Below, piece by piece: positions 1 to 64,000 of a stretch of 64,000 nt of DNA. Below the pieces are notes generated by a model. The model did not search any database and was not told the DNA's origin. It was given only the letters and a program-made list of their open reading frames with translations. The position numbers were made by a program, and so were the translations under genes. Origin of the DNA: Candidatus Accumulibacter conexus. Its GTDB lineage: Bacteria > Pseudomonadota > Gammaproteobacteria > Burkholderiales > Rhodocyclaceae. The stretch lies in assembly GCA_017592775.1 (NCBI GenBank), contig JAGFNJ010000029.1, positions 1-64,000 on the forward strand. Direction: 5' to 3'. Each line of letters starts with the position of its first letter. Position 1 is the first letter of the stretch.

Positions 1-111
1 GCGGGTGACGCCGAGTTGCTGGGCGGCTTCGGTCACGGTCAGGCCAAGGGCAGGAAGGATGTCTTCCTTGAGGGTCTCGCCGGGGTGCGGCGGATTGAAC
101 ATGCGTCCCAT
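1..111 (-). CDS. higA: HigA-type antitoxin, N-terminal part (runs off the window)
   Basis: The reverse strand reads [18 protein letters not shown] and then continues to the window edge. The NPPHPGE start is the hallmark of the HigA/VapI family of XRE antitoxins, which bind and neutralise a RelE-fold HigB toxin and repress their own operon. Only about 37 residues are inside the window, ending in the first helices of the HTH domain. The start at 111 is chosen because AGGAAG lies 7 nt upstream; a second in-frame ATG is at 102. The partner higB is at 1621-1899, and the insertion sequence at 127-1622 now separates the two. The Shine-Dalgarno sequence survived because it lies on the antitoxin side of the insertion. 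Confidence 0.85.
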
Positions 112-126
112 GAATTCTTCCTAAGG

Positions 127-144
127 GAGCCTCTTGCAAAACTC
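127..144 (+). repeat. Left terminal inverted repeat of the IS
   Basis: Eighteen bases, GAGCCTCTTGCAAAACTC, perfectly complementary to 1605-1622. The target repeat AAGG precedes it at 123-126. Confidence 0.9.
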
Positions 145-250
145 GTCCTGCAGGGCTGATTTTCTCGCGGCCGGAGGCGAAAGCGGAGGACGCGGGCGGC
201 CACTTCTGGCATGATGAGATTATTGAGACCAACATCATAACGCCCGCCAA

Positions 251-1435
251 ATGAATACTACCCAACCCCAGCTGATCATGCAACGGTGGCACTTGGTTCA
301 GCACGAGTTACTGCCCGAGTTGCAGGCGCAAGTGGGTCCGCTGACGCCGAAGCTTGAGAAGGTCATCCATACGCTGGAGTGGGTGCGTCTCGAGGAATTC
401 ACGGCGGTTTCGTGGTGTGGCGTAGGGCGTCCGCCCTTTGAACGGGCGTGGCTGGCGAACGCCTTTGTGGCCAAGGCCGTGTTGGGCCTGACGACGACCG
501 TGGGGCTGATTGAACGCCTGCTGATCGACCGTGCGCTGCGCCGCATCTGTGGTTTCCCGCTACACAAGACGCTGCCTTCCGAGGCGACCTTCTCGCGCGC
601 CTTCGACGAGTTTGCCGAAGGGGGCCTGGGCCAACGCGTGCATGAAGCCCTGATCAAGGAACATCTGGGAGATCAACTGATCGGGCATCTCAATCGCGAC
701 GGCACGGCCATCGAAGCCCGCGAACGTCCGTCCCGGAAGGGAGCGCCCGCAGCGGAAGTGGCCGCCACGGCACAACAGGCCTCCTTGTTGCCGACGGCAG
801 AGAACCCTGCCCAGACGAGCGTGCCTGAAGCGCCCGCATCGGCAAAGAGGAGGGGCCGCCCGCGGCGCGGCGAAGCGCGTCCGGCCGCGAAGGCGTCCCC
901 GATCAAGCGCCAACGCGGGCAAACGTTGGCTCAAATGCTCGAAGAGATTCCCACCGCGTGTGATCGCGGCACGAAGTGCAATGCCCAAGGCTACAAGAAC
1001 AGTTGGACCGGCTACAAGCTGCATCTCGACACCGCCGACTGTGGCGTCCCCATTGCGGCGCTGCTCTCCAGCGCGTCGATGCACGACAGCCTGGCCGCCA
1101 TTCCCCTGTCGCTGATCAGCGCCGGTCGCGTCACCAACCTGTACGACCTCATGGATGCGGCCTATTGCAGCGCCGACTTGCGCGAGCACAGCAAGAACCT
1201 GGGCCACGTCCCCCTGATCGATCACAATCCGCGGGGCGGAGAGAAGATTGAATTCTCCCCGGCCGAAGCGATCCGCTACAACGAGCGGTCCGCCGCCGAG
1301 CGGAGCAACGCCCGGCTGAAGGATGAATTTGGCGGTCAGACCATCCGGGTCAAAGGCGACACCAAGGTGATGGCCCACCTGATGTTTGGCATCCTGGCGC
1401 TGTCCGCTGACCACTTGATGCGATTACGACGATGA
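251..1435 (+). CDS. IS transposase (DDE_Tnp_1 type, 394 aa)
   Basis: This is the only gene of the IS and should catalyse its cut-and-paste movement. The N-terminal ~120 residues form the helical DUF772-like region, with LPSEATFSRAF near residue 110. The first catalytic Asp is in the NRDGTAIEA stretch near residue 150, the second in LYDLMDAAY near 300, and the Glu in RSAAERSNARLKDEFG near 350. An Ala/Pro/Lys-rich linker of about 70 residues (~165-235), carrying RRGRPRRG, separates the first Asp from the rest and is probably disordered. The frame is unbroken. The ATG at 251 follows the left end by about 105 bp. I recognise the family, not a named element. Confidence 0.85.
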   Translation: MNTTQPQLIMQRWHLVQHELLPELQAQVGPLTPKLEKVIHTLEWVRLEEFTAVSWCGVGRPPFERAWLANAFVAKAVLGLTTTVGLIERLLIDRALRRICGFPLHKTLPSEATFSRAFDEFAEGGLGQRVHEALIKEHLGDQLIGHLNRDGTAIEARERPSRKGAPAAEVAATAQQASLLPTAENPAQTSVPEAPASAKRRGRPRRGEARPAAKASPIKRQRGQTLAQMLEEIPTACDRGTKCNAQGYKNSWTGYKLHLDTADCGVPIAALLSSASMHDSLAAIPLSLISAGRVTNLYDLMDAAYCSADLREHSKNLGHVPLIDHNPRGGEKIEFSPAEAIRYNERSAAERSNARLKDEFGGQTIRVKGDTKVMAHLMFGILALSADHLMRLRR

Positions 1436-1551
1436 CCGCCAGCGTCCCCTCTCCGGCCGCTGTGCATTCGAGGAATGCAGGAGGGGGCTCGCCCCGCATG
1501 AGGCAAACCATGCCATACGGTTAGCCGCTCAGCCAAGGAGACCTCCTTCGC

Positions 1552-1576
1552 AAAAAAAATCGCTCCCCGAGAGCGA
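1552..1576 (-). terminator. Rho-independent terminator inside the IS, facing leftward
   Basis: Read on the minus strand, the stem TCGCTC/GAGCGA with a 5-nt loop is followed at once by eight T. It would stop transcription entering the IS from higB, and therefore block read-through from higB to higA. Confidence 0.7.
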
Positions 1577-1604
1577 ATGGTGCGGCGCAGCAATTCGCCC
1601 GGGG

Positions 1605-1622
1605 GAGTTTTGCAAGAGGCTC
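1605..1622 (+). repeat. Right terminal inverted repeat of the IS
   Basis: Eighteen bases complementary to 127-144. Its last bases (TC at 1621-1622) plus the T of the flanking CCTT form the TGA stop codon of higB on the minus strand. The target repeat AAGG follows at 1623-1626. Confidence 0.9.
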
Positions 1623-1899
1623 AAGGGTAATCCCGATAATCGACCAAGACCGCATCCTCGCCTTCAAAGCTAAAGGTCAGTCGCCAGTTGCCATTGACCC
1701 ACACCGACCAGTGCCCCGCAAGGTCATGCGAAAGAGCGTGCAGTCTCCAACCCGGCACGTTCATGTCCTCCGCTCGTCTGGCGCGGTTCAATTGTTCAAG
1801 CTGCCGCGCCAGCCGCGCGGCATGATGAGGCTGAATCCCCGCTTTCGAGCCGGTCGCAAAGAATGCTTCGATTCCCCGATGCCGGAAGCTGTTGATCAT
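1621..1899 (-). CDS. higB: HigB-type RelE/ParE-fold toxin (92 aa)
   Basis: A small RelE-superfamily toxin, a family that usually cleaves mRNA on the ribosome. The protein begins MINSFRHRGIEAFF and contains LEQLNRARRAEDMNVPG and the strand WSVWVNGNWRLTF, then ends in VDYRDYP, all typical of HigB. Length matches the usual 92 residues. The ATG at 1899 is the start that aligns with the family; an open extension upstream to 2043 does not look coding. The original stop was almost certainly TAG with higA starting 9 nt later; the IS landed in that stop and supplied TGA instead, so the protein length is unchanged. The toxin is therefore intact but cut off from its antitoxin gene. Confidence 0.85.
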   Translation of the reverse strand: MINSFRHRGIEAFFATGSKAGIQPHHAARLARQLEQLNRARRAEDMNVPGWRLHALSHDLAGHWSVWVNGNWRLTFSFEGEDAVLVDYRDYP

Positions 1900-1993
1900 C
1901 TGTGTAGCGTAGCTTAACGGCCGTTGGAGGGGAAGCAGAAATTGTTGCTTGCGCCCGATGTGGGCAGCGACATTCGCCCGGTCGTGCGCGAAG

Positions 1994-2965
1994 TCAGCGC
2001 GGTGGTAGCGGCAGGCGGGGCAGCGTGGGCCACTCCACCGCATCGAGCATGTTCTTGACCGGCAGGCCCAATTCGGTGTCGCCGGTGATTTCCAGTTCGC
2101 GGTTGAAAAAGAGTGTGTCCGGGTCTTCCTGGCGGGCGAGGAGTTGCAGGTAGGCCGCGAGGTTGGAGGCGAAGGCGAGATCGGGTTCGCGCCCGGCGTG
2201 GGAGACCGGGCGGAAGAGACCGCCGTGACAAGTGAAGTGGGTGATGCCGCCGCTGTCGATTACCTGGACGCACATGTCGGGGATTTCGTGCAGCAGGTTG
2301 TAGCTTCGCGCCGACATCGTCTGGATGCCGTTGATGGTGAGGAAATCCTGCTCCTCGCGGGTTTTCGGCGTCAGCCCCTCGGCGTGGTCGAGGCACTTGA
2401 ACGGGCAGTCATCCTTGTTGAGGTCGAAGTGGCGAGCGGTGAAGCAGCGCGCCGAGAAGGCGAACGGCAGCTTGCCGTAGACGAAGACTTCGGTCTCGAC
2501 GCCAGTCGGGCGGCTGGCGTGCAGAGTTTCGATCATGGCGCGCGTGCCTTCGAGCGGCGGCACCCAGCGCTTGAGGCCGAAGCGGGCGAAAGAGGCCAGC
2601 GTCGCTTCGTTGTAGATGTTCAGGTGCGGGCCGGCGACGAAATCCTGCCCGTGAACGAGGTTGACCGCACCGAGGTCGTTGGCTTCGAGGCTGCAGCCCG
2701 AGTCGTCGATCAGTCGGGGCAGCGCCGTGAGGTCGCTTTCCGATTCGATCAGGGCTTGCGCCGAAACGACGACTTCATTGCCGGCATCGGTCAGGTCACG
2801 GGCGAGGCCGATCCAGTCGGTGGTGCGCAGTTGCTGGCTGCGCGAGCAGACGACTTCGCCGACGTAGATGATGTCGAGGGCCGGGTTATGCGCCATTTCG
2901 GCGTAGAACTCCATGACTTCGGCCTTGGGCCAGAACCAGAGCAGGGGGCCGAGGGCGAGTTTCAT
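1994..2965 (-). CDS. ubiV: UbiV-like U32 protein, O2-independent ubiquinone hydroxylation
   Basis: UbiU and UbiV form a heterodimeric [4Fe-4S] enzyme that hydroxylates ubiquinone precursors without oxygen. This 323-aa frame starts [13 protein letters not shown], like E. coli YhbV. It has the four expected cluster cysteines at Cys40, Cys174, Cys187 and Cys191 ([16 protein letters not shown]), and [13 protein letters not shown] further on. The start at 2965 overlaps the decayed end of the upstream ubiU frame, as in a normal ubiUV operon. The last ~12 residues ([12 protein letters not shown]) do not resemble the CNGYW tail I recall from E. coli YhbV, and no such tail appears in other frames, so the 3' end may be altered. 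The partner ubiU is truncated here, so function depends on a copy elsewhere. Confidence 0.8.
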
Positions 2966-2987
2966 ACGCGGTACCCCTGCAGCGCGA

Positions 2988-3254
2988 TGGCCGGTTGTAG
3001 GTGCCGAGTGTCGCCTGGCTGCCTTCGGAGACCTTGGGCAGCTCGGCCTGCCACACCGGCTTGACGTGGAAGCGTTCGCTTCCCTCGCGGAGCGAGTCGA
3101 GCGCGGCACGCAGGGTGCGCGTGACCTGGGCAACGTAGGTCGGGCTGCGCTGGCGGCCCTCGACCTTGATCGCGCGGACGCCAATCTTGATGATCTCGGG
3201 GAGGATGGGCAGCACGTTGAGGCTGGTTGGTTCTTCCAGCGCCTGCCTGACTTT
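2988..3254 (-). pseudogene. ubiU: 3' remnant of ubiU (U32 peptidase-like)
   Basis: The frame begins right after a TAG (3255-3257) and reads a U32-type C-terminal segment: [20 protein letters not shown], then [21 protein letters not shown], ending near TLGTYNRP at 2988. This is about 89 of the ~330 residues expected for UbiU. The whole N-terminal catalytic part is missing, and the normal stop after the end is lost (the frame runs on to 2886 inside ubiV). Same strand and order as an intact ubiUV operon. The breakpoint adjoins an IS4-type fragment that is in the same reading frame up to the TAG. Confidence 0.75.
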
Positions 3255-3584
3255 CTAACCGCGGTCACTCCAGCAATTTGCGCGAACTGACGGTCCCGCT
3301 CGTGACACCTCGGTTGTGCCGGAGATCGCGCCGATATTCATCGAGACGCGCCGGGAGCTGTGGCAGGCTGCTGCTGACGGCATCGGGGACTGGATGAGGA
3401 CGCTGTCGACCAGACGCTGGCTCAGGCGCCGATCACCCAAGAGGGCACCGCCAAACTCATGCGCCGCCCATGCGTCGCCCTCCAGGCCCTCGCCGATTGC
3501 CGGCGCCGGGCGCCGAAGTGGCTCGGGAAGCCCCAGCCGGTCGCGCCAGGCCGGTTCCAGAGGATAGACGTAGATCGCCGCCAT
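3255..3584 (-). pseudogene. Fragment of an IS4-type transposase (middle part of a DruA-IS4 fusion family)
   Basis: The frame starts MAAIYVYPLEPAWRDRLGLP and contains DAWAAHEFGGALLGDRRLSQ RLV. The W-x-x-x-EFGGA-x-LGDRRL pattern is the N-terminal DNA-binding region of IS4/Tn5-type transposases. The preceding 'YVYPLE..RLGLP' linker is one I associate with long proteins that carry a DruA (DUF4338) domain before the transposase. About 60 residues look conserved; the rest to the TAG at 3255 does not match. No catalytic DDE part remains. It ends head-on against an oppositely oriented hydrolase remnant at 3583. Confidence 0.6.
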
Positions 3585-4125
3585 GGCGCTGGCCAGCGAT
3601 CTGTGGCCGCTGCTGGAGGCGGTGCAGGGGACGACGGTCGGCCGCATCATGTCGTCGTTCGTCCTGCGGAGCTACAGCGAAGCGCATCCCGACGTGAAGA
3701 TCGACGCCTACGTCTCTGCACCGACGCGATTGCTGGCGCGGGACATGTCCGGACGTTGCCTGGCGGGCCGCGAGGCACTCTTCTCGGTCGCCGAAGCGCT
3801 GGCTGCGGGGGGCAGCCTCTTCCGGGTGCCGCCGGCGAGCGGGCCGTTCGGCCAGCGTCTGGCGCAGAACACGCCGGCCCGGCCGTTGCGGCAACCCTTG
3901 CTGATCGCGCAGGGACTCGCGGACGACCTGGTGCTGCCGGCGATCCAGGCCGGGTTCGTGCAAGGACTCTGCAACGCCGGGCAAGCCCTGGAGTACCGGA
4001 CTTACGACGAACGCGATCATCTCTCCCTGCTCGCGCCGGACGCTCCGTTCGTTGCCGAGCTGGTCCGTTGGACGGAGGACCGCATGGCCGGCCGGCCGGC
4101 ATTGGCGGGTTGTCCGCCCGCATGA
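3583..4125 (+). pseudogene. C-terminal half of a secretory-lipase-like alpha/beta hydrolase
   Basis: A 180-aa frame resembling the second half of LIP-family alpha/beta hydrolases. It has the cap-like RSYSEAHPDVKIDAYV segment and then the conserved strand QPLLIAQGLADDLVLP, which carries the acidic triad residue, and YDERDHLSLL, which carries the catalytic His. The N-terminal half with the GxSxG nucleophile elbow is absent, and a stop (TAG) lies four codons before the first ATG. Similarity starts exactly where the oppositely oriented transposase fragment begins, so the junction is a recombination scar. It may be expressed but cannot be a complete hydrolase. Confidence 0.6.
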
Positions 4126-4209
4126 CGCAGGGTCTCCGTTCACCCCCTTTCCACACCAGCCCCGGGGCCCAGCTGGTGCGTCGGCCGCGGCGGCTTGCCA
4201 GCGCGGAAA

Positions 4210-4560
4210 TCAGCGCAGGGCGGTGTTCGGCACCGGCTGCTCGTCGGGCCGGTCGAAGACGGCGAACAGGGTTGCGATCGCGCGCCCGGCGCCGGTGATG
4301 CAGGCACCCAGCGAGGCCGCCCGTTCGTGGCTGAGCGACCCCGCGAAGATGGCGTCGAACTGCTTGCGGGTCATCTCCACCCGGGCTTCGACCGGCTTTG
4401 TGCGCCGCGGGATCGCTTCGAGGATGCCGTCGCGCAGGATCAGCGCGAAGTCCTCGTAGGGGTCGTTGAACCGGTAACCGACGCTGACGGTCTTGCCGTA
4501 GGCGCCCTGCGGGTTGATGCGGTAGCGCAGCAAGGTGAACATGATGCGGATCAGCAGCGT
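4210..4560 (-). pseudogene. Alkylsulfatase C-terminal (SCP2-like) domain remnant
   Basis: From about 4560 the frame reads FTLLRYRINPQGAYGKT, VSVGYRFNDPYEDFALILRD, a VEMTRKQFDAIFAG stretch and a final LFAVFDR. This matches the sterol-carrier-like C-terminal domain of class III (SdsA/BDS1) alkylsulfatases, which helps bind the alkyl chain. The ~500-residue metallo-beta-lactamase and dimerisation domains are missing. The upstream junction is a DruA-domain fragment that breaks off at the same place. Could also be a free SCP2-like domain, but no start codon or RBS at the boundary supports that. Confidence 0.55.
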
Positions 4561-4562
4561 GA

Positions 4563-4814
4563 TCCCAGCACCCGCGAGGCGAGCTTGTGACAATTCACCG
4601 ACGGCCGAATCAAAAAGCGACTCATGCCCACCACGCGCTACAGGTGTCCCCGGCGCGTCGCCACGTCCCATCCGATCCAGCGGTCCCGGTCGGCCAGTTG
4701 CAGGGCCGCGGCAGAAAACCCCAAGCCGCCCAGCCAACCATGCGCCGAGCCAATCAGATGGCGCATCTGCGCCCCCACCAGAGAGCCGGCACCCGGGACG
4801 GGGGCTGCAACCAG
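4563..4814 (-). pseudogene. DruA (DUF4338) domain fragment with in-frame amber codon
   Basis: One frame reads GSLVGAQMRHLIGSAHGW, FSAAALQLADRDRWIGWDVA and then, after a TAG at 4638-4640, RVVGMSRFLIRPSVNCHKLASRVLG. The pattern 'G.Q.R.L.. G.LG...FS.AA..L..RD.WIGW ... L.RVVG.SRFLI.P' is that of DUF4338, the DruA domain, known both from Druantia defence loci and from transposase fusions. The N-terminus and everything after RVLG are missing. Because the second half of a DruA-IS4 protein lies at 3255-3584 in the same orientation, this is more likely transposon debris than a defence gene. Confidence 0.65.
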
Positions 4815-4844
4815 GTTTTCAGGCGGCTTTGAAGGAGGAGGAAC

Positions 4845-5045
4845 ATGAGCAGCGAGCTACACTTTTTCGCCATCCACGCCCTCGACGGCCGTGCGGCACA
4901 GGAAGAACTGAACGGCTTTCTCGCCCAGCACCGGGTGCTGACGATCGAGAAGCAGTGGCTCGCCGCCGGCCTCGATTCGCACAGGGTGGTCTGCGTCGGA
5001 GTCGCCAATGGCCCGGGTGCGTTGCCCGACGCTGCGGTACGATGA
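4845..5045 (+). pseudogene. Truncated accessory protein of the kind linked to SUMF1/reverse-transcriptase loci
   Basis: A 66-aa frame starting MSSELHFFAIHALDGRAAQE with a strong GAAGGAGGAGG Shine-Dalgarno 5 nt upstream. The N-terminal pattern 'LHFFAI..LD..AA..ELN.FLA.HRVL.IEKQW' resembles small proteins that I associate, from memory, with diversity-generating retroelement cargo; these normally continue into an HRDC-like domain. Here the frame stops after LPDAAVR, about where the intact protein would continue. Its TGA overlaps the ATG of the next remnant by 4 nt. The assignment is tentative: a real but short orphan protein is possible. Confidence 0.45.
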
Positions 5046-5530
5046 GTGCCGTCTTCGATCTTGCCGAATGGCAGCGTCGCGGTCCCGATGCGTTTCCGCC
5101 GCAGTGGGCAAGCGCCTGGGGCGACGATCACTTCGGTCCGTGGGCAGATCTGCAGGTCGCGGGCGAAGTGCAACGCCTGCGCTGGATCGAAGCGGGCGTC
5201 CTTCTGATGGGTGACGAGCGCCGGCCGCAGCAGTTGCCGACGACGATTCCCACCGGTTTCTGGCTGGCCACAGCGCGTGCACGCAGGCGCTGTGGCAGGC
5301 GGTAATGGGCAGCAACCCACGCCACTTCAATGCGAAGAACCGCGTCGGGCCGCTGCATCCGGTCAAGCAGGTGAGCTGGAACTACATCGTTCCGCCGCCG
5401 GATGGCTTCCTCGTTCGCCTGCAAGCCTTCACGGCGAGAGCGGCAGCCGAATTGCCAAGCGAAGCCGAGTGGGAATACGCGTGTCGGGCGGGCACACAGA
5501 CTGGAACTCCGGCTGTCCCCGGAACTCGAT
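5042..5530 (+). pseudogene. Frameshifted SUMF1-like (formylglycine-generating-enzyme fold) gene
   Basis: The first frame (5042-5305) starts MSAVFDLAEWQRRGPDAFPP and reads WIEAGVLLMGDE, then TGFWLA. A frame change near 5270 continues it as ACTQALWQAVMGSNPRHFN, then KQVSWNY and AAELPSEAEWEYACRAGT. The order 'F.MG ... FWLA..ACTQALW.AVMG.NP..F ... PV..VSW ... LPSEAEWEYACRAGT' is the SUMF1/FGE-sulfatase fold. The middle and the C-terminal half are missing. In diversity-generating retroelements this fold is a common variable target, with the hypervariable part at the missing C-terminus. The end abuts vapC. Confidence 0.7.
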
Positions 5531-5535
5531 GTCGT

Positions 5536-5961
5536 TCATGCGGCAAGCTGTTCGAGCAGCACGATGCGTCCGAGATGGGCCGCCTTGTCATGGTAGCGGC
5601 GGTCGGCAGTAATCATCAGCGCTTCGCTTTCGATCGCGGTGGCGTGGTACAGCGTGTCGAACAGGTGGTGTGACAAGCCGACGGCAAGCTCCACGGCGCG
5701 ACGATAGATCATCGGCGTGTCGATGATCTGGATGCCTTCGAGCAGGTTCAGGTCGTCAAGGTCGGCGGCGGCAGTGGTCGGCGCGCGGCGCGCCAGCACG
5801 CTGGCTACCTCGGCTTTCCAGTGCGCCGGCTGCACCAGCGAGACTTCCGCCGCCCGCAGTCGCAGAAACAGCTCCAGCGCTTGCAGCGTATCGGCTTCGT
5901 CCGCCGCATCGGGCAGGAACCATTTGATCGCGACGCTGGCGTCGATCACATAGCGGGTCAT
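5536..5961 (-). CDS. vapC: VapC-type PIN-domain toxin (141 aa)
   Basis: A PIN-domain ribonuclease. The acidic residues expected for Mg2+ binding are visible: Asp in MTRYVIDASVAIKWF, Glu in HWKAEVASVL, Asp in HHLFDTLYHATA and Asp in ITADRRYH. Length is normal. The ATG at 5961 overlaps the end of the antitoxin gene by 4 nt (ATGA), so the two are translationally coupled. No frame damage, in contrast to the remnants to its left. Likely a working toxin kept in check by the upstream antitoxin. Confidence 0.88.
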   Translation of the reverse strand: MTRYVIDASVAIKWFLPDAADEADTLQALELFLRLRAAEVSLVQPAHWKAEVASVLARRAPTTAAADLDDLNLLEGIQIIDTPMIYRRAVELAVGLSHHLFDTLYHATAIESEALMITADRRYHDKAAHLGRIVLLEQLAA

Positions 5962-6224
5962 CGCCCCGGGATGCCGTGGGCGCTGTCGGATTCGGCCCGG
6001 ATATCGTCGCGCATCTGGAGGATCTCCTCGCTGGAAACATGCGGCGCCTGTTGCCGGCGCACGAGGATACGCATGAACGCGGCGTCGCTTTGCGCCTTGC
6101 GCCGCGCCTGCGCGACGGCTTCCTGCAACAGGCGGGTCACGATGGCGCTCTTGTTTTCGTTGGCAAAGGTCTGGTTGAAGCTTTCCTTGACGTCGTCAGG
6201 AACGCTGAAGTTCATGGTAGCCAT
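5958..6224 (-). CDS. vapB: VapB-type antitoxin (88 aa)
   Basis: A small protein starting MATMNFSVPDDVKESFNQTF, with a ribbon-helix-helix-like first half (MNFSVPDDVKESFNQ..ANENKSAIVTRLLQEA) and a charged, probably flexible second half that would wrap the toxin. GGAGC precedes the ATG at 6224. It overlaps vapC by 4 nt. Family repressors of this kind bind a palindrome over their own promoter, and such a dyad is present at 6241-6268. Confidence 0.8.
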   Translation of the reverse strand: MATMNFSVPDDVKESFNQTFANENKSAIVTRLLQEAVAQARRKAQSDAAFMRILVRRQQAPHVSSEEILQMRDDIRAESDSAHGIPGR

Positions 6225-6240
6225 GGCTTGCTCCGGTTGT

Positions 6241-6286
6241 GGAATATTTCAACAATAATGATATTTCCGGGAGCAAGGCGCCGCAA
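6241..6286 (-). promoter_or_regulatory. vapBC promoter with overlapping AT-rich operator dyad
   Basis: On the minus strand TTGCGG (6281-6286) and TATCAT (6258-6263) are 17 nt apart. The imperfect palindrome GGAAATATCA...TGAAATATTCC (6241-6268) covers the -10 box, a sensible site for VapB/VapC autorepression. It stands out as AT-rich in GC-rich surroundings. Confidence 0.55.
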
Positions 6287-6391
6287 GGACTTTCGTCAAA
6301 GTCAGGGCGGAATGCCGGTGTCGAAATCCGTCGGTGACGACGAATCGTTTGCCCAATCGCGTTTGCCGCGAGGAATCTTCCGGCATTGCTG

Positions 6392-6643
6392 CCATGAGGT
6401 CTTTCCGCTCGTCTGTGCACGCTGCGGCGGCGAGATGCGAATCATCGCCGTCATCACCGACGCCGGTGCCGTCCGCGAGATCCTGAGCCACTTGGGCAAA
6501 GCGACCTCGCCGCCACGTCTGATGAAAGCCCGTGCGCCCCCGCTCCGGGAGAGGCAGGACGCCAACATGGGCGAGGACGAAGCGCAGGCCCAACCAGTGC
6601 CGGAGTACGAATTCGACCAGCGCATTGCCTGCCAGGTGCCAAT
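6392..6643 (+). pseudogene. C-terminal tail of an IS91-family transposase
   Basis: The frame reads HEVFPLVCARCGGEMRIIAV, ITDAGAVREILSHLG, PPRL...ARAPPL and, near the end, YEFDQRIA. This is the conserved tail of IS91-type HUH transposases (zinc-like CxxCGGxM then the D.Q.I end). About 85 of the ~400 residues remain. The open frame continues to 6743 without further similarity. A large hairpin follows 58 bp later. No catalytic part is present. Confidence 0.75.
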
Positions 6644-6700
6644 GCGCAAGGGTCCAGACTGCAGCATGACGAGTTGTCATCGCCCGTCGTGGGAGGACTC

Positions 6701-6753
6701 GTGCCTGTGCTCATCCGCCCGGCCGGTCCGGCCAGGCGGATGAGCACAGGCAC
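6701..6753. repeat. Large near-perfect inverted repeat (hairpin)
   Basis: GTGCCTGTGCTCATCCGCC (6701-6719) is the exact reverse complement of 6735-6753, and the centre GGCCGG-T-CCGGCC (6721-6733) pairs too. One C/A mismatch separates the two stems, giving about 25 paired bases with a 1-nt loop. No T-run follows, so it is not a standard terminator. It follows the IS91 tail. Confidence 0.85.
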
Positions 6754-6991
6754 TGAGCGGGGCGGGATTCGCATGACTTTTCAGGGGCTTCCGGGCCCAA
6801 ATTCGACATTGACGCTGCTTGATGCAGGCTCATTGACTCTCGTCCGTGCCGCTCGTTTTCTTGTCCTTTCGCGAATGCCCACGAACTACCCCGTCCGGCG
6901 CCCTTGATGCGCTACGGGAATTCCTTAGACTTCACTTCGTGCGCACCGTGATCGAAACCCCGACCCGGGGAAATCAGAAAGGCAGTGGGGC

Positions 6992-7321
6992 ATGGCCATG
7001 AAGAAAATGAACGTTGACATTGCGAAGGTGGCGGCGGCCATTGAGTCCGATGCCGGCGAATCCCTGCCTGATCTGCGTCAGGCGCTGCTGGAGGCGCAGG
7101 CGGGTCTCGGGCGGGTAACGACGCCAGAGCAGATCCTGGTGCGCCAGGCGCGGGAGAAGTCCGGCCTGACCCAGGCGGCCTTCGCTGAGCGCATTCAAAC
7201 CCCCGTGGCAACGTTGCGCGATTGGGAACAAGGCCGGTTCGCGCCCCCGGGGGGCGTCCTGTGCCTGCTTCGGCTGATCGTCAAGCACCCCGAGTTGTCG
7301 CAGGAATTGGCGGAAGCATGA
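6992..7321 (+). CDS. Orphan XRE/HTH antitoxin-like regulator (109 aa)
   Basis: The C-terminal half contains a helix-turn-helix: REKSGLTQAAFAERIQTP, VATLRDWEQGRFAPPGG. The 'LRDWEQGR..P' end is typical of NadS/HigA2-type antitoxins. The N-terminal ~45 residues are a helical extension. GTGGGGCATGGCC precedes the start at 6992; an in-frame ATG at 6998 is also possible. Such proteins usually follow a RelE-type toxin gene. None is found in the 238 bp upstream or in the 130 bp downstream. Confidence 0.7.
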   Translation: MAMKKMNVDIAKVAAAIESDAGESLPDLRQALLEAQAGLGRVTTPEQILVRQAREKSGLTQAAFAERIQTPVATLRDWEQGRFAPPGGVLCLLRLIVKHPELSQELAEA

Positions 7322-7451
7322 AGCACGAGCGCAAGCGCCCGCAGCACCAGCGCGCGGGCTGTCCGCTGACGGCTCAAGCGTGGCGACCATTACCCGGACT
7401 CTGCCACCAACCATGAGCAGCCATCGCTGCAGGACAACGCTTCGCGCTGGA

Positions 7452-10400
7452 TCAAGGCTCTGACTCGCTCTTGGTGAGGCGGTGCAGAAGCACGTAGAAG
7501 ACGGCGACGAAGGGAATGGCGAGAAAGGTGGATGCCACCATGCCGCCGAAGACGACGGTGCCGAGCGCCTGCTGGCTGGCGGCGCCGGCCCCGGTGGCGG
7601 TGAGCAGCGGCACGACGCCGAGGATGAAGGCCAGCGAGGTCATGACGATCGGCCGGAAGCGGCGCCGCGTCGCTTCGATCGCCGCTTCGGTCGGCGCCAT
7701 CCCGGCGGCCGTCAGCAGGCGCGCGAACTCGACGATGAGGATCGCGTTCTTGGCCGCCAGCGCGGTCATCAGGACAAGGCCGATCTGCGTGTAGATGTCG
7801 ATCGGGAAGCGCCGCAGCAGCAGAGCGACGACGATGCCGACGAGCGCCATCGGCACGGTCAGGACGACGGCGAGTGGATCGGTCCAGCTCTCGTACTGTG
7901 CCGCGAGGACGAGGAAGACGAGGACGATCGACAGCGCGAAGAGGAGATACGACTGGTTGCCGATCAGCTTCTCCTGGTACGCGAGCCCCGTCCACTCGTA
8001 GGCCATGCCGGGCGGCAGCGTCGCCGCGGCGAGATCGTGCATCCGGCCGAGCGCCTCGCCCGAGCTGTACTTCGGCGTCGGGATGCCGATGAGCGCGGCG
8101 GCCGGGTAGAGATTGAAGCGGTAGATCAGCTCCGACCCGAGCAGCGGGCGCAGGTCGGCGAGCACGCCGATCGGCACCATCTGTCCGCTGCGGTTGGCGA
8201 CCGAGAGATTGCGGATGTCCTGCGGGCTACGGCGGAACTCGCCTTCGGCCTGCACGCGCACCTGGAAGCTCTGGTTGAACTGGTTGAAGAGGTTCACGTA
8301 GCTCGAGCCGAGATGGGTCTGCAGCGTCCGGAACACCTCGTCGATGGGGACGCCGAGGGCCCTGGCCATGTCGCGGTCGAGATCGAGAAGGAGCTGCGGG
8401 CTGTCGGCGCTGAAGGTGGTGAAACCGAGGCGGAGGAAGCCGGGCTCGTCGCTCGCCCGGCGCAGCAGTTCGTTCGTCGCCGCCTGCAGGCCGCGCGCGC
8501 CGAGGCCGCCGCGATCCTCGACCATCATCTGGAAACCGAAGGCGACGCCGAGGCCGGGAATCGGCGACGGTGGCAGGACGGCGAACCTTGCCTGCGGGAT
8601 CGACTTGAACTTCTGCTGCAGGTCGCCGATCAGCTGCAACTGGGAGAATCCGGGCGGGCGCCTGTCCCAGTCGTCGTAGATGACGAAGGTCGTCACCGCG
8701 TTGGCAAGTCTGGCCGAGTCGAGCGCGGAATAGCCGCCGATCGTCACCCAGCCCCGGACCCCGGCGGTCCTGCCGAGCAGCGCATCGACGCGGGCGGCGA
8801 CCTCGCGCACGCGCGGCTGCGCCGCGCCGGGCGGCAGCTCGGCGGTGACGACGCAGTAACCCTGGTCCTCGAGCGGCATCAGCGCCGTCGGGTAGACGGC
8901 GAAGACGCCGGCGGCGAGCCCGACCAGCGCCAGGAAGACGCAGGCCATGCTGCGCGGACGCCTGGCCATCCAGCCGACGAGGCCGAGGTAGCGCTGCTCG
9001 AGTGCACCGTAGGCGCGGTTGAAGCCGCGGTAGAACGCGTTCGGGCGGTGCTGCGGCGGGCGCGGCTTGAGGTGGAGCGCACACTGTGCCGGCTTGAGCG
9101 TCAGCGCATTGAGCGCGCTGATGACCGCGGTGGCGGCAATGACGAGCGCGAACTGGCGAAACATCTGGCCGCTGATGCCGGGCAGGAACGACGCCGGCAG
9201 GAAGACGGCGGTGAGCACCAGCGTGACGCCAAGGATCGGACCGGTCAGCTCGTCCATCGCCTTGATCGTCGCCTCCCTGGGCGCGAGGCCCTGCTCGATG
9301 TAGCGCGAGCTGTTCTCGACGATCACGATGGCGTCGTCGACGACGATGCCGATGGCCAGGATGAGTGCGAAGAGCGTCATCAGGTTGACGGTGAAGCCGA
9401 GCGCCGCCATCGCCGCGAAGGCACCGACGATCGTCACCGGTACCGTTGTCGCCGGCACCAGCATGGCGCGCGCGTTCTGCAGGAAGAGCAGGATGACGAC
9501 CAGCACCAGCACGCCGGCCTCGACCAGCGTCTCGTAGACGGCGCCGATCGACTGCTGGATGAAGACGGTCGTGTCGTAGAGCGAGGTGTACTCGAGGCCC
9601 GGCGGAAAGACCTCGCTCATGGCGGCCATCAGCGCGCGCACCTCGCCGGCCACCTGCAGCGCGTTGGCTCCCGGCAGCGCGAAGACGGCCACATGCGCGG
9701 TCTTCCTGCCACTCAGGCTGGAAAAGACAGTGAACGCCTGCTGGCTCAGTTCGACCCGGGCGACGTCCTTCAGGCGCACCAGCGAGGCGGTCTGCAGCGG
9801 TTGCGCGCCGCCCGTGGCTGCCGCACTGTGGATGGACGGCGGTTCACTGCGGACGACGATGTCCTCGAACTGGGCGACGGTGGACAGTCGGCCGAGCGCG
9901 TTCACGGTGAGCTGGAAGAGCTGGTCCGCCGCCGCCGGCGGGCCACCGACCTGCCCCGCGACGACCTGCGCGTTCTGCCGCTCGATCGCCCGCTGCACCT
10001 GCATGGCGGTCAGGCCGTAGGCCTTCAGCTTGCCCGGGTCGAGCCAGACGCGCATGCTGTACGGCGCGCCGCCGAAGACCTGCACCTGGCCGACGCCGGG
10101 CAGGCGCGCCAGCGGGCTCAGCAGGTTGATGATCGCGTAGTTGCTGAGGAAGGTCTCGTCGAAGCGGTCGTCCTGTGAGAAGAGGCTGGCGATCAGCAGC
10201 ATGTTGGTGCTGACCTTGCGCACGCTCACCCCCTGCGCCCGCACCGGCTGCGGCAACTGCGGCACGGCGCTGTTCACGGCGTTCTGCACCAGCGCCAGCG
10301 AGGTATCGAGGTCGGTGCCGATGGCGAAGGTGACGGTGAGCGTGTAGCTGCCGTCGCTGCCGCTCGTCGACTGCAGGTAGATCGAGTCCTCGACCCCGTT

Positions 10401-10607
10401 GACGGCTCGCTCGAGCGGAATGCCGATGGTGTTGGCCACCGTCTCGGCATTGGCGCCGGCGAAGTTCGTCGCCACCTGGATCGTCGGCGGGACGATCTGC
10501 GGGTACTGCGCGACGGGCAGGCCGTACAGGCAGACGGCGCCGAGCAGGAGCGTGACCAGCGCGATGACGTTGGCGAGGATGGGCCGGTCGATGAAGAAGG
10601 TCGACAT
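7452..10607 (-). CDS. RND multidrug efflux permease, HAE1 family (1051 aa), second copy
   Basis: Inner-membrane proton-driven pump subunit of a tripartite efflux system. It starts MSTFFIDRPILANVIALVTL, the usual TM1, and has the large periplasmic loops and 12 membrane segments of the family. The TM4 proton-relay pair is in ILAIGIVVDDAIVIVENS and the TM10 lysine in ALAAKNAILIVEF, so it should be functional. Normal length. It is the last gene of the operon, starting 28 nt after its paralogue. The two permeases are clearly related but not near-identical, so this is an old duplication. It may form a mixed trimer with the other, as MdtB/MdtC do. Confidence 0.93.
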   Translation of the reverse strand: MSTFFIDRPILANVIALVTLLLGAVCLYGLPVAQYPQIVPPTIQVATNFAGANAETVANTIGIPLERAVNGVEDSIYLQSTSGSDGSYTLTVTFAIGTDLDTSLALVQNAVNSAVPQLPQPVRAQGVSVRKVSTNMLLIASLFSQDDRFDETFLSNYAIINLLSPLARLPGVGQVQVFGGAPYSMRVWLDPGKLKAYGLTAMQVQRAIERQNAQVVAGQVGGPPAAADQLFQLTVNALGRLSTVAQFEDIVVRSEPPSIHSAAATGGAQPLQTASLVRLKDVARVELSQQAFTVFSSLSGRKTAHVAVFALPGANALQVAGEVRALMAAMSEVFPPGLEYTSLYDTTVFIQQSIGAVYETLVEAGVLVLVVILLFLQNARAMLVPATTVPVTIVGAFAAMAALGFTVNLMTLFALILAIGIVVDDAIVIVENSSRYIEQGLAPREATIKAMDELTGPILGVTLVLTAVFLPASFLPGISGQMFRQFALVIAATAVISALNALTLKPAQCALHLKPRPPQHRPNAFYRGFNRAYGALEQRYLGLVGWMARRPRSMACVFLALVGLAAGVFAVYPTALMPLEDQGYCVVTAELPPGAAQPRVREVAARVDALLGRTAGVRGWVTIGGYSALDSARLANAVTTFVIYDDWDRRPPGFSQLQLIGDLQQKFKSIPQARFAVLPPSPIPGLGVAFGFQMMVEDRGGLGARGLQAATNELLRRASDEPGFLRLGFTTFSADSPQLLLDLDRDMARALGVPIDEVFRTLQTHLGSSYVNLFNQFNQSFQVRVQAEGEFRRSPQDIRNLSVANRSGQMVPIGVLADLRPLLGSELIYRFNLYPAAALIGIPTPKYSSGEALGRMHDLAAATLPPGMAYEWTGLAYQEKLIGNQSYLLFALSIVLVFLVLAAQYESWTDPLAVVLTVPMALVGIVVALLLRRFPIDIYTQIGLVLMTALAAKNAILIVEFARLLTAAGMAPTEAAIEATRRRFRPIVMTSLAFILGVVPLLTATGAGAASQQALGTVVFGGMVASTFLAIPFVAVFYVLLHRLTKSESEP

Positions 10608-10635
10608 GGGTCGGGAGCGCCGCCGCCGCGCGCGC

Positions 10636-13600
10636 CTACGGCGCGGCCGACGCCTGCGTCGGCGGCCGCCGGGCGGCGGCGCGCTTGCGCCGGCGCTCGG
10701 CGAGGTTTTCCATCACGACGTAGAAGCCGGGCACGAAGGGAATGGCGATCAGGGTCGAGGCGAGCATGCCGCCGAAGACGACCGTGCCGAGTGCCTGCTG
10801 GCTGGCGGCGCCGGCGCCGCTCGCCGTCAGCAGCGGCACCACGCCGAGGATGAAGGCGATCGACGTCATGACGATGGGCCGGAAGCGGCGGCGCGCGGCC
10901 TCGACCGCCGCTTCCGCCGCCGACATGCCGTCGGCGCGCAACTGCTTGGCGAACTCGACGATGAGGATCGCGTTCTTCGCCGCCAGCGCGATCATCAGGA
11001 CGAGGCCGATCTGTGTGTACAGGTCGGCCGGAAAACCGCGGATGGCGAGCGCGGCGACGATCCCGACGAGGGCGATCGGCACCGACAGGATCACCACCGC
11101 AGGATCGGTCCAGCTTTCATACTGGCCGGCGAGGGTGAGGAAGACGAGGGTCAGCGACAGCGCGAAGATGAAGTAGGCCTGATTGCCGACCCGCCGCTCC
11201 TGATAGGCGAGCCCGGTCCAGTCGTGGCCGACGCCCGGCGGCAGGTTGGCGACGGCGACGCGCTGCATGGTATCGAGCGCCTGCCCGGAACTGAAGCCGG
11301 GTGCCGCGCCGCCGACGAGCGATGCGGACGGATAGAGGTTGTAGCGCGTGACCAGTTCCGGGCCGAGCGTGCGGCGAACGCTGACGATGGCGCCGAGCGG
11401 CACCATCTGCCCGCTCCGGTTGGCGACGTGCAGGTCGGCGATGTCCTGCAGTTGCCGGCGGTGCGCGGCCTCGCCCTGCACGCGCACCTGCAGGCTCTGG
11501 TTGAACTTGTTGAACTGGTTCACGTAGGTCGAGCCGAGATAGGTCTGCAGCGTCTGGAAGACGTCGTCGATGGTGACGCCCAGCGACTCGGCCATCGTCC
11601 GGTTGATGTCGAGATGGAGCTGCGGGCTGTCGACGCTGAACGTCGTCGTCACGCCGCGCAGCTCGGGCTGCTCGCGCGCGCTCGACAGGGTCTGCCGGAC
11701 GACCTCCTGGAACGGACGCGGGCCCATGCCGCCGCGGTCCTCGAGCACCATCTCGAAGCCGCCCGCCTGCCCGAGCCCGGGGATCGGCGGCGGAATGAGG
11801 ACGGCGAACTCGGCCTTGCGGATGGTGGCGAGCCGCTCGCGCAGATCAGCGATGAGCTTCGCCTGCGAGAAACCCGCTGGCCGCTGCGCCCAGTCGTCGT
11901 ACATCACGTATTCGGTGACGACGTTGGCGAGCGTGGCCGAGTCGAGCGCGGAGTAGCCGCCGCTCGTCACCCAGCCCTTGATCCCTGGCATCGCGCCGAG
12001 CACGGCGTCGATGTCGGCGGCCAGCTCGCGGACGCGCGGCTGCGCGGCGCCGGGCGGAAGGCGGGCGACGATGATGCAGTAACCCTGGTCCTCGACCGGC
12101 AGGAAGGCGGTGGGATGGCGGGCGAAGCTCGTGCCGGCGACGGCGACGATGGCCAGGAACAGGCAGCCCATGCTGCGCGGATGAACGGTCAGCCAGCGCA
12201 CGACGCCGATGTAGCGCCTCTCGACGGCTTCGTAGATCCGGTTGAAGCCGCGGAAGAAGGCGTTCACCCGGCGCTCACCGGTGTCCGCCTTGAGGTAGAG
12301 CGCGCATTGCGCCGGGTTCAGCGTCAGCGCGATCAGCGCGCTGATGATGGCGGTGGCGGCAATGACGAGGGCGAACTGGCGGAACATCTGGCCGGTGATC
12401 CCGGGCAGGAACGACGCCGGCAGGAACACCGCGGTGAGGACGAGGGTGATGCCCAGGATCGGCCCCGTCAGCTCGCCCATGGCCTTGATGACCGCGTCCC
12501 TGGGCGTGAGCCCCTGCTCGATGTGGCGCGAGCTGTTCTCGACGATCACGATCGCGTCGTCGACGACGATGCCGATGGCGAGGATGAGCGCGAACAGGGT
12601 CATCAGGTTGACGGTGAAGCCGAGCGCGGCCATTGCCGCGAAGGCGCCGACGACCGTCACCGGCACCGTGACGAGCGGCACCAGCATGGCGCGCGCGTTC
12701 TGCAGGAAGAGCATGATGACGACCAGCACCAGCACCCCGGCCTCGATCAGTGCCAGGTAGACGCCGTCGATCGAATCGCTGATGAACGCCGAGGTGTCGA
12801 GCAGCGCGGTGTACTCGAGGCCCGGAGGAAACTTCTCGCGCATCTGCGCCATTGATCTGCGCACTTCCTCCGCCACCTTGAGGGCGTTCGCCCCGGGCAG
12901 GGTGTACACGTTGATCTGCGCCGCTTTCCGGCCGCTGAGACCGGAGAAGGTGTTGAACGTCTGCTGGCTCAGCTCGATCCGGGCCAGATCCTTGAGGCGA
13001 ACGATCGCTGCCGTCTCGCCCGCTGGCGTCGGCTGCACGACCTGCGCGCCCTGGCTGGCGGGTGGCTTGCTCCGGACGACGATGTTCTCGAACTGCGCGA
13101 CGTCGGACAGCCGCCCCAGCGTCAGGACGGTGAACTGGAAGATCTGGTCGGAGGGGACCGGCGCCGCACCGAGCTGCCCGCTGGCGACCTGGACGTTCTG
13201 GTTCTGGATCGCGTTCTGGACATCGAGAACGGTCAGTCCATAGGACTGGAGCTTCGTCGGGTCGAGCCAGATGCGCATGCTGTAGGGCCCGGCGCCGAGG
13301 ATCTGCACCTGGCCGACGCCGGGCAGGCGCGCGAGCGGGCTCTGCAGGTTGATGAGCGCATAGTTGCTGAGGAAGGTCTCGTCGAAGCGGTCGTCCCTGG
13401 CGTAGAGGCTGCCGATCAGCAGGACGTTGGTACTGACCTTCTGCACGCTGACGCCCTGCGCCTGGACTTCCTGCGGCACCTGTGCGAGGGCGCTGTTGAC
13501 CGCGTTCTGCACCAGCGCGATCGAGGTGTTGAGGTTGGTGCCGACGTCGAAGGTGAGGGTGAGCGTGTAGCTGCCGTCGCTGCCGCTCGTCGATTGCATT

Positions 13601-13830
13601 GCGATCGAGTTCTCGACGCCGTTGACCGCCTGCTCGAGCGGAATGCCGACGGTGGTCGCGACGACCTCGGCGCTGGCGCCCGGGTAGGTGGTCGTGACCT
13701 GGATCGTCGGCGGGACGATCTGCGGATACTGGGCGACGGGCAGGGTGAACAGGCTGGCCAGCCCGAGCACGACGACGATGATCGCGATGACGTTGGCGAG
13801 GATCGGCCGTTCGATGAAGAATCGGGACAC
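10636..13830 (-). CDS. RND multidrug efflux permease, HAE1 family (1064 aa), first copy
   Basis: Starts MSRFFIERPILANVIAIIVV. Proton-relay residues are present in TM4 (IVVDDAIVIVENSSRHIEQG) and TM10 (ALAAKNAILIVEFAKQL). The sequence is of the MexF/OqxB-like HAE1 type rather than a heavy-metal pump. It ends in a short basic tail (AERRRKRAAARRPP). It follows the adaptor gene by 17 nt and precedes its paralogue by 28 nt. A fragment similar to the AAxIDA..GIKGWVTSGGYSALD part of this protein lies upstream of the operon at 16855-16962. Confidence 0.93.
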   Translation of the reverse strand: MSRFFIERPILANVIAIIVVVLGLASLFTLPVAQYPQIVPPTIQVTTTYPGASAEVVATTVGIPLEQAVNGVENSIAMQSTSGSDGSYTLTLTFDVGTNLNTSIALVQNAVNSALAQVPQEVQAQGVSVQKVSTNVLLIGSLYARDDRFDETFLSNYALINLQSPLARLPGVGQVQILGAGPYSMRIWLDPTKLQSYGLTVLDVQNAIQNQNVQVASGQLGAAPVPSDQIFQFTVLTLGRLSDVAQFENIVVRSKPPASQGAQVVQPTPAGETAAIVRLKDLARIELSQQTFNTFSGLSGRKAAQINVYTLPGANALKVAEEVRRSMAQMREKFPPGLEYTALLDTSAFISDSIDGVYLALIEAGVLVLVVIMLFLQNARAMLVPLVTVPVTVVGAFAAMAALGFTVNLMTLFALILAIGIVVDDAIVIVENSSRHIEQGLTPRDAVIKAMGELTGPILGITLVLTAVFLPASFLPGITGQMFRQFALVIAATAIISALIALTLNPAQCALYLKADTGERRVNAFFRGFNRIYEAVERRYIGVVRWLTVHPRSMGCLFLAIVAVAGTSFARHPTAFLPVEDQGYCIIVARLPPGAAQPRVRELAADIDAVLGAMPGIKGWVTSGGYSALDSATLANVVTEYVMYDDWAQRPAGFSQAKLIADLRERLATIRKAEFAVLIPPPIPGLGQAGGFEMVLEDRGGMGPRPFQEVVRQTLSSAREQPELRGVTTTFSVDSPQLHLDINRTMAESLGVTIDDVFQTLQTYLGSTYVNQFNKFNQSLQVRVQGEAAHRRQLQDIADLHVANRSGQMVPLGAIVSVRRTLGPELVTRYNLYPSASLVGGAAPGFSSGQALDTMQRVAVANLPPGVGHDWTGLAYQERRVGNQAYFIFALSLTLVFLTLAGQYESWTDPAVVILSVPIALVGIVAALAIRGFPADLYTQIGLVLMIALAAKNAILIVEFAKQLRADGMSAAEAAVEAARRRFRPIVMTSIAFILGVVPLLTASGAGAASQQALGTVVFGGMLASTLIAIPFVPGFYVVMENLAERRRKRAAARRPPTQASAAP

Positions 13831-13847
13831 GGCGGCCTCCCCGCGAT

Positions 13848-15032
13848 TCAGCTGCCCGCTCTGGCGGGCGCCGCGGCTTCGCTGCCCGCCGCCGGGTGCG
13901 GGCTCACCGCGCGACCGGGAACCGCCTGCAGCAGTCCTTCGACGATCACCAGGTCGTCGGCACCGAGGCCTTCGCTGACGACGAGGCGGTCGCCGACCTG
14001 CTGGCCCAGCTTGACGCCGCGGCGTTCGACGATGTTCCCGGCGTTGACGACGAGGACGTATTCGCCCTGCTGGTCGAAGCGGACGGCATCGCCGGGAACC
14101 AGCAGTGCGTCCTTCGCTTCCAGCGCTGACACCCGCACGCGCGCGAAGAGGCCGGGCAGTATCCGCAGGTCACGATTGGCGAACACGCCGCGCACCTGCA
14201 GGGTGCCGGTCGTCGGTGCGATGCCGATGGCGGCGAAGTCGAGGTGCCCCTGGTGCGGATGGCCTTCTTCGGTGAGCAGGCCGAAGGTCGCGGGGACGAG
14301 TCCGCGGCTGACGGCGTCGCGCGGCAGCGCCTTCTGCCGGTCGATCAGCCGCAGGAGCTCGCGCTGGTCGACAGTGAAATAGACGTGGATGGGATCGATC
14401 TGTTCGATCTCGGCGAGCGACGTCGGCTGGCCGATGCCGCCGACGAGGTTGCCGGTGTCGACCAGGTGCCGGCCGATGCGCCCAGCGATCGGTGCCCGGA
14501 CCAGCGTGTAGCTCAGGGTGAGCTGCGCGATCTCGACCTGGGCCTGCGCGGCGAGCAGCCTGGCTCTGGCCTGCTCCTTTTCCGTCCGCCAGTGGTCGAC
14601 CTGCGTCTGCGTCGCGGCGTCCTGCCGGACCAGGTCGGTGTAGCGCCGCAGTTCGGTGGTCGCGTGCCACAGCGCCGCCTTCTCAACCGCCACCTGCGCC
14701 TGCGCCTTCTTGAGCTGCGCCTGGTACTGCGCCTGCTGGATGGTGAACAGGAGATCGCCCCTCTTCACCTGCTGCCCGTCGGTGAAGTGGATCTTCTCGA
14801 GATAGCCCTCGACGCGCGCCACCACCGTGACCTTCTGCGTGGCCGCGGTGTTGCCGGTGAAGTCGAGGTAGTTGGCGACGCTCTCGGTGACCGGTTTCGC
14901 CACGCTGACGGCTGGCGGCGGAGGTGCCGCGGCTTCCTTCACATCCCTGCAGCCGTGCATCGACGCCACCGCCGCCGCGACGGCGAACAGGTGCAGGAAA
15001 CCGCGGCTGCGGCGCGCGCTGGAACGGATCAT
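13848..15032 (-). CDS. RND efflux periplasmic adaptor (membrane fusion protein)
   Basis: Joins the RND permease to the outer-membrane channel. A lipobox-like VASMHGC near residue 27 suggests a lipoprotein anchor. It has the lipoyl/barrel-sandwich halves (VARVEGYLEKIHFTDGQQVK, later LVRAPIAGRIGRHLVDTGNL) around a coiled-coil hairpin (residues ~95-165), then beta-barrel and membrane-proximal domains. The start at 15032 is preferred because GGGAG lies 7 nt upstream; an in-frame ATG at 15050 has no such site. 394 aa, normal for the family. Encoded between the outer-membrane factor and the permeases. Confidence 0.9.
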   Translation of the reverse strand: MIRSSARRSRGFLHLFAVAAAVASMHGCRDVKEAAAPPPPAVSVAKPVTESVANYLDFTGNTAATQKVTVVARVEGYLEKIHFTDGQQVKRGDLLFTIQQAQYQAQLKKAQAQVAVEKAALWHATTELRRYTDLVRQDAATQTQVDHWRTEKEQARARLLAAQAQVEIAQLTLSYTLVRAPIAGRIGRHLVDTGNLVGGIGQPTSLAEIEQIDPIHVYFTVDQRELLRLIDRQKALPRDAVSRGLVPATFGLLTEEGHPHQGHLDFAAIGIAPTTGTLQVRGVFANRDLRILPGLFARVRVSALEAKDALLVPGDAVRFDQQGEYVLVVNAGNIVERRGVKLGQQVGDRLVVSEGLGADDLVIVEGLLQAVPGRAVSPHPAAGSEAAAPARAGS

Positions 15033-15068
15033 TTGCGGTCTCCCGTACACTCGGGCCGGCTCACCGGC

Positions 15069-16697
15069 TCACCACTCGGGTGGCCGGAGCAGTGGCCCGA
15101 CGTCCTCGGGCCCCGGCAGGCCGGGCGCCTGCGGGCGCAGCAGCTCCGGCGCCCCCCAATCGGTGCGGGCTGCCATCTCTTCGCGCGTCGCCAGCGGCAC
15201 GAAATCGCGACCATCGCGCAACTCCCATCCACCCCCCAGCGCGCGGTACGCCCTGATCAGGCCGAGCGGGATGTTGCCCTGCGCGACCGCGAGGCTGTTC
15301 TGCGCCTTGTAGAGGTTCTCCTCGGCATTCAGCACGACATTGAAGTCGACGGTGCCCTCCTTGTACTGCAGGAGGGCGATCCGGAACGCGCCCGTCGCGG
15401 CGACGACGCTCGTCTGCAGGAAGGCCGCCTCGGCGCGCGACTGGCTGAACTCGGTGATGCCGTTCTCCACCTCCTGCTGCGCCTTGAGCACCACGTTCCG
15501 GTAGTCGACGAGCAGCGCCTGCAGTCTGGCATCCTGCACGCGCACGTTGTTGGTGATCTGGCCGTAGTTGAGGATGTTCCACTGGATCGCGGGTCCGGCG
15601 GAGTAGCCGAGACTGCCGGCACCGAGGCTCGACTGGCCGACGTCGGAACTCAGCCTGCCGATGCTGCCGATGAGCGAGAACGAGGGGAAGAGCGCGCCCC
15701 TGGCGAGGCCGATCTGCGCCGACTGCGCCGCTGCCTTGAGTTCGGCCTGGCGAACGTCGGGGCGGCGCCGCAACAGGTCGGCGGGAATGCCGACGGCCAG
15801 GCTCGCGGGCGCCACCGGGATGCCGGACGTTCCCGCCAGCAGGTCGTCGAGCGGCGCCGGCGGCATGCCGAGCAGCACGCTCAGCACGTTCGTCGCTTTC
15901 CGTCGCTCGATGGTGAGCTGCGGGATCGTCGCTTCGGTCGCGCCAAGGACGTTCTCCGCCTGGTACACGTCGCGCCTGGTCACGACGCCGCCGGCAAACC
16001 GGGCGCGCGCGATGGCGAGCGCTTTCTGCTGGCGGAGGACGTTCTCGCGGGCGATGTCGAGCTGCGCGTCGATGGTGCGGATCCTGACGTAGGTGCTGGC
16101 GACATCGCCAGCGAGGGTGACGAGCACATCGTCGTAGGCCGCGACCGACGCGAGGAATGCGCTGCTGGCCGACTCGATGCCGCGCCGCACCTTGCCCCAC
16201 AGGTCGACCTCCCAGCCGACCTGCGCGCCGAACGCGAGCTGCCAGAACGTATTGCTGACGGGCGCGTAGGGTGCCGAGACGGGGATCCGCTCGTAGCTCG
16301 CCGTGGCGCTGAGCTGTTGCTGCTGCGGGTAGAACTCGCCGATGGCGACGCCAAGCTGCGCGCGTGCCTCGAGAACGCGGACGCCGGCGGTGAGGAGGCT
16401 GAGGTTCTGCTCATGGGCGAGGTCGATCAGCTTCGACAGCACCGGATCATCGAGCGACGACCACCACTCGCGATACTGGGCGCGGCCGGAATCGATCGTC
16501 TCGCTGCCGGCCTCCATCCAGTCGTCGGCGACCTGTGCCGACGGCCGCTTGAAGTCGGGACCGATCATGCATCCCGACGACAGCAGGGCAAACGCGCAGG
16601 CGATCGACAGTCGTCGCGCAGGCCAGCAGTCGGCACGCGAGCGCGTGCGCTGTGGTCTGGCAACCGGTGAGGTCAGGAAACTCCGAGCGCCCATCAT
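15069..16697 (-). CDS. Outer-membrane efflux lipoprotein, NodT/OprM family
   Basis: Outer-membrane channel of the efflux system. The lipobox LLSSGC is followed by MIGPDFKRP, the typical mature start of NodT-type factors. Two repeats of the TolC fold are visible, with GWEVDLWGKVRRGIESA in the first and IQWNILNYGQI in the second. The promoter found at 16744-16773 would start transcription near 16737, so the GTG at 16736 is almost leaderless; ATG 16697 (or 16694) is the better start. First gene of the operon, followed after 36 nt by the adaptor. A Pro-rich C-terminal extension of ~40 residues follows the last helix. Confidence 0.88.
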   Translation of the reverse strand: MMGARSFLTSPVARPQRTRSRADCWPARRLSIACAFALLSSGCMIGPDFKRPSAQVADDWMEAGSETIDSGRAQYREWWSSLDDPVLSKLIDLAHEQNLSLLTAGVRVLEARAQLGVAIGEFYPQQQQLSATASYERIPVSAPYAPVSNTFWQLAFGAQVGWEVDLWGKVRRGIESASSAFLASVAAYDDVLVTLAGDVASTYVRIRTIDAQLDIARENVLRQQKALAIARARFAGGVVTRRDVYQAENVLGATEATIPQLTIERRKATNVLSVLLGMPPAPLDDLLAGTSGIPVAPASLAVGIPADLLRRRPDVRQAELKAAAQSAQIGLARGALFPSFSLIGSIGRLSSDVGQSSLGAGSLGYSAGPAIQWNILNYGQITNNVRVQDARLQALLVDYRNVVLKAQQEVENGITEFSQSRAEAAFLQTSVVAATGAFRIALLQYKEGTVDFNVVLNAEENLYKAQNSLAVAQGNIPLGLIRAYRALGGGWELRDGRDFVPLATREEMAARTDWGAPELLRPQAPGLPGPEDVGPLLRPPEW

Positions 16698-16743
16698 GCT
16701 CCGACCCAGGACAAGGGATAGGAAATCCAACGGCACCGCCGGG

Positions 16744-16773
16744 AGTGTATGGGTTCCCGTGAAGCAGCGTCAA
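16744..16773 (-). promoter_or_regulatory. Sigma-70 promoter of the efflux operon
   Basis: TTGACG (16768-16773) and TACACT (16744-16749) on the minus strand are separated by 18 nt, just upstream of the outer-membrane-factor gene. No regulator gene adjoins the operon. Confidence 0.55.
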
Positions 16774-16854
16774 TCACGGACTGGATCGTGGACAGGGATG
16801 AGCCGTCAGCCGAGCCCCGCTGCGCCCGTTGGCTGTTCTCGTCCGGGACGACCT

Positions 16855-16962
16855 CTGCACGAGTGCATCGGCGTCGAGTACGGAGCAGCCACCGCCCATC
16901 ACCCAGCCCTTGATCCCCTGCGTCGTTCCCGGCACGCAGTCGAAGTCGGCAGCGTTACCAGA
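16855..16962 (-). pseudogene. Short remnant of an RND permease gene
   Basis: About 36 codons read AADFDCVPGTTQGIKGWVMG GGCSVLDADALV. This matches the periplasmic segment AADIDAVLGAMPGIKGWVTS GGYSALDSATLA of the permease at 10636-13830, with similar DNA. No frame extends it. It lies between vapC and the efflux promoter on the same strand as the operon, so it is a scar of a rearrangement or of a former extra permease gene. Confidence 0.7.
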
Positions 16963-17362
16963 AAGCTCGCGCGTAATGGACAAGAATGTTGCGATCGGCC
17001 GTGAGGAGCGGGGCCTTGCCATGAGCTGCCTGAGCGACGATCAGCCGGTCGAAGGGATCGCGGGTCCATGTCTGGTCTACCGCTGCGCCCACCACCGAAG
17101 CGAACGGTCGCTTGCAGGTTTCGAGGTCGAGTTCGCGGCGCAGGACGTCAAGGAGTGTGGCGGCGTCGCAGTTGATGCGACCGATCTCGTGCAGGTGCGC
17201 AAGCTCCAGTTCGACGATCGGTGAGATCAGCAGCCGTTCCGCGGCATCGATGGCATGACTGCCGGTTGGCGTCAGGCGGCTGACCCCATCCTGGTAAAGC
17301 CAGACGAGGACGTGGGTGTCGAGGTAGACCGGCAAGGGACCCGCCGTCGGCACTGCGCTCAC
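16955..17362 (-). CDS. vapC: PIN-domain toxin (VapC/PilT type, 135 aa)
   Basis: Metal-binding residues are visible: Asp in VYLDTHVLVWLYQDG, Glu in SPIVELELAHLHEIG, Asp in WTRDPFDRLIVAQA and Asp in LLTADRNILVHY. The frame is open far upstream, but the GTG at 17362 overlaps the antitoxin stop as GTGA, the usual coupled arrangement, and gives a normal-length protein. This type of PIN protein (LDTHV..W ending in ADRNI) usually pairs with Phd/YefM-like antitoxins, as here. Confidence 0.82.
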   Translation of the reverse strand: MSAVPTAGPLPVYLDTHVLVWLYQDGVSRLTPTGSHAIDAAERLLISPIVELELAHLHEIGRINCDAATLLDVLRRELDLETCKRPFASVVGAAVDQTWTRDPFDRLIVAQAAHGKAPLLTADRNILVHYARAFW

Positions 17363-17595
17363 GGCACCGGCTGCCAGGCGTCTTCCCACGAGAGATTCGC
17401 CAAGTCCTCCGGATTGCCGCTGACCGTGCCCGGGTGAGGCGAGAGGCGGGCCAAGCGACTGCCCGACGCGGCGAGTACCATGCGCACGGTTCCTCCGGGA
17501 CGTTCGATCTCGACGCTCTCGCCACTGCTGACGACCTGATCCAGGGTCTTGAACAGCTCCGCACGCAAGCGGGTGGCGCTCATGCGATGAGCCAT
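17359..17595 (-). CDS. Phd/YefM-type antitoxin (78 aa)
   Basis: Starts MAHRMSATRLRAELFKTLDQ and continues VVSSGESVEIERPGGTVRMV, the N-terminal Phd fold that binds operator DNA. The acidic tail (NPEDLANLSWEDAWQPVP) would bind the toxin. AAGGAAGAG lies upstream of the ATG at 17595; MSATRL at 17583 is a possible alternative. Its last 4 nt overlap the toxin start. Confidence 0.78.
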   Translation of the reverse strand: MAHRMSATRLRAELFKTLDQVVSSGESVEIERPGGTVRMVLAASGSRLARLSPHPGTVSGNPEDLANLSWEDAWQPVP

Positions 17596-17987
17596 GGCAC
17601 TCTTCCTTGAAGGCGACTGCGTACATGTTACTTCATTGGGCGTACGTATTCAAACGCGGCGAGAACAAGGAGAAGAACACCCACTACCGAGCCCGATCCG
17701 GGCAGCAGGGCGCATACGCCTCCACCCACAACCGGACGGTAGAGTGGCACAATGTCGGCCGGATCGATCCGGAACGTGGCCATCGGCGCGCCCGGTCGGT
17801 GTCGCCGCCCGAGTACGGGGAGCATCACGATGAGCCAATGGCAAGCGAGGCTGCAGGAAGTCCGGCCCGGCGAGCGCTCGGGCAGCGCCGAACACGGCAC
17901 GTCGGCTGTGGCGCGCATGCACGCCTGTGTCGAGCCATGGACGCAGAGTGACCGCGATCGGCTGTTCGGTAACGTCGTGAGCGACGC
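17596..17987. other. Intergenic region, 392 bp, no gene seen
   Basis: Lies between the divergent phd/vapC pair and the GNAT-ACP gene, so it must hold both promoters. The AT-richer stretch near 17620-17650 is a likely phd promoter/operator. A TGGCAC-N7-GC motif near 17750 loosely resembles a sigma-54 box but is too weak to call. Short open frames have no recognisable content. Confidence 0.5.
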
Positions 17988-19025
17988 ATGCATCTGACTG
18001 CGTTGCCGGCAATCGACGAGTGCCGCTTCGACCAGGGCCTGATCGCACGCAAGGTGGGGAGTTGGCGCGCACCGTCTGCGGTCTCGCGACGACAGCTGGC
18101 GGAACTGCAGGAGGACGCGGCGGCACAAGGCTATGCGGTCGTCTATGTCCGCTCCGCAGGGCCGATCGAAGATCTGGCGCGGTGCTTCCAGGGGCGCTTG
18201 CTGCAGTTTGAGGGCGACCGCGAATCAGCCTTGGCGGTCCTCGACCGCTTTCCGCAAAAGTACCGGACCCGAGCCCTGGCCGAGGACGACTGGCCAACGG
18301 TCGCCGCACTCTATCGCCAGGCCTCGCCGACGCGCTTCAGTCGCGACCCGGCCATCGGCCCCGCCCGCGCGCTTCGGCACAAGCTCAAGTGTCTGCGTAC
18401 CTACTGGCAGAACTTCCCCGGCTTCTTTCTGGTCGCGCTGGGATCGCGCGACGAGGTCGTCAGCGTTCAGGGCTGCATGCCACAGGAAGACCAGTTCGAC
18501 CTCTACGAGTCGGTGGTGTCGGCCGATTCACGCACCGGCTTTGCCCTGGCAGCGATGTTGCGCGCCAACCTCGATCTCTGTCGTCAACGCTTCCCGCAGC
18601 TGACCAGGATCGTGACCCGGATTTACAGCGACAATCCGGTGTCCATCCAGTATTACCGGAAACTCGGGATGCTTCACACCGGCAGCGATTGGTTCTACCA
18701 TCTTTGGCTCGAACAGCGGAGGGCACCGGCGATGGACAGTGAAAGCCTGAGAGAGACCGTGGCGCGTTTTCTCCACGACCAGTTTCTCGTCGATTTCGAC
18801 GACAAGGTAGACGGGGGAACCGATCTGTTCGCCGGCGGTTTCATCGACTCCTTCGGGTTCATGGAGCTGATCTCCTTTCTCGAAACCGAGTTCGGTGTCG
18901 AGTACGCGGCGGAGGAACTGCTGCTCGGGCAACTCAACAGCCTCGACGGACTCGTCGCCTCGGTCGGCAGGAAGCTCGCCGAAGCGGCGCCCGGCGCCGC
19001 CGGCGAGCGCCCGACCCAATCCTGA
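17988..19025 (+). CDS. GNAT acyltransferase fused to an acyl carrier protein (345 aa)
   Basis: Two domains. Residues ~92-242 look like a GNAT fold (RALAEDDWPTVAALYR, then YSDNPVSIQYYRKLGM near 213-228). The ~90 residues before resemble the extra N-terminal half seen in WecD-like GNATs. Residues ~250-332 are an acyl carrier protein with the phosphopantetheine site IDSFGFMELI (Ser288) and helix II 'FLETEFGVEY'. GNAT-ACP pairs are known as polyketide loading modules (the curacin CurA type), where GNAT moves an acyl group onto the ACP. Here the pair stands alone, followed 7 nt later by an acyltransferase gene. Alternative: a sugar-amine N-acyltransferase that carries its own acyl donor domain. 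The domains are clear; substrate and product are unknown. Confidence 0.8.
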   Translation: MHLTALPAIDECRFDQGLIARKVGSWRAPSAVSRRQLAELQEDAAAQGYAVVYVRSAGPIEDLARCFQGRLLQFEGDRESALAVLDRFPQKYRTRALAEDDWPTVAALYRQASPTRFSRDPAIGPARALRHKLKCLRTYWQNFPGFFLVALGSRDEVVSVQGCMPQEDQFDLYESVVSADSRTGFALAAMLRANLDLCRQRFPQLTRIVTRIYSDNPVSIQYYRKLGMLHTGSDWFYHLWLEQRRAPAMDSESLRETVARFLHDQFLVDFDDKVDGGTDLFAGGFIDSFGFMELISFLETEFGVEYAAEELLLGQLNSLDGLVASVGRKLAEAAPGAAGERPTQS

Positions 19026-19032
19026 GGCTGGC

Positions 19033-19950
19033 ATGCGCGAAGCGCGCCGGACCGCCCTGCTGTTTCCCGGGCAGGGCGCGCACGCGATGACGATGCTCGA
19101 CGGACTGATGGCTTGTCCGTCTTTCGGCGAGCGTCATGCGTGCATCGTCGAGCGGCTCAAGGGCGACCCGCTGCGCCGGCCCGATGCTGCCGAGCTGATC
19201 AACACGAACCCGGTCAGCTCCCTGTTTACCGTGCTCGCCAGCAGCCTGTCGCTCGATCTGTTGCGCGTGCAGGGAACTCGCCCCACAGCACTGGCCGGAT
19301 ACAGCGTCGGGCAGTGGACGGCGCTGTACGCTGCCGGCGTCGTTTCTTTCGAGCAACTGGTCGACATCGTCCACACCCGAGCCTCGTTCATGGACGAGTG
19401 CTTCGCGGAGCGCCGCGGGGCGATGCTCGCGGTCATCGGCCTGTCGCTGCCGGCGGTGGAGCAGGTGTGCCAGGAGTTGCAAGCGGATGGGTGGTTCCTC
19501 GCCGTCAGCAACCACAACTGCGTCGGCCAGTACTCGTTGTCTGGCGAGTTGGCGGCGGTGGAACGGGCGATTCCCCTGCTTGCCGCAATGCAGCCGAAGA
19601 AGATCCAGCGCCTGCCGGTTGCCGGTGCCTGGCACTGCGCCCTGCTCGCCGAAGCCGAGCGCCGGTTTCTCGCCTTTCTCGAAGAACTGCCGCTCGGCAG
19701 GCCCTCGCTGCCCGTCTGCGACAATGTCAGCGGCGGCTTCCTGCCCGAGGACGGCCGCGAGATGAAGCGACGACTCGCCCGGCAGGTGGCGTCGCCCGTG
19801 CAATGGGAGCAATGCATGCAGACGCTCCTCCGCGCAGGCTGCGACGAGTTCATCGAAACCGGGTTCGGCAAGGTGCTCTCTTCGTTCGGCTTCTTCATCA
19901 ACCGCAAGGTGCTGCATCGGTCGTTCTGCGATCAGGGCAGCACCGGCTGA
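19033..19950 (+). CDS. FabD-like acyl-CoA:ACP acyltransferase (305 aa)
   Basis: The malonyl-transferase fold is shown by LLFPGQGAHAM at the N-terminus, the nucleophile elbow GYSVGQW (Ser91, in place of the usual GHSxGE), the Arg in HTRASFMDE and the catalytic His in AGAWHCALL (His201). The region after the Arg differs from canonical FabD, as in trans-acting PKS acyltransferases with altered substrates. It lies 7 nt after the GNAT-ACP gene and 5 nt before the amidotransferase gene, so it probably loads the upstream ACP. The cell's housekeeping fabD would normally lie in a fab cluster, which is not here. Confidence 0.82.
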   Translation: MREARRTALLFPGQGAHAMTMLDGLMACPSFGERHACIVERLKGDPLRRPDAAELINTNPVSSLFTVLASSLSLDLLRVQGTRPTALAGYSVGQWTALYAAGVVSFEQLVDIVHTRASFMDECFAERRGAMLAVIGLSLPAVEQVCQELQADGWFLAVSNHNCVGQYSLSGELAAVERAIPLLAAMQPKKIQRLPVAGAWHCALLAEAERRFLAFLEELPLGRPSLPVCDNVSGGFLPEDGREMKRRLARQVASPVQWEQCMQTLLRAGCDEFIETGFGKVLSSFGFFINRKVLHRSFCDQGSTG

Positions 19951-19955
19951 CGGCC

Positions 19956-21947
19956 ATGTGCGGCATCGCCGGTTTCTTCGCTTGCGGGACCGATCCGGCG
20001 ACGCACGAGCAGGTCATCGGCGAGATGCTGTCGACGATCGTCCATCGCGGCCCGGATGAGATCGGCTACTATCTCGACGACCATGCCACTCTCGGCAGCG
20101 TGCGTTTGAGCATCATCGATCTGTCGACCGGGTCGCAGCCGATGAGCGACGCCAGCCAGCGCTACTGGATTGCCTACAACGGCGAGGTGTACAACTACCT
20201 CGAACTGCGTCGTGAACTGGCTGACCTGGGCTGTTCCTTCCGTACCGGCAGCGACACCGAAGTGGTCCTGCAGGCCTGGATCGAATGGGGATTCGCCGCC
20301 CTCGCCCGGCTCAACGGCGGCTACGCCTTCTGCATCTACGATGCACTCGACCACAGCGTGACGCTGGTCCGCGACCGCTTTGGCAAGCGCCCGCTGTTTT
20401 ACGCGCGGCATCGCGCAGGCTGGCTGTTCGCCTCTGAAATGAAAGCCTTTTCGGTCTTTCCGGGCTGGCGTTTCGCGTGGGATGCTGACGCGCTGCGCAG
20501 CGTCTTCGCCTGCTGGACACCGCTCCCGGACGACGGCTGCTACCAGGGCGTCCGGCAGGTGCTGCCGGGCTGCTGCGTCCGCTTCTGCGATGGTCTGGTG
20601 ACGGAGCAGAGATACTGGCGACCCGACTTGGCAGCGGCACCATTCACCGGCAGCCGGCAGGAGGCGGAGGAGAACATCCGCGACCTGCTGGCCGATAGCG
20701 TCCGGCTGCGCCTGCGCAGCGACGTCGAGGTTGCCACCTATCTCAGTGGTGGCATCGACTCGGCAGCGGCGACCTGCCTGGCGCAGGAGCAGGCCGGGCG
20801 GCGGATTCACAGCTTTTCGGTTTCCTTTGCCGACCCCGAGTTCGATGAGTCTGCTTTTCAGACGCGGCTCAGCGAGGCCCTTGGAACCTCGCACCATGTC
20901 CTGACGATCGAAGCGGGGGATATCGCGCGGAGTTTTCCAGCGGCGCTGCTGCAGGCCGAAATCCCCGTCTTCCGTACCGCCTTCGTGCCGCTCCACCTGC
21001 TCTCGGCGAAGGTGCGAGAGCACGGCATCAAGGTCGTGCTGACCGGGGAAGGCGCGGACGAGGCCTTCCTCGGCTACGACATCTTCAAGGAGGCGTGGCT
21101 GCTGCAGCACTGGGCGGAGATGACCGCCGAGCAGCGAAGCGATTTCGTCGCCGCGATGTACCCCTACCTGAAACACTTCAGCAAGGCCAACGCCCGCTTT
21201 CTGGTGCCGCTCTATGAGCGGCAGGCGCAGCAGGCGGCGCATTGGTCGCTGTCGCACGCCACCCGTTTCGCCAATTCGGCGCTGGCTGGCCGACTGCTGC
21301 AGGCCGGTGGTGGTGGTGAAGCGCGTCTGCAACGGCACCTTGCGGTACAGCACCCCGAATTCGTGGCATGGTCGTCGGTCCAGCGCGGACAGTTGATCGA
21401 GCTGACCACGCTGCTGCCCGGCTACCTGTTGTCGACCCAGGGCGACCGTGCAACGCTGGCGCACGGCGTCGAAAACCGCTGTCCGTTCCTCGACTACCGG
21501 TTGTTCGAGTTCGCCGCCTCGCTGCCAGTGGAGCTGCGTCTGGAGAACGGCCTGCGCGAGAAGCAGATCCTGAAGAGTGCCTTTGCCGACCGCCTGCCGC
21601 CGGAAATCGCGGCGCGTCCGAAGCAACCCTATCGCGCGCCGGATGCGCCGGCCTTCCTCGAGCAGGCGGGCCAGGTCGACGAAATCGACGCGGCTCTCCT
21701 GCCCGCCGAACTGGCAACGATCGAGGTGCTCGACCTCGAGACCAGCCTGCGCTTCCTGGACATGATCCGCCGCAAGCCCCCAGACAGGCTCAGCCAAGCC
21801 GAGAACCAGGCCTTCGTCCTCCTGCTCTCCCTGAGCCTGCTCAACCGCTCCTTCGTCCGCCAAGGACACGACTTCAGACAGCCAGGACTCCACCAGCGGC
21901 CGCGCACGATCCATGACCGGCGTTCGCTGCAGCCGTCACGGGACTGA
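19956..21947 (+). CDS. Asparagine-synthase-type glutamine amidotransferase (663 aa)
   Basis: Starts MCGIAGFFACG, so the N-terminal nucleophile Cys2 of class II glutaminase is present, with HRGPDEIGYY and YNGEVYNYLELR. The synthetase half has the ATP PP-loop YLSGGIDSAA and the downstream TGEGADEAFLGYD. The family makes Asn or amidates carboxylates in peptide, polyketide and exopolysaccharide pathways. Standing third in an operon with GNAT-ACP and an acyltransferase, amidation of an ACP-bound or released acyl product is more likely than plain Asn synthesis, but this is inference. The last ~40 residues are Arg/Gln-rich and not conserved. The start 5 nt after the previous stop is fixed by the required Cys2. 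Confidence 0.85.
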   Translation: MCGIAGFFACGTDPATHEQVIGEMLSTIVHRGPDEIGYYLDDHATLGSVRLSIIDLSTGSQPMSDASQRYWIAYNGEVYNYLELRRELADLGCSFRTGSDTEVVLQAWIEWGFAALARLNGGYAFCIYDALDHSVTLVRDRFGKRPLFYARHRAGWLFASEMKAFSVFPGWRFAWDADALRSVFACWTPLPDDGCYQGVRQVLPGCCVRFCDGLVTEQRYWRPDLAAAPFTGSRQEAEENIRDLLADSVRLRLRSDVEVATYLSGGIDSAAATCLAQEQAGRRIHSFSVSFADPEFDESAFQTRLSEALGTSHHVLTIEAGDIARSFPAALLQAEIPVFRTAFVPLHLLSAKVREHGIKVVLTGEGADEAFLGYDIFKEAWLLQHWAEMTAEQRSDFVAAMYPYLKHFSKANARFLVPLYERQAQQAAHWSLSHATRFANSALAGRLLQAGGGGEARLQRHLAVQHPEFVAWSSVQRGQLIELTTLLPGYLLSTQGDRATLAHGVENRCPFLDYRLFEFAASLPVELRLENGLREKQILKSAFADRLPPEIAARPKQPYRAPDAPAFLEQAGQVDEIDAALLPAELATIEVLDLETSLRFLDMIRRKPPDRLSQAENQAFVLLLSLSLLNRSFVRQGHDFRQPGLHQRPRTIHDRRSLQPSRD

Positions 21948-22130
21948 GAGGATCGGTGGAGTGCAAGCGACCCACCAGGACCGCCACGGCCAGATCGCCG
22001 AGAAGCGCTCTGCGTTGGTAGACTGGGAAGGCCGGCATGACGAGATCGCCAGCGGAACGGCACGCTCCAGTGTCGTCCCGATGGGAGCGGGCACAAGCTC
22101 AGGTCGCTGCCCGAGCGTCGATTGTCTTGA

Positions 22131-22204
22131 TGGTGCCCCCACTCGGAATCGAACCAAGACCTGATGATTACAAATCAACTGCACGACCTTCATGCTACGG
22201 GGGC
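22131..22204 (-). tRNA. tRNA-Thr (anticodon UGU), unusual structure
   Basis: On the minus strand the acceptor GCCCCCG pairs with TGGGGGC and the gene encodes the CCA end. The T-arm is CTTGG-TTCGATT-CCGAG, the anticodon loop TTTGTAA (UGU, Thr), and the D-arm GCAT/GTGC with a 7-nt loop containing GG. The anticodon stem GTTGA/TCATC has one T-T mismatch, and the D-loop lacks the usual A14. The variable loop is 4 nt. So it is either a divergent extra tRNA-Thr or a tRNA-derived remnant. The nearest plus-strand gene (the amidotransferase) ends 183 bp away. Confidence 0.6.
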
Positions 22205-22533
22205 TCAACCGGGCTACGCCGCGGATTATACCCGAGCAGCGCGCGGCCGCAGCATTTCGCGACGCCTTCTGTGCGGTGCGGTCATTTTGCGTCATTGGCT
22301 GTGCCACCTCCAGGCACTGCGCAGAAGACGACACGCTGCGGCGATCGGGCCGCAGCCGCCTGACCGGCAACAGCATGCGGGTCGGGCCGGCAACCGTCGA
22401 CCCCGTGCGCGCCCGCTGGCCATACCGGCATGGCCGCAGGTGCAGGAAAGCGGCTGTCACGGGCGAATCCCGGCGCTTCCCCCGATCCCACCCCCGCTGC
22501 TAGAATGCCGCGACCACTTTTCGGTGCGAAATC
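22205..22533. other. Intergenic region, 329 bp, no gene seen
   Basis: Lies between the tRNA and the diguanylate cyclase. TAGAAT at 22501-22506 is a possible -10 box for the downstream gene, without a good -35. No other structure was recognised. Confidence 0.4.
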
Positions 22534-24318
22534 ATGGCCAACCCTTCCAACCCGTCGGAGATTGCACGCGAGGCGCTGCGTTTGCTGGCGGTTCGCCGGC
22601 TGCCGCCGTCGCCCGATAACTACCGCGCGCTGTACCACGAGATTGCTGGAACACAGCCCGCCGAAGCGTTGCCCCAGCGCGAGTTCAAGGCGCTGCTGGC
22701 GTCGCTGCCGCAGGAAACGCTGGCGCAGCAGCGGCTGGCGCGGCGGCTGGAGCAGGCGTTCGCCGCGAGCAACTGGCAGCAACTTGGCACCGGCCTGTCC
22801 GACTTGGTGCGACAGATCGGCAAGGAGCAGGATCTGCCGTGGAACGAGCTGTTTGGCGACTTCCTGCGGGAGTGGGAGAACAAGCAGGCAGGACTCACCG
22901 TCGCCCGCAAGCGCGAAGCGCTCGAACGCGTTCTGGCGGGCAGCTCGAGCGGCGGCGAAGTGCTGTTCGGACGGCTGCAGGGCCTGGTGAAATCGTGGTC
23001 AGCCGCCGGCCCGGCGGGCGAGGATATCCCGCTGCTGGAATCCGAACCGGTCGCAGCCGGGGCAAGCGGACTCCAGCATGCCGGTGAAGGCGCTGCAGCC
23101 ACTGCGGAGGACGGCAGCGAGCCGTCGGCACAGCTGCGCGACCTTTTCGCCCACCTCCTGGAAGCGCTCATTGGCTCACAGCTCGCCAGCGAACCGGATC
23201 TCACCGCCGATGCCCGTGCCCTGATCCACAAGGTACGTACCGCCACTTCACGCAGCGCCCTCGACGATCTGCTCGCCGGCATCAAGCGCTTCGCCTTTCG
23301 TCTCGAGCTGCTGGCCGAGGATCGGGCGGAACTGCGTGCCGGTCTGCTGAAGCTGCTGCAACTGCTGATCGAGAACGTTGGCGAACTGGTCGTCGAGGAC
23401 CACTGGCTGCGCGGACAGATCGACATCGTTCGCGACATCGTCGCCGGTCCGCTGAACGTCCGCTCGATCGAGGATGCCGAGAGCCGGCTGAAGGAAGTGA
23501 TTTTCAAGCAGAGCCAGCTCAAGCACAGCTTGAATGAGGCGCGGGAGAACCTGAAGCAGATGCTGGCCGGTTTTGTCGACCACCTGGCCGAGTTTGCCGA
23601 TTCGACATCGGACTACCACGACAAGATCGAGGCCTGCGCGGCGAAGATCAACCAGGCCGAGGACATCACGCAGCTCGAGGAGGTGCTCACGGAAGTGATC
23701 CGCGAGACGAAGATCATCCAGCTCAACGCGCAGCGCTCACGCGATGACCTGCGCGCCGCCCGCGAGCGGGTTGGCGAAACCGAGCAACGGATCGCCGAGC
23801 TGCAGCAGGAACTGGAGCGAGCGAGCACTCTGGTGCGCCATGACCAGCTTACCGGTACGCTCAACCGGCGCGGGCTCGAGGAGGCCTTCGAGAAGGAAGT
23901 GGGGCGGGCGCGACGGCGTCAGTCGACGCTTTGCGTCGCGCTGCTGGACATCGACAATTTCAAGAAACTCAACGATTCACTTGGTCACGATGCCGGCGAC
24001 GCGGCGCTGATCCACCTGGCAACCGTGATTCGCGAAACGATGCGACCGCAGGACACCGTCGCCCGTTTCGGTGGTGAAGAATTCATCATCGTGCTGCCAG
24101 AGACACCGGTCGAGGACGCGCAGACGGCCATCGTTCGCCTGCAACGCGAGTTGACCCGTCGCATCTTCCTGCACAACAACAATCGTCAGTTGATCACGTT
24201 CAGCGCTGGCGTCACCGATGTCCGGCCCGGCGATACCCAGGCATCGGTCACCAAACGGGCAGACGCGGCGATGTACGCCGCCAAGCAGGCGGGGAAGAAC
24301 CGCGTCCTGGTCGGCTGA
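22534..24318 (+). CDS. Diguanylate cyclase with long helical N-terminus (594 aa)
   Basis: The C-terminal ~170 residues are a GGDEF domain: DQLTGTLNRRGLEEAF, LLDIDNFKKLND, then the active motif GGEEF in ARFGGEEFIIVLPE (near residue 513), so it should make c-di-GMP. An I-site RxxD cannot be confirmed just before it. The first ~420 residues are helical with no transmembrane segment. A coiled coil of ~50 residues precedes the GGDEF domain, suggesting cytoplasmic dimer control. Proteins of this layout (N-terminus MANPSNPSEIAREALRLLAV) recur in Rhodocyclales, to my recollection. Single gene. Confidence 0.88.
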   Translation: MANPSNPSEIAREALRLLAVRRLPPSPDNYRALYHEIAGTQPAEALPQREFKALLASLPQETLAQQRLARRLEQAFAASNWQQLGTGLSDLVRQIGKEQDLPWNELFGDFLREWENKQAGLTVARKREALERVLAGSSSGGEVLFGRLQGLVKSWSAAGPAGEDIPLLESEPVAAGASGLQHAGEGAAATAEDGSEPSAQLRDLFAHLLEALIGSQLASEPDLTADARALIHKVRTATSRSALDDLLAGIKRFAFRLELLAEDRAELRAGLLKLLQLLIENVGELVVEDHWLRGQIDIVRDIVAGPLNVRSIEDAESRLKEVIFKQSQLKHSLNEARENLKQMLAGFVDHLAEFADSTSDYHDKIEACAAKINQAEDITQLEEVLTEVIRETKIIQLNAQRSRDDLRAARERVGETEQRIAELQQELERASTLVRHDQLTGTLNRRGLEEAFEKEVGRARRRQSTLCVALLDIDNFKKLNDSLGHDAGDAALIHLATVIRETMRPQDTVARFGGEEFIIVLPETPVEDAQTAIVRLQRELTRRIFLHNNNRQLITFSAGVTDVRPGDTQASVTKRADAAMYAAKQAGKNRVLVG

Positions 24319-24349
24319 GAGCTGGTGGGGACGCGGTCGCGCGGCGGAT

Positions 24350-25147
24350 TCAACCCGGGCTCGCGGCGACGACCGGCCTGCTCGCGAGCTGCCTGAGAAC
24401 CTCGCCGGCGGCGAGGAAGCCGAAGGAAGCGGTGACGCAGACGGCCGAGCCGAAGCCCGCACAACCGAGGCCGCTCAGTGTCGGCGGCGAGGCGCAGGCA
24501 GCGGCGCGCGGCGGCTGGCGCAGGGGCTCGCTGGAGAACACCGCGGGAACGCCGAACTTCTTCTGCGTTTCGCGCGGAAAGCCGTAGTCCCGACGCAGCA
24601 GCGAGCGCACCCTGGCGAGCAGCGGATCCTGGATCGTGCAGGCGAGGTCGGCCAACTGGATGCGGCTGGCGTCGATCTGGCCGCCGGCGCCGCCGGCGGT
24701 GATCAGCGGCAACCCGCGACGCTTCGCCCAGGCGATCATCGCCGCCTTGGTGCGCACCTGGTCGGTGGCGTCGATGACATGCTCGACGCCGCCGCCGAGC
24801 GTCGCTTCAAGGTTCTCCGGGGTGACGAAGTCCTCGATCTCATGCACCGCACATTGCGGGTTGATGGCGCGGATGCGCCCGGCCATCGCGCTGACCTTGG
24901 CACTGCCAAACTCGCCGTCGAGGGCGTGCACCTGCCGGTTGACGTTCGATTCGGCGATCATGTCGAGATCGATCAGGGTGATCCGGCCGACGCCAGAGCG
25001 GGCAAGCGCTTCCACTGCCCAGGATCCGACACCGCCAATGCCGACGACGGCGACATGGGCGTCACCGAAGGACCGCAGCGCGTCGGCGCCGTAAACACGG
25101 GCAACACCGCCGAAGCGGCGGCCTGGATCGTCGATCTCCTGGCTCAC
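24350..25147 (-). CDS. tcdA: tRNA threonylcarbamoyladenosine dehydratase (TcdA/CsdL)
   Basis: An E1-like enzyme that uses ATP to cyclise t6A to ct6A at tRNA position 37. It has the Rossmann nucleotide motif VAVVGIGGVGSWAVEALARS, then LIDLDMIAESNVNRQ and VIDATDQVRTKAAMIAW, all typical of TcdA. 265 aa. No ATG is available: the GTG at 25147 overlaps the stop of the HD-GYP gene as GTGA and the protein begins VSQEIDDPGRRFGG, which matches the family start. Translationally coupled to the upstream gene, although no functional link is known. Confidence 0.88.
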   Translation of the reverse strand: MSQEIDDPGRRFGGVARVYGADALRSFGDAHVAVVGIGGVGSWAVEALARSGVGRITLIDLDMIAESNVNRQVHALDGEFGSAKVSAMAGRIRAINPQCAVHEIEDFVTPENLEATLGGGVEHVIDATDQVRTKAAMIAWAKRRGLPLITAGGAGGQIDASRIQLADLACTIQDPLLARVRSLLRRDYGFPRETQKKFGVPAVFSSEPLRQPPRAAACASPPTLSGLGCAGFGSAVCVTASFGFLAAGEVLRQLASRPVVAASPG

Positions 25148-26253
25148 CGGACCTCGAGGAGGCGGCGTACCACCTGGTTGAATGGGGCGATCCACTCCGG
25201 CGCGAACTGCCGGTCGCAGGCGTTGATTTCGGCGATTGCCAGCAACACCGCACGCTTCCTGCCACGATGGTCGTGCTTCAGCATCACCGATTCGAAGGCG
25301 TCGACGATGCCGAGCAATCTCGCGCCGGGGCAGATGCCGGCGACCGGCAGCCCCCGCGGATAGCCCTTGCCATCGGGCATCTCGTGGTGCTGGGCGACCA
25401 TTTCGGCAGCCTCTGACCAGCCCGCCATCCTCGACAGCAAGCCGGCGGCGTAGTCCGGATGGAGATGCAGCGCCCTTCTGTCTTCCGCCGTCATCTTGGT
25501 GGACTTGAGCCACACCGCCTCGGCAAGGAACATCATGCCGATGTCGTGCATGTAGACGGCCGCTTCAAGTTGGCCAGGGTCGATGGTCTCACCGACCTCC
25601 TGATTCGTTTCCAGGGCCAGTCGGACGAGGCGCTCGGTCCTCCCTGCGAAGCGCGGCGAGCGGCCGTCCAGCTGGCAGGCAAGCGACTGAAAGAAGGCCA
25701 GATCGTCGCGCGGCCGCAGCGGCGCGGCTGCGGGCGGAGCGTTCGACTCGCCAGCGACGGTGAAGCCGCTGCTGGCGAGAGGACGGCAGCCGGTGAGCAT
25801 TTCGATGACCTCCGCCATCCCCTCGTCGAGTTCGCTCGGCGCCAGTTGCGCCAGATCCTCGATCCCTTCCACCATCGGCTCAACCTGCAGATCGGCAACC
25901 GCCCGCCCTGCGGCCAGGCGGGTCATCGCGAGTTCCAGTCGATCGACCAGCAGCAACACCAGTTCTGCCAGCCGGTTGGTGAACGGAGCCTCGTTGCGGC
26001 GCACCCGCGCGAGCAGGGTCTCGATCGGGTGGACCATGGCAACTGCCAGGTGGACCCCGCAAAGCGCAGCGTCGCCCTTGACGTTGTGCAGCGAGCGAAA
26101 CAGGCTGCCAAGCGCTTCGCGGTCGGCGCTGGCAACCCGCAGGTGGGCGACGTCACGTTCAATGGCGGGCACGTAATCGCGCAGCTCGTCGATGAAATCC
26201 CGCAGGCCCTCGGGATCGATCCGGCGCCAGTCTGCTGTTTGCTGTCGGTCCAT
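25144..26253 (-). CDS. HPt domain fused to an HD-GYP-type phosphodiesterase domain (369 aa)
   Basis: Residues ~1-130 are an HPt domain with the phosphoacceptor motif SLHNVKGDAALCGV. Residues ~195-369 are an HD-GYP domain with YMHDIGM, LHLHPDYAAG and QHHEMPDGKGYPRGLP. The HD, HHE and GYP motifs stay, but the usual Lys of HDxGK is Met and the early metal-ligand His (normally a few residues before 'RV') is replaced (GRTERLVRLA). Activity on c-di-GMP is therefore plausible but not certain. HPt is normally a phosphotransfer module, so phosphorelay input to the phosphodiesterase is an inference. No transmembrane segment. Four-nt overlap with tcdA. Confidence 0.82.
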   Translation of the reverse strand: MDRQQTADWRRIDPEGLRDFIDELRDYVPAIERDVAHLRVASADREALGSLFRSLHNVKGDAALCGVHLAVAMVHPIETLLARVRRNEAPFTNRLAELVLLLVDRLELAMTRLAAGRAVADLQVEPMVEGIEDLAQLAPSELDEGMAEVIEMLTGCRPLASSGFTVAGESNAPPAAAPLRPRDDLAFFQSLACQLDGRSPRFAGRTERLVRLALETNQEVGETIDPGQLEAAVYMHDIGMMFLAEAVWLKSTKMTAEDRRALHLHPDYAAGLLSRMAGWSEAAEMVAQHHEMPDGKGYPRGLPVAGICPGARLLGIVDAFESVMLKHDHRGRKRAVLLAIAEINACDRQFAPEWIAPFNQVVRRLLEVR

Positions 26254-26475
26254 GGGAAAAGCCCTTCGCCACGCGTTGGCGCAGAGTGTAACCGAAAGCC
26301 TCCAGCGCTGGCTGACCTGCCGTGCTCGCGGCGATTCAGGCCGTGGTATGAGCTGGCGGATCAGTTCCCGGAATCTCTCCGGTGGCTATCGTTCGCGACC
26401 TTGCACGTACGCGCCGACCCACCTGCGGGTCGATGTCGTTCAGCGCCCGCAGGGGTTGCACGCCCGCCAGCGACC

Positions 26476-28467
<1,992 letters not shown>

Positions 28468-28470
28468 ATG

Positions 28471-30216
28471 CTAGCCGTCACCGTCAGCGTTGCCGCGGAC
28501 GCCGATCGCTTGCAGGTATCGTTGCTTTTCCTCGCTCGACAATCCGCCAACCCCGAGCCGGTGCACCTTCTCCTGCAGCAACTGGAACGTGCGCCGGTGA
28601 TTGCCCTCCCGAAGCTTGCTCACTGCTCCGGCGAACTCGGCGTCAACCTCGTCTTCGGCAAAGGGCTGGTGCATTAGTTCAGCGGCAGCGGCGCGCAGGA
28701 CTTCCTCGCATTCGCCGCCCTGCAGCCGCTCGAGCAATGCCGAATATGGCAGATCTCCGCCAGGGGTCGATCTGATGGTTTCGCACAGCATGCGCACGGC
28801 GTTGGCCTCGGCCGAGCTGTCCGGCAAGAGTTCCACGGGCAGCTCGGACGCCAGTCTGGGCTTCTGCAGCAGCAGCCGCAGCAGTGGTCGCAGCAGCGAT
28901 GGCGCTTGCCGCCGTGCGCGGCCGGGAGCCGACTGGACCGCCGGCCGCAGGTCACACAGATGCTCAACCTCCGCCTGCGAGAACCCACTCAGTTCTGCCA
29001 GGCGCTTGACCAATTGCAGGCGCAGCATGCTGGATTGCAGGCGACCGAGAAGCGGCTTGGCCTCGGCGATCAACCTGACCCGGCCTTCCGCGCTGGCAAG
29101 ATCGCAGCGCCCAGCGAGTTCGCGCAGGAAGAACTCCGACAGCGGGGTGGCCTGCGTCGTCAGGGCGCGAAACGCGTCGGCGCCTCGCTGTCGGACCAGG
29201 CTGTCTGGATCCTCTCCTTCCGGCAGGAAGACAAAGGCGATGCTCTTCGGCTCGGCAAGGACTTCCAGGCTGCCCTCGAGGGCGCGCCAAGCGGCCTTCC
29301 GCCCGGCCGCATCGCCATCGAAGCAGAAAACGATACGATCGGCCTGGCGCAACAGCTTTTGCACCTGCGTCACCGTGGTGGCTGTGCCAAGGGTCGCGAC
29401 CGAGTTCTCGACGCCGTGCTGCGCCAGCGCCACGACATCGAGGTAGCCTTCGACGACGATCACCGTCCCCGCCTGACGAATGGCAACGCGCGCCTGCGGT
29501 AGACCAAAGACCTCACGGCCCTTCTCGAACAGCGGCGTTTCTGGCGAATTCAGGTACTTCGGCTCTCCCTGACCCAGTACCCGACCACCGAACGCAATCA
29601 CCTCACCCTTCTGGCTGCAGATCGGAAACATCACGCGATCACGGAAGCGGTCATACAGACGACCGCGCTCATCCTTGATCACCAGTCCGGCCAGTTGCAG
29701 TTCGACATTGGCATGGTCTTCGAAAACCCTGGCCAGATTCTGCCCCCCTTCCGCCGCATAGCCAATGCCGAACCGGCGTGCGATCTCACCGCTGACCCCC
29801 CGGTCCTTGAGATACCTGATCGCACGCTCGGAGCCCTTGAGCTGCTCGTAGTAGAACTTGGCGGCACGCGCCATGAGTTCGGCCAGCACCTGCGACTGCG
29901 GGCCGCGCCCGCTGGCTGTTCCACGCGCATCGGGAACTTCCATGGCGGCGCGGCCCGCAAGCTCGCGGACCGCATCCACAAAGCCCAGGCCGGAGTACTC
30001 GATCAGGAAGCCAATCGCGTTGCCGTGAGCGCCGCAACCGAAGCAGTGGTAGAACTGCTTGCTCGGACTGACGGTGAATGACGGCGACTTCTCGTTGTGA
30101 AAGGGGCAGCATGCGACGTAGTTGGCACCCGCCTTCTTGAGCGGCACATGCTCGTCGATCAGGTCAACCAGGTCGACCCGGTAGAGCAGTTCCTGAATGA
30201 ACGACTCAGGAATCAA
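28471..30216 (-). CDS. dnaG: DNA primase DnaG (581 aa, TTG start)
   Basis: Makes RNA primers at the replication fork. The CHC2 zinc finger is at the N-terminus (CCPFHNEKSPSFTV and YHCFGCGAHGN), the TOPRIM core follows with VVEGYLDVVALAQ and FCFDGDAAGRKAA, and the C-terminal helicase-binding domain closes the protein. The conserved start (IPESFIQELLYRVDLVDLID) is preceded by TTG at 30216 with GGGGGAA 8 nt upstream, so TTG is the start; an open extension to 30753 is not conserved. The gene between rpsU and dnaG in many betaproteobacteria (yqeY) is missing. Confidence 0.95.
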   Translation of the reverse strand: MIPESFIQELLYRVDLVDLIDEHVPLKKAGANYVACCPFHNEKSPSFTVSPSKQFYHCFGCGAHGNAIGFLIEYSGLGFVDAVRELAGRAAMEVPDARGTASGRGPQSQVLAELMARAAKFYYEQLKGSERAIRYLKDRGVSGEIARRFGIGYAAEGGQNLARVFEDHANVELQLAGLVIKDERGRLYDRFRDRVMFPICSQKGEVIAFGGRVLGQGEPKYLNSPETPLFEKGREVFGLPQARVAIRQAGTVIVVEGYLDVVALAQHGVENSVATLGTATTVTQVQKLLRQADRIVFCFDGDAAGRKAAWRALEGSLEVLAEPKSIAFVFLPEGEDPDSLVRQRGADAFRALTTQATPLSEFFLRELAGRCDLASAEGRVRLIAEAKPLLGRLQSSMLRLQLVKRLAELSGFSQAEVEHLCDLRPAVQSAPGRARRQAPSLLRPLLRLLLQKPRLASELPVELLPDSSAEANAVRMLCETIRSTPGGDLPYSALLERLQGGECEEVLRAAAAELMHQPFAEDEVDAEFAGAVSKLREGNHRRTFQLLQEKVHRLGVGGLSSEEKQRYLQAIGVRGNADGDG

Positions 30217-30685
30217 CCGGTCTTCCCCCTGCTCCGTCAGCCACCGCGCAACCGGTGAAAAACCCGCCCGCTCCGGCCATCGCCGGCGATGGGACGCCGG
30301 GCCGCCGACGCCCACAGGAGCCGCCGACCTGTGTGGACGACCGCCCGGCCCGCCAACCTGATGGGTGCGTTGCGACCCGCAGTTCGCGCGGCCCCGACAG
30401 CGCTGGCTCGGTGCAAGCACGACGGGACAACGCTGGCCGCGGTTGGCTGTCAAGCAAGGCAGGGGGCATTCGTGGTGCAGCGGGCCACGCGACATGGCCC
30501 GCTGACAGGCAACTCGCGCTGGCAATCCCAATGACATCCATGTTGCCGCGCCTCCCGCGAATCCTTCGAGGCCGGTTTGCAGGCGCAGGCAAGACGCCGG
30601 TACGGGCCGCGCGCATCGAACCCGCCACAAGCGAAGACAGCCGCCCGTCGCAAGAAGGGCGGCGTTCCGTGCAGGAAAGCGGGGA
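30217..30685. other. 469-bp gap between rpsU and dnaG, no gene seen
   Basis: In many relatives a GatB/YqeY-domain gene sits here. Neither strand shows one. The open frame continuing from dnaG is Arg/Pro/Ala-rich without recognisable content. A perfect 10-bp hairpin is the only clear structure. Confidence 0.6.
30478..30504 (-). other. Perfect 10-bp hairpin in the rpsU-dnaG gap
   Basis: CAGCGGGCCA (30478-30487) and TGGCCCGCTG (30495-30504) with a 7-nt loop. No T-run follows on either strand. It could attenuate transcription or be an RNA processing site between rpsU and dnaG, where differential expression is known in other bacteria. Confidence 0.5.
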
Positions 30686-30898
30686 TCAGTAAAGCTTGGG
30701 CGGCAGCGTTTGGCTGCGCATCCGCTTGTGGTGACGCTTGACCGCTGCTGCAAGCTTCCGCTTGCGCTCTGCCGTGGGCTTCTCGTAGAACTCGCGAGCC
30801 CTCAATTCGGTCAGGAGACCGGTTTTCTCGACGGTACGCTTGAAACGACGAATCGCAACTTCGAACGGCTCATTTTCCTTGACGCGAATGGCTGGCAT
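30686..30898 (-). CDS. rpsU: 30S ribosomal protein S21 (70 aa)
   Basis: Small basic ribosomal protein, [20 protein letters not shown] at the start and the usual Arg/Lys-rich end ([16 protein letters not shown]). Length is standard. GGGAAGAG lies upstream of the ATG at 30898. First gene of the macromolecular-synthesis block, with its own strong promoter. Confidence 0.97.
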
Positions 30899-30946
30899 CG
30901 ACTCTTCCCAAGTTCAAAAAATTCCAAGACCACAACCCAGTCGGCC

Positions 30947-30976
30947 ATTATAAGCACACTCGTCCCCAACTTCCAA
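30947..30976 (-). promoter_or_regulatory. Strong sigma-70 promoter of rpsU
   Basis: On the minus strand a consensus TATAAT (30947-30952) lies 18 nt after TTGGAA (30971-30976), about 48 bp before the rpsU ATG. Confidence 0.8.
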
Positions 30977-31104
30977 GCAGAGCGTCGCTGGCGCAGCGAT
31001 GTCGGGTGGCTGTGTGGCGTGTTTCTCACGCAGGCAACGCGCGAGCACGCGTGCTCTGGTCTCGCCGGCGAAGTGGGGCCGGTCACCGCCATTCCCCCGC
31101 ATGG

Positions 31105-32187
31105 TCACCGCTCTACCAGGAGTTCCTGCAAGGCCTGCAGCAGCAGGGCGCACTGCTCGTCGCTGCCGACGGTGATGCGCAGGTACTGCTCGATCCGCGG
31201 CAGCCGGAAGTGGCGAACGATGATGCCGCGTTGCCGCAGTCGCGCCGCGAGTTCGCCGGCGTCGTGCTGCGGGTGACGGACGAAGATGAAGTTGGCGGCT
31301 GACGGCAGGACGTCGAAGGCAAGCGCCAACAGGGCCTCGCGCAGCGTTTCGCGACTGCGGATGACCGCCTGCCGGGTGGTCTCGAAGTACTCCTCGTCGG
31401 CGATGGCAGCGACTGCACCGACGATTGCCAGGCGATCAAGCGGATAGGAGTTGAAGCTGTTCTTGACGCGCTCGAGCGCTTCGATCAAGTCTCTCTGGCC
31501 AATGGCGTAGCCGACGCGCAGCCCGGCCAATGAACGCGACTTGGAGAGGGTATGCACCACCAGCAGGTTGGCGTGGCGATTGACGAGGGCGATCGCGGAT
31601 TCGCCACCGAAGTCTATGTAGGCTTCGTCGACGACGACCACCGATTGGCGATGCGTGCGCAGCAACTGCTCGATCGCTGCCAAGGGCAGCAGGCGGCCTG
31701 TGGGGGCATTCGGGTTCGGGAAAATGATGCCGCCGTTGGCGGCTGCATAGTCTTCCACGGCGATCCGGAAGTCTTCGCGCAGCGGCACCGTCACGTAGGC
31801 GATTTCGTAGAGTGCGCAGTAGACCGGATAGAAGCTGTAAGTGATGTCGGGGAAGAGGATCGGCAGTTCGTGCCTGAGCAACGCCATGAAGGCGAGAGCG
31901 AGCACCTCGTCGGAACCGTTGCCAACGAAGACCTGCTCCGTACCGATGCCGAACTCACCGTAGCGGGCGGCAATCGCCGCGCGCAACCGGTCGGCGCCCG
32001 GGTCGGGATAGAGCCGCAGCGAGCCACCGTCGGCAGCCATTTCGCCGGCGATCGCAGCGACCACGCGCGGCGATGGTGGATAGGGATTTTCGTTGGTGTT
32101 CAGCTTGACGAGCTGCGGCAGCTTCGGCTGCTCGCCGGGAACATAGGGCGTCAGGCGATGAACGACGGGGCTCCAGTAGCGGCTCAT
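31105..32187 (-). CDS. hisC: Histidinol-phosphate aminotransferase (360 aa)
   Basis: PLP enzyme converting imidazole-acetol phosphate to histidinol phosphate. Typical features are [15 protein letters not shown], the PLP-phosphate region [29 protein letters not shown], the PLP lysine in [15 protein letters not shown] and a C-terminal [11 protein letters not shown] with the substrate-binding Arg. It is transcribed away from hisB, sharing a 153-bp divergent control region with the rest of the his genes. hisG and hisD, usually next to hisC in betaproteobacteria, are not in this window. Confidence 0.95.
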
Positions 32188-32225
32188 GAAAGGCTGCTCG
32201 GTGTAGGTTCACAGGAAGCGCGAAA

Positions 32226-32234
32226 TGGTATCAT
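32226..32234 (+). promoter_or_regulatory. Possible extended -10 promoter of the his operon
   Basis: TGG-TATCAT gives an extended -10 box in the hisC-hisB intergenic region, about 107 bp before hisB; the -35 (GTTCAC, 16 nt upstream) is poor. Confidence 0.35.
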
Positions 32235-32340
32235 GCGCCTCTGTCGATCAGCGGGCGGTTACCGATGATCGCTGGTGCCCGGCAGCCTCAGGCCGAGCGC
32301 CCTTGTTCACACCCGACATGCCTCAGGCAATGGTATCCCG

Positions 32341-32928
32341 ATGCGGCAAGCAGAAGTCTCCAGGCACACGCTCGAAACCCGGGTCGATGTCCGGCTGGAT
32401 CTCGATGGCAGCGGGCGGGGGAATTTCGCCACCGGCGTGCCCTTCCTCGACCACATGCTCGAGCAGATCTCGCGGCACGGACTGATCGACCTCGACATCG
32501 TTGCGAGTGGTGACCTGCACATCGATGCGCACCACACGGTTGAGGACATCGGCATCACGCTGGGCCAGGCCCTGGCGCGCGCGCTGGGTGACAAGCGGGG
32601 CTTGCGTCGCTACGGCCATGCCTACGTACCACTCGACGAAGCCCTGTCACGCGTCGTCGTCGATCTCTCGGGCAGGCCGGGCCTCTGCTTCCATGTCGGG
32701 TTTGCGCGGGCAATGATCGGCGGCTTCGACGTGGATCTGGTCCGCGAGTTCTTCCAGGGTCTCGTCAATCATGCGGCGCTGACCCTGCACATCGACAACC
32801 TGTGCGGCGACAACGCGCACCACCAGGCGGAGACGGTGTTCAAGGCTTTCGGTCGTGCGCTGCGAATGGCGGTGGAAGAAGATCCGCGTGCCAGTGGCAG
32901 CGTTCCGTCGACCAAAGGCTCGCTGTGA
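32341..32928 (+). CDS. hisB: Imidazoleglycerol-phosphate dehydratase (195 aa)
   Basis: Sixth step of histidine synthesis. Mn-binding His motifs are in [24 protein letters not shown] and [18 protein letters not shown]. It is the monofunctional form with no phosphatase domain. The start at 32341 gives [13 protein letters not shown], matching the family; the open region before it does not. First gene of hisBHAFIE; its TGA overlaps the hisH ATG by one base. Confidence 0.95.
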
Positions 32929-33587
32929 TGGAGAATGGCACCCGGCAGCCTGGTGCCATCGTCGTCGTCGATTACGGCATGGGCAATCTGCGCTCGGTCT
33001 GGCAGGCACTGGCACGGGTCGCCAATGGCCGTGCGGTGATCGTTTCGGCCGATCCAGAAGTGGTTCTTGCTGCCGAGCGCGTCGTCTTTCCCGGCCAGGG
33101 GGCGATGCCGGACTGCATGCGCGAGGTTGACGATCGCGGCCTGCGAGCGGCAATTCTGGATGCCGCCCGCAACAAGCCCTTTCTCGGCATCTGCATCGGT
33201 CAGCAGATGCTCTTCGAGCACAGCGAGGAGGGCGACGTCCCGGGACTCGGCATCCTGCCGGGACGTGTCCGGCGCTTCCCGGCAGCCGCCATGGTCGACC
33301 CTGCCGGGATACGGCTCAAGGTGCCGCACATGGGGTGGAACGAGGTCTGGCAGCAGGGCGACCATCCCCTGTGGCGGGGAATCGCCGACGGTGCCCGTTT
33401 CTATTTCGTGCACAGCTACTTCGTCGAACCCGACGATGCAGGCTGCGTCGCCGCCACGACCGATTATGGCATCCACTTTACCAGCGTCGTCGCACGGGAT
33501 AACATCTTCGCTCTGCAGTGCCACCCCGAAAAGAGTTCGCCGGCCGGGCTCGTCCTGCTGGCGAACTTCCTTGCCTGGAAACCCTGA
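32928..33587 (+). CDS. hisH: Imidazole glycerol phosphate synthase, glutaminase subunit (219 aa)
   Basis: Supplies ammonia to HisF. The class I glutaminase triad is visible: Cys in FLGICIGQQMLFE, and His and Glu in ALQCHPEKSS. The start begins VVVDYGMGNLRSV after a short extension. ATG 32928 overlaps the hisB stop (TGATG), so translation is coupled. Confidence 0.95.
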   Translation: MENGTRQPGAIVVVDYGMGNLRSVWQALARVANGRAVIVSADPEVVLAAERVVFPGQGAMPDCMREVDDRGLRAAILDAARNKPFLGICIGQQMLFEHSEEGDVPGLGILPGRVRRFPAAAMVDPAGIRLKVPHMGWNEVWQQGDHPLWRGIADGARFYFVHSYFVEPDDAGCVAATTDYGIHFTSVVARDNIFALQCHPEKSSPAGLVLLANFLAWKP

Positions 33588-33635
33588 TCGAGCGCCCGTG
33601 TCTCATTTGTATCAACTCCTTTTCTTGTTTCCGCC

Positions 33636-34379
33636 ATGCTGATCATTCCCGCGATCGACCTCAAGGATGGACAATGCGTCCGGCTCAAACAGGGTCTCAT
33701 GGACCAGGTGACCGTTTTCCCCAATTCGCCCCGCGACCAGGCACGCCACTGGCTGTCACAGGGTGCTCGGCGCCTGCACGTGGTCGACCTCGATGGGGCG
33801 TTCGCCGGCAAACCGAAGAATGAACGGGCGATCAAGGAGATCGTCGAGGAGGTCGGCGACGACATCCCGGTGCAGCTTGGCGGCGGCATCCGTGACCTCG
33901 ACACCATCGAGCGCTGTCTCGATGACGGCGTCAGCTACGTCATCATCGGCACCGCCGCGGTCAAGAATCCGGGATTCCTGCACGACGCCTGTGGCGCCTT
34001 TCCCGGCCACATCATCGTCGGCCTGGACGCCCGGGATGGCAAGGTGGCGGTCGATGGCTGGTCGAAAATGACCGGGCACGATGTCATCGATCTGGCGCGG
34101 AAGTATGAGGACTACGGCGTCGAGGCGATCATCTACACCGACATCGGGCGCGACGGGATGCTCTCGGGGATCAACATCGAAGCAACGGTGAAACTGGCGC
34201 AGGCCCTGCTGATTCCAGTGATCGCCAGCGGCGGTCTGTCGAGCCTCGACGACATCCGGCGACTCTGCGCCGTCGAGGAGGAAGGCATCAGCGCGGCGAT
34301 TGCCGGCCGCGCGATCTACGATGGTTCGCTCGATTTTGCCACGGCACAGGCGACCGCCGATCACGGTACGAAAACATGA
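33636..34379 (+). CDS. hisA: ProFAR isomerase HisA (247 aa)
   Basis: TIM-barrel isomerase. Starts [20 protein letters not shown] with the catalytic Asp in AIDLKDG, then [14 protein letters not shown] and [12 protein letters not shown] with the second acidic residue, and the phosphate site [13 protein letters not shown]. 48 bp after hisH. Confidence 0.95.
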
Positions 34380-34422
34380 GCAGCGCTGCCGTCGCCCGGT
34401 TTGCTGCGGCCGGTAGCTGACC

Positions 34423-35180
<758 letters not shown>

Positions 35181-35184
<4 letters not shown>

Positions 35185-35585
35185 GCGACCTGGACCCGGG
35201 CGAGAACTGGCTCGACGCACTCAAGTGGGATGCGCAGGGGATGATCCCCGCGATCGCGCAGGATGCCGTCAGTGGCCGTGTGCTGATGTTCGCCTTCATG
35301 AACCGGGAGTCGCTGCAGGCAACGGTTGACAGCGGCAGCGCGGTATACTGGTCGCGTTCGCGTCAGCGCCTGTGGCGCAAGGGCGAAGAGTCCGGACATG
35401 TGCAACGGGTGCGCGCGATTCGCGCCGATTGTGACGGTGACGTCCTGCTGCTGTCGATCGAGCAGCAGGGAGGAATTGCCTGCCATACCGGCCGCGAGAG
35501 CTGCTTTTTCCATCAACTTCAGGGGAACGCCTGGGTCGCTGTCGACCCGGTGCTCAAGAGCCCCGGGGACATATACGGCAAATGA
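35181..35585 (+). CDS. hisI: Phosphoribosyl-AMP cyclohydrolase (134 aa, GTG start)
   Basis: Zn-dependent third-step enzyme. Typical motifs are [35 protein letters not shown] and the metal-site cysteines in IRADCDGD and [15 protein letters not shown] at 35181 overlaps the hisF stop. Separate from hisE, unlike enterobacterial HisIE; the two genes overlap by 4 nt. Confidence 0.95.
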
Positions 35586-35902
35586 ACATGGATATGCTGC
35601 ACCGGATCTCGGAAACGCTGCTCGAACGTCGCCGGGCAGACCCGGAAACCTCGTACACTGCACAGCTGATGTCCAAGGGCCCGGACTCGATCCTGAAGAA
35701 GATCGGCGAGGAATGTGCCGAGCTGATCATGGCGGGCAAGGAGGGCAACCGACTGCATGTGGTGTGGGAGTCGGCCGACGTCCTGTACCACATCATGGTG
35801 CTGCTCGCCTTCCACGGCCTGACGATCGAGGACGTGCTGCAGGAGATGCGGCGTCGCGAAGGCATCTCGGGAATCGACGAGAAGAAGTCGCGGAAGGGCT
35901 GA
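35582..35902 (+). CDS. hisE: Phosphoribosyl-ATP pyrophosphatase (106 aa)
   Basis: Second step of histidine synthesis, MazG-like helical fold. [33 protein letters not shown] and the metal-binding [13 protein letters not shown] are visible. ATGA overlap with hisI. Confidence 0.95.
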
Positions 35903-35905
35903 GCG

Positions 35906-36256
35906 ATGGACGACTGCCTGTTCTGCCGCATCGTCGCTGGCCGGATTCCGGCGCGCAAGGTCTTCGAGGACGACGAGATCCTTGCCTTCCACGACATCAA
36001 CCCGGCACGGCCGGTGCATCTCCTGGTGATTCCGAAGCGCCACATCACTTCGCTGGCAACGGTCAGCGACGCCGACACGGCGGTTCTCGGGCGCATGCTG
36101 GCGGTTGCCAATCGGCTGGCGACCGAGCAGGGCAGCCCGGACGGCTTTCGCGTGATCATCAACACGGGTCGCATCGGCCATCAGGAAGTGCAACACCTGC
36201 ACGCCCACATCGTCGGCGGTCCGGAACCGGTGGGGCCCATGCTCAAACGCATCTGA
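35906..36256 (+). CDS. hinT: HIT-family nucleotide hydrolase (HinT-like, 116 aa)
   Basis: Purine nucleoside phosphoramidase family. [20 protein letters not shown] at the start and the histidine triad in [11 protein letters not shown] near the end. It starts 3 nt after hisE, an order (hisE-hinT-tatA) that is usual in betaproteobacteria. Confidence 0.94.
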
Positions 36257-36341
36257 CGACGCGTTCGGCCGCCCGACGGCACGCAGGCACAGAGTGACGC
36301 CGCGGACCGTGCATCAATATTCACCTCATTGGAGGTCTGAC

Positions 36342-36599
36342 ATGGGTTCTTTCAGCATCTGGCACTGGTTGGTCGTCCTGGTCATCGTTCTCCTGATCTT
36401 CGGCACCAAGAAGCTGCGAAATCTTGGCGCCGATCTCGGTGGCGCAGTGAAGGGATTCAAGGACGGGATCAAGGACGCAGCAGGTGAGGACAAGCCCGCT
36501 GAGCCAGCCGCCGCTGCGACACCGACGCCGCCGCCGCCACAGCAGGTGACGACCGGGCAGACGATCGAGGGCGAGATCCGGGAAAAGACCCGCGGCTAG
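36342..36599 (+). CDS. tatA: Sec-independent translocase protein TatA (85 aa)
   Basis: One N-terminal membrane helix ([15 protein letters not shown]) followed by the [20 protein letters not shown] amphipathic helix, both hallmarks of TatA, then a Pro/Ala-rich tail. GGAGG lies 7 nt before ATG 36342. Forms the pore ring for folded-protein export with TatB and TatC encoded next. Confidence 0.95.
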
Positions 36600-36699
36600 A
36601 CGAGCGGACTGCGGCTGGCGGCAGCAACGGGGGCGCCGGTCGTCCGCATGCCGTGCCACTGCCCCTTCGTGTCGCCTGCGCCCAGACGGATGAACGCAC

Positions 36700-37104
36700 A
36701 TGTTTGATATCGGCTTCTCCGAATTGATGCTGATCGCCGTCGTCGCGCTGGTCGTGATCGGTCCCGAACGGCTGCCGCGCGTCGCGCGCACGGCCGGGCA
36801 CCTGCTCGGCCGGCTGCAGCGTTACGTCAGCACGGTCAAGTCGGACATCAGCCGCGAGATGCAACTCGACGAGTTGCGTCGCTTGCAGAGCGAGATGCAG
36901 GAGTCGGCGCGCAGCGTCGAGGAAAGCCTGAGCAGCGAGATGCAGGCGGCGAAACAGGCGCTCGCCGTGACGGCGGAAGCGGTCAGCGGCGATCTCAAGG
37001 CGCCACTGGCGAATGCGCCGGCATCGGCAGTCGTCGCTTCGCCGGTGCCGGCAGCCGCAAACGGGACTGAGGCCGATCGCGGCAAGCCCGGCACGAGCGC
37101 CTGA
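36700..37104 (+). CDS. tatB: Sec-independent translocase protein TatB (134 aa)
   Basis: Starts MFDIGFSELMLIAVVALVVI with the conserved Glu8 and GPERLPRVART, then a long amphipathic helix and an Ala-rich tail. Receptor component with TatC. Stop 7 nt before tatC. Confidence 0.94.
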   Translation: MFDIGFSELMLIAVVALVVIGPERLPRVARTAGHLLGRLQRYVSTVKSDISREMQLDELRRLQSEMQESARSVEESLSSEMQAAKQALAVTAEAVSGDLKAPLANAPASAVVASPVPAAANGTEADRGKPGTSA

Positions 37105-37111
37105 TGCGAAG

Positions 37112-37975
37112 ATGAACCTGCCCGAAGATTCATTCCTCTCGCATCTCGTCGAACTGCGCAACCGCCTGATTCGGGCCCTGCTGGCGATCGGCATCGTCTT
37201 CCTCTGCCTCGTCCCCTGGGCGCAGGACATCTACGCCCTGCTTGCCAATCCCTTGCTGGCCAAGCTGCCGCAAGGAGGCCAGATGATCGCCACCGATGTC
37301 ATCGGTGTCTTTCTCGTGCCGATGAAGGTGGCGTTGATGGTCGCCTTCCTGATCGCGCTGCCGTACGTCCTCTATCAGATCTGGGCCTTCGTCGCGCCCG
37401 GGCTTTATGCACACGAGAAGCGCTTGGCGTTGCCGTTGGTCGGCGCCAGCGTCGTGCTCTTCTTCGTCGGCATGGCTTTCGCCTACTTTCTCGTTTTTCC
37501 GGCGGTCTTCGGCTTCATGGCCTCGGTTCAGCCCGAGGGCGTGGCGTGGATGACCGACATCGAGAAGTACCTGTCCTTCGTCCTCACCACCTTCATCGCC
37601 TTCGGGGTGACTTTCGAGGTGCCGGTAGCGGTGCTCGTTCTGGTTCAGGCGGGCATCGTCAGCGTCGACAAGCTGCGGGAATGGCGTCCATACGTCATCG
37701 TCGGTGCATTCGTTGTCGGAGCGATCTTCACGCCGCCGGACGTCATCTCGCAGTTGATGATGGCCATTCCACTCTGCCTGCTGTTCGAGCTTGGCCTGCT
37801 GCTCGCGCGTTTTCTCCACCGCCGGCCCGCGCCAGCGGCGAGCGACGACGACTCGGTGGCAACGGCGGCAAGCGACGACAGCGGAGTGTGGAAGCCTGCA
37901 TCCAGTGCCGAAATGGATACGGTTGCCGGCAGCATCGACCGCCAGGAGACGCCGGGACGCAAGCCGGAGGGCTGA
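37112..37975 (+). CDS. tatC: Sec-independent translocase protein TatC (287 aa)
   Basis: Six membrane helices. The start MNLPEDSFLSHLVELRNRLI carries the twin-arginine-binding N-terminal region, and FAYFLVFPAVFGFM and PPDVISQLMMAIPLCLLFE are typical. A ~45-residue hydrophilic C-terminal tail rich in Asp, Ser and Ala is longer than in E. coli. ATG 37112 is preferred to the longer open frame. Confidence 0.95.
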   Translation: MNLPEDSFLSHLVELRNRLIRALLAIGIVFLCLVPWAQDIYALLANPLLAKLPQGGQMIATDVIGVFLVPMKVALMVAFLIALPYVLYQIWAFVAPGLYAHEKRLALPLVGASVVLFFVGMAFAYFLVFPAVFGFMASVQPEGVAWMTDIEKYLSFVLTTFIAFGVTFEVPVAVLVLVQAGIVSVDKLREWRPYVIVGAFVVGAIFTPPDVISQLMMAIPLCLLFELGLLLARFLHRRPAPAASDDDSVATAASDDSGVWKPASSAEMDTVAGSIDRQETPGRKPEG

Positions 37976-38014
37976 TCCCGGTCGGCTGCCGGCCGCTGCC
38001 GGGGGTCCCGCTCC

Positions 38015-38824
38015 TCAGGTCGGCAGTCCCGGCACGGGTCCGGCAATCGTCTGGCGCTGGCCGACCGGTGCACCTTCGGCGAACAGCCACAGGCTGCCGT
38101 TCGGCATCGTCGTCCAGGATTCGTTGTCGGTCAGCGGTACGGTGGCAATCACCGCGACCCGATCGTCGGGAGTCGTGACGGCGCTGAAATCGATACTCAG
38201 ATCCTGGTCGCGCAGGTGGGCGACGGCAAACGGTGCCTGGCGAACGATGAAGCTCAGCTGTGTCGAACAGTGGGCGAAGAGACAGTCGCCATTCGAAAGG
38301 ACGTAATTGCAGGCACCGCGAGCGCCGAGATCGAGCGTCAGGTGGTGCAGTTCGTCGAACAACTCAGGCTGGGTGGGCGCGCGTCTGCCGAAGCGCTGCC
38401 GCAGTTGCTGCAGCAACCAGCAGAAGGCGCGCTCACTGTCGGTCTGGCCGACGGGGGTGAAGCTGCCGTCAAGAGCTGGTGCGAAGTCGGGCAGGTTGCC
38501 GTTGTGGGCAAAGATCCAGTACCGCCCCCAGAGTTCGCGCATGAAGGGGTGCGTATTCTCGAGCGCGACGATTCCCTGTGTTGCCTTGCGAATGTGGGCG
38601 ATGACGTTCTTCGAGTGAATCGGGTAGCTCCGCACCAGTTCGGCGACCGGTGAGACACAGGAAGGCTGCGGATCAAGGAACACGCGCGTGCCACGCCCCT
38701 CGAAGAAGGCGATGCCCCAACCATCGGCGTGCACGTCGGTGGCCCCGCCACGGGCCTGGAAGCCGGCGAACGAGAAGCAGATGTCCGTCGGCACATTGCA
38801 GTTCATTGCCAGCAACTGGCACAT
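38015..38824 (-). CDS. Class II glutamine amidotransferase, YafJ family (269 aa)
   Basis: Starts MCQLLAMNCNVPTDICFSFA with nucleophile Cys2, then DGWGIAFFEG, RKATQGIVALENTHPF and FAHNGNLPDF, all of the GATase_4 (YafJ) type. No synthetase domain is attached. The ammonia acceptor is unknown for this family. Faces the his-tat operon and lies 9 nt downstream of the protease gene on the same strand. Confidence 0.88.
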   Translation of the reverse strand: MCQLLAMNCNVPTDICFSFAGFQARGGATDVHADGWGIAFFEGRGTRVFLDPQPSCVSPVAELVRSYPIHSKNVIAHIRKATQGIVALENTHPFMRELWGRYWIFAHNGNLPDFAPALDGSFTPVGQTDSERAFCWLLQQLRQRFGRRAPTQPELFDELHHLTLDLGARGACNYVLSNGDCLFAHCSTQLSFIVRQAPFAVAHLRDQDLSIDFSAVTTPDDRVAVIATVPLTDNESWTTMPNGSLWLFAEGAPVGQRQTIAGPVPGLPT

Positions 38825-38833
38825 CGCTGGCCT

Positions 38834-40006
38834 CTACTCGCGGGCGCGGCGCTGCGGCGTGCGTTTGCCGATGCGGATGCTGGTGTCGACGAAGCTGCTC
38901 TGTCGGCGCAGCCTGAAAACCACCGTCTCGCCGGGCTTCTGGCTGGCGATGAGGTCGAGCATCCCCTGCGGATCCTTCACCAGGCGACCATCGACGGCGA
39001 GCAGGATGTCGCCGGGCTTGATGCCACCGGTGTCGGCCGGGCTGCCGCGCAGCACGCCGGCAATCAGCGCGCCACTGGTGTCCGGCAAGCCGAAAGACTC
39101 GGCCAGGTCGACGGTGATCTCCTGCGCCTCGACACCGATCCAGCCGCGTGTCACGCTGCCGGTGGCAATGATCTGTTCCATGACGTTGCGTGCGAGCGAG
39201 ATCGGGATCGCAAAACCGATGCCGAGCGAGCCGCCGGAACGCGAATAGATGGCGGTGTTGATGCCGATCAGGTTGCCGTGGCTGTCGACCAGAGCACCAC
39301 CCGAATTGCCCGGGTTGATCGCGGCATCGGTCTGAATGAAGTTCTCGAAGGTGTTGATGCCGAGATGCGACCGCCCGAGGGCCGAGATGATTCCCATCGT
39401 CACCGTCTGGCCGACACCAAAAGGATTGCCGATCGCCAGCGTGACGTCGCCGACGGCGATGTCGTCCATCCTGCCGAGTGTGATTGCCGGCAGGGCGAGT
39501 GCCTGGCCGTTCCGCGCGCTGATCTGCAGGACCGCCAGGTCGGACTCCGGATCGCTGCCAACCAGGCGGGCGTCAAGGCTGCGCCCGTCGCTGAGGGCGA
39601 TCTCGATCTGATCGGCACCCTCCACGACATGGAAATTCGTGAGAACATAGCCACTCGAACTGACGATGACTCCCGAACCGAGACCGGCGGTCTTCGGACT
39701 CTCGCCGTCACCGCCTTCGCCGAAGAAATGCCTGAAGACCGGGTCATCGAGCAGCGGATTGCGGCGAGCCCTGACCTTCTGCGAAGTGAAGACGTGCACG
39801 ACCGACGGCAACGCCTTGTCGGCTGCCTCGCGAAACGAGGCGGGCCGCTCTGGCACGGCAGGTGCCGCCGATTCGCGCAGGGCAACGACGCTGGCCCCGA
39901 CCGGCGAGCCGCGGCCGATCCACTCCGGCTTCAGCGTACTGACGACGAAGAGAACGGCAAGACCAACCGTCACCGTTTGTGCAAAAATCAGCCAGAGCCT
40001 GCGCAT
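38834..40006 (-). CDS. HtrA-type serine protease, DegS/AlgW-like (390 aa)
   Basis: Periplasmic protease. One N-terminal membrane helix (LWLIFAQTVTVGLAVLFVVS) anchors it. The catalytic triad is visible: His in LTNFHVVEGAD, Asp in ESDLAVLQI and Ser in NPGNSGGALVDS. There is only one PDZ domain (from about residue 275, with SPADTGGIKPGDILL). A single PDZ plus a membrane anchor fits DegS/AlgW (envelope-stress sensing) better than DegP/DegQ. ATG 40006 is chosen because the membrane helix follows directly; a longer start at 40102 overlaps the divergent Nif3 gene. Only 23 bp separate the two divergent starts. Confidence 0.88.
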   Translation of the reverse strand: MRRLWLIFAQTVTVGLAVLFVVSTLKPEWIGRGSPVGASVVALRESAAPAVPERPASFREAADKALPSVVHVFTSQKVRARRNPLLDDPVFRHFFGEGGDGESPKTAGLGSGVIVSSSGYVLTNFHVVEGADQIEIALSDGRSLDARLVGSDPESDLAVLQISARNGQALALPAITLGRMDDIAVGDVTLAIGNPFGVGQTVTMGIISALGRSHLGINTFENFIQTDAAINPGNSGGALVDSHGNLIGINTAIYSRSGGSLGIGFAIPISLARNVMEQIIATGSVTRGWIGVEAQEITVDLAESFGLPDTSGALIAGVLRGSPADTGGIKPGDILLAVDGRLVKDPQGMLDLIASQKPGETVVFRLRRQSSFVDTSIRIGKRTPQRRARE

Positions 40007-40029
40007 GGGCGAAAAACCGGAGCCTTTGG

Positions 40030-40776
40030 ATGAAACGCGAAGAATTGACCCGTTACCTGGAGGATCTGCTGGAGCCGGGACGCTTCCGGGATTATTGCCC
40101 AAACGGCCTGCAAGTGGAAGGACGCCACGAGATCAGGCGCCTGGTTGCCGGCGTCAGCGCCACGCAGGCGCTGCTCGACGCCGCGGTCGAGCATGCCGCC
40201 GATACCATCCTGGTCCACCATGGCTGGTTCTGGCGGGGCGAGGACGGGCGCGTGACGGGAGTCCGCAAGACCCGTCTGCGGACGCTGCTGCAGCATGACA
40301 TCAACCTCTACGCCTTCCACCTGCCGCTCGACAGCCATCACGAACTGGGCAACAACGCGCAGCTCGCGAAGCGCCTCGACTGGATCGCCGACGGCCGCTT
40401 CGGCGAACAGGAAGTCGGCTGGCTCGGCCACCTGCCGGTGCCCCTGCCTGCCCGGGAACTGGGCGAGCGCGTCGCGCTGGCGCTGCAGCGACCGCCCCTG
40501 CTGCTCGGCGACGGCGAGCGCCTGGTGCGGCGCGTCGCCTGGTGCTCGGGCGCGGCGCAGGGGATGTTCGAACAGGCGATCGCGCTTGGCGTCGATCTCT
40601 ATCTGAGTGGCGAAGCGTCGGAGCCGACGACGCATCTCGCACGCGAGTCGGGGGTAGCCTATCTCGCCGCCGGCCACCATACGAGCGAGCGCTACGGCGT
40701 CATGGCGCTGGCCGCACACCTCGGCGAACGTTTCGCGCTCGACTGCCGCTTCGTGGACGTCGACAATCCTGTCTGA
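40030..40776 (+). CDS. Nif3-like dinuclear metal protein (YbgI family, 248 aa)
   Basis: MKREELTRYLEDLLEPGRFR at the start, CPNGLQVEG, ILVHHGWFWRGE and HLPLDSHHELGNNAQLA with metal-binding His residues, and AGHHTSERYGVMALA near the end. The family is proposed to be a GTP cyclohydrolase-like or NAD-related hydrolase; the exact reaction is unsettled. Divergent from the protease gene. Confidence 0.92.
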   Translation: MKREELTRYLEDLLEPGRFRDYCPNGLQVEGRHEIRRLVAGVSATQALLDAAVEHAADTILVHHGWFWRGEDGRVTGVRKTRLRTLLQHDINLYAFHLPLDSHHELGNNAQLAKRLDWIADGRFGEQEVGWLGHLPVPLPARELGERVALALQRPPLLLGDGERLVRRVAWCSGAAQGMFEQAIALGVDLYLSGEASEPTTHLARESGVAYLAAGHHTSERYGVMALAAHLGERFALDCRFVDVDNPV

Positions 40777-40794
40777 ATCCGATGAGGAACCACC

Positions 40795-41478
40795 ATGACC
40801 CATGCTTTCCCTCCACCACCACGCGTCGCCCTGCCGGTGACCGGCAGCGATGCCCTGTTCCCGGTACGGCGTGTCTATTGCGTCGGGCGCAACTACGCCG
40901 ATCACGCGATCGAGATGGGCGCCGACAGCCGCGAACCACCTTTCTTCTTCAGCAAGCCGGCCGATGCGCTGGTTGCCGGCGGCGGCGATGTACCCTATCC
41001 GCCGCTGACCGGCAACCTGCAGCACGAAGTGGAACTGGTGGTCGCTCTCGCGGCCGGTGGTGAGCAGATTCCGGTTTCACGGGCCCTGGACTGCGTCTTC
41101 GGCTATGCCGTCGGGCTCGACCTGACGCGGCGTGATCTGCAACAGCGGGCGAAGGACAAGGGCCACCCCTGGGACATGGCCAAGGGCTTCGACCACAGTG
41201 CGCCGATCGGCGCCATCTCTCCGCTGGCTGTCAGCGGCCATCCGGCGCAGGGCACCATCCAGCTCAGGGTCAACGGTCAACTGCGACAGGATGGCGACCT
41301 CGGGCAGATGTCATGGAAAGTGGCCGAGGTCATCGCCAATCTGTCGACCTATGTCCGCCTGCAGCCGGGCGACCTCATCTTCACCGGAACCCCGGCTGGT
41401 GTGTCTACGGTGACCCGCGGCGACCTGCTCGAGGCGACGGTTGCCGGCGTCGGCGAGCTGACGGTGAGGCTGGTCTGA
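40795..41478 (+). CDS. Fumarylacetoacetate hydrolase family protein (227 aa)
   Basis: Motifs [39 protein letters not shown] (metal-binding Glu pair) and [11 protein letters not shown] identify the FAH fold. Family members act as fumarylpyruvate hydrolases or oxaloacetate decarboxylases. 18 bp after the Nif3-like gene, likely co-transcribed. Confidence 0.9.
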
Positions 41479-41608
41479 GATTGACGAATGACTTGCGTGT
41501 CGCCGGCAGTCGGCAACGGCTTGCTCGCTCGGAGCCACGTCGGCGACCCGCTCGACGGATCGGCCAGACCGCCGAGACCATTCCGATCCCACATCACGGA
41601 GAACGCTC

Positions 41609-42139
41609 ATGAGCCTCCCTCGCATCCTCCTCGCCGCCCTGCGCCGCGGCTCCTCCCGCGTCAACTGCGCGCTGGCCCTGACGCTGGCCATCGTTGCGGG
41701 CAACGCGCCAGTCCTTGCCGAAGGGATCGAAACACCGACGAAGGGGCAGACGGTCTATGTGCCGATCTACTCCGAGGTTCGGCACGGCAATGTCGCCGCC
41801 ACCGGCAGGACCGACGTTACCCTGCTGTCGGTTCTGGTGAGTGTGCGCAACACGGATCCGCTCAACTCGATCCGCGTCGTCTCGGCCAATTACTACAACA
41901 CCGAAGGCGTGCTTCTGCGCAACTCGCTGCCCGCTCCGCGGGTCGTTCCGCCCTTCGGCACCCTCGAGCTGTTCGTCGAACAGCGCGAGAATCTGGGCGG
42001 CTCGGGTGCCAACTACGCGATCAAGTGGGACGCAACCGTACCCGTATCGCAGCCGACGATCGAGGCCCTGCATTCACGCTTCCAGGCAGGGTATTCGGTC
42101 GCCTTCATTTCCCGCGGTCGGGCAATCTCCGAGCCATGA
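41609..42139 (+). CDS. DUF3124 exported protein (176 aa)
   Basis: An N-terminal signal peptide (basic start, ALALTLAIVAGNAPVLAEG) is followed by a single domain with GQTVYVPIYSEVRHGN, SVRNTDPLNSIRV and VPPFGTLELFVEQ. This matches DUF3124, a family without known function. Predicted periplasmic. GGAGAACGCTC precedes the ATG. No clear link to neighbours. Confidence 0.8.
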   Translation: MSLPRILLAALRRGSSRVNCALALTLAIVAGNAPVLAEGIETPTKGQTVYVPIYSEVRHGNVAATGRTDVTLLSVLVSVRNTDPLNSIRVVSANYYNTEGVLLRNSLPAPRVVPPFGTLELFVEQRENLGGSGANYAIKWDATVPVSQPTIEALHSRFQAGYSVAFISRGRAISEP

Positions 42140-42198
42140 TCACTGTCGCCAGCGGCGAAGCCTGCCCGGGCGTGACCTGACCCGCACGGGCCCGCACC

Positions 42199-42747
42199 AT
42201 GTCCGGCCGCACGCAACCGATCAGGCTGACGGCGACGCCCGAGGACCAGCGGATCGCGCAGCTCGCCGCGGCGGCGATCGGCCTGTCGCTGGTTGACGCG
42301 GCGATCCCGCTGCCGCTGCCGGGGGTCAAACCCGGTCTTGCCAACATCGTCACCCTGATCGTCCTGGCGCGTCACGGCTGGGCCGCCGCAGCCTGGGTCA
42401 CCGGCCTGCGCGTTCTTGCCGGCAGTCTGTTGCTCGGGCACTTTCTTTCGCCGGGCTTCTTCATGAGCGTCAGCGGGGCTGCGTGCAGCCTGATCGTCCT
42501 GGCGCTCGCGTGTCGACTGCCGCGTCGCAGCTTTGGCCCGGTCAGTTGGAGCATCGTCGCGAGCTTTGCACACATCGGCGGCCAGTTGTTGCTGGCCCGG
42601 CTGTGGCTGATCCCGCATGACGGACTGTTCTACCTGGTGCCGCTCTTTGCTTGCGCGGCGCTGGCTTTCGGCATCATCAACGGGGTCATCGCGGCCCGCC
42701 TTCTCAGCGAACCAGCAATCCCGCAGAACGGAGTCACCAGTGCCTGA
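42199..42747 (+). CDS. Gx transporter family membrane protein (182 aa)
   Basis: Five or six membrane helices with the family signature LPLPGVKPGLANIVTLIVLA near residue 35. Such proteins were named heptaprenyl diphosphate synthase component I and are now considered ECF-like transporters of unknown substrate. The stop overlaps the ubiX start by 8 nt. Confidence 0.82.
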   Translation: MSGRTQPIRLTATPEDQRIAQLAAAAIGLSLVDAAIPLPLPGVKPGLANIVTLIVLARHGWAAAAWVTGLRVLAGSLLLGHFLSPGFFMSVSGAACSLIVLALACRLPRRSFGPVSWSIVASFAHIGGQLLLARLWLIPHDGLFYLVPLFACAALAFGIINGVIAARLLSEPAIPQNGVTSA

Positions 42748-43357
42748 AACCATCTGTCTCGCGTTAACCGGCGCCTCGGGCATGCCCTATGGGATCCGCC
42801 TGCTCGAATGCCTGCTGGCGGCGGGCTGCCGGGTGCAACTGGTCTACTCGCAGGTGGCGCAGATCGTCGCCCGCCAGGAAATGGGCATCGAACTGCCGGC
42901 GCGCGCCAGCGAGGCGCGCACTCTGCTGCGGGAACGCCATCGCGGCTTGCCGGGACAACTCGAGGTCTATGGCCGCGAGGAATGGTTCGCGCCGCTGGCC
43001 AGCGGGTCGAACCCACCGGACGCGATGGTCGTCTGCCCTTGTTCGATGGGAACCCTGGCGGCGATCGCCCAAGGGCTGGCGAGCAAACTGATCGAGCGTG
43101 CCGCCGATGTCGTCCTCAAGGAAGGCCGCAAGCTGATCCTGGTGCCGCGCGAGACACCGCTGTCGACCATTCACCTGGAAAACATGCTGCGGCTGGCACG
43201 CGCCGGCGCCATCATCATGCCACCCAACCCCGGCTTCTACCACCAGCCGCAGCAGGTCGCAGACCTGGTCGACTTCGTCGTCGCCCGCATCCTCGATCAA
43301 CTGCGCGTCCGGCACGCGCTGCTGCCCCGCTGGGGCGATCCGGCGCCGGACCGGTGA
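42740..43357 (+). CDS. ubiX: Flavin prenyltransferase UbiX (205 aa, GTG start)
   Basis: Makes the prenylated FMN cofactor used by UbiD decarboxylases in ubiquinone synthesis. LALTGASGMPYGIRLLECLL, the FMN site MVVCPCSMGTLAAIAQGLAS, VPRETPLSTIHLENMLRL and IMPPNPGFYHQP are all present. No ATG lies near; GTG 42740 gives VPETICLALTGASG. ubiD is not in the window. Confidence 0.94.
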   Translation: MPETICLALTGASGMPYGIRLLECLLAAGCRVQLVYSQVAQIVARQEMGIELPARASEARTLLRERHRGLPGQLEVYGREEWFAPLASGSNPPDAMVVCPCSMGTLAAIAQGLASKLIERAADVVLKEGRKLILVPRETPLSTIHLENMLRLARAGAIIMPPNPGFYHQPQQVADLVDFVVARILDQLRVRHALLPRWGDPAPDR

Positions 43358-43361
43358 GCCC

Positions 43362-44597
43362 GTGGCGGGCGATGCGGGTCTGATGCGCAGCGCCCGCTCG
43401 CCGACGCTGCTGGTGCTGGTCTTCTGCTGCGCCGAGGTCTTTTCGATGGCCGGCTTCGCGCTGGTGCCGTCGCTGCTGCCACGGCTGTCGCAGCACTGGT
43501 CCCTGTCGGCGACTGCTGCCGGCTGGCTGGGAGGCATCTTCTTTCTCGGTTACATCCTCGCCGTGCCGCTGCTCGTGAGCCTCACCGACCGCGTCGACGC
43601 GCGCCGCATCTATCTCGCCTGCGCCGCGCTGAACGGGCTCGCGCTGGCGGGCTTTGCCCTTCTGGCCGACGGCTTCGTCGCTGCCCTGGGCTGGTGGTGG
43701 CTGGCCGGCCTGGCCCTGGCCGGGACCTACATGCCCGGCCTGAAAGCGCTGACCGACCGGCTGCCGGCAGCGCGGCAGTCGCGTGGAACAGCCTTCTACA
43801 CGGCCACTTTCGGCGTCGGCGCCGGTCTGTCGTACCTCTGGATCGAACTGACGCAGCGCCATCTGTCCTGGCCGCTGCTGTTTGCCCTGGCCGCCGCCGG
43901 CGCGACCGTGGCGGTTCTGCTGGTCTGGCTCGGTGTGGCACCGGTCGCCAGCCCACCGCCGCCCCGCGATCGCGCCGCCCATTGGCGCCTGGTGCTCGGC
44001 GACCGGCGCATCCTCGCGTTCTGCGGCGCCTACTTCGGTCACAACTGGGAACTCTTCGGTTTTCGCGCCTGGCTTGTTGCCTGCCTCGTCTGGAGCCACG
44101 GCCGACTGCCCGACGCGTGGACGGCGATGCCGGGGGTGGTGGCCGCGCTGGCAACCTTTCTCGCCGTTCCGGCGAGTGTCCTCGGCAACGAGGGCGCGCA
44201 CCGCTGGGGGCGCAGCCGCTGGCTGCGAACCGTCATGCCCCTGTCGTGCATGCTGGCGCTCGTCGTCGCTTGCGCAAGCGACCGCCCGGGGCATGTCCTG
44301 GTGCCGCTGCTGCTGCTCTACGCAGCGAGCATGAACCTCGATTCGGCGGCGCTGACCGCCGGCTTGGTCAGCGAGACGGCAAGCGACCACCGCGGTACGG
44401 CTCTCGCGCTCTACTCGGCGGTCGGCTTTGCCGGCGGATGCATCGGCCCCCTGGCCTTCGGCATCGCGCTCGACCTCTTCGGCCGCACCGATCCGGCCGG
44501 CTGGGCAGCCGGTTTCGTCAGCCTGGCGATCGGTGTCGGCTTTGGCCGCTGGGCCATCGGCAGGAGCACGCAGCCGACGGCAGCCACCAGACGCTGA
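43362..44597 (+). CDS. MFS transporter (411 aa)
   Basis: Twelve predicted membrane helices with FFLGYILAVPLLVSLTDRVD after TM2, the family's loop 2-3 region. The second half contains HRGTALALYSAVGFAGGCIG. Substrate unknown. GTG 43362 opens the frame; ATG 43383 (MRSARSPTLLVLV) is an equally good start. It follows ubiX by 4 nt and is probably co-transcribed. Confidence 0.85.
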   Translation: MAGDAGLMRSARSPTLLVLVFCCAEVFSMAGFALVPSLLPRLSQHWSLSATAAGWLGGIFFLGYILAVPLLVSLTDRVDARRIYLACAALNGLALAGFALLADGFVAALGWWWLAGLALAGTYMPGLKALTDRLPAARQSRGTAFYTATFGVGAGLSYLWIELTQRHLSWPLLFALAAAGATVAVLLVWLGVAPVASPPPPRDRAAHWRLVLGDRRILAFCGAYFGHNWELFGFRAWLVACLVWSHGRLPDAWTAMPGVVAALATFLAVPASVLGNEGAHRWGRSRWLRTVMPLSCMLALVVACASDRPGHVLVPLLLLYAASMNLDSAALTAGLVSETASDHRGTALALYSAVGFAGGCIGPLAFGIALDLFGRTDPAGWAAGFVSLAIGVGFGRWAIGRSTQPTAATRR

Positions 44598-44647
44598 CGG
44601 GCGCCCACTTTCTTGCCTTCACTGACGAAGTCCTGCAGTATTGGCCC

Positions 44648-47600
44648 ATGAGTCAGGGGACAGCGCATGCCATCGATCGCCGTCAGCGGAGGATGCTGCT
44701 GATCTGGCTCGGCTGCCTGCTGTTGGGGGTGCTGCTGTTGCTCGCCTATCAGCTGTGGTTGAGCTATCACGAGCAGGTTCGCGAGGCCGAGACGAAGACC
44801 CGCAACTACGCCGCGATCTTCGAGACCCGCCTCGACGCCACCCTGCGCCGAAGCGATGCCGTTCTCCACGGAATGATCCGGCTACTGCCCGCTACGGTCA
44901 TGAGCCGGCAGGCGGCCGCGCGGAACGCGCGGCCAATCGGCGATGAACTCGACCTGCATCTGCTGAACTTCGGCGAAGTCGTCGGTCTTCGGGTCTTCGA
45001 TGCCGAGGGACAGCTGCTCTACAGCTCCGACCGGGCGAGGACACCGCGCATCGAGGTGAGCGACCGCGACTACTTCATCGCACTCAGGGACGACCCGCAG
45101 GCGGGGCTGTTCTTCTCCGAGGTGATCGATTCGCGGGCAACCGGCCGGCCAAGCCTGATCGTCGCGCGCGCCTTGCGCGACGATCAGGGGGTCTTTCTCG
45201 GACTGGTCAGCGCCGTGCTCGATCTCGCCCGCTATCAGGAGATCTTTCGCGCCGTCGATCTCGGCCAGCAGGGGTCGATATCCTTCCGGCGCAGCGACGA
45301 TCAGCGCCTGGTGGTTCGCTGGCCGCACATCCCGGGCGAGGTCAACAGGACGCTCTCTCCGGAGCATCCCGTCCGCCAGCAGATGAGCCGCGGGGCAAGA
45401 AGCGGCACCCTGCACTTTGCTGCCCAGACCGATGGCATCGAGCGCATCTACAGCTATCAGCAACTCGAGCATTACCCTTTCTATTTCATCATCGGTGCCA
45501 GCCGTGACGAGCTTCTGAGCGGCTGGCGAGCGCGGGCACTGGTCGTCGGCATGTCCGCTCTGCTGCTCCTCGCGCTGTTCGCCACCCTGCTGCTCCGCCT
45601 CTGGCAGAGCGAGACGCGCGAGGCGACGGTCATTGCCGACCTGTTGCGCAGCGAGAGCCTGCAGCGCGCGAAGGGTGAGCGGCTCGCGGTATTCGAGCGG
45701 CTGGCCGACAACGCCAGCCAGGGAATAGCCATGCTGTGCGCGGACGGCGAACTGAGCTACGCCAACCCGGCGCTGCGCCGGCTGCTGGACATTCCCGCCG
45801 AGGCGGCCAGCGGCGACTACGCGCTGGCCCGTTTCTGCAGCCCGGAGAACGCCCACCGGCTGCAGCAGCATGTCCTGCCGGCAACCGTCACTGACGGCCA
45901 GTGGAGCGGGGAACTCGAACTGCTGTCGCTGCAGGGTCGTCGCATCCCGGCGCTGCATACGCTGTTCGTCGTCCAGGGTGGCGACGGCGGGACGGCGATC
46001 GTTGCCGACCTGCTGGCCGACCTCAGCGAACGGCAGCGGATGGAGCAGCGCAATCGCCAGTTGCTGGCCGAGATGGAAACCCTGCTCAGCAACGCGCTGG
46101 TCGGCATCGTCCACCTGCGGCAGCGGCGAGTCGTGTCATGCAACCGGCGCCTCGAGGAGATCTTCGGCTATCGGCCGGGTGAGTTGATCGGTGAATCGTC
46201 CGAGTGCTTTTACCCCAGCCATGATGTCTTCGTCAGGATCGGCGAGCGCGCCTACGCGGTGGTCGGCGAAGGGCGCGACTTCAATACCGAACTGACGCTC
46301 CGGCGCAAGGACGGCAGCCTCTTCTGGGGTGCGCTGACCGGCCGCGCGATCGATCCCGGACGGCCGCACGATGGCAGCATCTGGGTCTTCGCCGACATCT
46401 CCGAACGCCAGCAGGCGGAAGAGGAGTCACGCAACCTCCTGCAGGCGGTCGAGCAGAGTCCGGTCACCATCGTCATCACCAATCGTGACGGCGACATCGA
46501 GTACGTCAACCCGAGCTTCACCCGCGTGACCGGCTACTCCCGGCTCGAAGCGATTGGCCAGAACCCGCGCATCCTGAAATCCGGCGACGTGCCAGCCGAG
46601 GTCTATGAGACCTTGTGGCGGACGCTGGGCGAAGGCAAGGTGTGGACCGGGCTGCTGCACAACAGACGCAGGAACGGCACGCTGTTCTGGGAGAGTGCTT
46701 CGATCGCGCCGGTTTTCGGCGATCACGGCGAGGTGACGCACTACCTTGCGGTCAAGGAGGACGTGACCGAGCGCCTGCTGGCCGAGAAGCAGCTGCGCGA
46801 AAGCGAGGAGGCGTTCCGGCGGCTCTTCGAGGACGCCAAGGATCCGCTGCTGCTGCTCAAGGAGGCCGCTTTCATCGACTGCAACACGGCCACCCTGGAA
46901 CTGCTCGGATACCCGTCGAAGGACGAGTTCCTCGGCCGCAGCCCGGATGACATCTCGCCACCGTATCAGCCCGATGGCCAGCCATCGAAGGACAAGGCTC
47001 GAACGATGATGGCCGCTGCGCAACAGTTCGGCTATCACCGCTTCGAGTGGACGCACCAGCGCCGCGATGGCAGCACGGTAGCGGTCGAAGTCACCCTGAC
47101 GCCGATCACGCTGCGCGGCGAGGTGATCCTGCACACCCTCTGGCGCGACATCAGCGAGCGACGCCTGACCGAGAAGCGCCTGCGCCTGCTGGCGGCGGTG
47201 TTCGAGAACAGCGCCGAGGCGATCATGGTCAGCGACCGTGACAACCGCATCGTCGAAGTCAACGCCGCGTTCTCACGCCTCACCGGCTACAGCGCCGACG
47301 AGGTGCGCGGCAGCGACCCACGCCTCCTGTCGTCAGGACGAGCTTCGGCGGACGAGTACCGCACGATGTGGCAGGCGATCGCCGGCAGCGGTCACTGGCA
47401 GGGCGAAATCTGGGACCGTCGCAAGGATGGCACCTTCTATCCCAAATGGCTGTCGATCTCGACGATTCGGGGCATTGACGGCAGCGTCGACAACTACATC
47501 GGCAGCTTCGTCGATATCTCCGAGCGCAAGGCTGCCGAGGAACGGATCCAGCATCTGGCGCACTTCGATACGCTGACCCAGTTGCCCAACCGCTCCAATC

Positions 47601-48847
47601 TGCAGGGCCGTCTCGAGCAGGCGCTGGCAGCAGCGCGACGCGAAGGCGCGAGTTGCCCGCTGGCAGTCATGTTCCTTGACCTCGATCGCTTCAAGAACAT
47701 CAACGATACGCTCGGCCATCACGTCGGCGATGCGCTGCTGCTCGAAGTATCGCAGCGCCTGACCGGAAGTGTCCGGGCCAGTGACATCGTCGCCCGACTG
47801 GGCGGCGACGAGTTTGTCGTCGTGCTCTCGCGGGCCGACGCCCTTGCTGCCGAACGCGTTGCCACGAAGATTCTGCACGCACTGTCGCAGCCGTACCAGA
47901 TCGATGGGCAGGGCATGCACACGACCTCGAGCATCGGCATCGCCGTCTTCCCCGGTGATGGCGACACGGTCGAGGTGCTGATGCGCAATGCGGACGCAGC
48001 GATGTATCACGCCAAGTCGGCGGGACGCAACAACGTCCAGTTCTTCACCGCCAGCATGAACCAGGCGGCCAGGGACCGGCGGCACCTCGAAGAGGATCTG
48101 CATCTGGCGCTGCAGAGGAATCAGTTCGTTCTCCACTACCAGCCGCAGGTCGATTCTCGGCGCCGGGTCTTCGGCGCCGAGGTCCTGCTGCGCTGGCAGC
48201 ATCCACAGCATGGTCTGGTCCCGCCCGGGAAGTTCATCCCGCTGGCCGAGGATACCGGCCTGATCGTCCCGATCGGCCAGTGGGTGCTGGCGACCGCCTG
48301 CGCGCAGCTTGCCGCCTGGAGCGGTGACGGCCGCGCCGGCGAACTGCAGGTGGCGGTGAACGTCAGTGCACGCCAGTTCCGGCAGGCGGATTTCGTCGAC
48401 CAGCTGCACGGGTTGCTGCAACGCAGCGGGGCCGACCCGACGCGACTCAAGCTGGAGCTGACCGAGAGCCTGGTGCTCGACAACGTCGCCGACACGATAG
48501 CCAGAATGAACGCCATCAAACAGCTCGGGGTCACCTTCTCGATGGACGACTTTGGCACCGGCTACTCCTCGCTGTCCTATCTGACGCGACTGCCACTCGA
48601 TCAACTGAAGATCGACCGCGCTTTCGTCAGCCGGTTGCCGGACAACCAGAGCGATGCCGTGATTGCGCAGACGATTGTCACCATGGGGCGCAGCCTTGGC
48701 CTGACAGTGATCGCCGAGGGGGTGGAGACGGCAGCGCAGTGCGAGTTTCTCGATCGCCATGGCTGCCACGGTTACCAGGGCTTCATGTTCGGCCGTCCGG
48801 TGCCGGTTGCCGAGTTCAGGCGGTCGCTGCGCGACGCTGCTGACTGA
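44648..48847 (+). CDS. Membrane-bound multi-PAS GGDEF-EAL protein (1399 aa)
   Basis: Makes and/or degrades c-di-GMP. A TM helix at ~19-38, a periplasmic sensor domain (~40-295, dCache-like with SDRDYFIALRDDPQ), a second TM helix near 300, four or five PAS domains (~350-975; several end in a 'DISERQQAE'-type motif), a GGDEF domain with intact GGDEF (~1052-1056) and an EAL domain with EVLLRW (~1179), LTESLV, DDFGTGYSSL and AEGVET. Both outputs look catalytically competent. EVL in place of EAL is common in active enzymes. The start at 44648 precedes the TM helix; there is no good RBS. Single gene; no neighbour suggests its signal. Confidence 0.93.
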   Translation: MSQGTAHAIDRRQRRMLLIWLGCLLLGVLLLLAYQLWLSYHEQVREAETKTRNYAAIFETRLDATLRRSDAVLHGMIRLLPATVMSRQAAARNARPIGDELDLHLLNFGEVVGLRVFDAEGQLLYSSDRARTPRIEVSDRDYFIALRDDPQAGLFFSEVIDSRATGRPSLIVARALRDDQGVFLGLVSAVLDLARYQEIFRAVDLGQQGSISFRRSDDQRLVVRWPHIPGEVNRTLSPEHPVRQQMSRGARSGTLHFAAQTDGIERIYSYQQLEHYPFYFIIGASRDELLSGWRARALVVGMSALLLLALFATLLLRLWQSETREATVIADLLRSESLQRAKGERLAVFERLADNASQGIAMLCADGELSYANPALRRLLDIPAEAASGDYALARFCSPENAHRLQQHVLPATVTDGQWSGELELLSLQGRRIPALHTLFVVQGGDGGTAIVADLLADLSERQRMEQRNRQLLAEMETLLSNALVGIVHLRQRRVVSCNRRLEEIFGYRPGELIGESSECFYPSHDVFVRIGERAYAVVGEGRDFNTELTLRRKDGSLFWGALTGRAIDPGRPHDGSIWVFADISERQQAEEESRNLLQAVEQSPVTIVITNRDGDIEYVNPSFTRVTGYSRLEAIGQNPRILKSGDVPAEVYETLWRTLGEGKVWTGLLHNRRRNGTLFWESASIAPVFGDHGEVTHYLAVKEDVTERLLAEKQLRESEEAFRRLFEDAKDPLLLLKEAAFIDCNTATLELLGYPSKDEFLGRSPDDISPPYQPDGQPSKDKARTMMAAAQQFGYHRFEWTHQRRDGSTVAVEVTLTPITLRGEVILHTLWRDISERRLTEKRLRLLAAVFENSAEAIMVSDRDNRIVEVNAAFSRLTGYSADEVRGSDPRLLSSGRASADEYRTMWQAIAGSGHWQGEIWDRRKDGTFYPKWLSISTIRGIDGSVDNYIGSFVDISERKAAEERIQHLAHFDTLTQLPNRSNLQGRLEQALAAARREGASCPLAVMFLDLDRFKNINDTLGHHVGDALLLEVSQRLTGSVRASDIVARLGGDEFVVVLSRADALAAERVATKILHALSQPYQIDGQGMHTTSSIGIAVFPGDGDTVEVLMRNADAAMYHAKSAGRNNVQFFTASMNQAARDRRHLEEDLHLALQRNQFVLHYQPQVDSRRRVFGAEVLLRWQHPQHGLVPPGKFIPLAEDTGLIVPIGQWVLATACAQLAAWSGDGRAGELQVAVNVSARQFRQADFVDQLHGLLQRSGADPTRLKLELTESLVLDNVADTIARMNAIKQLGVTFSMDDFGTGYSSLSYLTRLPLDQLKIDRAFVSRLPDNQSDAVIAQTIVTMGRSLGLTVIAEGVETAAQCEFLDRHGCHGYQGFMFGRPVPVAEFRRSLRDAAD

Positions 48848-48917
48848 CGGTGTGGATGGTGGCTGGCGACTGGTGCCCGGGGCACCGGAGGCGGTGAGGA
48901 GAGGATGACGGAACGAA

Positions 48918-50012
48918 CTACCGCCCGCTGTCCGTGCCAGCCCCGGTCGGCCGCAAGGACAGGAGCAGGCGCCTGATCGGCGTCGGCAGTGCCGCCTCGG
49001 CGGTCTGCTCCAGCGGCAGCCAGTGCCAACGATCCTCGCATGCCGCGTGGGCGACGAGGTGGACGTCAGCTCGCAGGACGGAGAGGGTCAAACGGAAGTG
49101 GGTGAAGCGGTGATTGATCGCTGGCAGCTCGATCGTCGCCAGCAGGCGGCAGCCGTGTCGCTGCGCCAGCGCCTCTACCGACCCTGCTGCGATCTCCGGC
49201 AGACTCAGCAGGCCACCCCAGATACCGCTCGCCGGACGGCGCTCGAGCAGCACGCGGCGCCCGTCGGTGAGCATGATGACGCTCTCCCGGCGCTCCGGCA
49301 GCGGCTTCTTCGCCACCCGGCCAGGCAGTTCCGCCTGGCGCCCCTGCTGCCGCGCGCTGCACAGCGACGCCAGGGGACAGCGGTCGCAGGCGGGGTGGCG
49401 ATGGACGCACACCGTTGCTCCGAGGTCCATCATGCCTTGCGAGTAGGCTTCGATGTCGGTCGCCGGCAGCAGTGCTTCGGCCAGAGCCCACATCCGGCGC
49501 CGACCGGCGGCGGGCGAAGTGCTGTCGTCGAGGGCAAAGCATCGCGCCAGAACCCGTCGGACGTTGGCATCGAGGATGGCAGCCCGGCGACCGAAGGCGA
49601 AGACGCTGATCGCTGCCGCGGTCGAGCGACCGATTCCCGGCAGGCGCGCAATGATCTGCGGGTCGCTGGCGAACTGGCCGCCATGCAGCCCGACGATCGT
49701 CTGCGCGCAGAGGTGCAGGTTGCGGGCACGGGCGTAGTAACCAAGGCCCGCCCACGCTTCGAGGACACGCGTCAACGGCGCCGCGGCGAGGGCCTCGATC
49801 GTCGGAAAGCGAGCGCAGAAGCGTTGGTAATAGGGAATCACCGCACACACCTGCGTCTGCTGCAACATGATCTCGGACAGCCAGACATGGTACGGGTCGC
49901 GGGTCTGCTGCCACGGCAGCGCGTGGCGCCCGTTTGTCTTCTGCCAGGCCACCACCCGTGCGGCAAACCCGGCGGCGGCGGCCGCCGCCGCCGCGCTCAC
50001 CGGTGGCAGCAC
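48918..50012 (-). CDS. mutY: A/G-specific adenine glycosylase (about 364 aa)
   Basis: Removes A opposite 8-oxoG. HhH-GPD core with WLSEIMLQQTQVCAVIPYY (catalytic Glu), LPGIGRSTAAAISVFAFGRR and the catalytic Asp in AILDANVRRVLAR. The [4Fe-4S] cysteines follow the C-x6-C-x2-C-x5-C spacing (CVHRHPACDRCPLASLC), and a C-terminal NUDIX-like domain closes the protein. No ATG sits near the core; GTG 50012 or 50000 is the likely start. The first ~20 residues contain a run of eight Ala encoded by a GCC/GCG repeat. The frame remains open to 50384 without similarity. Confidence 0.93.
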   Translation of the reverse strand: MLPPVSAAAAAAAAGFAARVVAWQKTNGRHALPWQQTRDPYHVWLSEIMLQQTQVCAVIPYYQRFCARFPTIEALAAAPLTRVLEAWAGLGYYARARNLHLCAQTIVGLHGGQFASDPQIIARLPGIGRSTAAAISVFAFGRRAAILDANVRRVLARCFALDDSTSPAAGRRRMWALAEALLPATDIEAYSQGMMDLGATVCVHRHPACDRCPLASLCSARQQGRQAELPGRVAKKPLPERRESVIMLTDGRRVLLERRPASGIWGGLLSLPEIAAGSVEALAQRHGCRLLATIELPAINHRFTHFRLTLSVLRADVHLVAHAACEDRWHWLPLEQTAEAALPTPIRRLLLSLRPTGAGTDSGR

Positions 50013-50323
50013 CGGTGATGCGGCCCGGTGGCCCGCACCCGCCCCGGGCGCCGCCACGCGGCAGCCCGGCTCAGGATGCACGGCCCCGCAGCAGAACCAT
50101 GCATGAGTTCCGTGTCGACAGCGGCCAACGAGAAAGCCATAATGGACCCCCACTCTCTTCGTCAACACAGCTTCTGCGGCGCATTCGGTCGAGGAAGCGG
50201 AACCGGGAAGCAGGCTGATGACCACTGTCCCCAGCCCGTCCGGATGCCGTGTCGCATCTTGAAAGCCAATTTTCTTGCCGATGTTCCTGATCTTAGCATG
50301 CTGCCGCTGCGCCTCCCGACCGC
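50013..50323. other. Divergent control region between mutY and the flavin reductase gene
   Basis: 311 bp without a recognised gene. On the minus strand TTGACG (50160-50165) and TTATGG (50137-50142) are 17 nt apart and could drive mutY. No clear promoter was seen for the flavin reductase. Confidence 0.4.
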
Positions 50324-50326
50324 GTG

Positions 50327-50911
50327 ATGCGTCCGCCGCTTGATACCCCGGAAAACGTCGAACCCGGCAATCACGTCGCGGCACTCCTGCGTCCAGAGTC
50401 GGCTGCAGATCCGTCGCTGACGTCGCGCGAGCTGGCCAGCCGAGCCTTTCGCGACGCGCTGGGCGGCTTTGCCACCGGCGTCACCGTCCTCACCGCGCTG
50501 GCGCCCGATGGGCAGCCAGTCGGGGTGACCATCAGCTCGTTCAACTCGGTCTCCCTGCAGCCGCCACTGATTCTCTGGAGCCTTGCCTGCGATTCGCCGC
50601 GCCTGGAGGCTTTTCGCCGTTCCCGGCATTATGCGGTAAACGTCCTTGCGGCGGACCAGGAATGGATTTCGGATCGCTTTGCAAGCCGGGATGCCGATCG
50701 TTTTTCGGGCGTGCACACCATTGCCGGAATGGGCGGCGTGCCCTTGCTCCACGGATGCGCCGCGTGCTTCGAGTGCAGCAGCGAGGCGCATTATCCGGGC
50801 GGTGACCACATCATCTTTGTCGGCCGTGTCAGCCGTTTTTCGCGTAACGAACTGGCGGCGCCACTGATTTTCCACGGCGGACGCTACCGGGTTCTGAGCG
50901 ACGCTTCCTGA
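50327..50911 (+). CDS. Flavin reductase-like FMN-binding protein (194 aa)
   Basis: Motifs RDALGGFATGVTVLTA, VGVTISSFNSVSLQPPLILW and a typical HAVNVLA..Q region (HYAVNVLAADQEW) mark the flavin reductase-like domain family. Such proteins supply reduced flavin to a monooxygenase or reduce flavins directly. No monooxygenase is adjacent. ATG 50327 or the GTG one codon earlier. Confidence 0.88.
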   Translation: MRPPLDTPENVEPGNHVAALLRPESAADPSLTSRELASRAFRDALGGFATGVTVLTALAPDGQPVGVTISSFNSVSLQPPLILWSLACDSPRLEAFRRSRHYAVNVLAADQEWISDRFASRDADRFSGVHTIAGMGGVPLLHGCAACFECSSEAHYPGGDHIIFVGRVSRFSRNELAAPLIFHGGRYRVLSDAS

Positions 50912-51204
50912 GCACCACTGCAACCGTCGGCAGAACGCTGAGCCAGGCAGTACCTGTAGTCATGGCGCGGACAATGACTCAGCGAAGTCATGTTAAAGCC
51001 GGCGATTATCGTCTCTCCCGCGCGATCGCCTGCGCCATCGGGCGCCCAACACGATGCCGTGCCGGCCGCCGAACACAGGCGGCGACATCCGGCGACGAAT
51101 GCACGCCGCCAACAGATGTTCCGCCGGCAGTTGCGGCGCGTGCCGGGACACGACTCGGTGCAGCCCGCCATCGTCGCCCGCCCGATCCATTCTGTCAGAG
51201 AATC
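50912..51204. other. Intergenic region before the H-NS gene, no gene seen
   Basis: 293 bp. A weak hairpin ATGAC/GTCAT lies near 50975-50990. Nothing else was recognised before the H-NS promoter. Confidence 0.4.
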
Positions 51205-51233
51205 TTGGCAATCATTCACCATTGGTGTATAAC
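51205..51233 (+). promoter_or_regulatory. Strong sigma-70 promoter of the H-NS gene
   Basis: TTGGCA (51205-51210), 17-nt spacer, TATAAC (51228-51233), in an AT-rich patch just before the gene. Confidence 0.75.
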
Positions 51234-51257
51234 TGCAATTTTTTAAAGGAGGAATAT

Positions 51258-51563
51258 ATGGCTAGCTACAAAGAACTGCTTGCGCAACGGGCGCTGCTGG
51301 AGAAACAGATTGAAGAGGCGCGCCAGGCGGAAGTTTCCGACGCCATTGCGCAAGCAAGAAAACTGATTGTCGAGCATGGCCTGACTGCCGCCGACCTCGG
51401 TTTCAAAGTCGGTGGCCTGTCTGCACCCGCCAAGGCGAAGGTGGCAGTGGCAGCGAAATACCGTGGCCCCAATGGAGAAAGCTGGTCGGGTCGCGGCAAG
51501 GCTCCGAACTGGCTCACCAGTCTCGAAAGCGACGGCCGCCAGCGCAGCGAGTTTCTCGTTTAA
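51258..51563 (+). CDS. H-NS family nucleoid protein (101 aa)
   Basis: N-terminal coiled coil (YKELLAQRALLEKQIEEARQ) and a C-terminal DNA-binding domain with the KYRGPNGESWSGRGKAPNWL stretch, the AT-hook-like H-NS core that binds the minor groove. Strong AAAGGAGG Shine-Dalgarno 8 nt before ATG 51258 and a strong promoter predict high expression. It may silence AT-richer acquired DNA. Single gene with a hairpin downstream. Confidence 0.92.
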   Translation: MASYKELLAQRALLEKQIEEARQAEVSDAIAQARKLIVEHGLTAADLGFKVGGLSAPAKAKVAVAAKYRGPNGESWSGRGKAPNWLTSLESDGRQRSEFLV

Positions 51564-51666
51564 CACTCCCGACAGCGATTCCTGGCCTCGTTGGCTGGTG
51601 CCGCCACTGGCCGCCAGCCGCGGGCCCCGCCGCCTGCCTTCTGCGCCCGGTTGCTTGCGGCTGGCA

Positions 51667-51698
51667 CCCTCAGGGCGGCCAGCCGACCGCCCTGAGGG
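51667..51698 (+). terminator. Perfect 12-bp hairpin downstream of the H-NS gene
   Basis: CCCTCAGGGCGG and CCGCCCTGAGGG with an 8-nt loop, about 100 bp after the stop. No T-run follows, so termination is likely but not certain. Confidence 0.5.
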
Positions 51699-51785
51699 CG
51701 ATTATCCGGACACCGGTCGTGAAACGGTTACCGTCCGTCGGTAATGGCAGGAGTGGACTTCCGCTTGACGACAAGGAGCCAGAAA

Positions 51786-52790
51786 GTGAACATCCTGGTG
51801 ACGGGGGGCTGCGGCTATATCGGCTCGCATGCCTGTGTTGCACTGATTCTCGCCGGCCACGAGGTCACCGTGGTTGACGATCTGTCGAACAGCCGGGTCG
51901 AGGTTCTCGACCGCGTGGCGACAATAGCCGGTCGCAAGCCATCCTTCTTCCTGGGCGATGTTCGCGACCAGTGCCTCTTGCGACGGGTTTTTGCCAGTGC
52001 CCCGATGGCCGCGGTTTTCCATTTCGCCGGTCTCAAGGCGGTCGGCGAGTCCGTCGCGCAACCCCTGCGTTATTATGACTGCAACGTCGGCGGGGCGATT
52101 TCCCTTTGCCACGCCATGACCGAGGCAGCGGTGAGAACCTTGATCTTCAGCTCGTCGGCCACCGTCTATGGCGATCCCGCTTCAGTGCCGATCGGCGAGG
52201 GTTTTCCGCGCTCGGCGACCAATCCCTATGGTGCCAGCAAGCTGATGATCGAAGACATCCTCGCCGACCTCTGCATTGCCGAGGAAGACTGGCGGATTGC
52301 TCGCCTGCGCTACTTCAACCCGGTTGGGGCGCACGAGAGCGGCCTGATCGGCGAGGAGCCCAACGGCGTTCCCAATAACCTGATGCCTTATGTGGCGCAG
52401 GTCGCACAGGGAATCCGCCCTTACCTGAACGTGTTTGGCAGTGATTACCCAACAGCGGACGGGACCGGGGTCAGGGATTACATCCATGTGATGGACCTGG
52501 TCGATGGACACGTCGCGGCACTCGATTATCTGCGCGCGAGAAAGGGGCTGTTGACGGTGAATCTCGGTACCGGCTGCGGTTACTCGGTACTCGACATGGT
52601 GCGTGCCTTCGAGTCGGCCAGCGGTCGCCCGGTGCCTTACGTCCTCGCCCCCCGCCGACCCGGCGATATCGCGTCGTGCTACGCTGACCCCGCACTCGCC
52701 GCCAGCCTGCTCGGGTGGAAGGCGCAGCGCGGCATCGAGCAGATGTGCAGCGATGCCTGGCGCTGGCAGACATGTAGTGCTGCCGGCTGA
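51786..52790 (+). CDS. galE: UDP-glucose 4-epimerase (334 aa, GTG start)
   Basis: Extended SDR. NAD-binding ILVTGGCGYIGSHACVAL, VVDDLSNSR, the catalytic Ser/Thr in FSSSATVYGDP and YxxxK in NPYGASKLMIEDIL, then VRDYIHVMDLVDGHV. Provides UDP-galactose for polysaccharides. GTG 51786 follows AAGGAG by 7 nt and starts right at the beta strand, so it is preferred to an open extension at 51744. Confidence 0.94.
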   Translation: MNILVTGGCGYIGSHACVALILAGHEVTVVDDLSNSRVEVLDRVATIAGRKPSFFLGDVRDQCLLRRVFASAPMAAVFHFAGLKAVGESVAQPLRYYDCNVGGAISLCHAMTEAAVRTLIFSSSATVYGDPASVPIGEGFPRSATNPYGASKLMIEDILADLCIAEEDWRIARLRYFNPVGAHESGLIGEEPNGVPNNLMPYVAQVAQGIRPYLNVFGSDYPTADGTGVRDYIHVMDLVDGHVAALDYLRARKGLLTVNLGTGCGYSVLDMVRAFESASGRPVPYVLAPRRPGDIASCYADPALAASLLGWKAQRGIEQMCSDAWRWQTCSAAG

Positions 52791-52799
52791 AGCGGGGGA

Positions 52800-53618
52800 A
52801 TGGCGACATACGCTGTCGGCGACATCCAGGGCTGCCTGGATTCGCTGCTGCTGCTGCTCGACAAGTGCGGCTTCGATCGCAACAGGGACCGGCTGTGGCT
52901 GGTCGGCGACCTGGTCAATCGCGGCCCGCGCTCCCTCGAGACCCTGCGTTTCGTGCGCGATCTCGGTCCGGCTGCGACGACCGTGCTCGGCAACCATGAC
53001 CTCTACCTGCTGATGGTGGCGGCAGGCGTGGACCGGCGCGGCAAGGGTGACACGCTCGGCGAGATTCTTGCCGCGCCGGACCGCGACGAACTGCTCGACT
53101 GGCTGCGACACCAGCAACTCTGCCACCTCGAGGACGACTTCTGTCTGGTCCATGCCGGGCTGCTGCCGCAATGGACAACGGCAACCGCGCGGGCGCTGGC
53201 GGCGGAGGTCGAGGGTGTCCTGCAGGGACCATCCTGTGATGAATTCCTGGCCAACCTGTGGGGCAGCGAGCCGCTTTGCTGGAGCGATGACCTGCAGGGC
53301 TGGTCCCGCCTGCGGGTGATCGTCAACGCCATGACCCGCATGCGCTTCTGCTCGCTGAGCGGGACGATGGACCTGAAGGCCAAGGGAGAAGCAGCCGACG
53401 CACCGGCGGACCACCTGCCGTGGTTCGACATCCCCGGACGACGCAGCGCCGACGCGGTCCTGATCATCGGCCACTGGTCGGCACTCGGCCTGCGCATCGA
53501 GGACAGGCTGCTGGCACTCGATTCCGGCTGTTTCTGGGGCCGCCACCTGAGCGCCGTTCGCCTGGAGGACCGGGCCGTCTTCCAGGTGGATTGTTCGAGC
53601 AGCGAAAGCCAGGTCTGA
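52800..53618 (+). CDS. apaH: Symmetrical diadenosine tetraphosphatase (272 aa)
   Basis: Calcineurin-like metallophosphatase that splits Ap4A to 2 ADP. VGDIQGCLDSLLLLLD, LVGDLVNRGPRSLETL, LGNHDLYLL and LVHAGLLPQW carry the metal ligands, and IIGHWSALGL is typical near the end. 9 nt after galE, so co-transcribed. Confidence 0.95.
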   Translation: MATYAVGDIQGCLDSLLLLLDKCGFDRNRDRLWLVGDLVNRGPRSLETLRFVRDLGPAATTVLGNHDLYLLMVAAGVDRRGKGDTLGEILAAPDRDELLDWLRHQQLCHLEDDFCLVHAGLLPQWTTATARALAAEVEGVLQGPSCDEFLANLWGSEPLCWSDDLQGWSRLRVIVNAMTRMRFCSLSGTMDLKAKGEAADAPADHLPWFDIPGRRSADAVLIIGHWSALGLRIEDRLLALDSGCFWGRHLSAVRLEDRAVFQVDCSSSESQV

Positions 53619-53746
53619 TCCAGCGCCGCTGCTCCGACGAGGTCTGCTTCCCTTGACCCGCGGAACCCGTTGCCGACTCACCATGGCGCCGCCATCGCGC
53701 ATGCATGCCTGCTAGAATCGCCGACGAATTGCCGGGGAGAGGACGC

Positions 53747-56700
53747 ATGCAGACAACAACGCAGCTCGCACGACGCCGCTTGCAGCCCATGCTGGCGCTG
53801 ATGGTGGGGATCGTGGTGGCGGTCGGTGGCTTGATGGCGATCGGACACCTGGCAGGCAGCGGCAGTGACGAGGTCGATCCCGCCGACACGCCGTTCGCGG
53901 TGATCGACGGAGCGCACCGCGAGCTGGACGGATCGCCGGCACTGGCAGTTTCTTTCAGCCTGCCGCTCGAGGCCAAGGGAGATCACGAGCGCTATCTGCA
54001 GGTGCTCGAAATGCCGGCCGAGACGAAGGCAGCCGCAACTCCGGACGCCGAAGCGGACGGCGAGGACGACGCTGGCACGGCCACGATCGCCGCGGCAGGC
54101 GAGAGCCGCCGCCTGGCCAATGACGATGCGCTCGCCGGCGGCAAGCCGGTTGCCGGTGCGTGGGTCGTCGGCGACAACCCACGCCTGCTGTTCTTCCCGC
54201 ACATCAAGCCGCAGACCCGCTACGTGGTCCGCGTGCAGCCCGGCCTGAAGGCACGCAACGGCAGCCAGCTCGACGGCGAGGTTCGTTTCTCGATTCTGAC
54301 GGCGGCCGTTGCCCCGGCCTTCTACTTTGCCAGCCGCGGCATGGTCCTGCCGGCGGGACAGGCTGGTGGCCTGCCGGTGACGACGGTGAACGTACCCGAG
54401 GTGGACATCCAGTTCCTCAAGGTCAAGACGGATCAACTGCCGAGGTTCCTCGAACAGGTCATCGCCGCCCCGGCTGGCCCTCGTCGCGGCGCCGCAGAGG
54501 CGGGCACCGACGAGGAGCACGGCGACCAGGAAGACGACGCCGAGGACGGTCATCGCTACAGCGGCAGCCGCCTCAAGGGCGCCGTCGGCAGCTGGGACCT
54601 GGATCAGATCCACCGCATGACGAGCAGCAGCTTCGTTGGGCGTTTTCTCACCGAACAGAAGGCGAACCGGCGCAGCGTCACCTTCATTCCGGTCGAAGGC
54701 ATTGCGGCGCTGCGCGAGCCGGGCATCTACGTCGCGGTGATGTCGCAACCGAACCGCTTCCGCGACGACTACCAGACGACCTACTTCTACGTCAGCGATC
54801 TCGGCCTGCACCTGCGACAGTATCCCAGTCGCGGTGCCGATGCCTATGTCAGCTCGCTACGCGATGGCCAGGCGCTGGCCGGTGTCGAGGTGAGCTGGAT
54901 CGATCGTCAGGGCAGGACGCTGGCCAGCACGCAGAGCGACCGGGACGGTCGCGCCGCCTTCGCCGAAAAGCCGGCGGCTGCGCGTGTGCTGTTGGCGCGC
55001 AAGGGCGAGCAGATGTCGCTGATCGCCCTCAAGGAACCGGCCCTCGATCTCGCCGAGTTCGACGTCGCCGGCATGCCATACTCGCCGGTACGCCTTTTCG
55101 CCTATGGCGGTCGCAACCTCTACCGCCCCGGCGAGCGCTTCGAGGTTTCGGTGATCGCACGCGACGCCGATGGTCAGCCGGTGCCGGCACAGCCGATCCA
55201 GGCGATCCTGCGCCGCCCCGATGGCAAGGCACAGTGGACGGCGAACTGGCAGGCGGAAAACACTGCCGCCGGTTACTACCGGCGGACGATCGAATTGCCG
55301 GGCGACGCCGCCACCGGTTCGTGGCTCCTCGAGCTGCGTGCGGATCCGGCAGCCAGACTGGCGGCAACCAGCCTGCCGTTCGCCGTCGAGGAGTTCCTGC
55401 CGGAGAGAATGCAGCTCGATCTGTCGACGGCCAGCGAGCGGCTGGCGGGCGATCAGGAGTGGCGGGTCGAAGCCAGCGGCCGCTATCTCTACGGTACGCC
55501 GGCTGCCGGTAACCGGCTGCTCGGCGTCGTCACCAGCGAACGCAGTCGCAACCCGTTGCCGCAGAAGCTTCCCGGCTTCGTCTTCGGTGACGCCGACGAA
55601 GACAGTGTCAGGACACGCGGCGAACTGCCGGAGCAGCGGCTCGACGAGCAGGGCCGGGCGGCGCTCGGCGTCGACCTGGAGGCCATTGGCAAACGACGCT
55701 CGCCGTTTGCCGTGCGCGCGACGCTCAGCCTGCTGGAAAGCGGCGGCCGGCCGGTGGTGCGAAGTGTCGAGCGGGTCTGGTGGCCAGCACCGGTGCTGGT
55801 CGGGGTGCGGCCGCTGTTCGTCGGCGCCTACGCGCGCGAGTCTTCCGCAGCCGATTTCGAGGTCGTCCGGGCGGACGCCGACGGCAACCTGAAGGCCGGA
55901 ACGGCGCTGCCGGTGCGCCTGTTCCGCGAGAACCGCAACTACTACTGGCGCTTCGACGATCAGCGTGGCTGGAACTCGGGCTTCACCGAAACCGACGAGC
56001 TGATCGCGACGACCCAGGTGACGCTGCCTGCCGGTGGCCGCGGCAAGCTCAGCCTGCCGGTCAAGTACGGCCGCTACCGCGTCGAGATCCTCGATCCCGC
56101 AACCCGGCAGACGATGCGCTTCCGCTTCTATGCCGGCTGGGCGGCGAAGGACGACGAAGCGCAGGGGGTGCGCCCGGACCGGGTTGCGCTGAAGCTCGAC
56201 AAACCCGCCTACTCGCTTGGCGAGACGGCACGACTGACGATCGTTCCGCCGCATGCCGGGCAGGCGCTGGTGACGGTCGAGGGTGACCGGGCACTGTGGG
56301 TGCGGCGCCTGTCGGTCGGTGCCGACGGCCGGACGATCGACATCCCGATCGACAAGGAGTGGCGGCGGCATGACCTGTACGTTTCGGTGATGGTCCTGCG
56401 GCCCGGCAGTGGCGACAAGGCAACTCCGGCGCGCGCCCTCGGACTGCTCCACCTGCCACTCGAGCGCGGCAACCGCAGGCTCGCGGTGACGCTCGAGGCG
56501 CCGCAGAAGATGGAACCCGAGCAGCTCCTCAAGGTCCGCGTCAAGGCGCCCGAAGCGGCCGGCCAGCAGGCGCTGCTGACCCTTTCGGCGGTCGATGTCG
56601 GCATCCTCAACATCACACGCTATGCGAGCCCGGACCCCTTCGCCTTCTTCTTTGCCAAGCTGCGTTACGGAGCCGACGCTTACGACGTCTACGGGCGGCT

Positions 56701-58903
56701 GATCGAGAAGATGGACGGCCAGAAGGGCAAGCTGAAGTTCGGTGGCGACGCGGCACCGAAAACAACCCGCAGCTTGCCGAAGAAGCTGCGGCTGGTCGAT
56801 CTCTTCAGCGGCCCGGTGGTGCTCGACGACAAGGGCGAGGCCGAGGTCTCGCTGCCGGTCCCCGACTTCAACGGCAGCCTGCGCCTGATGGCGGTGGTCG
56901 CCACTGGCGACCGCTTCGGCATGCAGGAGGCGGAGGTCACCGTTGCCGCGCCACTCGTCGTCGAGCTGGCGACGCCGCGCTTTCTGTCGACTGGCGACAG
57001 CGCCGTGCTGGCGCTGGAAATCCAGAACCTTGCCGGCAGGGAGCAGGAGATCAGGCTCGCGCTGAGCAGTCGTGACGGTCTGCTGATCAGGAACGGCGAA
57101 CAGCGGTTCGCACTCAAGGACCAGCAGAAGCGAATCCTGCAGATCCCGATCGAGGCCGGCAGCGCGCTCGGTCCGAGCGAAGTGACGGTGCGCGTCGACA
57201 GTCCGCTGCGGCGGATCGAGCGCACGTTCCCGCTCCTAGTGCAGGCGCCGACACCCCGCCAGTCGGTGGTGAGGCGGCTGACGATCGCCCCCGGTGACAG
57301 CGTCGAACTGCGCGAAGCGGAGCTGGGTGGCCTGCTGCGGCCGAGCGTGAACGCCACCCTGGCCATCTCCAACAAGGCACCGATCGACGTCCGCAGCGCC
57401 GTGCGTGGGCTGCTGAGCTACCCCTACGGCTGCGCCGAGCAGACCACGAGCACCGCCTACCCACACATCTTCGTCGACGAAGCGGCGGCGAGGCAGTTCA
57501 GCCTCAAGGCCTACACGCCGGCCCAACGCGCCGAGATGCTCGACAAGGCGATCGCCCGCCTGGCCGGCATGCAGGCGCCGAACGGCGGCTTCAGCCTGTG
57601 GGGCAACGTCGCCGAGTACCAGTACTGGCTGACCGCCTACGTCGCGAACTTCCTGCTCGACGCGCGCGAACAGGGCTTCAGCGTGCCGCCCGAAGTCGAG
57701 AAGCGGGCGCTGGATTTTCTCCTCAAGGGGCTGCAGGAAGGTGTCGCGAGCCTCCCGGTGGGAGCCGTCAACTACAACCAGAACGCGATCTGGAACGACC
57801 ATCGCTACGCCGGCCCCGGACGCTTCGCGGTCCTCGCCTACGGCGCCTATGTGCTCGCCCGCCACGGCAGGGCGCCGCTGTCGACGCTGCGCCAGCTGCA
57901 CGAATCGCGCGCAGCCGCGCACTCGGGGTTGGCGCTGGTGCAGCTCGGGCTGGCGTTGCGGCTGATGGGTGACGAAGCACGTGCCGCGAGCGCGATCGAT
58001 GCCGGAATCCGCAAGCCGCGTGGCGGACCGGATGGCGCCTGGTGGGGCGACTACGGCAGCAACCTGCGCGACTGGGCGCTGATCCACGTCCTGCTCGACC
58101 GCCACCAGGTCAAGGCCGACGGGCGCGAGGACCTGCTGCGCCAGGTCGCCGCTGCGGTCGACGAACGGCGCCACTTCAGCACGCAGGAGCAGCTCGCGCT
58201 CTTCCTCCTCGGTCGGGAGTTCACCGGCCCCACCGCCAGCGAATGGTCTGCGGAACTGCTCTCGGCCGGCGAGGCGCAAGCGATCGGCGGTCGCGGCACG
58301 CAGTTCCAGGCGCTGTCGGCAGCCGAAGTGGCTGGCGGGGTGCGCATCAGGAACACGCACAAGGAGCGGCTGTTCGTCGAACTCAATCTGACCGGCAACC
58401 CGGCGCGACTGCCGGCGGCACGGCGTGATGCCTTCGACCTCCGGCGCGACTGGTTCACCGCCGACGGCCAGCCGCTCGGCAAGCGGACCCTGCGTGTCGG
58501 CGAGAGCGCGATCGTCCGCCTGCAGGTCAGCAGCAGCGGGCGCTACGCCAACGGCCTGATCGTCGACCACGTTCCGGCCGGCCTCGAGATCGAGAATGCC
58601 AACCTCGTCCAGGGTGAGCAGTCGGCGATCAGCATCGATGGTATCGACCCGCGGCAGGCGATGCAGAACGGCAACATCAGGCACGTCGAGTTTCGTGATG
58701 ACCGCTTCGTCGTCGCCGCACGGCTCGCCGGCAAGATGCAGTTCTTCTACCGCGTGCGCGCCGTCACCCCGGGTCGTTTCGTCGTTCCGCCGACCTACGC
58801 CGAAGACATGTACCAACCGCAGATCCATGGCCTCGCCGGTGGCGACGAGGTGCTGCTGATCAGCAGCGACAGCGGAACGGATGGCGGCAACGGCAGGCAA
58901 TGA
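53747..58903 (+). CDS. yfhM: Bacterial alpha-2-macroglobulin (YfhM-like, 1718 aa)
   Basis: Periplasmic protease trap. MG domains fill the first ~1000 residues. The thioester motif CAEQ is intact (GLLSYPYGCAEQTTST, Cys1229), followed by the alpha-toroid TED and a receptor-like C-terminal domain. Unlike E. coli ECAM there is no lipobox; one N-terminal membrane helix (MLALMVGIVVAVGGLMAIGH) probably anchors it in the inner membrane. ATG 53747 follows GGGGAGAGG closely. It overlaps pbpC by 4 nt, the conserved pairing in Gram-negatives that is thought to combine defence against proteases with cell-wall repair. Confidence 0.94.
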   Translation: MQTTTQLARRRLQPMLALMVGIVVAVGGLMAIGHLAGSGSDEVDPADTPFAVIDGAHRELDGSPALAVSFSLPLEAKGDHERYLQVLEMPAETKAAATPDAEADGEDDAGTATIAAAGESRRLANDDALAGGKPVAGAWVVGDNPRLLFFPHIKPQTRYVVRVQPGLKARNGSQLDGEVRFSILTAAVAPAFYFASRGMVLPAGQAGGLPVTTVNVPEVDIQFLKVKTDQLPRFLEQVIAAPAGPRRGAAEAGTDEEHGDQEDDAEDGHRYSGSRLKGAVGSWDLDQIHRMTSSSFVGRFLTEQKANRRSVTFIPVEGIAALREPGIYVAVMSQPNRFRDDYQTTYFYVSDLGLHLRQYPSRGADAYVSSLRDGQALAGVEVSWIDRQGRTLASTQSDRDGRAAFAEKPAAARVLLARKGEQMSLIALKEPALDLAEFDVAGMPYSPVRLFAYGGRNLYRPGERFEVSVIARDADGQPVPAQPIQAILRRPDGKAQWTANWQAENTAAGYYRRTIELPGDAATGSWLLELRADPAARLAATSLPFAVEEFLPERMQLDLSTASERLAGDQEWRVEASGRYLYGTPAAGNRLLGVVTSERSRNPLPQKLPGFVFGDADEDSVRTRGELPEQRLDEQGRAALGVDLEAIGKRRSPFAVRATLSLLESGGRPVVRSVERVWWPAPVLVGVRPLFVGAYARESSAADFEVVRADADGNLKAGTALPVRLFRENRNYYWRFDDQRGWNSGFTETDELIATTQVTLPAGGRGKLSLPVKYGRYRVEILDPATRQTMRFRFYAGWAAKDDEAQGVRPDRVALKLDKPAYSLGETARLTIVPPHAGQALVTVEGDRALWVRRLSVGADGRTIDIPIDKEWRRHDLYVSVMVLRPGSGDKATPARALGLLHLPLERGNRRLAVTLEAPQKMEPEQLLKVRVKAPEAAGQQALLTLSAVDVGILNITRYASPDPFAFFFAKLRYGADAYDVYGRLIEKMDGQKGKLKFGGDAAPKTTRSLPKKLRLVDLFSGPVVLDDKGEAEVSLPVPDFNGSLRLMAVVATGDRFGMQEAEVTVAAPLVVELATPRFLSTGDSAVLALEIQNLAGREQEIRLALSSRDGLLIRNGEQRFALKDQQKRILQIPIEAGSALGPSEVTVRVDSPLRRIERTFPLLVQAPTPRQSVVRRLTIAPGDSVELREAELGGLLRPSVNATLAISNKAPIDVRSAVRGLLSYPYGCAEQTTSTAYPHIFVDEAAARQFSLKAYTPAQRAEMLDKAIARLAGMQAPNGGFSLWGNVAEYQYWLTAYVANFLLDAREQGFSVPPEVEKRALDFLLKGLQEGVASLPVGAVNYNQNAIWNDHRYAGPGRFAVLAYGAYVLARHGRAPLSTLRQLHESRAAAHSGLALVQLGLALRLMGDEARAASAIDAGIRKPRGGPDGAWWGDYGSNLRDWALIHVLLDRHQVKADGREDLLRQVAAAVDERRHFSTQEQLALFLLGREFTGPTASEWSAELLSAGEAQAIGGRGTQFQALSAAEVAGGVRIRNTHKERLFVELNLTGNPARLPAARRDAFDLRRDWFTADGQPLGKRTLRVGESAIVRLQVSSSGRYANGLIVDHVPAGLEIENANLVQGEQSAISIDGIDPRQAMQNGNIRHVEFRDDRFVVAARLAGKMQFFYRVRAVTPGRFVVPPTYAEDMYQPQIHGLAGGDEVLLISSDSGTDGGNGRQ

Positions 58904-61200
58904 GCCGCCGCGCGCGGTTGTGGCTGGCGGCGCTGCTGGCCTTGCTGCTGCTCGCCGACCAGCTCTTCCCGCCGCCACTGCAAGGCCACAAGGCGCCACA
59001 GGCGCAGGTCGTCCTGGCGCGTGACGGCACGCCGCTGCGCGCGTTTCCGGACCGCGAGCACATCTGGCGACATCCGGTCCGGCTGGAAGAAGTGTCGCCG
59101 CACTACATCGAAGCGCTGATCGGCTTCGAAGACCGCGCCTTCTGGTGGCACCCGGGCGTCAATCCCTGGGCCCTCCTGCGCGCCGGCGTGCTCTGGCTGC
59201 AGAACGGCCGCATCGTCTCCGGCGGGTCGACGCTGACCATGCAGGTGGCGCGTCTGCTCGAGCCGACACCGCGAACGCCGGCCGGCAAGTTGCGCCAGAT
59301 CGTGCGTGCGTTGCAGATCGAACTGCGCTGCTCGAAGCGCGAAATCCTCGAGATCCATCTCCGCCTGGCGCCGATGGGCGGCGTCCTCGAAGGCGTCGAA
59401 GCGGCGAGCCGCGCCTACCTCGGCAAACCCGCACAGCGGCTGAGCGAGTCCGAGGCGGCGCTCCTCGCAGCGCTGCCGCAGGCGCCGTCACTGCTGCGGC
59501 CCGATCGCCACCCCGAACGCGCCCGCGCCGCGCGCGACAAGGTTCTGCAACGGATGGCGGGCCGCTGGCCTGCCAGCACGATCGCCGACGCGCGGCAGGA
59601 ACCGGTGATCGCGCAGCCCGTGCGCGAACCCCTGCTGGCGCCGCTCTTTGCCGAGCGCATGCGGCGCCTGCAGCCACACGCGGCACGCATCGAGAGCACG
59701 CTCGATGCCGCCATGCAGCAGATGGTCGAGCAGATCCTCGCCACCCGGCTGGGCATCCTGCCGCCGCGGGTATCGATGGCGGCGCTGGTGATCGACAACG
59801 AGACGCTCGAGGTTCGCGCCTATGCCGGTTCGGCGGATTTCAGCGACAGCGAGCGCTTCGCGCACGTCGACATGGTCCAGGCGGCGCGCTCGCCGGGTTC
59901 GGCGTTGAAACCATTCCTCTACGGGTTGGCGCTCGATGAAGGACTGATCCACTCGGAATCCCTGCTGGCCGACGTGCCGCAGTCCTTCGCCGGCTACCAG
60001 CCGGGCAACTTCCAGGCCAGCTTCAGTGGCCCGGTCGGTGCCAGCGAAGCGCTGCAGCGATCGCTCAACGTGCCCGCCGTCGAGGTGCTCGAAAGACTGG
60101 GAGCACAGCGCTTCGTCTCGCTCTTGCGGCGCGGCGGGCTCAGGCTGGAACTGCCGCCGGGAGCGACCGCCAACCTGAGCGTGATCCTTGGCGGCGCGGC
60201 GGTCAACCTGGAAGGCCTGGTCGGTGCCTACAGCGCTCTGGCGCGCGCCGGCGTCAGCGGCCAACCGCGCTATCTTGCCGAATCGCCGCTGGTCGAGTCG
60301 CGCATGCTCAGCGCAGGAGCCGCCTTCATCATTCGCGACGTCCTCGAATCCGGCGGGCCGGTGGCGCGAATGGTCGATGGCGGCATCGGCAGCCGCCGCG
60401 GCATCGCCTGGAAGACCGGCACCAGCTTCGGCTTTCGCGATGCCTGGGCGGTAGGCGTGAGTGATCGCCATACCGCCGGTGTCTGGGTCGGCAGACCCGA
60501 CGGAACGCCGAACCCCGGCTTTTTTGGCGCCAACATCGCGGCTCCCCTGCTGGTCGACATCTTTGCCGCGATCGACGATTCGCCGCCGGCCACCCGCATG
60601 CCACCAGCAGAGGTCAGCAGTACGCGCATCTGCTGGCCGCTGGGTACGCGCAGCGAGGGCACGCCGGTGCCGCTCTGCCATCAGCAGCGAACCGCCTGGA
60701 TCCTCAACGATACCGCTCCGCCGACCTTCCCGGACCGGCTGCGAACGGGTCCCGCCCGCCATACCGACTACCGCGATCCGGCGACCGGGCAGCGGGTGCG
60801 GCCCGGCTGCGCCCGCGGCGGCACGCGTGCAGTCGAGATGGCGCGCTGGCCGGCGGCGCTCGAACCGTGGCTCGACCCGGCGCTGCGCGTGCGGGCGCTG
60901 CCACCACCGTGGACCGCCGCCTGCAGTGCGAGCGACGGCGGCAGCGGCAGCGGCCTGCGGATCGTCGGCCTGAGCAACGGGGAAACCATACGCCGCGCCG
61001 GCGACGGACCGCCGGTGAAGCTGCGACTCGAGGCTCGCGGCGGCGAGCAGGAACTGATCTGGCTGCTCAATGGCCGGCAGATCGGCCGCGTGCCGGCGGG
61101 GCAGCCATTGACATGGAGCTTCGCAGAGCAAGGCTCGTTCCAGGTCACGGTCATGGACCACGCCGGGCAGCACGACCGGGTCGAGATCAGCGTCCGCTAG
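58900..61200 (+). CDS. pbpC: Penicillin-binding protein 1C (766 aa)
   Basis: Bifunctional wall synthase. TM helix at ~7-20, then the glycosyltransferase domain (FEDRAFWWHPGVNPWALLRA with its catalytic Glu, and GGSTLTMQVARLL). The transpeptidase has Ser334 in SPGSALKPF, an SxN-type SLN in LQRSLNVPAVEV and KTG at 505. A BiPBP_C-type C-terminal domain (LIWLLNGRQIGRV) follows. ATGA overlap with yfhM means translational coupling. Confidence 0.95.
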   Translation: MSRRARLWLAALLALLLLADQLFPPPLQGHKAPQAQVVLARDGTPLRAFPDREHIWRHPVRLEEVSPHYIEALIGFEDRAFWWHPGVNPWALLRAGVLWLQNGRIVSGGSTLTMQVARLLEPTPRTPAGKLRQIVRALQIELRCSKREILEIHLRLAPMGGVLEGVEAASRAYLGKPAQRLSESEAALLAALPQAPSLLRPDRHPERARAARDKVLQRMAGRWPASTIADARQEPVIAQPVREPLLAPLFAERMRRLQPHAARIESTLDAAMQQMVEQILATRLGILPPRVSMAALVIDNETLEVRAYAGSADFSDSERFAHVDMVQAARSPGSALKPFLYGLALDEGLIHSESLLADVPQSFAGYQPGNFQASFSGPVGASEALQRSLNVPAVEVLERLGAQRFVSLLRRGGLRLELPPGATANLSVILGGAAVNLEGLVGAYSALARAGVSGQPRYLAESPLVESRMLSAGAAFIIRDVLESGGPVARMVDGGIGSRRGIAWKTGTSFGFRDAWAVGVSDRHTAGVWVGRPDGTPNPGFFGANIAAPLLVDIFAAIDDSPPATRMPPAEVSSTRICWPLGTRSEGTPVPLCHQQRTAWILNDTAPPTFPDRLRTGPARHTDYRDPATGQRVRPGCARGGTRAVEMARWPAALEPWLDPALRVRALPPPWTAACSASDGGSGSGLRIVGLSNGETIRRAGDGPPVKLRLEARGGEQELIWLLNGRQIGRVPAGQPLTWSFAEQGSFQVTVMDHAGQHDRVEISVR

Positions 61201-61229
61201 CACCGCTGCGGAAGCCGCGTTTATTTCGG

Positions 61230-61258
61230 TTGACTGCGCCAGTCGGCTTTCCTAGACT
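61230..61258 (+). promoter_or_regulatory. Sigma-70 promoter of the PEP-CTERM hydrolase gene
   Basis: TTGACT (61230-61235), 17-nt spacer, TAGACT (61253-61258). It starts ~30 bp after pbpC ends, so the downstream gene is a separate unit with a 5' leader of about 120 nt. Confidence 0.65.
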
Positions 61259-61385
61259 CGATGGCGATGGACCGGGCGTTCGCTCCGGTGCCGTCCGACG
61301 ACAAGACGATTTTCCGGGCCGAGCCGATGGCGTGCATACCTGCGCTACACGGGTACCGGCACGCCACACCGAGGAGGAAGACAAG

Positions 61386-62525
61386 ATGCTGCACACGCTA
61401 CGGCAACGATTCGCCACATCCCTGTTCGCCTTTGGCGCACTGCTTGGCAGCGCGCAGGCGAGCATGTACAGCGACCTGGTGTTCTTTGGCGACAGCCTTT
61501 CGGATACCGGCAACGTGCTCTCGCTGAGCACGGCGTTCTCCCCGCCGCCCTTCCCGAGTTTCCCGGCTGCTCCGGGGCGCTTTTCCAACGGTCCGGTGTG
61601 GACCGAGCACTTGGCACAGGGGCTTGGCTTCGCCGGCAACGCCGCTCCGAGCAACCTACTCTTCGCCGGTCCTGCTGCCGGCGTGATACCGATCGGGGCC
61701 CCTGGTGGGCAGAACTTCTCCTTCGGCGGTGCGCGCACCGAACTGGGTGGGTCCGCCGGGGCGACCACCGGTCTCACTGGTCAATTGATCGCCTGGAACG
61801 GCAGTGTCTTCAATCCAGCCACGGGCCTGACGCGTGCCGCCAATCCAGGCGCCCTGTACGTCGTCCTCGCCGGCGCCAACGACCTGCGCGACGCGCGCTC
61901 TGCCAACCCGGGGGCGACGCCGGGCGACGACGCCGCCCGCAAGGCGGCAGCACAGGCTACGGCGCAGAACATCAGCAACGCGATCGGTCTGCTCGCGCAG
62001 GCGGGTGCGCGCCATTTTCTGGTTTCGAGCCTGCCCGACCTCGGGCTGACGCCGGAGGCAGCGACACTCGGCAACGAGGCTGCGTCGACCGACGTGACGC
62101 TGCAGTTCAACGCTGCGCTGGCGGGGGGCATGGCCGCACTCGATGCCCTCTTCCTGGCCCAGGCGGGGATCGACCTTGACATCCGCACCCTAGACTTCTT
62201 CGGCCTCAGCAACGCGATCAACCAGGATGCCATCGGCAACGGCGGCAGCGTCTATGGAATCACCAGCGTGGCAGCACCCTGCATCGGCCCGGTCGCGCCG
62301 GGTGTCTACTTCTTCCCCGGCTCGGTCGACATCAACTGCAGCGTTTCGGCCTTCGCTGACGATCTTCATCCGTCAGCAGCGGTTCATCGCCTGCTTGGAC
62401 AACTGGCCGTGGCAACCGCCGTTCCCGAGCCCGGTTCTCTCGTCCTGATCGCGTTGGCGCTGACATTCCTGGTCGGCTTGAGGCGCCGTTCGACGTTTGC
62501 CCGAGTGCCACTCCGGCGCTACTGA
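61386..62525 (+). CDS. PEP-CTERM SGNH/GDSL hydrolase (379 aa)
   Basis: Exported esterase/lipase. Signal peptide (MLHTLRQRFATSLFAFGALL...AQA), GDSL block I LVFFGDSLSDTGN with the nucleophile Ser, block III VLAGANDLRD and block V ADDLHPS with the catalytic Asp/His. It ends with the sorting signal VPEPGSLVLIALALTFLVGL and a basic tail: the PEP-CTERM motif recognised by exosortase EpsH/XrtA. Substrate unknown; the thermolabile-hemolysin/outer-membrane-esterase group is similar. GAGGAAGAC precedes ATG 61386. The exosortase gene itself is not in this window. Confidence 0.9.
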   Translation: MLHTLRQRFATSLFAFGALLGSAQASMYSDLVFFGDSLSDTGNVLSLSTAFSPPPFPSFPAAPGRFSNGPVWTEHLAQGLGFAGNAAPSNLLFAGPAAGVIPIGAPGGQNFSFGGARTELGGSAGATTGLTGQLIAWNGSVFNPATGLTRAANPGALYVVLAGANDLRDARSANPGATPGDDAARKAAAQATAQNISNAIGLLAQAGARHFLVSSLPDLGLTPEAATLGNEAASTDVTLQFNAALAGGMAALDALFLAQAGIDLDIRTLDFFGLSNAINQDAIGNGGSVYGITSVAAPCIGPVAPGVYFFPGSVDINCSVSAFADDLHPSAAVHRLLGQLAVATAVPEPGSLVLIALALTFLVGLRRRSTFARVPLRRY

Positions 62526-62683
62526 ACAGGCGGCTGGCGGGACGCCGCGGCCGTGCCCTCCCTGGAGGGCCGTCGGCGGCATAGCGAGCGCCCATGACCC
62601 GTGGCCGCCAGGCTGCCGCGGCCGGTGCATGAAGATTGGCAGCGTCAGGGATTCTTCGCCGCAGAGGCAGTTGGGGAGTCGAG

Positions 62684-63904
62684 ATGAGTTTCGATCCAGC
62701 GTCACGCGTACAGGACTATCTGGTCTTCGGCGAGTTCGGCGACGTCAACCCGTCGATCACCGACTCGTCGACCTACACCTTCCTCAGCCCGGAGCGAATG
62801 GAGGAACTGTTCGAACACGAGATCGAGGGTTGCTTCCTCTACTCGCGCCATTTCAACCCGACCAACAAGTACCTGGCGAGTGCCCTGGAACGGATGGAAG
62901 ACGGCGAAGCGGCTCAGGTGATGGCTTCCGGGATGGGCGCGATCAGCACGACGCTGATGACCCTGTGTGCCGCCGGCGACGAGATCGTCTGCGGCCGCAG
63001 CATCTACGGCGGTACCTACGCCTTGCTGAAGAACCTGCTGCCGCGCTTCGGCGTGCAGACCCGCTTCGTCGACCTGTGCGACGCGGACGCGGTGCGCGCG
63101 GCGATGACGCCACGCACGCGGGTCATCTATTGCGAATCGCTGAGCAACCCGCTGCTCGAGGTCAGCGACCTACCCCAGCTCGCTGCCATGGCACACGCCG
63201 GTGGCGCCCGGCTGGTGGTCGACAACACCTTCACGCCGATGATTCTGTCGCCGCTGCGCCTCGGCGCGAACGTCGTCGTGCACAGCCTGACGAAGTTCAT
63301 CAACGGCACCAGCGATTGTGTCGCGGGCTGCGTCGTCTCGACGCGCGAGTTCATCGGCCGGCTCAACGACATCAACTCGGGACCGAGCATGCTCCTCGGT
63401 CCGGTGCTCGACAGTACGCGCGCAGCAAGCATTCTGAAGAACCTGCACAGCCTGCACATCCGCCTGCGCCAGCATGGCAGCAATGCCTTGCACCTGGCGA
63501 ACGGTCTGGCCGCTCTCGGTTACACGGTGCACTACCCGGGACTCGCCACCCACCCGCAACACGAGTTGCTGGCACGGCTGATGAACCCGGGGTACGGCTG
63601 GGGCGGAATGATGACCTTCGACGCCGGCAACCATGCCGCCGCAAATCGCCTGATGACCCTGATGCAACGCGAGAAGGTCGGCTACCTGGCGGTCAGCCTC
63701 GGCTACTTCAAGACGCTGTTTACCACACCCGGGCACAGCACCTCGTCCGAGATCCCGCTTGCCGAACGGCAGGCAGCCGGCCTGAGTGACGGGCTGATCC
63801 GTTTCTCCATCGGTCTGGACGCAGACATCGCCCAGACCACGGCTCGCATCCTGAGCTGTCTTGCCGAGGCGGAGATCTCCCCCGGCGACCGTCCCACCCG
63901 GTGA
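62684..63904 (+). CDS. Cys/Met-metabolism PLP enzyme (406 aa)
   Basis: Family of cystathionine gamma-synthase, O-acetylhomoserine sulfhydrylase and methionine gamma-lyase. YSRHFNPTNKYLASALERMED, the cofactor region ASGMGAISTTLM, VVDNTFTPM and the PLP lysine in VVHSLTKFINGTSD are visible. The C-terminus has VSLGYFKTLFTTPGHSTSSE. Which reaction it performs cannot be told from sequence alone. TTGGGGAG lies before ATG 62684. No other sulfur-metabolism gene is nearby. Confidence 0.88.
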   Translation: MSFDPASRVQDYLVFGEFGDVNPSITDSSTYTFLSPERMEELFEHEIEGCFLYSRHFNPTNKYLASALERMEDGEAAQVMASGMGAISTTLMTLCAAGDEIVCGRSIYGGTYALLKNLLPRFGVQTRFVDLCDADAVRAAMTPRTRVIYCESLSNPLLEVSDLPQLAAMAHAGGARLVVDNTFTPMILSPLRLGANVVVHSLTKFINGTSDCVAGCVVSTREFIGRLNDINSGPSMLLGPVLDSTRAASILKNLHSLHIRLRQHGSNALHLANGLAALGYTVHYPGLATHPQHELLARLMNPGYGWGGMMTFDAGNHAAANRLMTLMQREKVGYLAVSLGYFKTLFTTPGHSTSSEIPLAERQAAGLSDGLIRFSIGLDADIAQTTARILSCLAEAEISPGDRPTR

Positions 63905-64000
63905 GGGCCCGCCGCGAGAGCGCGGCGCATGTTCGCCTCGGGTGCGTGTCGCGGGCGGTAGCCGCAGATGGAGCGCGTATCGCTCGGGGGCACATCCACC
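63905..64000. other. End of window, no gene seen
   Basis: 96 bp after the PLP enzyme. GC-rich, with short inverted stretches (CCGCGAGAGCGCGG) but no clear terminator. Confidence 0.4.

What the first reader, a model, noticed from the sequence alone, without database searches (positions are those of the whole stretch)
17988..21947. Compact GNAT-ACP / acyltransferase / amidotransferase operon without a ketosynthase
Three genes with 7- and 5-nt gaps encode an ACP with an intact phosphopantetheine serine fused to a GNAT, a FabD-like acyltransferase with an intact Ser-His pair but a changed elbow (GYSVGQ), and an AsnB-type amidotransferase with both active sites. These are the loading and tailoring parts of trans-AT polyketide lines, yet no ketosynthase, thioesterase, ligase or phosphopantetheinyl transferase is near. 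A plausible job is loading a dicarboxylic acyl group on the ACP, amidating it and passing it by GNAT to an amine. It could make a small signal, or a surface-sugar or exopolysaccharide modification (the genome also has PEP-CTERM proteins). I know of no described pathway with just these three.
Basis: partly seen in the sequence, partly recalled or inferred. Interest (0 to 1): 0.8.

Follow-up and report, generated by a model that had tools for sequence, protein, structure and literature searches.

The report
Malonyl-amide loading cassette fused to GNAT
Three adjacent genes in a wastewater bacterium look like the starter-loading kit of glutarimide antibiotics working without a polyketide synthase, probably to attach an unusual amide-bearing acyl group to a surface sugar.

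Summary
In detail: three same-strand genes (gaps 7 and 5 nt) encode a GNAT-ACP fusion, a FabD-like acyltransferase (AT) and an AsnB-type amidotransferase (AMT) with intact active residues, in a Candidatus Accumulibacter genome. "No described pathway" needs correcting: AT/ACP/AMT is the described loading kit of glutarimide polyketides, proposed to make malonamyl-ACP. One scan for AT relatives found 15 loci in at least five phyla: 12 hold ACP, AT and AMT, 3 are cut by contig ends. Two run into an AT-less polyketide synthase, two have NRPS pieces nearby, several lie among glycan genes. The altered elbow GYSVGQW is invariant in the 15 ATs aligned. Nine loci have a WbuX-like PP-loop enzyme between ACP and AT; the GNAT is seen in Accumulibacter and two other lineages. 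All three GNAT lineages carry WecE (4-amino-4,6-dideoxyhexose transaminase), against 57 of 397 other Pseudomonadota; in two lineages (one with the GNAT) WecE is beside the cassette. Best reading: AT malonylates the ACP, AMT amidates it, GNAT moves malonamoyl to an amine, most likely of a 4-amino sugar. New variant of a known kind.

The parts
17988..18725 (+). GNAT domain with N-terminal extension (residues 1-246) of the GNAT-ACP fusion; GNAT subfamily without a name in the libraries searched
   Evidence: same GNAT as a separate gene just upstream of the ACP gene in L023
18735..19025 (+). ACP domain with C-terminal tail; Ser288 (18849-18851) is the predicted phosphopantetheine site
   Evidence: aligned to stand-alone ACPs of other cassettes
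19033..19950 (+). FabD-like acyltransferase; Ser91 (19303-19305), Arg116 (19378-19380), His201 (19633-19635); GYSVGQW signature
19956..21947 (+). AsnB-type glutamine amidotransferase; Cys2 (19959-19961) and SGGIDS PP-loop (20745-20762)

Best explanation
The three genes are a PKS-free relative of the glutarimide loading kit. Inferred steps: (1) a PPTase (one AcpS-type gene is in the genome) makes holo-ACP; (2) the AT loads a dicarboxylic acyl group, most likely malonyl; (3) the AMT uses Gln and ATP to amidate the free carboxylate, giving malonamoyl-ACP; (4) the GNAT, fused to the ACP, transfers the malonamoyl group to an amine. The likeliest amine is the 4-amino group of dTDP-4-amino-4,6-dideoxyhexose, the WecE product, so the output would be a 4-(malonamoylamino)-4,6-dideoxyhexose for a surface glycan. 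Shown here: gene set, motifs, conservation of the ACP-AT-AMT core, an AMT clade shared with PKS-linked members, and WecE linkage and co-occurrence. Inferred: every chemical step, the acyl group and the acceptor.
For: ACP-AT-AMT core: of 15 loci found by AT, 12 show all three, the other 3 are cut by contig ends. Arg116, which aligns with an Arg of the own FabD, is invariant in the 15 ATs aligned: the window's and 14 of the 15 loci, L012's partial AT left out (that this Arg binds the malonyl carboxylate is recalled). The 14 AMTs aligned (window, 12 loci, L030) fall in one clade (98/95) with PKS-linked L015 and L016 inside, and E. coli AsnB and 4 other AsnB-like proteins outside; the tree is midpoint-rooted and has flagged long branches. 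The described kit is proposed to make a malonamyl thioester. GNAT and ACP are adjacent separate genes in L023 and fused in Accumulibacter and L013. GNAT-bearing lineages with WecE over cut-off: 3 of 3 (Accumulibacter, L013, L023); background 57 of 397; among cassette lineages, GNAT 3 of 3 against no GNAT 2 of 10 (Fisher 0.035). WecE starts about 2 kb after the AMT in L023, and about 1 kb after it across a contig break in L017/L087, where genes that look like RmlB and RmlA follow about 4 kb further on the other strand. Genus: cassette-positive 4 of 4 WecE-positive, others 7 of 24 (Fisher 0.016, related genomes). dTDP-Fuc4N is among the nucleotide sugars drawn for Accumulibacter (PMC12925313, passages).
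Against: In the own genome WecE is on another contig (C44), not beside the trio; in L013's genome it is on C12 while the GNAT-ACP is on C23. 7 Accumulibacter genomes have WecE with no cassette detected (searched with the GNAT-ACP only), so WecE does not need it. The GNAT shows no sequence kinship to E. coli WecD, and WecD is only rank 48 by fold. L017 and L022 have WecE and the cassette but no such GNAT. Cassettes without PKS/NRPS neighbours have WecE in 5 of 9 lineages, those with in 0 of 4, which is not significant (0.098). Malonyl specificity is assumed from FabD kinship. No paper naming a malonamoyl sugar was seen in the searches made. Whether the AcpS-type PPTase accepts this ACP is unknown.
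Confidence: 0.45

Rival explanations
1. Malonamoyl-ACP is made as above, but the GNAT passes it to an amine that is not a sugar (amino acid, polyamine, lipid head group), giving a small released metabolite or signal.
For: The trio stands alone in the window between efflux/PIN-domain genes and tRNA-Thr; the GNAT matches only general GNAT folds; the L014 and L021 cassettes also show no obvious glycan neighbours in the ORF lists.
Against: WecE association of the GNAT form; glycan-type neighbours in L017/L087, L019, L020, L023.
Confidence: 0.25
2. The trio primes a polyketide synthase encoded elsewhere, as in glutarimide biosynthesis.
For: Described role of AT/ACP/AMT trios; L015 and L016 run into ketosynthase modules in which no AT domain was matched as far as the loci reach.
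Against: The one large type I PKS seen in the genome (C22) has its own AT domain, with KS, AT, DH, ER, KR and ACP matches; the ketosynthases looked at on C18, C22 and C26 are single proteins of about 400-430 aa (the shorter hits were not examined). A GNAT before the ACP is not in the passages read on the described kit.
Confidence: 0.07
3. GNAT decarboxylates malonyl-ACP to acetyl-ACP, as GNAT loading domains of some PKSs do (recalled, CurA), and the AMT acts on something else.
For: A GNAT-ACP fusion with an AT resembles such loading didomains (recalled).
Against: The AMT is present in every cassette whose contig reaches it, with or without GNAT; no PKS was found to receive acetyl.
Confidence: 0.08
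4. The AMT is an ordinary asparagine synthetase next to an unrelated ACP/AT pair.
For: TIGR01536 461 bits, above the cut-off 267.
Against: Clade separate from E. coli AsnB; kept with ACP and AT across phyla. Aspartate was not tested.
Confidence: 0.05

Closest known systems
Glutarimide PKS loading kit (SmdFGH, ChxBCD, LtmHCD, MgsHCD, GdsBCD)
   Same: AT, ACP and AsnB homologue in one cluster; proposed malonamyl thioester (PMC7756379, PMC4853412; passages)
   Different: No trans-AT PKS found here; ACP fused to a GNAT; WecE-type sugar genes rather than a PKS in the GNAT-bearing lineages. Sequences of the named proteins were not compared.
Sesbanimide SbnJ/SbnK
   Different: Feeds a PKS; the word GNAT does not occur in the text searched
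WecE/WecD route to dTDP-N-acetyl-fucosamine
   Same: WecE in all three GNAT lineages; a GNAT would acylate the 4-amine
   Different: Acyl donor would be an acyl-ACP, not acetyl-CoA (recalled for WecD); no sequence homology of the GNAT to E. coli WecD detected
N-acetylglutaminylglutamine amide operon
   Same: GNAT plus AsnB-type amidotransferase (recalled; TIGR03104 is the amidotransferase model)
   Different: AMT 294 bits, below the cut-off 570; GNAT-ACP gives no TIGR03103 hit

Membership tests
Glutarimide-type ACP/AT/AMT loading kit | ACP, AT and AsnB-type AMT encoded together with active residues | tested here: met
Glutarimide-type ACP/AT/AMT loading kit | AT-less modular PKS in the cluster | tested here: not met
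   none in the window's ORF lists; the one large type I PKS seen in the genome has a cis AT
Glutarimide-type ACP/AT/AMT loading kit | malonamyl-ACP as product | not testable with these tools
   needs protein mass spectrometry
XrtA/PEP-CTERM amidotransferase (TIGR03108) | score over 816.9 bits | tested here: not met
   331.8 bits
Malonate decarboxylase MdcH (TIGR03131) | score over 297.9 bits | tested here: not met
   183 bits
Housekeeping FabD (TIGR00128) | score over 260.9 bits | tested here: not met
   175.9 bits; another FabD-like gene lies at C22 among genes that look like a fatty acid cluster
WecD sugar N-acyltransferase | sequence homology to E. coli WecD | tested here: not met
   hhalign probability 0.6%, hmmsearch no significant match; profile of only 5 sequences
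WecD sugar N-acyltransferase | fold | tested here: inconclusive
   2fs5_A rank 48, E 2.2e-4, among many GNATs
NAGGN amidotransferase (TIGR03104) | score over 570.1 bits | tested here: not met
   293.9 bits
Asparagine synthase (TIGR01536) | score over 267.1 bits | tested here: met
   461.3 bits; function not tested

The most novel reading that the evidence does not exclude
The ACP-AT-AMT cassette is a portable supplier of amidated malonyl groups, shared by glutarimide-type polyketides, some NRPS loci and surface glycans. In glycans a GNAT puts malonamoyl on the 4-amine of 4-amino-4,6-dideoxyhexoses. In the nine loci with the extra WbuX-like PP-loop enzyme a second nitrogen is added, giving an amidine. 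This would be an undescribed class of sugar N-acylation that uses acyl-ACP, and a direct evolutionary bridge between antibiotic starter units and surface sugars.
Probability: 0.3. Interest if true: 0.72.

Novelty: new variant of a known kind. Interest (0 to 1): 0.55.

Why it matters
If true, a loading kit known from cytotoxic glutarimide polyketides also works alone, and gives bacterial glycans an amide-bearing acyl group. It yields a testable mass (residue 230.090 Da, oxonium ion 231.098) in the matrix of Accumulibacter, whose glycans matter for wastewater granules. It also gives a sequence handle (GYSVGQW AT plus ACP plus AMT) for finding such pathways in unrelated phyla.

Tried and rejected
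WecD membership of the GNAT: recalled as a lead, then not seen by sequence. Malonate decarboxylase, NAGGN and XrtA families: below curated cut-offs. P0001 in 150 genomes of the family at E 1e-10: the own genome, and G029 by its ACP part only. GNAT profile A2 at 1e-12 in 398 Pseudomonadota genomes: only the own. AT profile A3 at 1e-65 in 398 Pseudomonadota: only the own. At 1e-60 in 399 genomes of the order: 59 genomes match, but all except the own (448 bits) score at most 219 bits, which I take for FabD; in many genomes only the first 5 candidates were scored, so cassettes can have been missed. Plasmid collection with the AT at 1e-30: one record, annotated fabD.

Paper searches for the operon or a malonamoyl sugar: 10 papers; 4; 205 hold three of five terms; one listed, none of those with malonamoyl or malonamide; 0; 1; 3: PMC7756379 and two others that hold 'malonamoyl' once each, not opened; 5 listed, none with malonamido or N-malonyl. 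Passages looked for in PMC11320575, PMC3210612 and PMC2922099 gave nothing on the point. The library holds open-licence papers only. The second structure job was not used.

Weak points: the genus test (4 of 4 against 7 of 24, Fisher 0.016) counts related genomes. It includes G151, which is the genome of L012 (identical WecE locus): its contig starts inside the AT, and no GNAT-ACP was found in it. Without G151 the test is 3 of 3 against 7 of 24 (0.041). The first form of the test, before I noticed this, was 3 of 3 against 8 of 25 (0.050). The other genus genomes were searched with the GNAT-ACP only. 'GNAT lineages 3 of 3' rests on three lineages, and the background of 57 of 397 is Pseudomonadota while L013 is not of that phylum. 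L011's genome and G162 appear to be one (identical WecE locus; same GNAT-ACP protein) and are counted once. L019 and L020 are counted as one lineage.

Full report
What is there. The window belongs to what I infer to be a Candidatus Accumulibacter genome (nearest loci L011 and L012 bear that name). Three + strand genes follow each other with gaps of 7 and 5 nt: a 345-residue GNAT-ACP fusion, a 305-residue AT and a 663-residue AMT. Upstream, on the other strand, lie RND-type efflux genes (named by eye) and a PIN-domain protein with a small partner; downstream come tRNA-Thr and what looks like a GGDEF protein. G+C of the trio (0.655) is like that of the window (0.663).

Active sites. ACP Ser288, AT Ser91/Arg116/His201, AMT Cys2 and SGGIDS are present. 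In the 15 ATs aligned (the window's and those of 14 of the 15 loci; L012's is partial and was left out) the elbow AGYSVGQW is invariant, where the own FabD has AGHSLGEY. So the changed elbow is the mark of a family. In the 14 AMTs aligned, Cys2 and the PP-loop residues S264, G265, G266, D268 and S269 are invariant. The ACP part is recognised only weakly: 27 bits to its best NCBIfam model, E 1e-4 in the PDB, no Pfam PP-binding match at E 0.001.

Relatives. One scan of genome contigs with the AT gave 15 loci, from Pseudomonadota, Myxococcota, Planctomycetota, Nitrospinota and Melainabacteria-type bacteria. Twelve of the 15 show ACP, AT and AMT together. L017 and L022 lose part or all of the AMT, and L012 the ACP and part of the AT, to contig ends. 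Nine of 15 (L014, L017-L020, L022-L025) carry a PP-loop protein between ACP and AT. One of them, from L014, was scanned and is related to N-acetyl sugar amidotransferase WbuX (130 bits, below the cut-off 203). The GNAT profile matches in 4 of the 16 genomes examined: two Accumulibacter, L013 and L023. In L023 GNAT and ACP are separate adjacent genes; in the others they are fused. A further ACP-AMT pair was met in a family member, G029 (L030), with no AT in the stretch fetched.

Contexts, partly by eye from ORF lists. L015 and L016 continue into ketosynthase modules with RhiE-like linkers and no AT match as far as the loci reach, as expected for the glutarimide kit. L018 and L025 have NRPS pieces a few kb away. 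L019 and L020 have a Gmd-like gene, a DegT-type aminotransferase and, after the AMT, a gene with a weak GNAT match (19.1 bits, cut-off 20.7). L023 has a glycosyltransferase-like gene before the GNAT and, after the AMT, a small EamA-like transporter, two methyltransferase-like genes and WecE (610 bits, cut-off 435). L017 stops inside the AMT; contig L087 of the same genome begins with the rest of it (query residues 12-250 against 249-681), followed by a methyltransferase-like gene, WecE and, about 4 kb on and on the other strand, genes that look like RmlB and RmlA. L014 and L021 look isolated.

WecE. Over the curated cut-off it is in 6 of the 15 cassette genomes (L011, L012, L013, L017, L022, L023) and not in the other 9. 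Background: 57 of 397 other Pseudomonadota. In the genus, 11 of 28 genomes have it. P0001 is found in 3 of 28; a fourth, G151, is the genome of L012, whose contig starts inside the AT. All 4 have WecE, against 7 of the other 24. Among cassette lineages GNAT goes with WecE (3 of 3 against 2 of 10, 0.035), while absence of PKS/NRPS neighbours does not significantly (5 of 9 against 0 of 4, 0.098). These are small and related samples. In the own genome WecE lies on C44 in what looks like a glycan cluster, with an ATP-grasp ligase and an amidohydrolase whose homologues also stand upstream of the L017 cassette (28% and 36% identity), and a small transporter gene like the one after the L023 AMT (40%). 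The same cluster is found in Accumulibacter genomes without a detected trio, so it does not depend on the trio.

No synthase to feed was found. Ketosynthase family hits in the genome: 9. The large one has KS, AT, DH, ER, KR and ACP matches, so its own AT. C18 holds a run of single ketosynthase-type genes, C26 one ketosynthase beside an ACP, C22 a FabF-like one. The remaining short hits were not followed up.

Known work. In glutarimide clusters an AT, an ACP and an asparagine synthetase homologue are proposed to make a malonamyl thioester starter (PMC7756379, PMC4853412; passages); sesbanimide has an asparagine synthase with an ACP (PMC8262917, passages). These are proposals in those papers. 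Accumulibacter varies in accessory nucleotide sugars (PMC12925313, abstract), and dTDP-Fuc4N is among those drawn in its Figure 1 legend (passages). In the listings and passages seen I met no paper that joins the kit to a sugar or describes a malonamoyl sugar.

Judgement. The malonamoyl-ACP part is a fair inference (about 0.7), because the gene set, the AMT clade and the described kit agree. The GNAT as N-acyltransferase is likely from its fold and fusion. The sugar acceptor rests on synteny in two lineages, of which only L023 has this GNAT, and on co-occurrence; I put the whole chain at 0.45. The WecD comparison failed by sequence, so this GNAT is not filed with WecD. What is new is the PKS-free use with a GNAT.

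Noticed in passing
window 16955-17592 (-): PIN-domain protein (Pfam 40.4 bits) with a small upstream partner without a Pfam match, probably a VapBC-like toxin-antitoxin pair; similar genes in L011 at 7921-8549.
   Followed up: partly
L011:13141-14448 (+): Tyrosine-recombinase-type integrase just after the trio in MAG-199; in the window the same side holds tRNA-Thr and a GGDEF-like gene. The region may be an integration hot spot.
   Followed up: no
L014, L017-L020, L022-L025, between ACP and AT: A WbuX-like PP-loop protein (the L014 and L023 copies checked have an N-terminal Cys cluster and SGGKDS) sits in nine cassettes; a second amidotransferase there suggests an amidine or other further nitrogen step.
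   Followed up: partly
L018:15431-17122 and L025:6960-8654: Similar proteins that resemble, by eye, cobalamin-type radical SAM enzymes near the cassette in the two loci with NRPS pieces.
   Followed up: no
G000:C22 (L028:7361-15040 -): Single-module cis-AT type I PKS next to genes that look like polysaccharide export genes in this Accumulibacter.
   Followed up: no
L030 (G029:C24): ACP-AMT pair with no AT in the 12 kb fetched, convergent with a thioesterase-like gene, in a genome of the same family.
   Followed up: no
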